NCBI GenBank assembly: GCA_030537835.1
Contig: JAUNVB010000014.1
Coordinates: 1 to 42,641, forward strand
Reading direction: 5' to 3'
DNA length: 42,641 nt
Source: Andreesenia angusta
GTDB lineage: Bacteria > Bacillota > Clostridia > Tissierellales > Gottschalkiaceae
Part shown: positions 1 to 42,641 of the stretch, piece after piece
How positions within the stretch are numbered: the stretch's first letter is position 1
How the letters are laid out: each line of letters opens with the position of its first letter
The notes under the pieces: generated by a model
Databases searched by the model: none
What the model saw: only the letters and a program-made list of their open reading frames with translations
What the model was told of the DNA's origin: nothing
Made by a program: the position numbers and the translations under genes

Positions 1-219
1 TTCTCAATGGAAGACTATCTAGATATCTATATTAAAAATATTGATTTTTCATTGTTCAAAGATGATATAGATATAGAGAAAGCTATAGATATAATAAGAT
101 GGACTATAGATAAATATACAGAGGAGATAAGAAATAATTCGGAATCATTCGTATTAGAAGAATTTGAAGAAGATTTTTGTGGATATCTTGATATATTAAG
201 GAAAAGCTTTTATAAATAA
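1..219 (+). CDS. TetR/AcrR-family regulator, C-terminal end only (cut by window edge)
   Basis: The reading frame is open from base 1, so only about the last 72 residues of a longer protein are present. They form acidic, helical sequence with a pattern I associate with the C-terminal ligand/dimerisation domain of Firmicute TetR regulators (IDIEKAIDIIRWTIDKY, then GYLDILRKSFYK). The DNA-binding helix-turn-helix would lie upstream, outside the window. The stop is 39 bases before the ATC-hydrolase-family gene, so the two are probably co-transcribed and the regulator may control that gene. The family call rests on a short piece. The internal ATG at 7 is not the true start. Confidence 0.65.
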   Translation, partial: FSMEDYLDIYIKNIDFSLFKDDIDIEKAIDIIRWTIDKYTEEIRNNSESFVLEEFEEDFCGYLDILRKSFYK

Positions 220-258
220 AATTATAGATAGATGCATTTCAGAAAGAGGGAGATACTT

Positions 259-972
259 ATGCATGAATACTATAGGAAAAATCAGAAGAAATTATTAAAG
301 ATGATGGATAAGATGCTTTTACCAGTAAAGGATGAAATTGAAGAAATTACTGGAGTAGATGGAAAACAATTTATAGAAGAAGCTAAGAAGATCTATATAA
401 AAAAGTATTTAGAGGAAATGCCTTATATTGGCGGAAAGAAGAATTCGGGGACCACTAATCTAACAAATGCTTGTTTTCTAGTAGCTATGTATGATTTAGG
501 TAGAAATTATGGTATGACTGCTTATCAAGCAGGGGAAATAAGTGTACATTCTTTTGAGAAATACTTTGGGAAATTTTCTAAATGGCTACGTTCTCCGATC
601 CAATGGTTAGCAAGGAAGAATTTAAGTCAGAAATTACTTAAAAAGATGATAAAACAGAGAAAGGAATTTTCAGATAAATACCCCTATGCCTGGGAATCTG
701 AATACAGAGAGCCGAACGAAGAATATACTCACCAGCTTATTGTACATTCATGTGGAATAGAAAAGTTTTTAAGAGATAAAGATGTAGCAGAATTCATACC
801 TTATCTATGTAATTTAGATTATGCTATGTTTAAAGAGTTTGGATTGCCACTTTGTAGAAAGAATACAATAGCATGTGGTGATAAGACATGTGATTTTGTT
901 TTTTCAAGAGATGGAAAAATTCAAGAATCCTGGCCTCCACAGTTTTTAAATGAAGATAATGAATATAAATAG
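259..972 (+). CDS. L-2-amino-thiazoline-4-carboxylic acid hydrolase family protein
   Basis: Encodes 237 residues. The C-terminal half carries the family hallmarks: CNLDYAMFKEFGLPLCRKNT, then ACGDKTCDFVF, with conserved cysteines and a preceding YTHQLIVHSCGIEKFL segment. The characterised member opens a thiazoline ring on the route to L-cysteine, but most Firmicute members next to TetR regulators have no proven substrate, so only the family is certain. The start at 259 is preferred over an upstream ATG at 232 because GAGGGAG sits at a suitable distance before it. No signal peptide or membrane segment is seen, so it is cytosolic. It follows the TetR end closely. Confidence 0.8.
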   Translation: MHEYYRKNQKKLLKMMDKMLLPVKDEIEEITGVDGKQFIEEAKKIYIKKYLEEMPYIGGKKNSGTTNLTNACFLVAMYDLGRNYGMTAYQAGEISVHSFEKYFGKFSKWLRSPIQWLARKNLSQKLLKKMIKQRKEFSDKYPYAWESEYREPNEEYTHQLIVHSCGIEKFLRDKDVAEFIPYLCNLDYAMFKEFGLPLCRKNTIACGDKTCDFVFSRDGKIQESWPPQFLNEDNEYK

Positions 973-1036
973 TAAATTTGAGTTGTAATATTTTGAAAGA
1001 GTAGAAAAAATATCTAATATGATATCAGAATATAGA

Positions 1037-1412
1037 ATGAACCGTCCAATATGTAAAAAGAAGAGGCTATTACTGTAAGAAATTTAGTAATAGAGGGAAG
1101 AGTGTAGAGAGAAGTAGATATTCTCTATATATGAATATAGATTTGCTCTTTAGTCTATTATAATGAAAAGAATATATAGTGATATAAGAGTGTCTATATT
1201 TTTTAAATCTAATGCTAATCCAAAATACATATGCTATTGTAATAAAGTAAGAGAAGAAGATATAGAAGAGGCAATATTGAAAAAATCTGCAAAAGATATG
1301 AAGGGTATTATAAAAATAACCGGAGCTATGAGGAATACAGAGTGACCCATTAAGAAAATGTTATAGAGAGAATATAATAAATAGAATTTTAAAAGAAAAT
1401 AATAAAGTATAA
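1037..1412 (+). pseudogene. Decayed CopZ-N-terminal-domain-type Zn/[2Fe-2S] protein, from a selenoprotein-prone family
   Basis: Pieces of one protein appear in order across frames. MNRPICKKK at 1037 matches a degenerate N-terminal zinc ribbon. AITVRNLV and later ICSLVYYNEKN lie in a second frame. From 1163 the first frame gives SDIRVSIFFKSNANPKYICY, CNKVREEDIEEAI and IKITGAMRNTE, followed by TGA at 1343-1345 where the family has Cys or Sec. A further frame change gives KCYRENIINRIL, ending at 1412. The family, as I remember it, is the CopZ N-terminal-domain/BFD-like [2Fe-2S] group, some members of which contain selenocysteine. Several frameshifts and stops, and no ribosome site before 1163, argue for a dead gene. 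A weak hairpin at 1361-1377, 15 bases after the TGA, could be a relic SECIS. Confidence 0.6.
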
Positions 1413-1458
1413 CAAGAATGCTTTTCATTATGATATACTATAGATATTAATGGTAGCG

Positions 1459-1471
1459 ATTATCAATAATG
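1459..1471. promoter_or_regulatory. Shared 13-mer, copy 1 (possible metal-regulator half site)
   Basis: ATTATCAATAATG lies 18 bases before the methyltransferase start. The same 13-mer recurs at 2344-2356 before sodN. On the opposite strand it begins TGATAAT, the half site of Fur-family 7-1-7 boxes; the second half is poor here. This is an inference from sequence only. Confidence 0.35.
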
Positions 1472-1488
1472 AAAGGTAGGGATATATT

Positions 1489-2232
1489 ATGGAACAAGGA
1501 CATGAATTTTTAGCAAGATTAGGAAAGACAAAGCTTAGACCAGGAGGAATTGATGGAACTAACTGGCTTCTATCACAGGTAGATATAAATGAGGAGACAA
1601 AGATATTAGAAGTAGCTTGCAATAGAGCAGTGAATATGATTGATTGGGCAAAAAAATATAATTGTCATATAGAAGGAATAGATGCTTATGATATAGCGAT
1701 AGAAGATGCAAAAGAGAATATCGAAAAAGAGAATCTAGGAAATCTTCTAAATGTACAAATTGGCAATGCCATGGATTTACCATTCGAAGATGAAACATTC
1801 GATATAGTAATAAACGAAGCTATGTTGACTATGATGAATGATATATCTAAAGAAAAATGCATAAAGGAATATTATAGAGTGCTGAAAAAAGGTGGAAAGC
1901 TTTTAACTCATGATATATGTATAGAAAATATATCTGAGGATTTTCTAAGAGAGATGAGAGCAATACTTAATATACCCGTAGCACCTCTCCCTTTAAAATC
2001 ATGGCTAGAGAAATATGAAAATGCTGGCTTTGAAAAAATAGATTATAAAATAGGTGAACTCAAATTCTTATCAGAAGAAGGATTATTGAGAGATGAAGGA
2101 AAAGAAGGCTTTGAAAGAATCATGGAGAATGCTATGAAGCCAGAAAATATAGAGCGTTTTAGTAAGATGAGAGATTTCTTTGATAAAGATGATTTAGAAT
2201 TTAATTATATTGTAATATCAAGCACTAAGTAA
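1489..2232 (+). CDS. Class I SAM-dependent methyltransferase
   Basis: Encodes 247 residues. The Rossmann-type SAM fold is visible: motif I near residues 39-50 (ILEVACNRAVNMIDWA, unusual in lacking the GxGxG glycines), the acidic end of strand 2 (IEGIDAYD), motif III (IGNAMDLPFEDETFDIVINE), and the later RVLKKGGKLLTHD strand. The pattern resembles methyltransferases that act on small molecules, but no substrate can be read from it. Ribosome site AGGTAGGG precedes the ATG by about 8 bases. It stands between a dead CopZ-like gene and sodN and shares an upstream 13-mer with sodN, so co-regulation with nickel or oxidative-stress genes is possible but unproven. Confidence 0.8.
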   Translation: MEQGHEFLARLGKTKLRPGGIDGTNWLLSQVDINEETKILEVACNRAVNMIDWAKKYNCHIEGIDAYDIAIEDAKENIEKENLGNLLNVQIGNAMDLPFEDETFDIVINEAMLTMMNDISKEKCIKEYYRVLKKGGKLLTHDICIENISEDFLREMRAILNIPVAPLPLKSWLEKYENAGFEKIDYKIGELKFLSEEGLLRDEGKEGFERIMENAMKPENIERFSKMRDFFDKDDLEFNYIVISSTK

Positions 2233-2343
2233 AATCGGTCATATAGGGCCTTATGAAGAGGTATATTGATATAGAGAAGAGAATAATAATATTTTTTCAT
2301 AATAACTAGGAATAACTATGGAGTTATCATGAATATGTTTATT

Positions 2344-2356
2344 ATTATCAATAATG
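2344..2356. promoter_or_regulatory. Shared 13-mer, copy 2, upstream of sodN (Fur-family-like box)
   Basis: ATTATCAATAATG again, here within TTATTATTATCAATAATGG. Read on the minus strand from 2351, TGATAATAATAAACA matches the TGATAAT-N-ATTATCA box in all of the first half and five of seven bases in the second. It could bind a Fur/Zur/Nur/PerR-type regulator, which would suit a nickel superoxide dismutase gene. No such regulator gene is in the window. Confidence 0.4.
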
Positions 2357-2393
2357 GGTAAAAATAAATGGTAAAGAAATAGGGAGGGATTCT

Positions 2394-2876
2394 ATGAAAA
2401 TAGTTGATAAGATATTAAATATTGAAGAAGTTAATGCACATTGTGATATACCATGTGGTATTTATGATCCAATAGTAGCACAAATAGCAGCAATTACAAC
2501 AGTGAGAATGCTAGATCAGATGAAGGAAACATTAGAATCGGACTCAGATGAGATGGCAAAGAAGAATAAATTTGCCAGATTAGTTGCGGTAAAAGAAGAA
2601 CATGCAGAAAAGGCAAAGCACGAAATCAGAGTTATATGGGGAGATTTTATAAAGCCACCTCATATTGAAAAATACCCTGATATACACAGCTTAGCTCATG
2701 AAATAATGATGATTGGTTCAAAAGTAAAACAAGGTGCTAATCGCGAAGATGCAGAGCAATTTGTAGAAAAGATAAATGAGTTTGCAAAGATTTTCTGGGA
2801 AATAAAGGGAGAAGAAACAGTGGAAAAAGAAGCTCCATATGCTCCTAATTTGAAATTGGTATATAGAAAAGTATAA
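2394..2876 (+). CDS. sodN: Nickel-type superoxide dismutase precursor
   Basis: Encodes 160 residues. After a 15-residue propeptide comes HCDIPCGIYDP, the nickel hook of NiSOD; His16, Cys17 and Cys21 become the Ni ligands once the leader is removed. The rest matches the four-helix-bundle family, including KPPHIEKYPD and KIFWEIKG near the end. About 20 residues extend past the usual C-terminus. The enzyme dismutates superoxide to oxygen and peroxide; it lacks a signal peptide and should be cytosolic. GGGAGG precedes the ATG. The next gene overlaps by one base and encodes its processing protease. NiSOD is best known from Streptomyces and marine bacteria, so its presence in a low-GC anaerobe is notable. 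Confidence 0.95.
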   Translation: MKIVDKILNIEEVNAHCDIPCGIYDPIVAQIAAITTVRMLDQMKETLESDSDEMAKKNKFARLVAVKEEHAEKAKHEIRVIWGDFIKPPHIEKYPDIHSLAHEIMMIGSKVKQGANREDAEQFVEKINEFAKIFWEIKGEETVEKEAPYAPNLKLVYRKV

Positions 2877-3163
2877 TGTATAAGATCTATAAAATAAGAG
2901 GAGCCAGTATGGCTCCTCTTTATTATGAAGGCGATTATATATTATGTAAAAAAGTCAAAGATAGAAAAAAATTAAAAACAGGAGATATAGTAATAGCTAG
3001 GACTAAATCATATGGGAATATAATAAAAGAAATTTCAGAAATAAAAGAAGACGGAATAAGACTTAAAGGAACTAATATTCAAAGCATAAGCACAGAAGAG
3101 ATGGGAACTATACCATTCGATAGAATCTTATTTAAAGTTATTTTTAATTTCAGCAAAAGATAG
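2876..3163 (+). CDS. sodX: Nickel-type superoxide dismutase maturation protease (S26 family)
   Basis: Encodes 95 residues of the signal-peptidase-like S26 fold. The catalytic serine is in GASMAPLYYEGDY (Ser11) and the general-base lysine is in YGNIIKEISE (about Lys59). It has no membrane anchor, unlike true signal peptidases. The known role of SodX is to trim the NiSOD leader so that the N-terminal His is exposed for nickel binding. The start ATG overlaps the sodN stop by one base, implying translational coupling. The codons for the catalytic motif also form a perfect 10-bp terminator-like hairpin (see 2896-2920). A strong terminator follows. Confidence 0.93.
   Translation: MYKIYKIRGASMAPLYYEGDYILCKKVKDRKKLKTGDIVIARTKSYGNIIKEISEIKEDGIRLKGTNIQSISTEEMGTIPFDRILFKVIFNFSKR
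2896..2920 (+). other. Terminator-like hairpin inside the start of sodX
   Basis: AAGAGGAGCC (2896-2905), a five-base loop and GGCTCCTCTT (2911-2920) form a perfect 10-bp stem, followed by TATTATG. It sits seven codons into sodX and could attenuate or stabilise the sodN transcript so that less protease than enzyme is made. The structure is seen; the function is inferred. Confidence 0.5.
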
Positions 3164-3187
3164 AGATTATAATCTCTATCTTTTTTT
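3159..3187 (+). terminator. Intrinsic terminator after sodNX
   Basis: GATAGAGATT, two bases, AATCTCTATC, then seven T. It overlaps the sodX stop and the 3' end of the AraC remnant on the other strand. Confidence 0.85.
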
Positions 3188-3571
3188 CACAGATCTATAA
3201 TCCTTAGGAAGAATATTAGTGTATTTTTTAAATTGATTAGTAAAACTACTAGAGCTCTTATACCCTAATATATCAGCAATTTCTGAAATCATGTAATCGC
3301 TATTTAAGAGTAGATAACAAGCTCTATCCATTTTTCTATTGAATATGTAATTCGATAGAGAGACTTTCGTTATCGATTTAAAAACGTATTTAAATTTAGA
3401 CGGACTCATAAAAGTTTTTTCAGCTAGTTTATTTAGATATAAACTCTTATCTAAATTATCATTAATAAAATCCAATACTTTCAGAATATTATTATAATCA
3501 TTCGATGAAATATAGATATCATTTCTTTCGAAATATTCAGACTTTTGAAGTAGAATTGCAACTGCCTCATC
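3176..3571 (-). pseudogene. AraC-family regulator, C-terminal remnant
   Basis: The minus-strand frame is open from an in-frame TAG at 3574-3572 to the stop at 3176. It encodes only the AraC DNA-binding domain: FINDNLDKSLYLNKLAEKTF, FKYVFKSITKVSLSNYIFNR, KMDRACYLLL, then ISEIADILGYKSSSSFTNQF. Both helix-turn-helix units are intact, but the N-terminal ligand domain is missing and there is no ATG or ribosome site; a TTG at 3475 is the only formal start. Immediately beyond the break, on the other strand, is a piece of an ABC exporter. AraC regulators often sit next to such exporters, so this looks like the end of a deleted efflux locus. Residual DNA binding cannot be excluded. Confidence 0.7.
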
Positions 3572-3574
3572 CTA

Positions 3575-3807
3575 GCCGAATATTTTACATTAGAAAAGCA
3601 GATAGATTATCCAAAAGCCTTTTTATTATTAATAGCGTCTATAAGTTTATTTGCAGCTGTAGAAGCTATGGGGGTATTTACTATTTTTAGCAAGATGACA
3701 GAGAAATCGTTAGAGAGAATGGAAGAAATAGATAATATAACAAAGATGAGAAAATTATCTGGCTTAGAGAGATTAGAAAAATTTGAAATGGAAGGTATAG
3801 TTATCAT
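3575..3807 (+). pseudogene. ABC multidrug-type exporter, internal remnant
   Basis: One plus-strand frame reads YFTLEKQIDYPKAFLLLIAS, ISLFAAVEAMGVFTIFSKMT, then EKSLERMEEIDNI, closely matching the last transmembrane helix and linker before the ATPase domain of ABC exporters (the family has a ...SLxRIxEI... helix at this spot). No start, no Walker motifs and no ATPase domain follow. It abuts the 3' end of the ImmA gene. With the AraC remnant on the opposite strand it marks a deletion scar. Confidence 0.5.
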
Positions 3808-3810
3808 GCA

Positions 3811-4341
3811 CTATTTCCTCCCGTCGATATCCCTAAAGAAATTCCTATCTCCATATTCCTGTAGATTCAATTTATATCCTTGTCTTTGCATCTCATTCAA
3901 TTTTATAATAAGCAAATTAAGATTGACATTACAAGCTCTTGCCATCTGTTCATAGTTGTATTCTCGTTTTGCAAGCTCATCTATCTCATTTTCATCTAGA
4001 AGAAGATGAGCTGCAAATATATTAGCCTCCATTTCCATTTCAGAATTTATATCTAATAGAGTGTATTCAATTAATTCATTTTTACTAGCAATCTCCCTAT
4101 GGTAGAGGTCATGGCCTAATTCATGTGCTAGAACCATTCTAAGCATTTTTTCATCGATATTTGGATTATAGAATACGAAGCGATTCCTCATTATGATCTT
4201 ATACATACCGAGTAATTTAGTATTTCTTTTAAAAGGCATTAATATAATATTTCTTTCAATTAAGATTTTTTTAGGATCTCTAGTCTCATGCAGATCTATT
4301 AAATCAAAAACATCGTTTCTTATCTTATCATAAAAAGACAT
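3811..4341 (-). CDS. ImmA/IrrE-family zinc metallopeptidase
   Basis: Encodes 176 residues. The zinc site is AHELGHDLYHRE (HExxH), followed by EMEANIFAAHLLLDENEI, which supplies the third ligand. The IrrE/ImmA family cleaves or inactivates partner XRE repressors in mobile elements and stress circuits. The C-terminal part has a YNYEQMARACNVNLNLLIIK helix-turn-helix-like segment typical of the family. It lies 12 bases downstream of the XRE repressor in the same direction, so the two form an operon and a cleaver-repressor pair. By analogy with ImmR/ImmA it would relieve repression of the divergent polymerase gene. Confidence 0.88.
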   Translation of the reverse strand: MSFYDKIRNDVFDLIDLHETRDPKKILIERNIILMPFKRNTKLLGMYKIIMRNRFVFYNPNIDEKMLRMVLAHELGHDLYHREIASKNELIEYTLLDINSEMEMEANIFAAHLLLDENEIDELAKREYNYEQMARACNVNLNLLIIKLNEMQRQGYKLNLQEYGDRNFFRDIDGRK

Positions 4342-4353
4342 AGAATCACCCCT

Positions 4354-4764
4354 TTATTCATCTTCACTGTATTTCTTAGGAGTATACTTTTTATTATTCA
4401 ATTTCGCCATATAATAAGCTTCCTGAATAGTTTCTAGAACGGCTTTTCTATCCTCCTCATCTAGCTTACCACCAGCAAAAAGACCTGCTAAATCTTCTGC
4501 TAACTCCCTAGCTTCTCTAGCACCTTTAGATCCATATTTTTCTCTAGCTCTTACTATGAACTCCTGATTAGAATCCATAAGATAATCTAAATTGACATCG
4601 AATTTATCCGCTATATTTAAATAAGTTTTTCTATCCCTAGGTAGCCTCTCACCTAATTCATACCCTTTATAAGTTCTAATAGAAACATCTATAAGTTTCG
4701 CAGCTTCAGCCTGGGTGAGATTCTTTTCCTGTCGCAATATTCTTAATTTATTTGCAAAATCCAT
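4354..4764 (-). CDS. XRE-family transcriptional repressor (partner of ImmA)
   Basis: Encodes 136 residues from the ATG at 4764, chosen because GGAGGT (4777-4772 on the minus strand) precedes it by seven bases; an upstream reading to 4848 has no ribosome site and runs through the operators. The N-terminal helix-turn-helix is clear: FANKLRILRQEKNLTQAEAA, LIDVSIRTYKGYELGERLPR and FDVNLDYLMD. The rest is charged helical sequence, perhaps the target of ImmA. It is divergently transcribed from dinB across a 140-base region with paired AGTG-N10-CACT sites, and is the natural candidate to bind them and repress both directions. Confidence 0.88.
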   Translation of the reverse strand: MDFANKLRILRQEKNLTQAEAAKLIDVSIRTYKGYELGERLPRDRKTYLNIADKFDVNLDYLMDSNQEFIVRAREKYGSKGAREARELAEDLAGLFAGGKLDEEDRKAVLETIQEAYYMAKLNNKKYTPKKYSEDE

Positions 4765-4787
4765 ATTCTCTACCTCCAAATAAAATA

Positions 4788-4859
4788 CACTTATAGTGCA
4801 ATATATATCTTGACAAGTGCAAGTAATAACACTATAATTAAAGTGCAACTAATGACACT
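4788..4859. promoter_or_regulatory. Operator cluster between the XRE repressor and dinB
   Basis: Two 18-base sites, AGTGCAAGTAATAACACT (4816-4833) and AGTGCAACTAATGACACT (4842-4859), differ at two positions, are inverted at their ends (AGTG...CACT), and are spaced 26 bases centre to centre. A third related element, CACTTATAGTG followed by CAA, is at 4788-4800. The first 18-mer fills the spacer of the dinB promoter, so binding there would block transcription. Confidence 0.75.
4810..4838 (+). promoter_or_regulatory. Sigma-A promoter of dinB
   Basis: TTGACA (4810-4815), a 17-base spacer and TATAAT (4833-4838) match consensus exactly. The spacer is the repeated operator, so this strong promoter should be tightly repressed by the divergent XRE protein. 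Confidence 0.85.
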
Positions 4860-4904
4860 ATTATAAATAGAAATAGCTAAGAAGTCAATAGGAGAGTGAG
4901 AGTA

Positions 4905-6125
4905 ATGGATAGAATAATCTTACATGTGGATATGAATAATTGCTATGCCTCAATAGAAGCCATATTAAACCCTAAATTAAGAGGATTTCCAATAGCAGTC
5001 TGTGGCTCAGAAGAGGATAGGAGTGGTATAGTACTTGCGAAATCTCAAGAAGCTAAAATTCTTGGAGTTAAAACTGCAGAGACTATATGGGAGGCAAAGA
5101 AAAAATGCCCAGAACTATTAGTCGTTCCACCACATTACGATGAATATATTAAATATTCAAAGCTCGCTAAAAAGCTCTATTATGAATATACGAATCAGGT
5201 AGAGTCATTTGGACTAGACGAATGCTGGTTAGATATTACAAATTCTATAAATCTATTTGGAAATAGTAGAAATATAGCAGAAGATATAAGAGAAAGAATG
5301 AAAAGAGAAATCGGAATAACTGTGAGCATAGGGATTAGCTTTAATAAGGTATTTGCAAAGCTGGGAAGTGATTTAAAAAAGCCAGATGCTATTACAGAAA
5401 TTACGAAAGATAATTATAAAAAAATAGTTTGGAAATTAGAAGTAGATAAGATAATAGGAATAGGAAAAGCGACTAAGAAAAGATTAAATAGTGTAGGTAT
5501 ATTCACCTTAGGAGAGCTTGCTAAATCAGATCCAGGATTTTTAAAGAGAAGATTAGGAATAAATGGAATCTATCTTTGGAACTATGCCAATGGAAGAGAT
5601 TTTAGTCGAGTTATGGATATGAATGATAGAGCTCCGATTAAATCCATAGGTCATAGCATAACTTGTAGAGAAGATTTAATAGATGATATAGAAGTGAGAA
5701 ATGTTTTTCAAGAGCTATCACTAGGCCTTTCAAAAAGGCTAAGAGATAATGATTTAGAAGCAGGAGGAATTAGGATAAGTATAAAGGACAATGAATTAAG
5801 AAGATCTCAATATCAATCTCCCTTACCATATAAGACATTGAGTTCTATTATTATATCTGAGGAAGGATTTAAATTATTTAAGAATATTTATAATTGGAAA
5901 AAACCGATAAGAGCATTAGGAATAAGAGCTATAGATCTAAGAAAAAGAGGAGAGCCTAAGCAGATAAATTTATTTTCAAATTATCATTATATAAGGAATA
6001 AGGAAATAGTAGATAGGACTATATACGATTTAAGAAAGCGATACGGGGAGGAAATTATAAGTTTTGGAAGTCTAATAGGCGATATTAAATTGCCGAAGAA
6101 TAGGAATCATAGGGCCATAATATAA
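4905..6125 (+). CDS. dinB: Y-family DNA polymerase IV
   Basis: Encodes 406 residues. The start at 4905 has AGGAGAG nine bases upstream; an earlier GTG at 4896 abuts the site. Y-family motifs: ILHVDMNNCYASIEAILNP (first catalytic Asp), ESFGLDECWLDIT (second catalytic Asp-Glu), GITVSIGISFNKVFAKLGSD, the HhH thumb region IIGIGKATKKRLNSVGIFTLGE and a little-finger domain to the end. It carries out translesion DNA synthesis. The C-terminus has no clear beta-clamp consensus; QINLFSNYH near residue 362 is the best candidate (QxxLF). Control appears to be by the adjacent XRE/ImmA pair rather than a LexA box, none of which I recognised. Confidence 0.93.
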   Translation: MDRIILHVDMNNCYASIEAILNPKLRGFPIAVCGSEEDRSGIVLAKSQEAKILGVKTAETIWEAKKKCPELLVVPPHYDEYIKYSKLAKKLYYEYTNQVESFGLDECWLDITNSINLFGNSRNIAEDIRERMKREIGITVSIGISFNKVFAKLGSDLKKPDAITEITKDNYKKIVWKLEVDKIIGIGKATKKRLNSVGIFTLGELAKSDPGFLKRRLGINGIYLWNYANGRDFSRVMDMNDRAPIKSIGHSITCREDLIDDIEVRNVFQELSLGLSKRLRDNDLEAGGIRISIKDNELRRSQYQSPLPYKTLSSIIISEEGFKLFKNIYNWKKPIRALGIRAIDLRKRGEPKQINLFSNYHYIRNKEIVDRTIYDLRKRYGEEIISFGSLIGDIKLPKNRNHRAII

Positions 6126-6174
6126 ACTCGTTAAATGTGAATGAAAATATTTTAGAATAAATAATAAAATATGC

Positions 6175-6203
6175 TTGACATCATAAAAAGTTTTTGGTAA
6201 ACT
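6175..6203 (+). promoter_or_regulatory. Promoter of a short transcript
   Basis: TTGACA (6175-6180), a 17-base spacer and TAAACT (6198-6203). Expected start near 6210, about 115 bases before a strong terminator. Confidence 0.6.
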
Positions 6204-6209
6204 ATGATT

Positions 6210-6324
6210 AAAGAATAAGTTCTTTCTTTATATATATTAACTTAACTGAGATAATGTTAGAGAATATAGGGACTGCTGTTGCTAACAGCGGTATAAGAGC
6301 CCCGTCACTATGACGGGGTTTTTT
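6210..6324 (+). ncRNA. Unrecognised small structured RNA with its own promoter and terminator
   Basis: Between a good promoter and a perfect terminator lies about 90 bases with no credible reading frame. It contains the hairpin GCTGTT-GCT-AACAGC flanked by GGGA and GGTATAAGAG, then the terminator. It does not fit the riboswitch consensuses I know (purine, c-di-GMP, fluoride, guanidine, ZTP) and is not 6S, tmRNA or SRP RNA by sequence. It stops before the thrS T-box, so it is either an independent sRNA or a leader attenuator. The boundaries are estimates. Confidence 0.45.
6300..6324 (+). terminator. Strong intrinsic terminator of the small transcript
   Basis: CCCCGTCA, a three-base loop, TGACGGGG, then six T. 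It is the most GC-rich hairpin of its neighbourhood. Confidence 0.85.
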
Positions 6325-6394
6325 ATATTAAAACTGATATGCTATATTGACATTAATCAAGAATGAAGATATAATTTTATATATGAATATAATA

Positions 6395-6625
6395 AAGACT
6401 GTGATGGGAAGAGTAGATAGATCACTTCATTTTAGAGAGAGAGAATCGTGGCTGAAAGTTTTCTCAATGAATATCTATTGAAAACTACCCCGGAGTTTAG
6501 CCTGAAAGGGACATACGTTGATTACGTTATAATCATAGAGCGGAACATTTTTATGTTCTAATTAGGGTGGTACCGTGGGATAACTTTCGCCCCTAGAATA
6601 TCTAGGAGTGAAAGTTTTTTTATTT
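6395..6625 (+). ncRNA. T-box leader of thrS
   Basis: The T-box core AGGGTGGTACCGTGG lies at 6564-6578, followed by a terminator stem (AACTTTC-CCCTAGA pairing with TCTAGGAG-GAAAGTT, then seven T, 6583-6624). Upstream is a stem I region ending CCGGAGTTTAGCCTGAAAGG. By alignment with the ileS leader in this window, the specifier codon is ACT (6485-6487), a threonine codon. Uncharged tRNA-Thr would stabilise the antiterminator and allow thrS transcription. Confidence 0.92.
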
Positions 6626-6641
6626 TGAGGGAGGCATAGAT

Positions 6642-8567
6642 ATGATAAAGATTACATTACCTGATGGTTCAGTTAGAGAGTATGAGAAAAATATTAAGAT
6701 TATGGATATAGCAAAGAGTATTAGTGAAGGACTTGCTAGAGTCGTCGTAGGAGCAAAGGTAAATGGTAAATTGATGGGGTTAAATGAAGAAATTTCAGAA
6801 GATAGTACAGTAGAGCTATTAAAATTTGATGATGAAGCAGGAAAAGAAATATTCTGGCATACATCAGCACATATGTTAGCTCAAGCTATTAAGAGAAAAT
6901 TTCCTGAAGCAAAATTTGCTATAGGACCAGCAATAAAAGATGGTTTCTATTACGATATAGACCTAGATCATAGGCTCACTTCAGAAGATTTAATAGAAAT
7001 AGAAAAAGAGATGAAGAAGATAGCGAAAGAAGATTTCGAACTAGTGAAAAGTATAATGCCTAGAGATGAAGCCTTAAAGTATTTAAGAGATAAAGGCGAA
7101 ATATATAAAGTGGAATTAGTAGAAGATCTACCGGAAGATACAGAAATATCATTCTATACAGAAGGAGAATTCTGTGATCTTTGTAGAGGACCTCATCTAC
7201 CGAGCACTAAGAAAGTAAAAGCTATAAAACTTATGAGTATAGCTGGTGCTTACTGGCGTGGAGATGAAAAAAGACAGATGTTACAGAGAGTTTATGGAAT
7301 ATCTTTTGAGAAACAGAAAGATCTAGATGCATATCTAGATATGTTAGAAGAGGCAAAGAAGAGAGACCATAGAAAATTAGGCAAAGAATTAGATCTATTC
7401 ACTCTTCATACAGAAGGACCAGGATTTCCATTCTTCCATCCAAAAGGAATGGTTTTATGGAATTGTATACAGGATTTTTGGAGAGAAGAACATAATAAAA
7501 GAGGATATGGAGAGATAAAGACTCCATTGATTTTGAACGAAGCATTATGGCATCAATCAGGCCATTGGGATCATTATAAGGAGAATATGTATTTCACTAG
7601 AATAGACGATGGAGATTATGCTATAAAACCTATGAATTGCCCAGGTTCAATGATAATCTATAAATCGAATATGTATAGCTATAGAGATCTACCACTTAGA
7701 TGGGCAGAGCTTGGACAAGTTCATAGACATGAATTAGCAGGTTCTTTACATGGTCTTATGAGAGTTAGAACATTTACTCAGGACGATGCTCATATATTCA
7801 TGTTACCAGAACAGGTAAAAGATGAATTGATGGGAGTAATCGATCTTGCAGATGAAATATATAAAGCCTTTGGATTTAAATACCATGTAGAATTATCTAC
7901 TAGACCAGAAGATTTCATGGGAGAGATAGAAGATTGGGATATAGCTACAGATAATTTAAGAATGGCTTTAGAAGAAAAAGGTATAGAATATAGAATAAAT
8001 GAGGGTGATGGAGCATTTTATGGACCTAAAATAGACTACCATCTTGAAGACAGTATAGGTAGAACTTGGCAATGTGCAACTATTCAATTAGATTTTCAAA
8101 TGCCTGAGAGATTTGATCTAACTTATACAGGAAAAGATAATGAAAAGCATAGACCAGTTATGATTCATAGAGCGATTCTAGGTAGTATGGAGAGGTTTAT
8201 AGGGATATTGATAGAGCATTTTGCAGGGAAATTCCCAGCTTGGCTTGCTCCTGTGCAAGTATCTATACTTCCTATATCAGATAAATTTAATGATTACGCT
8301 GAAGATATAAAGAAGAAATATGAAGAAATGGGAATTAGAGTAGAAATAGATACTAGAACAGAAAAAATTGGCTATAAGATAAGGGAAGCACAGATGTCTA
8401 AGGTTCCTTATATGCTTATTATCGGAGAAAGAGAAATGGAAAATAAAGAAGTAGGAGTAAGGGATAGAGAAGAAGGCGATATAGGAGCTATGAAAATAGA
8501 CGATTTCGCTAAAAAGATATTAAAAGAAATAGAGACTAAAGAGATAAAAGAAGAGAAGAAGAAATAG
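6642..8567 (+). CDS. thrS: Threonyl-tRNA synthetase
   Basis: Encodes 641 residues, the usual full length. Domains in order: TGS (about 1-61), editing domain with HTSAHMLAQA (about 72-81) and EFCDLCRGPHLP, class II catalytic core with FFHPKGM (motif 1 region), MNCPGSMIIYKS (a zinc-binding Cys), RVRTFTQDDAHIF (motif 2) and LGSMERFIGILIEH (motif 3), and an anticodon-binding domain (about 535-641). It attaches threonine to tRNA-Thr in the cytosol. GAGGGAGG precedes the ATG. It is controlled by the T-box immediately upstream and closed by its own terminator, so rsmE is probably transcribed partly by readthrough. Confidence 0.97.
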   Translation: MIKITLPDGSVREYEKNIKIMDIAKSISEGLARVVVGAKVNGKLMGLNEEISEDSTVELLKFDDEAGKEIFWHTSAHMLAQAIKRKFPEAKFAIGPAIKDGFYYDIDLDHRLTSEDLIEIEKEMKKIAKEDFELVKSIMPRDEALKYLRDKGEIYKVELVEDLPEDTEISFYTEGEFCDLCRGPHLPSTKKVKAIKLMSIAGAYWRGDEKRQMLQRVYGISFEKQKDLDAYLDMLEEAKKRDHRKLGKELDLFTLHTEGPGFPFFHPKGMVLWNCIQDFWREEHNKRGYGEIKTPLILNEALWHQSGHWDHYKENMYFTRIDDGDYAIKPMNCPGSMIIYKSNMYSYRDLPLRWAELGQVHRHELAGSLHGLMRVRTFTQDDAHIFMLPEQVKDELMGVIDLADEIYKAFGFKYHVELSTRPEDFMGEIEDWDIATDNLRMALEEKGIEYRINEGDGAFYGPKIDYHLEDSIGRTWQCATIQLDFQMPERFDLTYTGKDNEKHRPVMIHRAILGSMERFIGILIEHFAGKFPAWLAPVQVSILPISDKFNDYAEDIKKKYEEMGIRVEIDTRTEKIGYKIREAQMSKVPYMLIIGEREMENKEVGVRDREEGDIGAMKIDDFAKKILKEIETKEIKEEKKK

Positions 8568-8577
8568 AAATATATTT

Positions 8578-8612
8578 GCAGCAGGATTATAGATCTTGCT
8601 GCTTATTTTTTT
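8578..8612 (+). terminator. Intrinsic terminator after thrS
   Basis: GCAGCA (8578-8583) pairs with TGCTGC (8597-8602), with partial inner pairing, then TTATTTTTTT. It lies 17 bases before the rsmE start, so an upstream rsmE reading at 8596 would run through it. Confidence 0.7.
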
Positions 8613-8628
8613 GAGAGTAGGTGGTAAA

Positions 8629-9339
8629 TTGAATTTAATAATTTTAGAAGAAGAAGATTTTATTACAGAAAATATCGTGAGATTAAGCGGAAGAAGATAT
8701 AATCATATGATGGAAATTCATAAGGTGAAAAAGGGCCAGAAATTAATTATAGGTAAATTAAATGGAAAGATGGGGTCAGGAGAGGTATTAGATATAAATG
8801 ATGAAGAGATAGATATGAAAGTAAATTTAAATCAAAACCCACCAAAACCATTGAGTATAAAAATTATAATGGCAATGCCAAGACCGAAAGTATTTAAAAG
8901 GATAATAAGAGATCTGACTTCTATGGGGATAAAAGAGATATATATTATAAAAACTTGGAAGGTAGAAAAAAGTTTTTGGAATAGTCCAGTATTGAGTGAA
9001 AAAGTTTTAAAAGATAGCATAATACTCGGATTAGAGCAAGGTAAAGACACTATAATGCCTAAAATTGAAATTTTTAAAAGGTTCAAACCCTTTATAGAAG
9101 ATGATATTACTGGTATAATAGAAGGAACAAAAGCTTTAGTCGCTGATCCTTTTTCTGAGAAGAGGGAGATTAAAGATTTTGAAAATAAGCCAATTACTCT
9201 AGCAATAGGACCAGAAGGTGGTTTTATTGAATATGAAATTAATATGTTTAAAAAATATGGATTTGAGGACTTAAACCTCGGGGATAGAATTCTCAGAGTT
9301 GAAACTGTTCTTCCCTATCTAATAGGAAAATTTTCATAG
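8629..9339 (+). CDS. rsmE: 16S rRNA (uracil1498-N3)-methyltransferase
   Basis: Encodes 236 residues from a TTG at 8629, preceded by AGGTGG; a longer reading from 8596 includes terminator sequence and is rejected. The N-terminal PUA-like domain is followed by a SPOUT trefoil-knot domain: MAMPRPKVFKRIIRDLTSMG, the SAM-binding loop LAIGPEGGF and the knot helix LNLGDRILRVET. RsmE methylates N3 of U1498 in the 30S subunit decoding region. In many Firmicutes rsmE follows prmA; here it follows thrS instead. Residue RVETVLP departs slightly from the usual RTETA. A hairpin terminator follows. Confidence 0.9.
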   Translation: MNLIILEEEDFITENIVRLSGRRYNHMMEIHKVKKGQKLIIGKLNGKMGSGEVLDINDEEIDMKVNLNQNPPKPLSIKIIMAMPRPKVFKRIIRDLTSMGIKEIYIIKTWKVEKSFWNSPVLSEKVLKDSIILGLEQGKDTIMPKIEIFKRFKPFIEDDITGIIEGTKALVADPFSEKREIKDFENKPITLAIGPEGGFIEYEINMFKKYGFEDLNLGDRILRVETVLPYLIGKFS

Positions 9340-9351
9340 AATATATTTAGC

Positions 9352-9377
9352 AAACCACAAGCATGCTTGTGGTTTTA
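9352..9377 (+). terminator. Intrinsic terminator after rsmE
   Basis: AAACCACAAGC and GCTTGTGGTTT form a long perfect stem with a two-base loop, ending in TTTT. Confidence 0.7.
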
Positions 9378-9411
9378 ATGAGTATAAAAGGGCTTTAATG
9401 GAGGAAAATCA

Positions 9412-12400
9412 ATGAAAGATAAACTGAGAGTAGGCTTAGATGTTGGTTCTACCACTGTAAAGATGGTAGTTCTAGACGTCCAAGACAAAATAATTCATAA
9501 AAACTATAGACGGCATCTATCAGATGTGAGAAATGCGGTAAAAAATATAATAACAGATGCCAAGGATGTATTAAAAGAAAAATTAGTATCTATAAGCATA
9601 ACAGGCTCCGGAGGACTTTCATTAGCAGAGAGCATGGAAATACCATTCGTTCAAGAAGTTATAGCTTCAACTGAAGCCGTAGAGAAATTTGCACCAGAAA
9701 CTGATGTCGCAATAGAACTCGGTGGAGAAGATGCTAAAATAACTTATTTTGGTAGAAGTCTTGAACAGAGGATGAATGGGACTTGTGCAGGAGGTACGGG
9801 AGCTTTTATAGATCAGATGGCTTCGCTATTAAAGACAGATGCAGCAGGCTTAAATGAATATGCAAAGGATTATAAGACAATATACCCTATCGCTTCTAGA
9901 TGTGGGGTATTTGCAAAGTCTGATGTTCAACCACTATTAAATGAAGGTGCTTCGAAAGAAGATATTGCAGCATCAGTACTTCAAGCAGTTGTAAATCAAA
10001 CGATAAGTGGTCTTGCTCAAGGGAAACCTATAAGAGGAAGAATTGCATTCTTAGGAGGACCTCTTCACTTTATAACTGAATTGAAGACGAGATTCGTAGA
10101 GACATTAGCTCTTACAGATGATGAGATAGTTGAGACGAAAGATTCACATTATTTTGTGGCATTAGGGGCAGCACTTTTATCTAAAATGGAAAATGCATTA
10201 CCATTTTCGACGATAGAAGAGAGAATGTCGAAAATTGATCCAAAAGTTTCAGATGAAGAAGGATTTCTAGATCCGCTAATTGCGAATGAAGAGGAATTAA
10301 AAGAATTTATAGAAAGACATGAAAAAGAAAAAGTTAAGGAAATACAGATAAAAGACTATAAAGGGGATGCTTTTTTAGGAATAGATGCAGGTTCTACTAC
10401 TACAAAAGTTGCCCTTATATCAGATAAAGGAGAATTACTTTTCTCGCATTATGGAAGCAACGAAGGAAAGCCTCTTCAATCAGTTATGGAAGCACTTAAG
10501 GACCTTCAAAAAGAAATGCATGATGATATAAGAATTGCTCAATCAGCAGTTACAGGATATGGAGAGCATCTTATAAAAGCGGCATTAAAAATTGATATAG
10601 GAGAGATAGAGACAGTCGCTCACTACAAAGCGGCAGAGTTCTTCTTACCAGAAGTAGATTTCATATTAGATATTGGTGGACAGGATATGAAGAGTCTTAA
10701 AATCAGAAATGGAACAATAGACTCTATAATGTTAAACGAAGCATGTTCATCAGGTTGCGGTTCCTTTATACAGACCTTTGCAGAATCACTTGATATGGAT
10801 GTAAAAGAATTTGCAAAAGTAGGACTTATGGCTGAAAGACCAGTAGATCTTGGTTCGAGATGTACAGTATTTATGAACTCAAAGGTAAAACAAGCACAGA
10901 AAGAAGGAGCAACTGTAAGCGATATATCAGCAGGACTTGCAATATCAGTTATTAAAAATGCATTATATAAAGTAATTAGAATTAGAAATATGGACGAATT
11001 AGGTAAAAATATAGTTGTTCAAGGTGGTACTTTTTATAATGATGCTGTATTAAGATCTCTTGAGCAGATAACAGGAAGAAAAGTCATAAGACCGAATATA
11101 GCTGGGATAATGGGAGCATTCGGCTGTGCAATAATTGCAAGAGAGAGATATGAAGAAAATACTGAATCAGAAATGATATCGCTTAAAGAAATGGAAGCAT
11201 TCGAAGTAGAGACCTCTATGAGAAGATGTAAGTTATGTGGAAATAGATGTATGATGACGATAAATCATTTCTCAGATGGAAGAGAATTCATTTCAGGAAA
11301 TAGATGTGAAAGAGGTCTAGGACTTGAAAAACAATTGAGTGAATTACCTAATCTATATCAATTTAAATACGATAGATTATTTAGATATTATAAACCTCTT
11401 ACAGAGAAAGAGGCTAAGAGAGGAACTATAGGAATTCCTAGAGTATTGAATATATATGAAGATTATCCACTGTGGTTTACTTTCCTAACAGAGCTTGGAT
11501 ATAGAGTTGTGACATCTTCAAGATCATCTAAGAAGATATATGAATTAGGTATGGATACTATACATTCAGAATCTATGTGTTATCCAGCTAAGATGGTAAA
11601 TGGACATATAACGGATCTGATAAATAGAGGAGTTAAGAAGATATTCTATCCTAGTATCCCTTATACTGCGAAAGAATTTGAAGGAGCGGATAATCACTAT
11701 AATTGTCCTATAGTAACTTCTTATCCGGAAGCTATAGATAAGAATGTAGACAGAATCCATGAAGAAGATATAAAGTACTATTTTCCATTTCTACCAGTAG
11801 ATGATAGAAAGAGACTTCCAAAGAGAATGATGGAAGAATTGAAAGATGAAAATCTGACATTAGATGAGATAAAAACAGCGCTAAATAAAGCGTTTGAGGA
11901 ATGGGATAGATTTAAACAGGATATAAGAGATGAAGGAGAAAGAGCTCTTAGATATATGAAAGAACATAATAAAAAAGGATTAGTTCTTTCGGGAAGACCT
12001 TATCATATAGACCCAGAGATAAATCATGGGATTCCAGAGCTCATAACATCTTATGATTTCGTAGTGTTATCAGAAGATTCAATCTGTCATCTAGCAGAAT
12101 CAGAAGAAAAGCTCAGAGTCGTAAATCAATGGACTTATCATTCTAGACTCTATAGAGCGGCTGATTTTATAAAAGATCAGAAAGAAATAGATATAATTCA
12201 ATTGAATTCATTCGGCTGTGGATTAGATGCTGTAACGACGGATCAAGTTCAAGAGACTATGGAGAGATATGGAAAGATATATACAGTTATAAAAATAGAC
12301 GAAGTAAGTAATTTAGGAGCTGTGAGAATAAGACTTAGATCTCTTATAGCAGCAATAGAAGAAAGAGATAAAAAAGGCTTTATACCTAGAAAAATAGAAG

Positions 12401-13662
12401 AGGTACCAGAGAGAGTAGAATTCACTGAAGAGATGAGAAAAGATAATTATACTATTCTCTGTCCGCAGATGTCTCCTATTCACTTCGATATAATAGAGCC
12501 ATTATTTGAAGAATATGGTTATAATTTAAAAGTCTTAAAGCATGCGGATCAACACACTATAGAAGAGGGACTTAAATATGTAAATAATGATGCATGTTAT
12601 CCTGCGATAATAACTATAGGTCAGCTTATGGAAGCGTTGAATTCAGGTGATTATGATGTGAATAAAACTGCTCTAATAATGTCGCAAACAGGTGGAGGAT
12701 GTAGAGCCACTAATTATATCGCATTTATAAGAAAAGCTCTTAGAGATGCAGGAGTTCCACAAGTACCAGTTATATCTGCTAATGCTGTAGGTATAGAGAG
12801 CCATGAAGGCTTTAAGATAACCCCTTCTCTAGGGAATAAAGCTATAATGGCTATAATATATGGAGATCTTTTCATGAGACTCGTATATAAGATAAGACCG
12901 TATGAAAAAGTGAAAGGTTCTACAGATAGACTTCATGCTAAATGGAGAGATATCTGTATAAAGACTTTAAAAGAATCTGGTAGTAAGAGAAAATTTGACA
13001 AGAATATAAAAGATATAATAGAAGATTTTGATAATATAGAAATCTATGAAAATATGGTTAAGCCAAGAGTTGGAATAGTTGGGGAGATATTAGTCAAATT
13101 CCATCCAGTGGCGAATAATGATGTTGTAAATCTACTTGAAAAAGAAGGCGCAGAAGCAGTATCTCCTGATTTACTAGATTTCTTCCTCTATAGTGCTTAC
13201 GATAATAAGATCAAATACGATAAACTATCGGGTAGTTTAAAAGGCAAGCTCACAGGAAAAGCTGTTATTGCCGCAATACAATTCTACAGAAAGAATATGA
13301 TAAAATATCTAGAAAGAAGTAAGAGATTTGAACCACCTAAGCCTATAGAATATATTGCAAAGCTTGCAGAGAGACATCTATCTCTTTGTCATCAAACAGG
13401 AGAAGGATGGTTCTTAATGGGTGAGATGCTTGAACTCTTAGAAAGTGGTATAAACAATATAGTTTGTCTTCAACCATTTGCTTGTCTACCTAATCATATA
13501 GTAGGGAAAGGTATGATAAAGGAATTGAGAAGAGCATATCCGCTTTCGAATGTAGCACCTATAGATTATGATGCATCTGCAAGTGAAGTAAATCAGATTA
13601 ATAGAATTAAATTAATGCTATCAATAGCATTTAAAAATTTAGAAAAAGAAAAAGCAGTATAA
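9412..13662 (+). CDS. Giant 2-hydroxyacyl-CoA dehydratase activase-like protein (two ASKHA domains plus HgdB-like domains)
   Basis: Encodes 1416 residues. Two BcrA/BadF/HgdC-type ASKHA ATPase domains occur in tandem: [11 protein letters not shown] (about 8), [18 protein letters not shown] and [10 protein letters not shown]; then [11 protein letters not shown] (about 323), [20 protein letters not shown] and [11 protein letters not shown]. The Cys in the [16 protein letters not shown] loops matches those holding the bridging [4Fe-4S] in activators. A four-Cys motif CKLCGNRC...NRCERG (about 606-640) leads into DUF2229 ([14 protein letters not shown]) and a C-terminal HgdB-like part (CPQMSPIHF about 1017, [16 protein letters not shown]). 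Activators drive ATP-dependent one-electron transfer to dehydratases, but the substrate of this large fused class is unknown. It is flanked by terminators, so it is monocistronic. GGAGG precedes the ATG. Confidence 0.9.
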
Positions 13663-13698
13663 AATAAGAAAATAATTTTAATTTACTGATTAATTTTT

Positions 13699-13736
13699 AG
13701 CTCGAGGGTATATTGAATACCTGAGAGCTTTTTTTA
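13699..13736 (+). terminator. Intrinsic terminator after the activase-like gene
   Basis: AGCTC-GGGTAT pairs with ATACC-GAGCT across a short loop, then seven T. Confidence 0.8.
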
Positions 13737-13770
13737 TTCTGATTTAATAATTAATTTATAGTTTAAAATG

Positions 13771-13798
13771 TTGTAAAAGCCAATATTTAGGGTATAAT
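13771..13798 (+). promoter_or_regulatory. Promoter of the SLH-transglutaminase gene
   Basis: TTGTAA (13771-13776), a 16-base spacer and TATAAT (13793-13798), 28 bases before the start codon. Confidence 0.6.
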
Positions 13799-13825
13799 TT
13801 AAATATAATGAAAGAAGGTGATTGA

Positions 13826-15256
13826 ATGCAGAAAAAGGCATTGAGCTTAATACTGCTTTCGATTGTAGGATCTAGCACGACAGCAATGGCATTTACAGAC
13901 ACTGTAAGTCATTGGGCAGAGCTAGATATACAAAAGCTTGTTGAAATGGATATACTTTCAGGATATTCTGACGGTAGCTTCAATCCAGAAGGAAATATAA
14001 CCAGGGCAGAAACGAGTAAGATATTAAGTCTTGCTAAACAATTAGATATTCAAAATAAAGCGGATTTGAATATAACGGATATGTCTAAAGAACATTGGTC
14101 TTACGATTATGTTTTAACTCTTGCTATGAACGGAATAGTTAGAGGTTATCCAGATGGTAGTTTTAGACCAGATAATAATATAAGCAGAGAAGAATTCTGC
14201 ATTATGATATTTAAGATACTCAATCCAGAATTAGGAGAATCTAAAAGCTTTTCAGATCTAGATCAGAGTTATGCAAAAGAAGAGATAGAAGCACTTGCAG
14301 GACTTGGAATAGTATCAGGCTATGAAAACAATCTATTCATGCCTAAGAAGAATATAACTAGGGCTGAAGCAGCAAATATGGTATCTAAGACACTCAAGGT
14401 CTTGTCTGAGTCTAATATAAGAGAAGCAGAAGCACAGAATATCAATCAGGATTTTAAATACGATTTAAATGAAGAAAAAGATGAGTTCATACCATCTGAA
14501 ACGGCAAAGGATAGGAGCTTAGATGAAGATGAAATTAAGCTCTATGGTGATGAAGCGACTATGATAAATGCCTTTAAAGATATAGCATTAAATGCGGCAA
14601 GTAGGTATGAGCCTGATTTCACAATTAGATTTGAAAATCCTGTTAATCAGAGGGCTTTAGAAAATGCACTCTTAGAAGTATATGAGACGAATTATGAAGG
14701 CTCTAGAATAAAGAATATTTCTAGAACTAGTCAGATTGGAAATTATAATGGTGAATATGTAATATATCAGATTAAATACAAATTAGAATACAATAGCAAT
14801 GCTGATGAAGAGGCATTATTAAATCAAGAAGTTCAAAATATTATAAATAATATAATAAGTCCAACTATGGATGATCAAACAAAGTCAAAGATTATATACG
14901 ATTATATTATAAAGAATACTACCTATGCCTCAGATTGGAGAGAATCACCCATAACAGCAGAGGGATATTCAGTATATTCTCCAATGGCAGCTTTAAAATC
15001 TAAAAAAGCCTTATGTAATGGATATGCAGGTCTTTTCTATAAGATGGCAGAAGCTGCGGGGCTTGATGTCAGATATGAAGCTGGAAATGCCATGTCCTTA
15101 GAAGAGAATGAGAAACATGCTTGGAATAAGGTGAATATAAATGGTGAATGGAGATATATTGACACTACTTGGGCTGACAATGACAATGAAAATATAAATT
15201 ACAATTATTTTCTATCTGATAGGGCATCATTTTCTAGAGACCATACGCTTAGATAA
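13826..15256 (+). CDS. Secreted S-layer-homology protein with a transglutaminase-like domain
   Basis: Encodes 476 residues. A signal peptide (MQKKALSLILLSIVGSSTTA, then MAF) is followed by three SLH repeats: HWAELDIQKLVEMDILSGYS, HWSYDYVLTLAMNGIVRGYP, and a third ending at about residue 192 (LAGLGIVSGYENNLFMPKKN). SLH domains bind secondary cell-wall polymers. A linker leads to a transglutaminase-like domain (about 350-476) with Cys in SKKALCNGYAGLFYKMAEAA, His in KHAWNKV and Asp in YIDTTWAD, so the catalytic triad is intact. It is probably a surface-anchored protease or cross-linking enzyme. AAGGTGATTG gives an acceptable ribosome site. Confidence 0.88.
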   Translation: MQKKALSLILLSIVGSSTTAMAFTDTVSHWAELDIQKLVEMDILSGYSDGSFNPEGNITRAETSKILSLAKQLDIQNKADLNITDMSKEHWSYDYVLTLAMNGIVRGYPDGSFRPDNNISREEFCIMIFKILNPELGESKSFSDLDQSYAKEEIEALAGLGIVSGYENNLFMPKKNITRAEAANMVSKTLKVLSESNIREAEAQNINQDFKYDLNEEKDEFIPSETAKDRSLDEDEIKLYGDEATMINAFKDIALNAASRYEPDFTIRFENPVNQRALENALLEVYETNYEGSRIKNISRTSQIGNYNGEYVIYQIKYKLEYNSNADEEALLNQEVQNIINNIISPTMDDQTKSKIIYDYIIKNTTYASDWRESPITAEGYSVYSPMAALKSKKALCNGYAGLFYKMAEAAGLDVRYEAGNAMSLEENEKHAWNKVNINGEWRYIDTTWADNDNENINYNYFLSDRASFSRDHTLR

Positions 15257-15340
15257 GATACGGTATAATCTATTTTGGGCATCGATATCTGTATAAAATC
15301 GTTCATAAAGGGTATATAAATAGTATTAGGAGTGATGAGT

Positions 15341-15655
15341 ATGGATTTTATACAAGAACATTTTAAAAATTTAAGAGACAGTCATAAGGAATTATATGAT
15401 GCTTATGAAGAGTATGGGAAAAAAGTGTATGAAGCAGGACCATTAGACGATAAGATGAAAGCACTTATTAAAATTGCGATATCGTCTACAGCAAAACAGC
15501 ATTATGCGATAAAGTCCCAGATACGAAAAGCTAGAAGACAAGGCTGTAGCTGGGAAGAAATAGAACATGCTATATTATTAATAGCACCAACAGTAGGATT
15601 TCCTACTATGATGGAGGCTATGATATCTTTAAGAGAAGAAATGGGAGAGCTCTAA
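15341..15655 (+). CDS. Carboxymuconolactone-decarboxylase-fold (AhpD-like) protein lacking the CxxC pair
   Basis: Encodes 104 residues from the ATG at 15341, placed eight bases after GGAG; GTG and ATG at 15332-15335 overlap that site. The CMD helical fold is visible: MKALIKIAISSTAKQHYAIK, SQIRKARRQGCSWEEIEHAI, then APTVGFPTMMEAMISL. In AhpD-type members the helix before QIRKAR carries CxxC...H for thiol redox chemistry; here the equivalent stretch is SSTAKQHYAIK with no cysteine, so peroxidase-type redox activity is not expected. Function unknown. It is followed directly by a terminator and is probably co-transcribed with the SLH gene 75 bases upstream. Confidence 0.8.
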   Translation: MDFIQEHFKNLRDSHKELYDAYEEYGKKVYEAGPLDDKMKALIKIAISSTAKQHYAIKSQIRKARRQGCSWEEIEHAILLIAPTVGFPTMMEAMISLREEMGEL

Positions 15656-15671
15656 TGAGCTCTCTTTTTTT
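15645..15671 (+). terminator. Intrinsic terminator overlapping the CMD gene end
   Basis: GAGAGCTC, TAAT loop, GAGCTCTC, then seven T; the stop codon is within the hairpin. Confidence 0.88.
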
Positions 15672-15734
15672 ACGACAAATATTCCTGTATATGATATACT
15701 ATTATAGAAAAAATATAATAGAGGAGGAATTGTC

Positions 15735-17225
15735 TTGGAAATACCTTTTAGTACATTCGCTGCCTTCCTAGTATATCTTGGGATACTTCTCATCATAGGA
15801 CTTTATTTTTTGAAGAAGTCTCAAAATATGAAGGAGTATTTCCTAGGTGGAAGACAGCTCAATAGTTGGGTTACAGCTCTATCTGCACAGGCATCAGATA
15901 TGAGTGGCTGGCTACTTATGGGATTGCCTGCAGCAGCTTATATCTCAGGGATATCTTCTGGATGGATAGCTATAGGTCTTGCGATAGGGACTTATGCAAA
16001 TTGGAAAATAATAGCTAAGAGACTTAGAAATTATACTGCAATTTGTGGAGATTCAATAACTATTCCTGAATATTTGCAGAATAGATTTCATACCGAATCA
16101 CCGGTTATAAGGAGTATTTGTTCAGTAATAATATTTATATTTTTCTTAATATATACAGCATCTGCATTCAATGCGGGAGCAGTATTGTTCAGATATCTTT
16201 TTGGCTTTAGCTATACAACTTCCCTTATAATTGGATGTATAGTAATAATATCTTATACTCTTATGGGAGGTTTCTTTGCAGTATCTTGGACAGATTTCGT
16301 TCAAGGAATGTTGATGTTTGTCACTATAGTAATAGTACCAATCCTTGCTTATAAATCTTCATCTGCAGTAAATATAGATACTATAAAAGAAATTGGTGGA
16401 CCAGGATTTTTAAGTATGATGGAATCTGCAGAAGGGAAAGTTAAGATAAGTTCTATAGTTTCAAGTCTAGCTTGGGGATTAGGATATCTAGGAATGCCCC
16501 ATATATTGACAAGGTTTATGGCAATAAAATCTAGTTCTATGATAAAGAAGTCTAGAATAATAGCAATGGTATGGGTTCTAATATCGCTTACAGCTTCAGT
16601 GACTGTAGGACTTGTAGGAAAAGCCTATCTTTTGGACAATGGTATAGAATATACAAATCTAAAAGATGCAGAAGCAGTATTTATGACTATGATAACAGGA
16701 GTTGCACCAGGATTTTTAGCAGGAATCTTATTATCTGCAATAATGGCTGCAGTTATGAGTACAGCGGATTCTCAACTCCTAGTAACTGCTTCAGCACTTA
16801 CTAATGATTTCTATAAAGCGGTAGTTAAAAGAGATGCAACAGGAAAAGAATTGATATGGGTTAGTAGAATATCGGTATTCTTAGTTGCATTAATTGCCTT
16901 TGTAATAGCTTATAATCCAGATAATACGGTTATGAGTCTTGTATCTTATGCATGGGCAGGTCTAGGAGCATCGTTTGGACCGGTGATATTTCTATCCTTA
17001 TTCTGGAAGAGAATGACTGCAAAAGGAGCTATAGCAGGAATGATTTCAGGAGGAGTAACAGTACTTCTATGGGAGAGCTTTGGGATTGAAAATGCAATAG
17101 GTCTTTATTCTATAATCCCTGGATATATAGTATCGCTATTATCTGTTTATATATTTTCTATAATAGATGAAGAACCTTCAGTAGAAGTCTTAGAAGAGTT
17201 TAATACAGTGAAAAACTATAGATAA
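15735..17225 (+). CDS. putP: Sodium/proline symporter (SSS family)
   Basis: Encodes 496 residues from a TTG preceded by GAGGAGG. It has the PutP signature of the sodium:solute symporter family, with about 13 membrane segments: YFLGGRQLNSWVTALSAQAS, DMSGWLLMGLPAAAYISGIS, TSLIIGCIVIISYTLMGGFF and GILLSAIMAAVMSTADSQLL. The Na-binding serine/threonine region (VMSTADSQL) is intact. It imports proline using sodium, for osmoprotection or as a Stickland substrate; other SSS substrates cannot be excluded. It is monocistronic between terminators. Confidence 0.9.
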   Translation: MEIPFSTFAAFLVYLGILLIIGLYFLKKSQNMKEYFLGGRQLNSWVTALSAQASDMSGWLLMGLPAAAYISGISSGWIAIGLAIGTYANWKIIAKRLRNYTAICGDSITIPEYLQNRFHTESPVIRSICSVIIFIFFLIYTASAFNAGAVLFRYLFGFSYTTSLIIGCIVIISYTLMGGFFAVSWTDFVQGMLMFVTIVIVPILAYKSSSAVNIDTIKEIGGPGFLSMMESAEGKVKISSIVSSLAWGLGYLGMPHILTRFMAIKSSSMIKKSRIIAMVWVLISLTASVTVGLVGKAYLLDNGIEYTNLKDAEAVFMTMITGVAPGFLAGILLSAIMAAVMSTADSQLLVTASALTNDFYKAVVKRDATGKELIWVSRISVFLVALIAFVIAYNPDNTVMSLVSYAWAGLGASFGPVIFLSLFWKRMTAKGAIAGMISGGVTVLLWESFGIENAIGLYSIIPGYIVSLLSVYIFSIIDEEPSVEVLEEFNTVKNYR

Positions 17226-17229
17226 TATT

Positions 17230-17279
17230 ACCGAAATATTTGGATATCAATAAATATATTCAAATGTTTCGGTTTTTTT
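17230..17279 (+). terminator. Intrinsic terminator after putP
   Basis: ACCGAAA-ATTTG pairs with CAAAT-TTTCGGT across an AT-rich loop, followed by seven T. Confidence 0.75.
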
Positions 17280-17347
17280 ATTATCTTTAAGAAAAGTACA
17301 AGATTTGTGATATAATTATAATAAACAGATTGAAGGTGGTGAAAGCT

Positions 17348-17989
17348 TTGCCAAAAGATACTTTTTATAATTTAGATCAAGAAAAAAGAGAAAGAATAAT
17401 AAATGCTGCTATGGATGAGTTCAGTGAAAACTCTTATGAAGTCTCAAGTATAAATCAGATAGTTAAGCACTCTAATATAGCTAAAGGAAGCTTCTATCAG
17501 TATTTTGAGAATAAGGAAGATGTCTATAAATATATTATAGAGATTTGCGGAGAAATAAAAAATGAATATATAAAAAGAGTTTTAAATAGAGCAGAATATA
17601 TGAATTTCTATGATAAACTCCATGAAGTCTTTAGAGCTATGGTGACATTTTCTGATGACAATCCAAAAGTTGCAGATATAATTAATAGATTATATAGAAT
17701 CGATGATATAGAGTTTCGCAATGAAATCGAAGAATCATCAAAGATAAACTCTTTAGATCTAATAGAGGAATTGGTTGAAGAAGGACAGAACAATAACGAG
17801 ATAAAGAGGAGTATGGATCCTAAGTTTTTGGCCTCATTCCTATATAATGCTTCTATATTCATGATCGATCATAGAGAAGGACAGGGAGTACTATACGATA
17901 TAGATGAAATGGTGAACGAAGTATTGAAAATAGTGAGCTCTGGAATAAAACCGACTCCTAGAAATAAGGGATTTATGAATCTATTATAA
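17348..17989 (+). CDS. TetR/AcrR-family transcriptional regulator
   Basis: Encodes 213 residues from a TTG at 17348, with GAAGGTGG eight bases before it; starts at 17330 overlap that site. The N-terminal helix-turn-helix is typical: RERIINAAMDEFSENSYEVS, SINQIVKHSNIAKGSFYQYF, ENKEDVYKYI. The C-terminal domain (about 80-213) is a helical ligand pocket with no recognisable specificity. A TATAAT at 17311 gives a probable promoter. No obvious target is adjacent: putP is upstream behind a terminator and the ileS T-box follows, so it may act elsewhere or on itself. Confidence 0.88.
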   Translation: MPKDTFYNLDQEKRERIINAAMDEFSENSYEVSSINQIVKHSNIAKGSFYQYFENKEDVYKYIIEICGEIKNEYIKRVLNRAEYMNFYDKLHEVFRAMVTFSDDNPKVADIINRLYRIDDIEFRNEIEESSKINSLDLIEELVEEGQNNNEIKRSMDPKFLASFLYNASIFMIDHREGQGVLYDIDEMVNEVLKIVSSGIKPTPRNKGFMNLL

Positions 17990-18057
17990 TATCTAATATA
18001 ACTTAGTTGACATTTTTTATCTAGAGTTATAAAATAGACTCGAACGAAAAATTAATA

Positions 18058-18293
18058 TTAAAGGCTGAGAAGGGAAAAGTAATAAGTGAACTGATTTACA
18101 GAGAGACTAAAATTGCTGAGATTTAGTCAATTAAGCTCTTATGAATATCGACCTGGAGCTTGTTATCTGAAATAGTATTAAGATAGCACGTGAAAATCGT
18201 TATATTATAATGAGTGATAAAGATATTTCTTTATAAATCGGGTGGTAACGCGGAATTTTCGTCCCTAAGTTAATTATACTTAGGGATTTTTTA
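18058..18293 (+). ncRNA. T-box leader of ileS
   Basis: The conserved core GGGTGGTAACGCGG lies at 18240-18253 and is followed by a terminator stem (CCCTAAGT pairing with ACTTAGGG, then TTTTTT). In stem I, GAATATCGACCTGGAGC places an isoleucine ATC codon in the specifier loop (18147-18149). Uncharged tRNA-Ile should promote antitermination. It fills nearly all of the 327-base gap between the TetR gene and ileS. Confidence 0.93.
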
Positions 18294-18316
18294 TATTTTT
18301 AAAAGGGGTTGAATTT

Positions 18317-21300
18317 ATGAAAGGTTTCAAAGAATTATCGAATTCTTCAGTAAAAGATACTGAAAAGAATATATCGAATTATTGGAATGATATAGATATA
18401 TTAAAAGAGAGTATAGAGACGAGAAAGGATAGTGAGCCCTTCGTATTCTACGAAGGACCTCCTACAGCGAATGGAAAACCAGGAATACATCATGTAATAG
18501 CTAGAACATTAAAAGACTCTGTATGTAGACATAAGACTATGCAAGGTTATAGAGTTGAGAGAAAAGCAGGATGGGATACTCATGGACTTCCGGTTGAAAT
18601 AGAAGTAGAAAAGCAATTAGAATTAAAAAACAAGCATGATATAGAAGAATATGGTATAGCAAAATTCAATGAAAAATGTAAAGAATCTGTATTCAAATAT
18701 GAAAGTCTTTGGAGAGATATGACAGAGAGAATGGCTTATCTTGTCGATTTAGACAATCCATATATAACTCTAGACAATGATTATATAGAATCGGTTTGGT
18801 GGATTTTAAATAAGTTTTTCAAGGAAGACTATATCTATGAAGGACATAAGATACTTCCTTATTGTTCAAGATGTGGTACAGGACTTGCAAGTCATGAAGT
18901 TGCACAAGGCTATGAAGAGATAAAGACGAATACTGTAATAGTTAAATTTAAGAGAAAAGATATGGAAGAATATTTCCTAGTTTGGACAACAACACCTTGG
19001 ACGCTTCCATCGAATGCTGCTCTTACAGTAAATCCAAAAGAAAAATATTTAAAAGTTAAATCGGAAGATGTAATTTACTATGTTGAAAAAAATCTAGCAG
19101 ATAAAGTCTTTGGAGATATAGAATATGAAGTTTTAGAAGAGGTTGAAGGAAGAGATTTAGAAGGAATAGAATATGAACAATTAATGCCTTTTGTTAAAGT
19201 GGATAAAAAAGCATTCTATCTGACATTAGGTGATTATGTAACGACCGAAGATGGTACTGGAATAGTTCATACTGCACCTGCATTCGGGGAGGATGACTAT
19301 AATCTTGGTAGAAAATATGATCTTCCAGTTATTCAACCTGTAAATGAGGATGGAAAATTTATAGAGACACCTTGGAAAGACAGATTCGTAATGGATGCCG
19401 ATTTAGATATAATAAAATGGTTAGCTAGCGAAGATAAGCTATTTAAAAAGCAAAAGATAGAGCATAATTACCCTCATTGCTGGAGATGTAAGACTCCATT
19501 ATTATATTATGCTAAGCCTAGCTGGTATATAGAGATAACAAAATTAAAAGATAAATTGATAGAAAATAATAATAATGTATCTTGGTATCCAGATTATGTA
19601 GGAGAAAAGAGATTTGGAAATTGGTTAGAAAATTTAAATGATTGGGCAATATCGAGATCGAGATATTGGGGAACACCATTAAACCTTTGGAGATGTGAAT
19701 GTGGAAAGATAGACAGTGTTGGTTCAAGAGAAGAATTAGCTAAAAGAGCGATAGAAGATATAGATCCGAAGACTGTTGAACTTCACAGACCTTATGTAGA
19801 TGATATACATTTAAAATGTGAGGACTGTGGTAAGACTATGACTAGAGTAGAAGATGTAATAGATGTTTGGTTTGATAGTGGTTCTATGCCTTTTGCACAG
19901 CAGCATTATCCTTTTGAGAATAAGGAGAAATTTGAAGATCAGTTCCCAGCAGATTTCATCTGCGAAGGAATAGATCAGACTAGAGGTTGGTTCTATTCAC
20001 TGCTTGCGATATCTACTTTTGTAACAGGAAAATCACCTTATAAAAGAGTATTAGTAAATGATTTGATACTCGATAAAGAAGGTAAGAAGATGTCTAAATC
20101 AAGAGGGAATACTGTAAATCCATTCGAATTATTCGATAAATATGGAGCAGATGCATTGAGATGGTATCTATTATACGTATCTCCACCTTGGTCGCCTACA
20201 CGATTTGATGAAGATGGAATAAAAGAAGTTATGAGTAAATTCTTTGTTACAATAAAGAATGTCTATAATTTCTTCTCACTATATGCTAATACTGATGGCA
20301 TTGATCCAAGAGAATTTGAAATAGATTATGAAAACAGACCAGAACTAGATAAATGGATAATCTCTAAATACAATTCTTTAGTTAAAGTAGTTGAAGAGTC
20401 TTTTGAAGTATTCGACATGACTAAAATAGTTAGATCGATTCAAGACTTCATAAATGAAGATCTATCAAATTGGTATATAAGACGTTCAAGAAGAAGATTC
20501 TGGGAGACGGAATTGACTGAAGATAAGAAATCAGTCTATAAGACGACTTATGAAGTATTAGTTGGGGTATCACAGCTAATAGCACCATTCACACCTTATA
20601 TATCTGAAGAATTATATAGAAATCTTACTGATGAAAAATCAGTTCATCTCAGCAAATATCCTGAGCATGAAGAAAAATTCATAGATAAGAGAATAGAAGA
20701 GAGAATGGATTTAGTAAGAGAGCTTGTAAAGCTTGGTAGAGCAGCAAGAGAGATGGAAAGAATAAAGGTTAGACAACCTATACAGAAAGTAATGGTAGAT
20801 GGAAAATACGAAGAATTAATATCCGATCTTGTAGGTCTTATAAAAGAAGAGTTAAATGTAAAAGAAGTTATATTCTCTAAAGATTTAAATGAATATATGA
20901 ATTTCGTATTAAAACCTAATTTCAGAGAGGCAGGACCTAAATTAGGGCCTAAGATAAAATCATTTACTAAAGCACTCAATGAGCTAAATTCTCCAGAGAT
21001 AGTTTCAAAACTTGAAAAAGGAGAGAGCTTAGAAATAGATCTAGATGGAGAGAAATTTGAATTTGATAAATCATTAGTTTTAGTCAATATTGAATCAAAA
21101 GAAGGATTCAATGTATCTATGGAGAATAATCTCTTCATAATATTAGATACTGTCCTAAATGAAGAATTGATAGATGAAGGATATGCTAGAGAATTCATAT
21201 CAAAGATTCAACAGATGAGAAAGAACAATGGCTATGAAATGATGGATAATATAATAATAGAATATAATTCGGATTCTGATATAGAAAAAGCTATATCTAA

Positions 21301-21418
21301 ATTTGAAGACTATATAAAAACAGAAACATTAGCAAAAGAGATAAAAAAGACGGATAATGAATATGAATTAGTTCAATTGAACGATAAAGAAGTGAATTTA
21401 AAGATAGAAAAAATATAA
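18317..21418 (+). CDS. ileS: Isoleucyl-tRNA synthetase, long eukaryote-like (IleS2) type
   Basis: Encodes 1033 residues. The class I signature is PPTANGKPGIHHVIARTLKD (GIHH form of HIGH, about 50-69) and the KMSKS loop is GKKMSKSRGN (about 594-603). Editing domain CP1 includes VWTTTPWTLPSNAALTVNP and DGTGIVHTAPAFGEDDY. Cysteine pairs lie at CSRCGTG, CWRCKTP and CEDCGKT. The GxHH...ARxxKD context and the C-terminal extension without the zinc finger of Escherichia coli-type IleS match the IleS2 group, which in several bacteria is less sensitive to mupirocin. It charges tRNA-Ile. AAAGGGG precedes the ATG. T-box controlled, with its own terminator. Confidence 0.96.
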   Translation: MKGFKELSNSSVKDTEKNISNYWNDIDILKESIETRKDSEPFVFYEGPPTANGKPGIHHVIARTLKDSVCRHKTMQGYRVERKAGWDTHGLPVEIEVEKQLELKNKHDIEEYGIAKFNEKCKESVFKYESLWRDMTERMAYLVDLDNPYITLDNDYIESVWWILNKFFKEDYIYEGHKILPYCSRCGTGLASHEVAQGYEEIKTNTVIVKFKRKDMEEYFLVWTTTPWTLPSNAALTVNPKEKYLKVKSEDVIYYVEKNLADKVFGDIEYEVLEEVEGRDLEGIEYEQLMPFVKVDKKAFYLTLGDYVTTEDGTGIVHTAPAFGEDDYNLGRKYDLPVIQPVNEDGKFIETPWKDRFVMDADLDIIKWLASEDKLFKKQKIEHNYPHCWRCKTPLLYYAKPSWYIEITKLKDKLIENNNNVSWYPDYVGEKRFGNWLENLNDWAISRSRYWGTPLNLWRCECGKIDSVGSREELAKRAIEDIDPKTVELHRPYVDDIHLKCEDCGKTMTRVEDVIDVWFDSGSMPFAQQHYPFENKEKFEDQFPADFICEGIDQTRGWFYSLLAISTFVTGKSPYKRVLVNDLILDKEGKKMSKSRGNTVNPFELFDKYGADALRWYLLYVSPPWSPTRFDEDGIKEVMSKFFVTIKNVYNFFSLYANTDGIDPREFEIDYENRPELDKWIISKYNSLVKVVEESFEVFDMTKIVRSIQDFINEDLSNWYIRRSRRRFWETELTEDKKSVYKTTYEVLVGVSQLIAPFTPYISEELYRNLTDEKSVHLSKYPEHEEKFIDKRIEERMDLVRELVKLGRAAREMERIKVRQPIQKVMVDGKYEELISDLVGLIKEELNVKEVIFSKDLNEYMNFVLKPNFREAGPKLGPKIKSFTKALNELNSPEIVSKLEKGESLEIDLDGEKFEFDKSLVLVNIESKEGFNVSMENNLFIILDTVLNEELIDEGYAREFISKIQQMRKNNGYEMMDNIIIEYNSDSDIEKAISKFEDYIKTETLAKEIKKTDNEYELVQLNDKEVNLKIEKI

Positions 21419-21420
21419 GA

Positions 21421-21450
21421 AAAAGAGAGTATTATATACTCTCTTTTTTT
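21421..21450 (+). terminator. Intrinsic terminator after ileS
   Basis: AAAAGAGAGTAT, TA loop, ATACTCTCTTTT, continuing as a T-run. Confidence 0.85.
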
Positions 21451-21474
21451 AAAAAAGTCAGGTGATGATTCACG

Positions 21475-22713
21475 ATGAAATTCAGTAGATATCAAAGAAG
21501 AATTATTTCATTGCTAGTTCTAGCTCTTTTATTAATAGGAATTATATCTTTAGTCAGACTTGGTATTGATAAGTATCGAAATAGAAGAATCAATACAACT
21601 AAAATAGAAAATAGAAGAAAGCCTAAAAAGAAGAAAAGAGATAAGGAAAAAGCATTCAATCTGATAATAGAAGATGAGATAAAAGACACTTCAAAATATA
21701 ATATAGTAGTGACAGATGATGATATCTATATATCAGTTGAGGACATAGCAAAGCTATTAAATGGAAATGAGCAGTGGAATAGTGAAAATAAGAAATATAT
21801 TTTGAACTGCCTAAATACTTATACAGTTATCGATATGGAAGATAAGACAATAACAAATTCTAGAGATGAAGAGATGGGAATAAGAATAGTCGGTGGAGAG
21901 AATAATAAAAAGGTATCTCTATTAAAAGTCTTAGAGAGCTTAGATTATAAAACGGATAAGCTCTATAGTACTAGCTATTACTGGTCAAGACCATTCGATT
22001 ATGAAATGATGCCAGTGGAATTAGTAAAAAAGTATCAAAAAGAAATCAATTATAAAGTAGATAATTATGAATCGAAATACAATAGAGAGAGAAAAGAATT
22101 TGAAGAAGAGTTTCCAAATAAGAAAAAAGACAGAAAGATGAGAAGATTAGAAGGAGATAAAGTCATATATCTAACTATAAATAATGGACCTAATAAATAT
22201 ACTGAGGATATATTCAAAAGTATTCAAGATCAGGAAGTAAATGCTACATTTTTTCTTCAGGGAAAGACTGTAGATAAAAATAAAGCATTAGTTAAGAAAA
22301 TATATGAATCGGGGAATACTATTGGACTTCAAGGGATGACAGGAAGACCAGAAATCTTGTATTCTAGTGTAGATAAGTTTATGGAAGAGATGAATAAGGA
22401 AAGAAAGATGGTAAAAGATATTATAGGTGTAACTCCATCACTGATAAGACCATTATTTGGTAGTTATCCTGATATGACTAAAGGATATAGAGATGCAGCG
22501 ATTACTGAGGGGTATAGAATATGGGATTGGAATATTGACTCAGGAGATGCGAAAAGTAGTAATATAGATTCTAATACAATATATGAAACAGTTATGAGTC
22601 AGATCAGTGCTAGCAAACCGAATATAGTTCTTCTGCACTGTAAAAAAGAGACAGCGCAGGCAATACCCTATATTATTGAAGATTTAAAGACAGAAGGATA
22701 TAGATTTGATTAA
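21475..22713 (+). CDS. Membrane-anchored NodB-fold polysaccharide-deacetylase-like protein with degenerate active site
   Basis: Encodes 412 residues. One N-terminal membrane segment (about 9-27: RIISLLVLALLLIGIISLV) is followed by a very basic stretch, then a copper-amine-oxidase-N-like substrate or wall-binding region (about 75-175: DDIYISVEDIAKLLNGNEQW). The NodB fold begins near residue 223. Its metal-site motifs are altered: TFDDGP is TINNGP (both Asp to Asn), the HxxxH motif is replaced by GLQGMTG, and the last His motif reads VLLHCKK. RPLFGSY and WDWNIDSGDA remain. The fold is therefore kept while the deacetylase metal ligands are lost, suggesting a binding or structural role in the cell wall. 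AGGTGATG precedes the ATG. Confidence 0.85.
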   Translation: MKFSRYQRRIISLLVLALLLIGIISLVRLGIDKYRNRRINTTKIENRRKPKKKKRDKEKAFNLIIEDEIKDTSKYNIVVTDDDIYISVEDIAKLLNGNEQWNSENKKYILNCLNTYTVIDMEDKTITNSRDEEMGIRIVGGENNKKVSLLKVLESLDYKTDKLYSTSYYWSRPFDYEMMPVELVKKYQKEINYKVDNYESKYNRERKEFEEEFPNKKKDRKMRRLEGDKVIYLTINNGPNKYTEDIFKSIQDQEVNATFFLQGKTVDKNKALVKKIYESGNTIGLQGMTGRPEILYSSVDKFMEEMNKERKMVKDIIGVTPSLIRPLFGSYPDMTKGYRDAAITEGYRIWDWNIDSGDAKSSNIDSNTIYETVMSQISASKPNIVLLHCKKETAQAIPYIIEDLKTEGYRFD

Positions 22714-22737
22714 ATAATTGTCAAAATTCATACTATT

Positions 22738-23144
22738 TATGGATAAGACGATTAGATAGTCAGCATAATAGGAAACTATTATGTAGACGTTTAAAAGACG
22801 CAACAAAGAAACTGAATTGCTGGGAAATCGTAAAGCTAATTAAACTACAACGTAAAGATGAAATAAGCTTAGGCGTGAAAGTGGCGAAAGCAGAAAAGAT
22901 TAATTAGATGGCATAAGGTTAAACCCTAAGTGTTAATACAATCGATAATCAGCAGGTAAGCTCCGAATAGGAGAAACTTCAACGACTATTCCTCGTGAGG
23001 GAAGTACACTGTAAGCTATTGACAGTGGAAGTGGTTTCGCCTAAGTGGTAATATACCATATGGATAAGATATAGTCTGTGCTTTAGTGAAAGCTAAAGAA
23101 GTTCATAGGAGAACTGCATTGAGTGTAGCGACTTAATGTGAACG
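22738..23144 (+). ncRNA. Group I intron (IA-like), free-standing between genes
   Basis: The conserved core elements are present in order and pair. P is AATTGCTGGGAAA (22815) and Q is AATCAGCAGG (22947): P4 is TGCTG/CAGCA. P5 is ATCG/CGAT; P6a is CTCC/GGAG. R contains TTCAACGACTAT and S contains AAGATATAGTC: P7 is GACTAT (22984-22989) with ATAGTC (23071-23076). P3 is 22796-22804 with 23034-23042. Hairpins fit P7.1, P7.2, P8, P9 (CTTTAG/CTAAAG) and P9.2. P1 may be ACTATTT (22732-22738) with AGATAGT (22754-22760), giving the U-G pair at U22737, so the 5' splice site would follow it. The core resembles the phage T4 td intron. No endonuclease frame lies inside. The 3' splice site is uncertain (G23144 or later). 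Confidence 0.88.
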
Positions 23145-23265
23145 AAATCTCGAAGAGCTAAAATAAACGATCTTCATATAATAATTTAATTTCTAATCAA
23201 GAAGATGTAGATACTAGTTTTTGTTATAAACATATGTTACCCTATATATAGATATAATCAAGAAT

Positions 23266-23505
23266 ATGGAGTATATATTAAAGACTAAGGAATTTAAAAG
23301 GAATAGGAATATGAATTAAGATATGAAGGACTATAGGGATTATGAGAATAGATTAAAATACTATAAATACAATAAAGCGATATTGTATCAAGGTTCTCAT
23401 GATTTTAGTTGAGAGATTCAGATAATAACAGATAATGTATATCCCTATAATTTTTGGAAGGATGAGAGAATAGATTTTGATGATACGATAAGATATGAGG
23501 AGTGA
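23266..23505 (+). pseudogene. Unrecognised interrupted reading frame downstream of the intron
   Basis: One frame of 80 codons is broken only by TAA at 23317-23319 and TGA at 23410-23412. The product reads DMKDYRDYENRLKYYKYNKA, ILYQGSHDFS, stop, then EIQIITDNVYPYNFWKDERI and DFDDTIRYEE. The composition looks protein-like (aromatic and charged residues, a PYNFW motif), but I do not recognise a family. Its last codons overlap the degV ribosome site. It may be a decayed small gene, perhaps the remains of the intron's former host gene. Confidence 0.35.
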
Positions 23506-23510
23506 TTAAA

Positions 23511-24347
23511 TTGAGTAATATAAAATTGATTTATGATAGCGGATGTGATTTAGATTTTGAAATCAGTAAAGAAATTGAAGCTGTCCAAGTTCCGCTCAGC
23601 TTAAGACTAGATGATACAATATATAATGATGATGAAAACTTAGATACGGATAAGTTAATCACTCATCTAAAAAAAGTTAAAGAACATCCTTCTAGTGCTT
23701 GTCCATCACCAGAAGATTATATATCAAGATTTGAAAGAGATAAGATGAATTTTGTTGTAACTCTATCTTCTAAATTGAGTGGATCCTATAATAGTGCAGT
23801 AGTCGGAAAGAATATATATCTAGAGGAAAATCCTGATGCAAGAGTGGAGATAATTGATTCAAAAACAGCGAGCTCTGGACAAGCGGTAATAATACTTAAA
23901 TTGAATGAATTAAAAGATATGGGGCTCGATTTTGAGGAGATAAAAGAAAGCATTAAAGAATTCATAGATGGCATGAAAACTTATTTTATAATAGATTCAA
24001 TGGATAATCTAATAAAAACGGGAAGAGTTAGTGCATTTAAAGGAAAAGTTGCAAAGTTTCTATCTATAGTACCTATAATGAAGGGAAATGATGGAGGCAT
24101 TGAACTTGAAGAAAAAGTAAGAGGTGCGAAGAATGCCTTTAATAGACTTATTGAAATAATAGGAGAACAAGGAGAAAATCTAGATCAGAAGATATTAGGA
24201 ATATCTCATTGTAATGCAATAGATAAGGCAAAAGCTATTAGAGATGAAGTGTTAAAGCGTTATAATTTTAAAGAAGTATTAATATTTGAAACTAAAGGTA
24301 TAGCAACCTTCTATGCTGGTGAAGGCGGAATAGTTATATCGTTTTAG
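23511..24347 (+). CDS. DegV-family fatty-acid-binding protein
   Basis: Encodes 278 residues from a TTG at 23511, nine bases after GAGGAG; a GTG at 23502 overlaps that site. DegV hallmarks: IKLIYDSGCDLDFE (strand 1), VPLSLRLDD, SSACPSPEDYISRF, VVTLSSKLSGSYNSAV and VEIIDSKTASSGQ, which line the fatty-acid pocket, and the end of domain 2, FYAGEGGIVISF. DegV/FakB proteins present fatty acids to the kinase FakA for phosphorylation and entry into phospholipid synthesis; no fakA is in this window, so assignment to FakB is by family only. Cytosolic. A GC-rich terminator follows. Confidence 0.92.
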   Translation: MSNIKLIYDSGCDLDFEISKEIEAVQVPLSLRLDDTIYNDDENLDTDKLITHLKKVKEHPSSACPSPEDYISRFERDKMNFVVTLSSKLSGSYNSAVVGKNIYLEENPDARVEIIDSKTASSGQAVIILKLNELKDMGLDFEEIKESIKEFIDGMKTYFIIDSMDNLIKTGRVSAFKGKVAKFLSIVPIMKGNDGGIELEEKVRGAKNAFNRLIEIIGEQGENLDQKILGISHCNAIDKAKAIRDEVLKRYNFKEVLIFETKGIATFYAGEGGIVISF

Positions 24348-24351
24348 TTCT

Positions 24352-24378
24352 AGCCCCCTTTAGGGGGCTTTTTATTTT
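24352..24378 (+). terminator. Intrinsic terminator after degV
   Basis: AGCCCCC pairs with GGGGGCT, then TTTTATTTT. It lies between convergent genes; the T-run favours the plus strand. Confidence 0.85.
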
Positions 24379-26432
24379 AAGAGATTTTTTTCTAATACTA
24401 TTTTTTTAGAAAGTTTTTTTACACCTATTTTATCGAAATCTATTACAATATCTTCATGATCAGATTCTAAAACTCTACCTTTACCGAAGACTTTATGATC
24501 TACATATTTTTTATCAAAATTCGTGTTTTCATATTTACTTGGTTTCATATATTTATCTATATCCATATAGAATTCTGAAATAGGAGCAAAAGAATGGCCT
24601 CTATCATCGTATGAGAGTAGATAGAGATTTTCCTTAGCTCTAGTAATACCGACATAGAATATCCTTCTCTCCTCTTCTAATTCAGAAATATCTCCCTTTT
24701 TTAATAGATCTATACTCGATGTAGAAGGAAATTCTCCATTTACTAAATCAACTATGAAAACATTCTTAAACTCTAATCCTTTTGCAGAGTGAATTGTAGA
24801 TAAAAAAAGACCTTCACCACTATCACTATTTTTTATAATCTCTTTTAATTCATTTAATCTATTTAAAAAATCTAGAATAGTATCAGTTCTTGCAGCAAGA
24901 ATTTTCAGTACTGAGAAATATGAGAGAAGATTTCCTAGATTTTGTCCAATATATTTTGCTCTTTTTTCGATATAATCAATATACTCTAAATCGTTCTCTA
25001 TATAATTGAGTATATAGTATGGATTATATCTAGATAGCTTTGAAAAATCGAATCCTAAATTTCTTATATTTCTCTTTTGAAAACTTTTTAAAAAATCACA
25101 ATTCTCTAATATTTGGAATACAGATATATTTTCACTTGATTTTAATACAAAATTCATAGCTTTCTTTGATATATAAGCATTCATCTTATAATAAACTTGT
25201 TCAAATGCCATTTTATCAGTATTGTCAATTATAAGATTTAGAAAAGAAATTATATCTCTAACTATCCAATTATTAAAGAAATTGAGCTTTATCTCCTTCA
25301 TATAGAAATTAATGCCCAATCTATCTAATAGATCTATAATCGGAATAGAGGATATATTATTCCTATATAGAATAGCTGAATCAGATAAGTCCTCTAAATT
25401 AATACTGTCTAAGATAAAATCGTATTGCTCTTCTTGTTTATTGAATTTTTTCAATTCAATAATTGAATCGCATTCATTTTTTGCAACTAAATTCTTCTCA
25501 TATCTTTCCGTATTCTGTTTTATGAAATTATTCGATGCATTTACAATAGTTTTTGTAGAACGATAATTAGTACTCATATAGAATATCTTTGCATCTTTAA
25601 ATCTGTCCTTAAAATCGAGCAGATAAGAAGGGTTAGCGCCTCTAAATCCATATATACTTTGGTCATCATCAGCAACTATGAAAATATTATTTTTTGGATG
25701 GGCTAGTTTCTCTATTATCTTATGCTGTATATTAGATGTGTCTTGAGCTTCATCTATTTGAATATAATGGTAAATATTTTGATATTTTTTTAATATAGCC
25801 TCATCTTCATTCAAAACCTTTAAAGTCATAGTTAACATATCATCAAAATCGAGTAGATTGTTTTCTTCCTTATATTTCTCAAAAGCTCTATAAACTTTAA
25901 CGAAGTTTTTAATAGTATTAGTCTTATAATCCTCTGGTTCTATCATCATATTTTTTATATATCCAATTAAATTATTTAATTCATCTAATTTATCATCTGA
26001 GAGTTTAAAATTATTTATCTCATCGTGAATACGTCTTAAAATATTATTTTTATTATATTCTCTAGAACTCTCTATAAGTGTATATTTCAATCCGTTTTTT
26101 CTGAAATAATCTCTTAGAACTCTGTATGAGAAGCTATGGATAGTTGAAAACTTAGCATTTAGGCCGTATTTATTTCCATAAGTGTTTTGAAATCTCTCCT
26201 TCATATCTCTAGCAGAAGCTCTTGAAAAGGTTATAGATAATATGCTCTCTTCTTTTATAGAAAGACATTTTATTAAATAGGCTATTCTAGAGATTAAAAC
26301 TGTTGTCTTCCCAGCACCAGGCACTGCAAGTACTAAAGCAGGACCAGTACTATGAGTTACAGCTTCTTTTTGATTTTTATCTAATTTCAAATCCAAATCT
26401 TCAATTATCTTATTAAAAAAGTTCTTACTCAA
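24372..26432 (-). CDS. UvrD/Rep-family superfamily 1 DNA helicase
   Basis: Encodes 686 residues from a TTG at 26432, preceded by GAGGATGATTAA as in the degV start; ATGs at 26447 and 26441 overlap the ribosome site. SF1A motifs in order: Q-motif region KNQKEAVTHSTGPALVLAVP with Walker A PGAGKTT, Ia ITFSRASARDMKERF, II YIQIDEAQDTSN, III VADDDQSIYGFRGANPSYLL, IV STNYRST, V FLSTIHSAKGLEF and VI RIFYVGITRAKENLYLL. It is shorter than PcrA, and its C-terminal part is a small Tudor-like piece (VDHKVFGKGRVLESDHEDIV). It is an ATP-driven 3'-5' helicase in repair or replication; the exact orthologue is not settled. Confidence 0.9.
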   Translation of the reverse strand: MSKNFFNKIIEDLDLKLDKNQKEAVTHSTGPALVLAVPGAGKTTVLISRIAYLIKCLSIKEESILSITFSRASARDMKERFQNTYGNKYGLNAKFSTIHSFSYRVLRDYFRKNGLKYTLIESSREYNKNNILRRIHDEINNFKLSDDKLDELNNLIGYIKNMMIEPEDYKTNTIKNFVKVYRAFEKYKEENNLLDFDDMLTMTLKVLNEDEAILKKYQNIYHYIQIDEAQDTSNIQHKIIEKLAHPKNNIFIVADDDQSIYGFRGANPSYLLDFKDRFKDAKIFYMSTNYRSTKTIVNASNNFIKQNTERYEKNLVAKNECDSIIELKKFNKQEEQYDFILDSINLEDLSDSAILYRNNISSIPIIDLLDRLGINFYMKEIKLNFFNNWIVRDIISFLNLIIDNTDKMAFEQVYYKMNAYISKKAMNFVLKSSENISVFQILENCDFLKSFQKRNIRNLGFDFSKLSRYNPYYILNYIENDLEYIDYIEKRAKYIGQNLGNLLSYFSVLKILAARTDTILDFLNRLNELKEIIKNSDSGEGLFLSTIHSAKGLEFKNVFIVDLVNGEFPSTSSIDLLKKGDISELEEERRIFYVGITRAKENLYLLSYDDRGHSFAPISEFYMDIDKYMKPSKYENTNFDKKYVDHKVFGKGRVLESDHEDIVIDFDKIGVKKLSKKIVLEKNLLK

Positions 26433-26566
26433 ATTAATCATCCTCATATTTCTTATTTAATCTATATTTTAACATAAAAAAGCTTAATAAAAATTTAGTA
26501 TTATTGCTATTATTTACAATAAAGTATAATATACTAAAGAAGAAGAAAAATAATGGAGAGATATTT

Positions 26567-28420
26567 ATGAATGGTAAAATGAAGTATTTTCTTATCAGTT
26601 TAATTTCATTAGTATTTACAATTACAATATTCTCTGAAAAAGGTATTAGTAGCTCTGATAAACTGGTGTTTGTATCTGTAAAAAATACTGATCTTTCAGA
26701 GTATGAGAATAGAAATTGTGCAGTAGGTCTGCTTAGTTTAAAGCCTGCTAGTAAAAATATGGAAAGCATCTATTTAGCAACTGCTTATAGAAGGACTTTT
26801 CTATTAAATGTAGATCTAAAAGGAGAAATTGAATTCAATGAAGGTATACCAGAATATAGAAATTATAGTAGTATAAAAAAAGCTTTAAAAAAAGAATATG
26901 AAAATATGGATCAGAAAAAAGGAATAGAATCTATTGGACAGATATTGAACGAGAATGGAATTAAGAGGGCATATTATGGGAATGATGAAGATTATCTTAT
27001 AATGACGGATAATATTGGTAGGTATGATAAAGGAGATAGAGTAGTTCCTGCATTTAATGAAATAGAAGATTTTTTAGATAAAGAGTTTGAAGAAATGGAT
27101 ATAGTATTTATTTCCATCGATTCAGAGGAGGAAAATGAATATATTGAAAGATTATTAGAATCAAAATACCCTGTTCTATTATGGTCTAAGTATAGAAAAC
27201 AGAATGGAATTATAAGGAATAGAAGTCTAAGTACTGCTCTATATAAAGATGAAATGAATAGCGAAGGGATTTTGACTTCAGACTCTACTAAAAGAAGAGG
27301 ATTAATAAATAATTTAGATCTAGGAACGAGTATATTAGAGTATTTTAATCTAGAGAATGATAATGACAGTGGTAAGATGATAAAAATAGAGAAAGACTTA
27401 GGAAAGAGCTATATTGAAAAGATATTTAATTCATATATAAATTTGACTATTTCAAAATATATCTTTCATGGTCTTACTATAAGTTTTTCTTTTATATTAA
27501 TATTTCTATACTTTATGAAAAAAGATATATATAAAAAGCATAGAGATAAGATATATTTGCCAATACTATTCATATTATTTTCAATAATCTATAGTTTCTT
27601 AAGCTATAATGTATTTCTATATAATGGGTTTATAATAATTTCATCGCTAATTCTTTTCTTTATATTTAAAAAGAAGAGTTGGAATATTATCTATTTAGTC
27701 TTTATTCTTGACTTTATAATGCTAATAGGTATATTCTTCTTTAAAGATATTTTATATAATTCATTTATAGGTTATAATAGCATATTAGCGGGCGGAAGAT
27801 ATTATGGACTTAATAATGATATAATGGGCTGTTTTATCGCTACAGGCATATTATCTTCAATAATAATATCGAAGAGAATAGATAAATATCTTGGGTTTTT
27901 TTATCTATTAATACATGTTTTAGGATTAACTGGAAGATATGGAAGTAATTTTGGTGGTCTCCTTACTATAATACTTTCTACAGCAATATTTACTTATTAT
28001 TTTCTTTTCGAAGATAGGAATAGAAAGAAGATATTTATAGTACTACCTTTTGTGCTTTTAATAGTTTTAGGGGTAGTTTTCTTAGGCAAAGGAGAGACTA
28101 ATCATATAGCAAGCTTTTTTAAAAGAGTATGTATATATGGATTTATTGAGTTTAAAGATATGATAGTTAAGAAGATAATACATTTGATAAAAATGACTAT
28201 TCTGCCACCTTGGTCGGTAATTTTTATTATTGAGTCAATTTACATCATAAAAAGACTTAAGAAAAGGTTTAAAAGAAATGATTTAATAAAGGCTATGTAT
28301 CTTGTATCAATTGGCGCTCTGTTCTTTAATGATACAGGTGTAGTGGCATTTACTTATATAAATTTATTTACAATTGCAATTATATCATATTTAGAGGAAA
28401 GAGGTTATGAATTTGAATAG
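26567..28420 (+). CDS. Membrane protein with an alkaline-phosphatase-superfamily-like ectodomain, paralogue 1
   Basis: Encodes 617 residues from the ATG at 26567, six bases after GGAGAG; a longer frame to 26504 lacks a ribosome site. An N-terminal hydrophobic segment (about 5-23) is followed by an extracytoplasmic domain (about 25-275) whose end, SDSTKRRGLINNLDLGTSIL, matches the closing motif of phosphatase/sulfatase-fold proteins. About ten membrane segments follow (from about 300), with the landmarks GYNSILAGGRYYGLNNDIMG and TGRYGSNFGGLLT. The usual catalytic Thr/Ser and metal ligands of active phosphatases are not evident. The next gene is a full-length paralogue. Function unknown; cell-envelope polymer handling is a guess. 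Confidence 0.65.
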   Translation: MNGKMKYFLISLISLVFTITIFSEKGISSSDKLVFVSVKNTDLSEYENRNCAVGLLSLKPASKNMESIYLATAYRRTFLLNVDLKGEIEFNEGIPEYRNYSSIKKALKKEYENMDQKKGIESIGQILNENGIKRAYYGNDEDYLIMTDNIGRYDKGDRVVPAFNEIEDFLDKEFEEMDIVFISIDSEEENEYIERLLESKYPVLLWSKYRKQNGIIRNRSLSTALYKDEMNSEGILTSDSTKRRGLINNLDLGTSILEYFNLENDNDSGKMIKIEKDLGKSYIEKIFNSYINLTISKYIFHGLTISFSFILIFLYFMKKDIYKKHRDKIYLPILFILFSIIYSFLSYNVFLYNGFIIISSLILFFIFKKKSWNIIYLVFILDFIMLIGIFFFKDILYNSFIGYNSILAGGRYYGLNNDIMGCFIATGILSSIIISKRIDKYLGFFYLLIHVLGLTGRYGSNFGGLLTIILSTAIFTYYFLFEDRNRKKIFIVLPFVLLIVLGVVFLGKGETNHIASFFKRVCIYGFIEFKDMIVKKIIHLIKMTILPPWSVIFIIESIYIIKRLKKRFKRNDLIKAMYLVSIGALFFNDTGVVAFTYINLFTIAIISYLEERGYEFE

Positions 28421-30338
28421 GATTATGAAGATAAGAGCATTTTTCATATTTTTAGCAGCTTTTGTATTAGTATTTGCATCTAATACTGATTCATTTGCAA
28501 AAAAAGATAAGAAGACTGTAATAATTGCATTAGATAAGATGGATTTTAGAGATTTAAACTACTTAATGGGAGATGAATCTGCTATAGGAGTTATGAGTGC
28601 TAAGACGGCTAGAGGTAATGGAAGTTCTCTAGAAAGTCAGTACACAACTATATCTACAGGGATTAGAGTAACTGTTAAAGAAGAGGACTTTTATGGGATT
28701 GAAAAATATGGTGAAGGGATACAGATAAAAGAGTTTTCTGAAATAAAAAGAGGACTTGATGAAAGATATGAAGGTTTTACTGAAAAATTTAAGTTTTCAG
28801 GAGATCTATTTCATCAAAAAGGGCTTAAAACAGCCTTTTTGGGAAATGATAGTGCTGCTATACTCTTAGCTGATTCAAATGGATTTATAGATTATGGTGA
28901 TTTCTTTTCATCATTCGATGATTATGATTTTTTAAGAAATTCTACATTGGAATTACTAGAAAAAGCAGATTTATTAGCTATATCATATGATGCAGAAGCT
29001 AGTATAAATAGATTAGAAATGATTAAAAATCTTATAGAAGAAATAGATGCAGATGTATATCTATTACCTAAATATATAGGAGGCAATGCTGCCGTTATAA
29101 ATAATACTACAATAAAACCTATAATGATAAAAGGAATGGGAAGAGGTATTTTAAATAGCAATACGACTAAGAGAGAAGCACTCGTAACTAATATAGATAT
29201 AATGCCTACAATACTTGAAAGTTATGGGATAGAATACGATGGTATAGTAGGAAAGGTATTGAGTGTAGACGATGATTCGGAAAATTTAATTGAAGATCTT
29301 AAAGCAAAGTTTTTAAGATATACTAATTTAACTCGTATAAAATACAGCTTTAATATAATGGTAATTTATACTATATTGATATTCATATTGCTTTATTTTA
29401 TTCAAAAGAGAAATTTTGAAAACTATGATATATTTATTTATTTACCACTGACTAGTATATTAGTTTCTTTATATATAGGAAGTTTCTTAGCGGATTTCCA
29501 TAATAAAATCTATATATTTGGCACGATAGCAATAGCATTTATATTGAATTTTATACTGAAAAAATTAAAGATATTAAATTTAAAATATATATCTTTATTG
29601 ATATTTACAACGATAGTTGTAGGAATTGTTATATATCCAGAGATTATATATAATTCTTTTGTAGGATATAATAATTTAATATCTGGAGGAAGATTTTTTG
29701 GATTCAATAACGATATAATGGGAACATTAATAGGTTCATTCTTATTGAGCTATATATATCTTAGAGAGAATAAAGAAAGATATAAAAGACAGATTATAAC
29801 GATTATAATGGTTCCTATATTATTGATATCGCTGAGCGGTAGATTTGGAAGTAATTTTGGTGGATTATTGACGGCTATAGTGTTATCTTCAATTTTAATA
29901 TATTTTGATTTTTTAGAAAATATATCATTTAAAAAGAAGTTAATATCGGCTACTCTAGTCGTTTTACTAATAATTCTTGGAGTTATATATATGACGAAAG
30001 GATCTGATAATCATATAGCTGAATTTGCAGAGAGAGTTAGATTATATGGAAGTGAAGAATTTTTCTACATGGTAAGGAGGAAGTTTTTTCAAGTTATAAA
30101 TAATGCAAAGAGAATGCCTTGGTATATGGCTCTTATACTTCAGACGACTTTTCTTTTAAATATAATAAAAGATAGAAAAATAGAAAGTGAGATTGTTAAA
30201 TCGGTTAAACTATTTCTTTTTATCGCATTTGTTGCATTATTGACGAATGATACTGGAGTTGTAGCTTTTATATATATGAATAGCTTCATAATCGCTAGAA
30301 TCTTGACAAGAAGAGATAAGGAGAGTAGGACTCTATAG
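28407..30338 (+). CDS. Membrane protein with an alkaline-phosphatase-superfamily-like ectodomain, paralogue 2
   Basis: Encodes 643 residues; the ATG overlaps the end of paralogue 1 by 14 bases behind AAAGAGG, so the pair is translationally coupled. The plan is the same: signal/anchor (about 8-30), ectodomain with VIIALDKMDFRDLNYLMGDE and SQYTTISTGIRVTV, closing motif TKREALVTNIDIMPTILESY, then about ten membrane helices with GYNNLISGGRFFGFNNDIMG, SGRFGSNFGGLLTA and GSDNHIAEFAERVRLYGSEE. This copy is nearer the family consensus than paralogue 1, where motif positions have drifted. The tandem arrangement suggests duplication and perhaps a heterodimer. The enzymatic role is unproven. Confidence 0.68.
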   Translation: MNLNRIMKIRAFFIFLAAFVLVFASNTDSFAKKDKKTVIIALDKMDFRDLNYLMGDESAIGVMSAKTARGNGSSLESQYTTISTGIRVTVKEEDFYGIEKYGEGIQIKEFSEIKRGLDERYEGFTEKFKFSGDLFHQKGLKTAFLGNDSAAILLADSNGFIDYGDFFSSFDDYDFLRNSTLELLEKADLLAISYDAEASINRLEMIKNLIEEIDADVYLLPKYIGGNAAVINNTTIKPIMIKGMGRGILNSNTTKREALVTNIDIMPTILESYGIEYDGIVGKVLSVDDDSENLIEDLKAKFLRYTNLTRIKYSFNIMVIYTILIFILLYFIQKRNFENYDIFIYLPLTSILVSLYIGSFLADFHNKIYIFGTIAIAFILNFILKKLKILNLKYISLLIFTTIVVGIVIYPEIIYNSFVGYNNLISGGRFFGFNNDIMGTLIGSFLLSYIYLRENKERYKRQIITIIMVPILLISLSGRFGSNFGGLLTAIVLSSILIYFDFLENISFKKKLISATLVVLLIILGVIYMTKGSDNHIAEFAERVRLYGSEEFFYMVRRKFFQVINNAKRMPWYMALILQTTFLLNIIKDRKIESEIVKSVKLFLFIAFVALLTNDTGVVAFIYMNSFIIARILTRRDKESRTL

Positions 30339-30417
30339 CTTTTTGGCTTTACAATGGTAAAGATTTAACGTAAAATATAGTTAACGAAATATTATAATAA
30401 TAAAGGAGATTTTGAGG

Positions 30418-31209
30418 ATGAAAAAGAGATTAGGGTTTTTAGCAATTGCGGTTTTATCTGTTGGATTATTATTTGGATGTGGTGATAGTAAGGACGATAC
30501 AGCGAATAATACGGATAAAGGTAAAATTGTAGTGGGATTAGATGATAGTTTTCCACCTATGGGCTTTAAAGATGAAGATGGAGAACTTGTAGGATTCGAT
30601 ATCGATTTAGCAAAAGAGGTTGCTAAGGAGATGGATATGGAAGTAGAATTTAAGCCTCAAGACTGGGATGGAATAGTACTTAGTCTTAATAAAGGGGATA
30701 TAGATGTTATTTGGAACGGATTTACTATAACTGAAGAGAGAAAGAAAGAAGTTAATTTTACTGATGCATATCTTGACAATAGACAGGTATTAGTAGTGAA
30801 AGAGGATTCTGAATATGAAAAACAAGAAGATTTAGATGGAAAGACTTTAGGTATTCAATTAGGAAGTAGTGCTGAAAAAGCGCTTAATGCTCATGAGGAT
30901 TTTAAATCTAATTTAAAAGAAGTTAAGTCATATTCTAATAATGTTGAGGCTCTTATGGACTTAGATGCTGGAAGAGTTGATACTGTTTTAGTTGATGAGA
31001 TAGTAGCTAAATACTTTATAGCTAAGAAAGATGGACATTATAAAGTATTAGATCAGGATCTAGGAAAAGAAGAATATGGAGTAGGAGTAAGTAAGGATAA
31101 TGAGGAATTGTTAGAAAAGCTTAATACAGCATTAGAGAAGGTTAAAAACAGTGAAGAAGGAAAGAAAATCTCTGAAGAATGGTTTACAGAAGATATATTA
31201 GCTAAATAA
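30418..31209 (+). CDS. Polar amino-acid ABC transporter substrate-binding lipoprotein (SBP family 3)
   Basis: Encodes 263 residues from the ATG at 30418, nine bases after AAGGAG. Lipoprotein signal KKRLGFLAIAVLSVGLLFGC, with the lipid-bearing Cys next to GDSKDD. Family 3 binding-protein features: GKIVVGLDDSFPPMGFKDED, VGFDIDLAKEVAKEM, WDGIVLSLNKGDIDVIWNGF, TITEERKKEVNFT, and LDGKTLGIQLGSS at the hinge. GFDIDLAKEV and the Arg in ITEERK are typical of amino-acid binders. It is anchored outside the membrane and delivers the ligand to the permease encoded 14 bases downstream. Confidence 0.92.
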   Translation: MKKRLGFLAIAVLSVGLLFGCGDSKDDTANNTDKGKIVVGLDDSFPPMGFKDEDGELVGFDIDLAKEVAKEMDMEVEFKPQDWDGIVLSLNKGDIDVIWNGFTITEERKKEVNFTDAYLDNRQVLVVKEDSEYEKQEDLDGKTLGIQLGSSAEKALNAHEDFKSNLKEVKSYSNNVEALMDLDAGRVDTVLVDEIVAKYFIAKKDGHYKVLDQDLGKEEYGVGVSKDNEELLEKLNTALEKVKNSEEGKKISEEWFTEDILAK

Positions 31210-31223
31210 ATCGGGGTGTTGGA

Positions 31224-31874
31224 ATGGAAGGTATATTTGGATATTTTTTATATATAATGAGAGGTAGTGGTACGACTCTAGCATTGACTTTTGGAACATT
31301 TCTTTTTTCGGTTCCTTTAGGAATATTAGGAGCTGTTGGGAAAGTATCAGGTGGAAAAGTATTGAGGTATATATTGACTTTTTATACCTGGTTGTTTAGA
31401 GGAACACCACTATTATTGCAAGTGTTTTTTGTCTATTACGGATTGCCTTTTATATCTCCAGCATTGACAATAAATAGTGCATTTATAGCAGCACTTTTGA
31501 CATTTATTTTAAATTATACTGCCTATTTTATTGAGATATTTAGAGGTGGGATAGAGTCTATAGATACGGGACAATATGAAGCTTCTAAGGCATTGGGATT
31601 AAATTATAGGCAAACTATGATGCATATAATTTTTCCTCAGACTATTAGAAGAATAGTGCCTACAACTTCTAGTGAAACGGTTAATCTTGTAAAAGATACT
31701 GCTTTAGTAGCTGTAATAGGACTTAGTGAGCTCTCTCGTTCAGCAAAAGAGATTGTTACAAGAGAGGCTATTATAACACCTTTTATAATAGCAGCTATAA
31801 TCTATCTTGCACTAAATTCTGTTATAATGTATGTATTCAGAAGAATAGAAGAAAAGAATAAGATATATGGGTAA
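31224..31874 (+). CDS. Polar amino-acid ABC transporter permease (HisMQ type)
   Basis: Encodes 216 residues with about five membrane helices. Typical features: SGTTLALTFGTFLFSVPLGI near the N-terminus, TWLFRGTPLLLQVFFVYYGL, and the EAA loop EASKALGLNYRQTMMHIIFP that contacts the ATPase. GGGGTG precedes the ATG. A strong terminator follows with no ATPase gene, so the nucleotide-binding subunit must be encoded elsewhere or shared. It works with the binding protein just upstream to import an amino acid, probably a polar one or cystine; the exact substrate is not readable. Confidence 0.9.
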   Translation: MEGIFGYFLYIMRGSGTTLALTFGTFLFSVPLGILGAVGKVSGGKVLRYILTFYTWLFRGTPLLLQVFFVYYGLPFISPALTINSAFIAALLTFILNYTAYFIEIFRGGIESIDTGQYEASKALGLNYRQTMMHIIFPQTIRRIVPTTSSETVNLVKDTALVAVIGLSELSRSAKEIVTREAIITPFIIAAIIYLALNSVIMYVFRRIEEKNKIYG

Positions 31875-31877
31875 AAA

Positions 31878-31903
31878 AGAGACCGAAAGGTCTCTTTTTT
31901 TTT
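31878..31903 (+). terminator. Intrinsic terminator after the amino-acid ABC permease
   Basis: AGAGACC, GAAA tetraloop, GGTCTCT, then nine T. Confidence 0.9.
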
Positions 31904-32227
31904 GAGAAAATATCTAATTGGAAATTTTTATATTCGGAGAAGTTGTAGAAAAAATATAAAAGAAATAAAAAAATTATGAGATTAATAATTAAATCAGATT
32001 AAAAATAATACAACTATATATATATAAATATTTTTAAATAGAATGAGCTAACCGTTATATTAGATTGAATATCAAAACAAAATCAATTATACCATATTCT
32101 GTATAAAATATAAAATTGAATAAAATAATCATATAAGATAAGCCTTATACATACTTTAAATAATAATCAGTATTGACTAAATGGAAATAAATGCGAAGAC
32201 AATACAAAAAACATTAAGGAGGATTTC
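31904..32227 (+). other. AT-rich intergenic region upstream of the nickel/peptide ABC operon
   Basis: 324 bases of very AT-rich DNA with no credible reading frame. A weak partial inverted repeat around TAAGATAAGCCTTA (32135-32148) could be an operator. No consensus promoter or riboswitch stands out. AAGGAGG at 32217 is the ribosome site of the next gene. Nothing else is supported. Confidence 0.5.
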
Positions 32228-33901
32228 ATGAAAAAATCAAAAGTATTATTTTTATGCATGTTTATTTTAATGCTTGCATTACCTTTATCAGCATGTGGTG
32301 ATAATGATAATAATGATAATGGCGGAGAACAAAAAAATAGCAAGCAAGAACAAACAAAGCCAGGTGAAAGAGACCGAAAAGGTCGAGCTAAAGATGAACT
32401 GGTTGTATCAATGGGAGAGTCAGTTCCGCATGAGTTTGATCCAAGGAAAAGGCATGGGATGTATAATGAAGCCCATATCACACATAGCACATTATTAAGG
32501 AAAACACCAAACTTAGATATAGTTGGTGATTTTGCAAAAGATTATGAAATATCAGAGGATGGATTGTTATGGACATTTAACTTACATGACAACTTTAAAT
32601 TTAGTAATGGTGAGCCTGTAACAGCGGAAGATGTTAAATTTTCGTATGAAATGTTGATAGAAGATGGGCAACATTGGGACCTTGATTTTATTGATAAAAT
32701 TATAATTCCAGAAGAAAATAAAATGGAATTTCATTTAAAAGAGCCTAGATCTACATTTACAGCACAGTTATCTGAGGTTCCGATTGTGCCGAAGGATCAC
32801 TATGATGATAATTATTCCAAGAATCCTATAGGTTCAGGCCCTTATATGGTTTCAGAGCATAATCCAAATGAGCAGGCAATTTTTGAAGTTAATCCACATT
32901 GGCATGGAGAAGAGCCATATTTTAAAAAATGGACATGGGTATTATTGGAAGAAAATACGGCTTTAGCTGCGCTAGAATCAGGAGATGTTGATATTATATA
33001 TTCAATTCCAGAATTCGCTGATAAAGAAGTTAAGGGCTGTAAATTATTTGAATTTGAGTCTAATGATGTTCGTGGCTTATCTATGCCTTATGTGAAAAAA
33101 GGAGAAGTAGATTCTTCACCAGACGGATATCCTGTAGGGAACGATGTTACTTCAGATCCTGCAATAAGAAAAGCTTTAAATATTGGTATGAATAGACAAA
33201 AAGTGGTGGATACAGTATTAAATGGTCATGGGAAACCTGCTTATTCTATAATAGATAATATACCTGAGTTTAATCCAGAAACAGCGATAGAAGATAATAG
33301 AGTTGATGAAGCAAAAGAGTTGCTAGATAAAGCTGGTTGGATAGAAGGGAAAAATGGAGTACGAGAAAAAGATGGATTGAAAGCATCTTTCAAATTATAT
33401 TATCCTACACAAGATCAATTGAGAACAAATATTGCAATTGAAGCTGCAGAGCAAGCAAAGCCATTAGGTATAGATATAGAGCTTGTAGGAAGTAACTGGG
33501 ATGAAATGGCAACAAAAGCACATGAATCAGCACTTTTATATGCAGGAGGTAGATTAAACCCTACAATGTTTTATACTTCACATAACCCAGAAGCTGCTGG
33601 TCGTGGTTGGACTAATGTAACTTTTTATGACAATCCTAAAGTAACAGAGTATATGGAGAAAGCTATAACATCTATAGATCCAGAGGAAGCACTTAAGTAT
33701 TGGCACTTAGCTCAATGGGATGGAGAAACTGGTGCTAGTACATTGGGAGATTTACCTAATGTATGGCTAGTTCGTTGGAACCATACCTATATTGGAGATG
33801 AAAGAATTGATGTTGGGGAACAAGGCATACACAGTCATGGTCATGATTGGGCGTTACTTCACAATATAGCTAAATGGAAGTGGAGTGAAAAAGCTAAATA
33901 A
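32228..33901 (+). CDS. Nickel/peptide-type ABC transporter substrate-binding lipoprotein (NikA/CntA-like, SBP family 5)
   Basis: Encodes 557 residues. Lipobox LPLSAC, with Cys at about residue 23. Family 5 features: DELVVSMGESVPHEFDPRKR, LLRKTPNLDIVGDFAKDYEI, WTFNLHDNFKFSNGEPVTAE, DVKFSYEM and IRKALNIGMNRQKVVDTVLN. The His-rich end GIHSHGHDWALL resembles clostridial nickel or nickel-metallophore binding proteins rather than oligopeptide binders. The five-gene SBP-permease-permease-ATPase-ATPase order is that of nik/cnt/opp operons, and the presence of NiSOD in the window suits nickel, but a di- or oligopeptide ligand is not excluded. CGN arginine codons are more frequent than in neighbouring genes. 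Confidence 0.82.
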   Translation: MKKSKVLFLCMFILMLALPLSACGDNDNNDNGGEQKNSKQEQTKPGERDRKGRAKDELVVSMGESVPHEFDPRKRHGMYNEAHITHSTLLRKTPNLDIVGDFAKDYEISEDGLLWTFNLHDNFKFSNGEPVTAEDVKFSYEMLIEDGQHWDLDFIDKIIIPEENKMEFHLKEPRSTFTAQLSEVPIVPKDHYDDNYSKNPIGSGPYMVSEHNPNEQAIFEVNPHWHGEEPYFKKWTWVLLEENTALAALESGDVDIIYSIPEFADKEVKGCKLFEFESNDVRGLSMPYVKKGEVDSSPDGYPVGNDVTSDPAIRKALNIGMNRQKVVDTVLNGHGKPAYSIIDNIPEFNPETAIEDNRVDEAKELLDKAGWIEGKNGVREKDGLKASFKLYYPTQDQLRTNIAIEAAEQAKPLGIDIELVGSNWDEMATKAHESALLYAGGRLNPTMFYTSHNPEAAGRGWTNVTFYDNPKVTEYMEKAITSIDPEEALKYWHLAQWDGETGASTLGDLPNVWLVRWNHTYIGDERIDVGEQGIHSHGHDWALLHNIAKWKWSEKAK

Positions 33902-33923
33902 TATTCCGTTAGTGAGAAGTCTT

Positions 33924-33953
33924 AGGATGTCCTGAAAAGGACATCCTATTTTT
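33924..33953 (+). terminator. Attenuating hairpin between binding protein and permeases
   Basis: AGGATGTCC, six-base loop, GGACATCCT, then ATTTTT. Being inside the operon, it probably limits permease and ATPase expression relative to the binding protein. Confidence 0.8.
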
Positions 33954-33973
33954 AAATAGAGAGGTGAGTATAA

Positions 33974-34951
33974 TTGAGTAATATTGCTTTAACAATAGGC
34001 AAAAAAATAATAAGAGGTATCACACTGTTGATAGGAGTTTCTGTTTTAGCATTTATTTTAACAAAAATATCTCCAGTTGACCCTGTGTTAGCAAGTGTTA
34101 ATTATGATTCTTCACTTACTAAGGAACAGTATGATGCAATTGCTAAATACTGGGGACTTGATAAACCATCAGTAACCCAATATTTTATATGGCTAAAAAA
34201 TTTTGTTACAGGTGATTTAGGAAACTCTAGAATACACAGGCAACCTGTAAAGGAAATAATTGCTGCAAGAGCAGGAACATCAGCTGCTTTAATGGGATTT
34301 TCATGGATCCTATCTGGTATAATAGGTTTTTGCTTAGGAACAATTGCTGCTTTTAAACGAGGCAAATTATCAGATAAAGTTATAAAATGGATATCATATT
34401 TACAAATATCAGTACCAACATTTTGGATAGGATTAATGTTCTTATTAATATTTTCTGTAAAACTAAAGTTATTTCCTATTGGAATATCTTCCCCTATAAG
34501 CATGTTAAAAAGTGAAGTATCACTTGCGGATAAAATAAGGCATCTTATACTTCCGGTATTCACACTTAGTGTTCTTGGAATAGCGAATGTTACATTACAT
34601 ACTAGAGAAAAAATGTTAGATGTACTAAATAGTGAGTATGTAATATTTGCAAGAGCAAGAGGAGAAACAAATTAGGAAATTTTTAAGAATCATGCTTTAA
34701 GAAATGCTATAGTGCCAGCAATTACAATACATTTCTCATATTTTGGTGAGTTATTTGGTGGTTCTATTCTTGCTGAACAAGTTTTTTCTTATCCGGGGCT
34801 TGGATCAACTTTAACTGAAGCGGGATTAAAGTCAGATACGGCATTATTATTAGCGATAGTTGTTATTGGGGCAGTATTTGTTTTTGTTGGTAATTTGACT
34901 GCTGATATATTAAATGCAGCAACAGATCCATATTTAAGAAAAGAGACTTAG
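33974..34951 (+). pseudogene. NikB/CntB-like ABC permease interrupted by an in-frame TAG
   Basis: A single frame of 325 residues is broken only by TAG at 34673-34675. The start is a TTG 13 bases after GAGGTGAG. Before the stop, ITLLIGVSVLAFILTKISPV and DPVLASVNYD are typical of the first helix and loop of OppB/NikB permeases; GDLGNSRIHRQPVKEIIAAR and SVPTFWIGLMFLLIFSVKLK follow. The stop falls inside the EAA coupling loop (FARARGETN, stop, EIFKNHALRNAIVPAI), where other permeases have a charged or polar residue. After it the frame continues to DPYLRKET with no further damage. One mutation from AAG or CAG would explain it; readthrough or pyrrolysine is less likely. The downstream genes look intact. 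Confidence 0.8.
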
Positions 34952-34978
34952 ATTATATATAATTTAAAGGAGAGCGTT

Positions 34979-35800
34979 ATGAAACTGAATTTAAAAAAGA
35001 AAGTAGTTTTTTCTATTGTTTTTTCATTAAGCATTATTTTAATAATATTATTATTATCTATCGTAATGGACTCTAGTAAATTAAATACAAATTATGAAAT
35101 ACGTAGTTTGGCTCCTTCTTTTACACATATATTCGGAACTGACTGGATGGGAAGAGATATGCTTTTAAGAACAGTAAAGGGGTTGCAGTTTTCATTAATG
35201 GTAGGTTTATTAGGTGCGTTTTTAGGAGTAGGCATTGCTATTATATTGGGAGTTATATCGGCATTAGGTAGTGAAAAAGTAGATTCAGCGATATTATGGA
35301 CTATTGATTTATTTATAGGTATGCCACATCTAATATTTATGATATTAATATCTTTTGCCGTTGGGAAAGGTGCAAAAGGAGTTGTAATTGCAACAGCCCT
35401 TACGCATTGGCCGGCACTTGCTAGATTGATACGTAATGAAGTATTGCATCTTAAAAATATGGAGTATATCAACTTATCTCATAACCTAGGAAAAAGCAAT
35501 TGGTTCGTTGTAAGAAATCATATATTGCTGATTATTTTTCCGCAAATATTAGTGGGTTTTCTATTATTATTTCCACATGTAATTTTACATGAAGCTTCTA
35601 TGACATTCCTAGGTTTTGGACTTTCAGCACAAACACCATCAATAGGAATAATTCTTTCAGAGGCAGTTAAACATATTTCGCTTGGAGACTGGTGGTTAGT
35701 GTTTTTTCCAGGGACGTCGTTAGTACTACTAGTTAAGAGTTTTGATAATATAGGAGAATCTTTAAGAATGTATGTAGATCCTCAGATGAGATATATTTAG
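34979..35800 (+). CDS. NikC/CntC-like ABC transporter permease
   Basis: Encodes 273 residues with about six membrane helices. Features of the DppC/NikC group: HIFGTDWMGRDMLLRTVKGL, SLMVGLLGAFLGVGIAIILG, and a coupling loop YINLSHNLGKSNWFVVRNHI followed by LLIIFPQILVGFLLLFPHVI and MTFLGFGLSAQTPSIGIILS. AAAGGAGAG precedes the ATG. It should pair with the interrupted permease upstream to form the channel, so the transporter may be non-functional if that gene is dead. The ATPase genes follow after 11 bases. Confidence 0.88.
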   Translation: MKLNLKKKVVFSIVFSLSIILIILLLSIVMDSSKLNTNYEIRSLAPSFTHIFGTDWMGRDMLLRTVKGLQFSLMVGLLGAFLGVGIAIILGVISALGSEKVDSAILWTIDLFIGMPHLIFMILISFAVGKGAKGVVIATALTHWPALARLIRNEVLHLKNMEYINLSHNLGKSNWFVVRNHILLIIFPQILVGFLLLFPHVILHEASMTFLGFGLSAQTPSIGIILSEAVKHISLGDWWLVFFPGTSLVLLVKSFDNIGESLRMYVDPQMRYI

Positions 35801-35811
35801 GAGGGAAATAA

Positions 35812-36615
35812 ATGAAAAAGGAGATATTAAAAGTAGAAAATCTATCGATTTCGTTTGTACAGTATGGAAAAAAACTTGAAGAAAATACAGTAAATCCGGT
35901 TAAATCTTTAAATATTGAAATCGAAAAAGGTAAAATTCTTGCTATAGTTGGAGCTAGTGGATCAGGAAAGAGTCTGTTGGCACATGCGATAATGGGGATC
36001 CTGCCTAGAAATGCAACAGTAACAGGAAATATTTTTTATAAAGGAGAAAAATTAGATAGAAAAAGAGTTAAAGATTTACGAGGAAGAGAGATTGCATTCA
36101 TACCTCAATCAGTAAATTATTTAGATCCGTCAATGAAAGTAAAAAAACAAGTTCAAATAGGATTATCGGAAAATTATAAAGTGAAATATCAGGAAGAATT
36201 GTTTGAGAAATATGGGTTGAAAAAATCAGATGGAGAACTATATCCTCATCAGTTATCAGGGGGGATGCTTCGAAGAGTCCTATTTGCAACTAGTATTAGA
36301 GAAGGTGTAGAATTGATAATTGCTGATGAGCCTACACCAGGAGTTCATCCAGAAGCATTAGAATCCATGCTAAATGAACTTAGAGAGTTAGCGGACTCAG
36401 GAGTTGCAGTCATGCTTATAACACATGATATTTTTTCAGCTATTAGAATTGCAGATTATGTAACTATATTTAAAGATGGAGAAATTGTTGAAACATCGCC
36501 GAGTGAAAGTTTTAAGAATGATGGTGAAGAACTAAAAACTGAATATGCAAAAGAACTTTGGAAAGCTTTGCCACAGAATAGATTTATAGAACTGGAGGAT
36601 TTTTCATGGCTTTAG
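35812..36615 (+). CDS. NikD/CntD-like ABC transporter ATPase
   Basis: Encodes 267 residues. Walker A GASGSGKS (about 44-51), Q-loop FIPQSVNYLDPSMKV, signature LSGGMLRRV, Walker B ELIIADEPTPGVHP, and H-loop LITHD. The Walker B segment reads TPGVHP where most members have TTALDV, a mild departure. It hydrolyses ATP on the cytosolic face as one of two unlike ATPase subunits. AGGAGGG precedes the ATG. Its end overlaps the start of the second ATPase by 10 bases, indicating translational coupling. Confidence 0.9.
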   Translation: MKKEILKVENLSISFVQYGKKLEENTVNPVKSLNIEIEKGKILAIVGASGSGKSLLAHAIMGILPRNATVTGNIFYKGEKLDRKRVKDLRGREIAFIPQSVNYLDPSMKVKKQVQIGLSENYKVKYQEELFEKYGLKKSDGELYPHQLSGGMLRRVLFATSIREGVELIIADEPTPGVHPEALESMLNELRELADSGVAVMLITHDIFSAIRIADYVTIFKDGEIVETSPSESFKNDGEELKTEYAKELWKALPQNRFIELEDFSWL

Positions 36616-37310
36616 AGTGTAAAGATGTTGGATTTCATTACAATACAGAAAATTGGCTTTTTAGGAATGTTGATCTAAGGGTAGGAAAAGGAGAAATAGT
36701 AGGCATTATTGGATATAGCGGATGTGGTAAAACAAGCTTATCTAAGTTGCTAGCTGACTACTTAATTCCAAGCGAAGGAGAAATATTAATTGATGGGGAA
36801 AAACATAAAAAAGGTGAATTCAAAAAAGTACAGTTAATTTATCAACATCCAGAAAAAATAATGAATCCAAGATGGAAGATGAAAGAAATATTAAGTGAAA
36901 GTTATGAACCTGAGCAGAAAATTTTGGATAAATTTGGTATAAGAAACGAATGGTTTAATCGTTATCCGATAGAATTATCTGGTGGAGAAATGCAAAGGTT
37001 CTCAATTGTTAGATCGCTTAATCCTAAAACGGAATATTTAATAGCAGATGAGATGACAACTATGCTAGATGGATTAACTCAGGCCTTTATTTGGAAACAA
37101 TTATTAGAAATAGTAAAGACTAGGAATATTGGACTTATTATAATAAGTCATGAAAAAGATATAATAAAAAAATTATGTGATAGGTGTTATTATATGTCAG
37201 ATCAGAAAGTTGAAGAAATTAATATAGATTCTATTTATTTTATTAAAAAACAAAGCCCAAGAGTGTTTTTACACCCTTGGGTTTCTTTAATTAATAACAA
37301 AAAATTCTAA
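36606..37310 (+). CDS. NikE/CntF-like ABC transporter ATPase
   Basis: Encodes 234 residues. Walker A GYSGCGKT (about 38-45), Q-loop LIYQHPEKIMNPRW, signature LSGGEMQRFS, Walker B TEYLIADEMTTMLD, H-loop IISHE. It starts inside the previous gene behind CTGGAGG. The last 18 codons contain the operon's terminator hairpin (37256-37287), so the tail QSPRVFLHPWVSLINNKKF is probably an extension gained by losing an earlier stop. It is shorter than most family members and lacks the C-terminal oligopeptide-type extension. Confidence 0.88.
   Translation: MALECKDVGFHYNTENWLFRNVDLRVGKGEIVGIIGYSGCGKTSLSKLLADYLIPSEGEILIDGEKHKKGEFKKVQLIYQHPEKIMNPRWKMKEILSESYEPEQKILDKFGIRNEWFNRYPIELSGGEMQRFSIVRSLNPKTEYLIADEMTTMLDGLTQAFIWKQLLEIVKTRNIGLIIISHEKDIIKKLCDRCYYMSDQKVEEINIDSIYFIKKQSPRVFLHPWVSLINNKKF
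37256..37287 (+). terminator. Intrinsic terminator of the nickel/peptide ABC operon
   Basis: CCCAAG-GTGT pairs with ACAC-CTTGGG across TTTT, followed by TTTCTTT. It lies within the 3' end of the last coding region. Confidence 0.75.
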
Positions 37311-37318
37311 TAAATCTA

Positions 37319-37347
37319 TTGCTTTTTCATATAGTTCATACTATAAT
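37319..37347 (+). promoter_or_regulatory. Promoter of the P-type ATPase gene
   Basis: TTGCTT (37319-37324), a 17-base spacer and TATAAT (37342-37347). The spacer contains the inverted repeat TATAGT-TCAT-ACTATA overlapping the -10. Confidence 0.65.
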
Positions 37348-37359
37348 ATCAATATAAAC

Positions 37360-37379
37360 ATATGAGCAGATATTCATAT
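37360..37379. promoter_or_regulatory. SmtB/ArsR-type operator-like palindrome
   Basis: ATATGAGCAGATATTCATAT has ATATGA and TCATAT ends around eight bases, matching the 12-2-12 style sites of SmtB/CzrA/CadC metal sensors. It lies just after the expected transcription start and before the ribosome site of a metal-exporting ATPase. No ArsR-family gene is in the window. Confidence 0.55.
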
Positions 37380-37393
37380 AAGGAGTGAGAGAT

Positions 37394-39493
37394 ATGTTGA
37401 AAGTAGCTACAGTACAAGGAGTAACATGAGCTAGCTGTGCCGAGAAGATTCGTGTCGAAATCGAAAAATTAAGTGGTGTTAAATCAGCAGATATAAATCT
37501 ATTCAATCAAAAGCTTAAATTAACAATAGATGAGCATATAAATCAAGAGAATATATATAAGAGTATTCAGCAGATAGCGGATAAAATAGAACCGGGTTCT
37601 GTCTTCGTCTTTGATGATGATAAATCAGAAGCTACAGGAAATCAAGAGAACGATATAAAGAAGATTCTATACAGAATGATTATATCTGCAATTTTATTCG
37701 GAATGAGTTTTTTTGTAGATAAATCGAATAGTCTATATATAGGATTAATATTTATGGGCTACGTTATAATAGGAGGACCTATAGTATTAAATGCTGTAAA
37801 TAAAACTATGGATGGTCAATTCTTTGATGAAGAGTTCTTAATGACGATAGCTACATTTGCAGCTTTTTGTATAGGAGAGTATCAAGAGGCATTAGCGGTT
37901 ATGCTTTTTTATCAATTTGGAGAGCTATTACAGGAAAAAGCTGTAATGAGATCTAGAACATCATTAAAAGAATTAATAAATTTAAAAGCAGAATATGCTA
38001 ATTTAAAAATCGGAAATAGCTATAAAAAAGTAGATTCAGAAGAATTGAATATAGGAGATATAATATTAATTAAACCAGGAGAAAAAGTACCAGTAGATGG
38101 TAAGCTCTTAGAAGGAAATACTAGAATGAATACTTCAGCACTCACAGGAGAGTCAGTACCGATTAATATTTCTGAAGGAGAAGAGGTACTATCAGGCTAT
38201 TTGAACGAAACTAATGCAGTGGAGATGATTGTTGAAAAAGGGTTCAGAGATTCAGCAGTTGCAAAAATCTTAGATATGGTAGAAAATGCATCTTCTAAAA
38301 AAGCAAAAACTGAAAAATTTATAACTAAATTTTCAAGAGTCTATACACCAGCAGTAGTTATATTAGCAGCAGTTATAGCAGTACTAATGCCTATAATAAC
38401 AGGAGGAAGCTTTGGTGAATGGGTATATAAATCAGCGATATTCCTAGTAATATCTTGTCCTTGTGCATTAGTTATATCAGTCCCACTTGGATTCTTTGGT
38501 GGAATAGGGGCTTGTTCAAAGAGTGGAATTTTAGTAAAAGGTGGAAACTATTTAGAAGCACTTAGTGAGACAAAATACGTTGTCTTAGATAAAACGGGTA
38601 CACTTACAGAAGGAGTATTCAATGTACAAGAGATTTATCCAAATAATGGCTTTACAAAAGAAGAGATTTTAGAGTATTCAGCAATAGCAGAGAGTTATTC
38701 TAATCATCCGATAGCAATATCTATAGTCAATAAATATGGAAAAGAACCAGATCATAGTAGAGTAAAAGAACATGAAGAAATAGCAGGTCATGGAGTTATG
38801 ACAATAATTGATGGAAAGAAGATATTAGTCGGAAATAGAAAACTTTTAGAAAGAGAAAGAATAGAAATATCTGATGATATGATTATTTCAGGAACAGGAG
38901 TATTAGTAGCAATAGATAATATATATGCTGGAAGAATTACAATATCAGATGAAATAAAAACTGATGCAAAAATGGCAATAGATGAAATGAAGAAATTAGG
39001 TATAAAGCATATAAGAATGCTTACAGGAGATAATAAAGTAACAGCAGAAAAAGTTTCAAAAGAATTAGGAATAACAGAATACGATTACAATCTATTACCT
39101 AAGGATAAATTAGAAATATTTGAGAATATATTAGCGAATAAAAAAGAAGATGAAACAGTAGTATTCGTAGGAGATGGAATAAATGATGCTCCTACACTTG
39201 CAAGAGCAGATGTAGGTATAGCGATGGGAGGACTAGGCTCAGATGCAGCGATAGAAGTTTCAGATATAGTCATTGTGAACGATGAGCCAAGCAAAATTTC
39301 TAAAGGTATTTATATAGCTAAAAAAGTAAAGCGAATAGTATTACAGAATATAGCATTAGCACTCGGAATAAAGGCGATAGTTTTAATATTCGGGGTATTA
39401 GGTTATGCTACTATGTGGGAAGCAGTATTTTCCGATGTAGGAGTATCTGTATTAGCAGTTTTAAATTCAATGAGAGCATTGAGATTAAAATAG
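37394..39493 (+). CDS. Zn/Cd-type P1B ATPase with selenocysteine in its N-terminal metal-binding motif
   Basis: Encodes 699 residues if TGA at 37427-37429 is read as Sec. The ATG at 37394 follows AGGAGTGAGAGAT. The HMA domain begins MLKVATVQGVT-U-ASCAEKI, where other HMA domains have CxxC, and the frame continues without break (VEIEKLSGVKSADINLFNQK) into the ATPase. Core motifs: LTGESVP (actuator), SCPCALVISVPLGFFGG (about 355-371), DKTGTL (about 399), SNHPIAIS, TGDN, VGDGINDAP, and DVGVSVLAVLN in the last helix. The CPCALVIS and DVG motifs mark the Zn/Cd/Pb subgroup, which exports metal at the cost of ATP. A reading from 37676 would lose the whole HMA domain. A SECIS-like hairpin follows the TGA by 17 bases. 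Monocistronic. Confidence 0.85.
37447..37462 (+). promoter_or_regulatory. Candidate bacterial SECIS hairpin
   Basis: GATTCG, loop TGT, CGAAATC form six pairs with one bulged A. The stem starts 17 bases after the TGA and the loop contains a G, matching the loose bSECIS rules (distance, short stem, G in the apical loop). Confidence 0.5.
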
Positions 39494-39497
39494 AGGT

Positions 39498-39557
39498 CAA
39501 ATCTATTTGTATTTCTTCAATATTATTGAAGAAATACAAAAGATTTGGCTTTTTTTA
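39498..39557 (+). terminator. Long intrinsic terminator after the P-type ATPase
   Basis: CAAATCT-TTGTATTTCTTCAA pairs with TTGAAGAAATACAA-AGATTTG, followed by GC and seven T. It is unusually long, with over 20 base pairs. Confidence 0.88.
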
Positions 39558-39615
39558 ATTTTTATAATCATAAATATGATAAAATATTTAGTAAGAATAT
39601 TTTAGAGGTGATTAA

Positions 39616-40314
39616 TTGAATAAAGAGATTAGAGAAGGAATAGATCATAGCATTCCTATAGCTTTAGGATATTTTCCAGTCTCTTTTACTTTTGGTCTAA
39701 TTGCAACTTCATCTGGATTAAATCCATTATTAGCATTTATAATATCTCTTACTAATTTCACATCTGCAGGCCAATTTGCTGGAATGAAGGTGATATTAGC
39801 CGGAGGAACATATATAGAGATGATAATAACTATATTTGTAATAAACTTAAGATATATGTTAATGAGTTTATCAATAAGTCAGAAAATAAAAGGATTCGAC
39901 CTTAAAGATAGATTATTCACTAGCTTCGGAATGACAGATGAGATATTTGCCGTTTCATCTATAGAAAAAGATGAGATAAGTAATAAGTATATGCAAGGAA
40001 TAATAACTCTTCCTTATATCAGCTGGGGATTAGGCACACTTTTAGGAGGATTAATTTCGGAAATATTGCCAATTGCATTGAAAAACGCTATGGGAATTGC
40101 ACTATATGGTATGTTTTTAGCCATAATAATACCAGTTGCTAAAAAGGATTTTAAAGTATTAGGAGTTATAATAATAGCAATTGCAATTAGTTGTGCTATA
40201 TACTATATTCCAATCTTCGAAATAATACCAGATGGTTGGGCAATTATAATTTCAACTATAATAGCATCGGCATTAGGAGCATTAATATTTCCAGAGGTGA
40301 ATTCTGATGAATAA
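39616..40314 (+). CDS. azlC: AzlC-family branched-chain amino-acid exporter, large subunit
   Basis: Encodes 232 residues from a TTG nine bases after AGAGGTG. AzlC features: SIPIALGYFPVSFTFGLIAT, TNFTSAGQFAGMKVILAGGT, INLRYMLMSLSISQKIKGFD and SFGMTDEIFAVSSIEKDEIS, with five to six membrane helices. With AzlD, whose gene overlaps by eight bases, it exports branched-chain amino acids and analogues such as azaleucine. A TATTTAGTA near 39586 is a plausible -10. No Lrp/AzlB regulator is adjacent. Confidence 0.92.
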   Translation: MNKEIREGIDHSIPIALGYFPVSFTFGLIATSSGLNPLLAFIISLTNFTSAGQFAGMKVILAGGTYIEMIITIFVINLRYMLMSLSISQKIKGFDLKDRLFTSFGMTDEIFAVSSIEKDEISNKYMQGIITLPYISWGLGTLLGGLISEILPIALKNAMGIALYGMFLAIIIPVAKKDFKVLGVIIIAIAISCAIYYIPIFEIIPDGWAIIISTIIASALGALIFPEVNSDE

Positions 40315-40621
40315 TATAGCAATATATTTGATAATAATGGCTATTGTAACTTATATGATAAGAGCAATTCCATTAGTTTTAATGCAAGGAAAGAATATAG
40401 AATCAAAGTTCTTAAAGAGATTTTTGGATTTTACTCCATATGCAGTTTTAGGAAGTATGACTTTTCCGTTTATATTTTATTCTACGGAAAATAAATTGAC
40501 AGGAATAATAGGAACAGTAATAGCAATAGTCCTATCATATTTAAATAAAGGACTTACTAAAGTTGCTGTCTATACTGTAATATTAATATATTTAATCGAT
40601 ATTATTATTGATATGATTTAG
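40307..40621 (+). CDS. azlD: AzlD-family branched-chain amino-acid exporter, small subunit
   Basis: Encodes 104 residues and four membrane helices. AzlD signature: MAIVTYMIRAIPLVLMQGKN, FLKRFLDFTPYAVLGSMTFP. The start lies within the end of azlC, behind AGAGGTGAATTCTG, so the two subunits are translationally coupled and made in similar amounts. It completes the two-component exporter. No terminator is obvious before nagB. Confidence 0.92.
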   Translation: MNNIAIYLIIMAIVTYMIRAIPLVLMQGKNIESKFLKRFLDFTPYAVLGSMTFPFIFYSTENKLTGIIGTVIAIVLSYLNKGLTKVAVYTVILIYLIDIIIDMI

Positions 40622-40666
40622 ATAAAATAAAAATATGATATAATTATCTAATTAGGAGGCGAATTT

Positions 40667-41392
40667 ATGGAATTAATAGTAACACAGGATTATCAAGGTA
40701 TGGCTATAGAGACAGCAAGATTACTAGCTAAGGAAATATTAAAAAAACCAGATATAGTACTTGGTCTTGCTACTGGGAGCACACCGGAAAAAGTTTATAA
40801 AAAACTAATCGAGTTCTATCAGAAAGAAATACTGAGCTTCGATAAGATTACAAGCTTTAATTTAGATGAATACCTTGGCCTTTCTAAAGCTCATGAACAG
40901 AGCTATTATTACTATATGATGGATAAGTTCTTTCATCATATAGATATTAATATGGATAGAATCAATATCTTAGATGGAAAGGCTCTAAATATTGAGCAAG
41001 AGTGTAAAGATTTTGAGGAAAAGATAAGAAAAGCTGGCGGTATAGATTTACAGCTTCTAGGAATAGGGCATAATGGTCATATTGGATTTAATGAGCCTTC
41101 AGAAGATATAGAGCCAGATACAAGAGTAGTCAATTTAACAGAAGAGACTATAGAAGCTAATTCTAGATTTTTTGATAGTATAGAAGAAGTTCCTAATAAA
41201 GCGATAACTATGGGAATGAAGACAATAATGAATGCTAGAAAGATAATATTAATCGCAAATGGCGAGGATAAAGCAGAAGCAATATTCGATACAGTTAGAG
41301 GTCCTATAGACCCTAAACATCCTGGTTCAATCTTACAGCTTCATTGTAATGCTACAGTGATAGTCGATAAAGATGCTGCTAAGCTACTTTAG
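40667..41392 (+). CDS. nagB: Glucosamine-6-phosphate deaminase
   Basis: Encodes 241 residues, the usual Firmicute length. Motifs: LGLATGSTPEKVYKKL (phosphate binding), FNLDEYLGL (catalytic Asp), LGIGHNGHIGFNEPS (catalytic His and loop), and TMGMKTIMNA. It converts glucosamine-6-phosphate to fructose-6-phosphate and ammonia, feeding amino sugars into glycolysis. TAGGAGG precedes the ATG and TATAAT at 40637 gives a promoter. nagA is not adjacent. The C-terminus is short, lacking the allosteric tail of the enterobacterial enzyme. Confidence 0.95.
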   Translation: MELIVTQDYQGMAIETARLLAKEILKKPDIVLGLATGSTPEKVYKKLIEFYQKEILSFDKITSFNLDEYLGLSKAHEQSYYYYMMDKFFHHIDINMDRINILDGKALNIEQECKDFEEKIRKAGGIDLQLLGIGHNGHIGFNEPSEDIEPDTRVVNLTEETIEANSRFFDSIEEVPNKAITMGMKTIMNARKIILIANGEDKAEAIFDTVRGPIDPKHPGSILQLHCNATVIVDKDAAKLL

Positions 41393-41395
41393 ACA

Positions 41396-41980
41396 ATGAG
41401 TGATATTATAAAAATAGCGTTGGCTATGCTCTTAGAGGGTATGAGCGTTCCGTTTCCAGGAATAATACTCTTATTGACATGGGGCAGTCTTCATAACCCC
41501 GATCTTTATGAAATTTTACTACTCTCTCTCTTCTTATCTGCTGTTTACACAATAGGAAGCTATATTCCTTATTACATAGGTGATAAACTTGGAAATGCAG
41601 TTATAAAGCTATTTGGTGAAAAAGTAAGAAGACTTTTTAATAGAGGTAGCGATATGGTAAGAAGGTTTGGCGTAATTGTAATTGCCATATCAAGACCATT
41701 TGGTTGGGGAAACTATATATCCTATATAGCCGGTATAGCCAAGATAAATAAAATCAAATATTTTTTCCTGACAATAATAGGAATTTATCCTTGGTGCTTT
41801 ATAATGCTATTAGTAGGCAAGAAATTTTCAGGAAATATATCAATAGTATTGAAATATATAAACGATATGATGATATATATATATATTGTTATTTTTTTAA
41901 TTTTAATTATATTTGTCTTTCTAAAGTACAAGAAGTATAAAAAGCTAAAACTACAGAACTTTAAAAAGATAGATAATTAA
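41396..41980 (+). CDS. DedA-family (VTT-domain) membrane protein
   Basis: Encodes 194 residues. DedA features: an N-terminal re-entrant segment with EGMSVPFPGIILLL (matching the E-x-PxPxE region), SLFLSAVYTIGSYIPYYIGD (the G-x3-G helix), FNRGSDMVRRFGVIVIAISR, PFGWGNYISYIAGIAKI (the family R-x6-R/G-x-x-x-PAG region) and two C-terminal helices. DedA proteins are thought to flip or carry polyprenyl-phosphate lipids or protons. The start is three bases after the nagB stop, so the two are co-transcribed, although no functional link is obvious. The ribosome site is weak. Confidence 0.82.
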   Translation: MSDIIKIALAMLLEGMSVPFPGIILLLTWGSLHNPDLYEILLLSLFLSAVYTIGSYIPYYIGDKLGNAVIKLFGEKVRRLFNRGSDMVRRFGVIVIAISRPFGWGNYISYIAGIAKINKIKYFFLTIIGIYPWCFIMLLVGKKFSGNISIVLKYINDMMIYIYIVIFLILIIFVFLKYKKYKKLKLQNFKKIDN

Positions 41981-42019
41981 GATATAATTACTATATAGAT
42001 ATTATTAGGAGGAATTGAA

Positions 42020-42286
42020 ATGATATTATATGCAATGCTTATGGAAACAATAGATCCAGAGAAAGATGCCGAGGTTCTAGATGAGCATAAGGCTTATCTA
42101 GCTAAGTATCTAGAAGAAGGAAAAATTTATGCTAAAGGACCTTATACGGATCATACTGGGGGCTTAATAATCTATAATACAGAGACTATAGATGAAGCTA
42201 GAGAGTTAATAGAAAACGATCCAGTTATAAAACACAAGTCAAGAAAATATACTCTAAAAGAGTGGAGAAGCACTATAGAGATTTAA
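42020..42286 (+). CDS. YciI-like protein
   Basis: Encodes 88 residues of the YciI/ferredoxin-like fold: LDEHKAYLAKYLEEGKIYAK, GPYTDHTGGLIIYNTETIDE, ARELIENDPVIKHKSRKYTL. The His in DEHKAYL and the Asp in ENDPV are the conserved residues of the family, whose reaction is mostly unknown (related to chlorohydrolases and DGPF-type proteins). AGGAGG precedes the ATG. A hairpin terminator follows. Separated from the DedA gene by 39 bases with a possible -10. Confidence 0.88.
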   Translation: MILYAMLMETIDPEKDAEVLDEHKAYLAKYLEEGKIYAKGPYTDHTGGLIIYNTETIDEARELIENDPVIKHKSRKYTLKEWRSTIEI

Positions 42287-42290
42287 TAGA

Positions 42291-42328
42291 TAGGCAGTCA
42301 GAATTTGATTTTGACTGCCTATTACTTT
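42291..42328 (+). terminator. Intrinsic terminator after the YciI-like gene
   Basis: ATAGGCAGTCA pairs with TGACTGCCTAT, then TACTTT; the T-run is weak. Confidence 0.65.
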
Positions 42329-42341
42329 AAGGAGGGATGGT

Positions 42342-42641
42342 ATGAAACTGTTAATTGCTTCCGATATACATGGCTCTGAATACTATGCAAGAGAGATTGA
42401 AAGAGTTTATAAGGAAGAAAAACCTAGATATCTAATACTATTAGGCGATTTACTTTATCATGGAGCAAGAAACAATCTACCTAAAGAATATAATCCAAAG
42501 GGAGTAATAGAGATATTAAATAAATATAAAGACAGAATAATAGCAGTTAGAGGAAATTGTGATAGTGAAGTAGATCAGATGGTCTTAGATTTTGATTCTA
42601 CAATTGTCGCACAGTGATTTTAATCATGAGTAAGACAATTA
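42342..42641 (+). pseudogene. yfcE: YfcE-type metallophosphodiesterase, N-terminal part, apparently frameshifted; runs off the window
   Basis: The first 85 residues closely follow YfcE: MKLLIASDIHGS (metal-binding DxH), LLGDLLYHGARNNLPKEYNP (GD), and IIAVRGNCDSEVDQMVLDFD (GNCD). Then the frame ends at TGA 42615-42617, with TAA and TGA close behind. Another frame continues open from about 42600 to the window end as YNCRTVILIMSKTI, which resembles the strand that precedes the GHxH motif in this family. A one- or two-base indel near 42598 would join them. The catalytic GHTH region would lie beyond the window. YfcE hydrolyses phosphodiesters. AAGGAGGG precedes the ATG. Confidence 0.65.

Follow-up and report, generated by a model that had tools for sequence, protein, structure and literature searches.

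Within the window, by which is meant the whole stretch of 42,641 nucleotides of Andreesenia angusta DNA that was analysed (contig JAUNVB010000014.1), positions 37394-39493 of the forward strand form a single frame of 699 amino acids once TGA is read as selenocysteine (Sec, U), and the only TGA in it is codon 12. The N-terminus then reads MLKVATVQGVTUASCAEKIRVEIEKLSGV. As the initial annotation had proposed, the frame from ATG 37394 is unbroken except at this codon (37427-37429, forward strand), which falls on the first ligand position of the CxxC of an HMA metal-binding domain, in the motif GVT-U-ASCAEKI. The domain is reached only by readthrough of the TGA; it occupies residues 6-59 (37409-37570, forward strand) and is detected by Pfam above its cut-off (PF00403, 35.8 bits), and Pfam also detects PF00122 (E1-E2_ATPase) and PF00702 (Hydrolase) in the protein. 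The proposed identity as a Zn/Cd P1B ATPase was likewise borne out, as the protein exceeds the cut-offs of NCBIfam TIGR01525 (544.6 bits; cut-off 346.25) and of the cadmium-type model TIGR01512 (505.7 bits; cut-off 313.5), and it carries the P1B-2 (Zn/Cd/Pb-type) motifs, namely CPC in TM6, DKTGT, a Lys in TM7 and an Asp in TM8. Alignment to the zinc ATPase 4umv runs end to end (369.9 bits), with U standing opposite the first ligand Cys, and the transport site CPC in TM6 keeps its ordinary cysteines. ORF calling with table 11 places the start at 37676, in agreement with the expectation that automatic annotation would begin there. However, the sequence, read directly, shows no ribosome-binding site before ATG 37676, whereas a Shine-Dalgarno sequence, AAGGAG, lies at 37380-37385 on the forward strand, with AGGAG 8 nt 5' of ATG 37394.

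The region upstream of ATG 37394 also holds a near-palindromic, operator-like element (ATATGAGCA-GATA-TTCATAT; 37360-37379, forward strand) that ends 14 nt before the start codon; as ATATGAGCAGATATTCATAT, it stands shortly 5' of the ATG, and elements of this type recur at the ATPase loci of relatives. The pattern ATATGA-N(2-14)-TTCATAT occurs once in the window and at 77 of the 150 loci examined, nearly all of these 77 being ATPase loci of relatives; taken alone, the element is only modestly unusual within the window. We take it to be a putative operator for a metal sensor of the ArsR/SmtB family. A search of the genome to which the window belongs (97.7% complete) detected no ArsR HTH_5 gene, and in G029, one of the relatives, two ArsR-family genes lie 5' of a Sec ATPase. 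Further upstream, at 37254-37289, an inverted repeat resembling a terminator (AGCCCAAGAGTG...CACCCTTGGG, then T-rich) was noted by eye, and it parts the upstream genes of a peptide/nickel-type ABC transporter from the ATPase. The next genes 3' of the ATPase are azlC and azlD (39616-40621, forward strand), identified by Pfam and also located by tblastn beside the ATPase of G001, a genome of the same genus.

The machinery for Sec decoding, which the initial annotation had named as the thing to look for, is present in full in the same genome. A tRNA-Sec was found at 72.2 bits, the weaker matches of the same search probably being other tRNAs, and selB, selA and selD, all above curated cut-offs, adjoin it in one stretch of contig C7. 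In-frame UGA codons occur in two grdB genes (STUGTC) and in selD (SGUAAK) and, as these are known Sec positions, UGA is read as Sec in this genome. The selD gene (L120:9355-10323, reverse strand, with its upstream extension) is itself a selenoprotein gene; about 33 nt from its UGA lies a strong hairpin with the loop GUU, and its automatic ORF start falls after the UGA. The two grdB copies (L149 and L150) each have an in-frame UGA and bear near-identical hairpins, CGUUGC-GGG/GGU-GCAACG.

TGA at the HMA codon is not confined to the window. It was found in ten ATPases of ten genomes in seven families, that is, in the window gene and nine others, and since the search pattern demands particular neighbouring residues, ten is a lower bound. 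Among 249 genomes of the same order, the TGA ATPases are those of G000, G029, G054, G131, G226, G228 and G229, and a sample of the class adds G354, G376 and G451; all ten genomes have a tRNA-Sec above the cut-off, G376 barely so (49.8 against 47). Many Cys forms of the ATPase also exist in the order, so that the homologous codon, which had been singled out for comparison, proved to be either TGA or TGY. With TAA or TAG in the place of TGA, the same pattern gave three matches in the 249 genomes and none in an ATPase, although this control is imperfect, as a Cys codon can become TGA by one base change but needs two to become TAA or TAG. Those three matches (L160-L162) are attributed to chance. 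TGA matches outside ATPases were discarded as well, 13 in the class sample (L133-L139, L142, L143 and L145-L148) and six in the order (L125, L126, L151, L153, L154 and L159), and a further match, L158, is an HMA lipoprotein.

The codons that follow the TGA are unusual at the RNA level. Codons 13-24 (37430-37465, forward strand) have the most atypical synonymous usage (z -4.5, with 0 of 10,716 windows as low), which is more extreme than in grdB (-2.2 and -3.0) or selD (-1.5) and appears to be a sign of RNA-level constraint. The minimum-energy local form is a SECIS-like hairpin 11 nt after the TGA (37441-37463, forward strand; -4.0 kcal/mol), for which an alternative upper stem, UUCG-UGU-CGAA, can be drawn at 37449-37459. 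Of six segments tried, the one at 12-42 nt from the UGA folds at -4.0 kcal/mol, where synonymous recodings of the same 10 codons average -0.2 and none of 500 is as stable. Among random 10-codon windows, a deviation of this size is seen in about 0.2-2%. Global folding of the wider region, however, gave nothing more stable than shuffled sequence. The hairpin that had been described 17 bases after the TGA does exist as GAUUCG-UGU-CGAAAUC (37447-37462), but it amounts to about 0 kcal/mol alone and -1.4 with its flanks, and it is weak by the consensus rule for bSECIS elements, which calls for a loop of 3-9 nt, with a G among its first two nucleotides, at 16-37 nt from the UGA (PMC13188914). By that rule the window gene reaches -0.4 kcal/mol, with 7.5-17% of recodings as good, which is no better than chance, whereas fewer than 1.5% of recodings do as well for grdB and selD; the minimum-energy hairpin of the window has its G at the third loop position. 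The same rule, applied to five other Sec ATPases, gives -2.9 to -7.9 kcal/mol for four of them and no hairpin for G376, while only 1 of 120 sites in Cys homologues reaches -4 kcal/mol. G029, G054 and G451 clearly fit the bSECIS consensus, the last with the hairpin CUCUCA-AGGU-UGAGAG, and five relatives share UGAGCNAAYUGUGCUUCUAGGAUAGAAG, in which a stem of at least 6 pairs carries a GGA loop 16 nt downstream of the UGA. The hairpin of the window gene thus seems to be small and constrained rather than a textbook bSECIS. Both the relatives and the other selenoproteins of the same genome have hairpins closer to the consensus, and for this gene the SECIS is the weakest part of the evidence.

A tree of the ATPase core was built from nine Sec and 37 Cys rows, G451 being the one Sec form that could not be placed. 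The Sec rows do not form one clade; four changes are needed, of which well-supported branches force at least three, and by this estimate Sec has replaced Cys several times, on at least three or four occasions. The window protein falls inside a Cys group, where its partner is the Cys form of G001 (support 99/97). Its branch is long and surrounded by Cys forms, so that its TGA is one base from an ancestral Cys codon. As azlC and azlD follow the ATPase in both genomes, the two ATPases are orthologs, and a lineage-specific switch from Cys to Sec therefore looks likely. The simplest reading of the tree and the gene order is a change in the lineage of the window after its split from the G001 ortholog. 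The HMA domain was further checked for random stops or other decay that would mark a pseudogene; no further stop and no divergence in excess of that predicted from the core was found, as its identity to G001 is 0.42 where 0.32 would be expected, with other comparisons near expectation. By these comparisons, the domain is evidently not decaying.

One alternative is that the TGA is a recent nonsense mutation, which would have cost the pump its HMA domain and left translation to start at ATG 37676. P1B ATPases are able to work without an HMA domain, the TGA differs by a single base from the codon for Cys in the syntenic ortholog, and both the long branch of the window gene and its weak consensus SECIS could be read in this way. 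Nevertheless, we consider a nonsense mutation improbable, as the domain is intact, the HMA codon is UGA and never TAA or TAG across the 249 genomes of the order, the extreme codon usage begins exactly after the TGA, and the ribosome-binding site and the operator-like element serve 37394 while nothing of the kind serves 37676. A true TGC or TGT misread in sequencing or assembly would likewise require only a single-base difference, and the assembly is a draft in 54 contigs; however, nine other genomes, all of them Sec decoders, show the same substitution at this codon, which together with the anomalous codon usage after the TGA makes an error highly improbable. It is just as improbable that the UGA is read as Trp or Cys, or that it is a regulatory stop that responds to selenium supply, the short form being the main product, since, even though Sec codons always compete with release and selenium-dependent readthrough is possible in principle, the Sec pathway is complete, grdB and selD have UGA at known Sec positions, and 37676 has no start signal.

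Taken as a whole, the frame, the Sec machinery, the recurrent UGA, the conservation of the domain and the constraint on the codons that follow, all of them read from sequence, are best explained by a Zn/Cd/Pb-type P1B efflux ATPase in which Sec replaces the first Cys of the CxxC of a single N-terminal HMA domain (GVT-Sec-ASC), with the UGA decoded via tRNA-Sec and SelB, and we regard this as very probably correct. From this evidence we infer the insertion of Sec at residue 12 itself. In this model, UGA codon 12 would be decoded by tRNA-Sec together with SelB, RNA structure just 3' of the UGA may help the decoding, and the resulting selenolate/thiolate pair would bind an ion of a soft metal, whether Cd, Zn, Pb or Hg, within the cytosolic regulatory domain. 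The likely role would be chelation of such a metal through Se and S in that domain of the exporter, with possible effects on its metal affinity and redox behaviour of the kind that the initial annotation had put forward.

The window ATPase resembles Cys ATPases of the ZntA/CadA-type P1B-2 group (e.g., 4umv) in its end-to-end alignment, CPC, DKTGT, TM7 Lys and TM8 Asp, but differs in having Sec for Cys and, before the first ligand, Thr for Asp or Asn, and its T-U-x-x-C motif is closer to those of MerP and of Cu(I) HMA domains. Thr precedes Sec in the window, G029 and G054, while most Cys forms have Asp or Asn at this position; however, other Sec forms have Asp or Gly, and Thr is therefore not a rule. 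Sec in metal-binding motifs is common to the window ATPase and to MerP/MerT and other Hg-related predicted selenoproteins, although the ATPase is an exporter, unlike the mercury uptake proteins MerP and MerT, and no mer genes were seen beside it. In G029, an HMA lipoprotein (GFSUASC; L121:1049-1414, reverse strand) and a MerT-like protein (AICUVG; L121:1449-1760, reverse strand), the latter just below the Pfam cut-off, both have in-frame UGA codons; the distance to the Sec ATPase and to a second, all-Cys copy of the ATPase is about 6 kb. Together, the Thr before Sec and the presence of UGA genes of MerT-like and MerP-like type close to the pump of G029 suggest soft metals. It may be that Sec replaced a ligand Cys several times independently in the HMA domain of Zn/Cd pumps, with a MerP-like T-U-x-x-C, and so tunes the sensor domain to very soft metals (Hg, Cd) or gates it by redox, but we advance this combined scenario only tentatively and would sooner expect it to fail in some part than to hold in full.

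The Sec form is an infrequent variant of a widespread pump, and a UxxC ZntA-type ATPase already appears in published lists of predicted selenoproteins (PMC13188914, PMC9312934), and the idea of Sec in such a pump is therefore not new; compared by description, the listed ATPase belongs to the same family (TIGR01525) and has the same UxxC motif, but comes from a different lineage. A literature search for Sec in ZntA or CadA returned nothing relevant beyond review tables. The present analysis contributes the number of members, the finding of repeated origins, a Cys ortholog from the same genus and evidence at the level of codons. Automatic annotation of Sec pumps of this type loses the N-terminal 94 residues. 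Most selenoproteins are redox enzymes. A transporter in which Sec serves as a metal ligand has rarely been considered and, in the literature found, is only predicted, and the syntenic pair of Cys and Sec pumps in one genus would allow a direct question to be put, namely what selenium does for metal binding.
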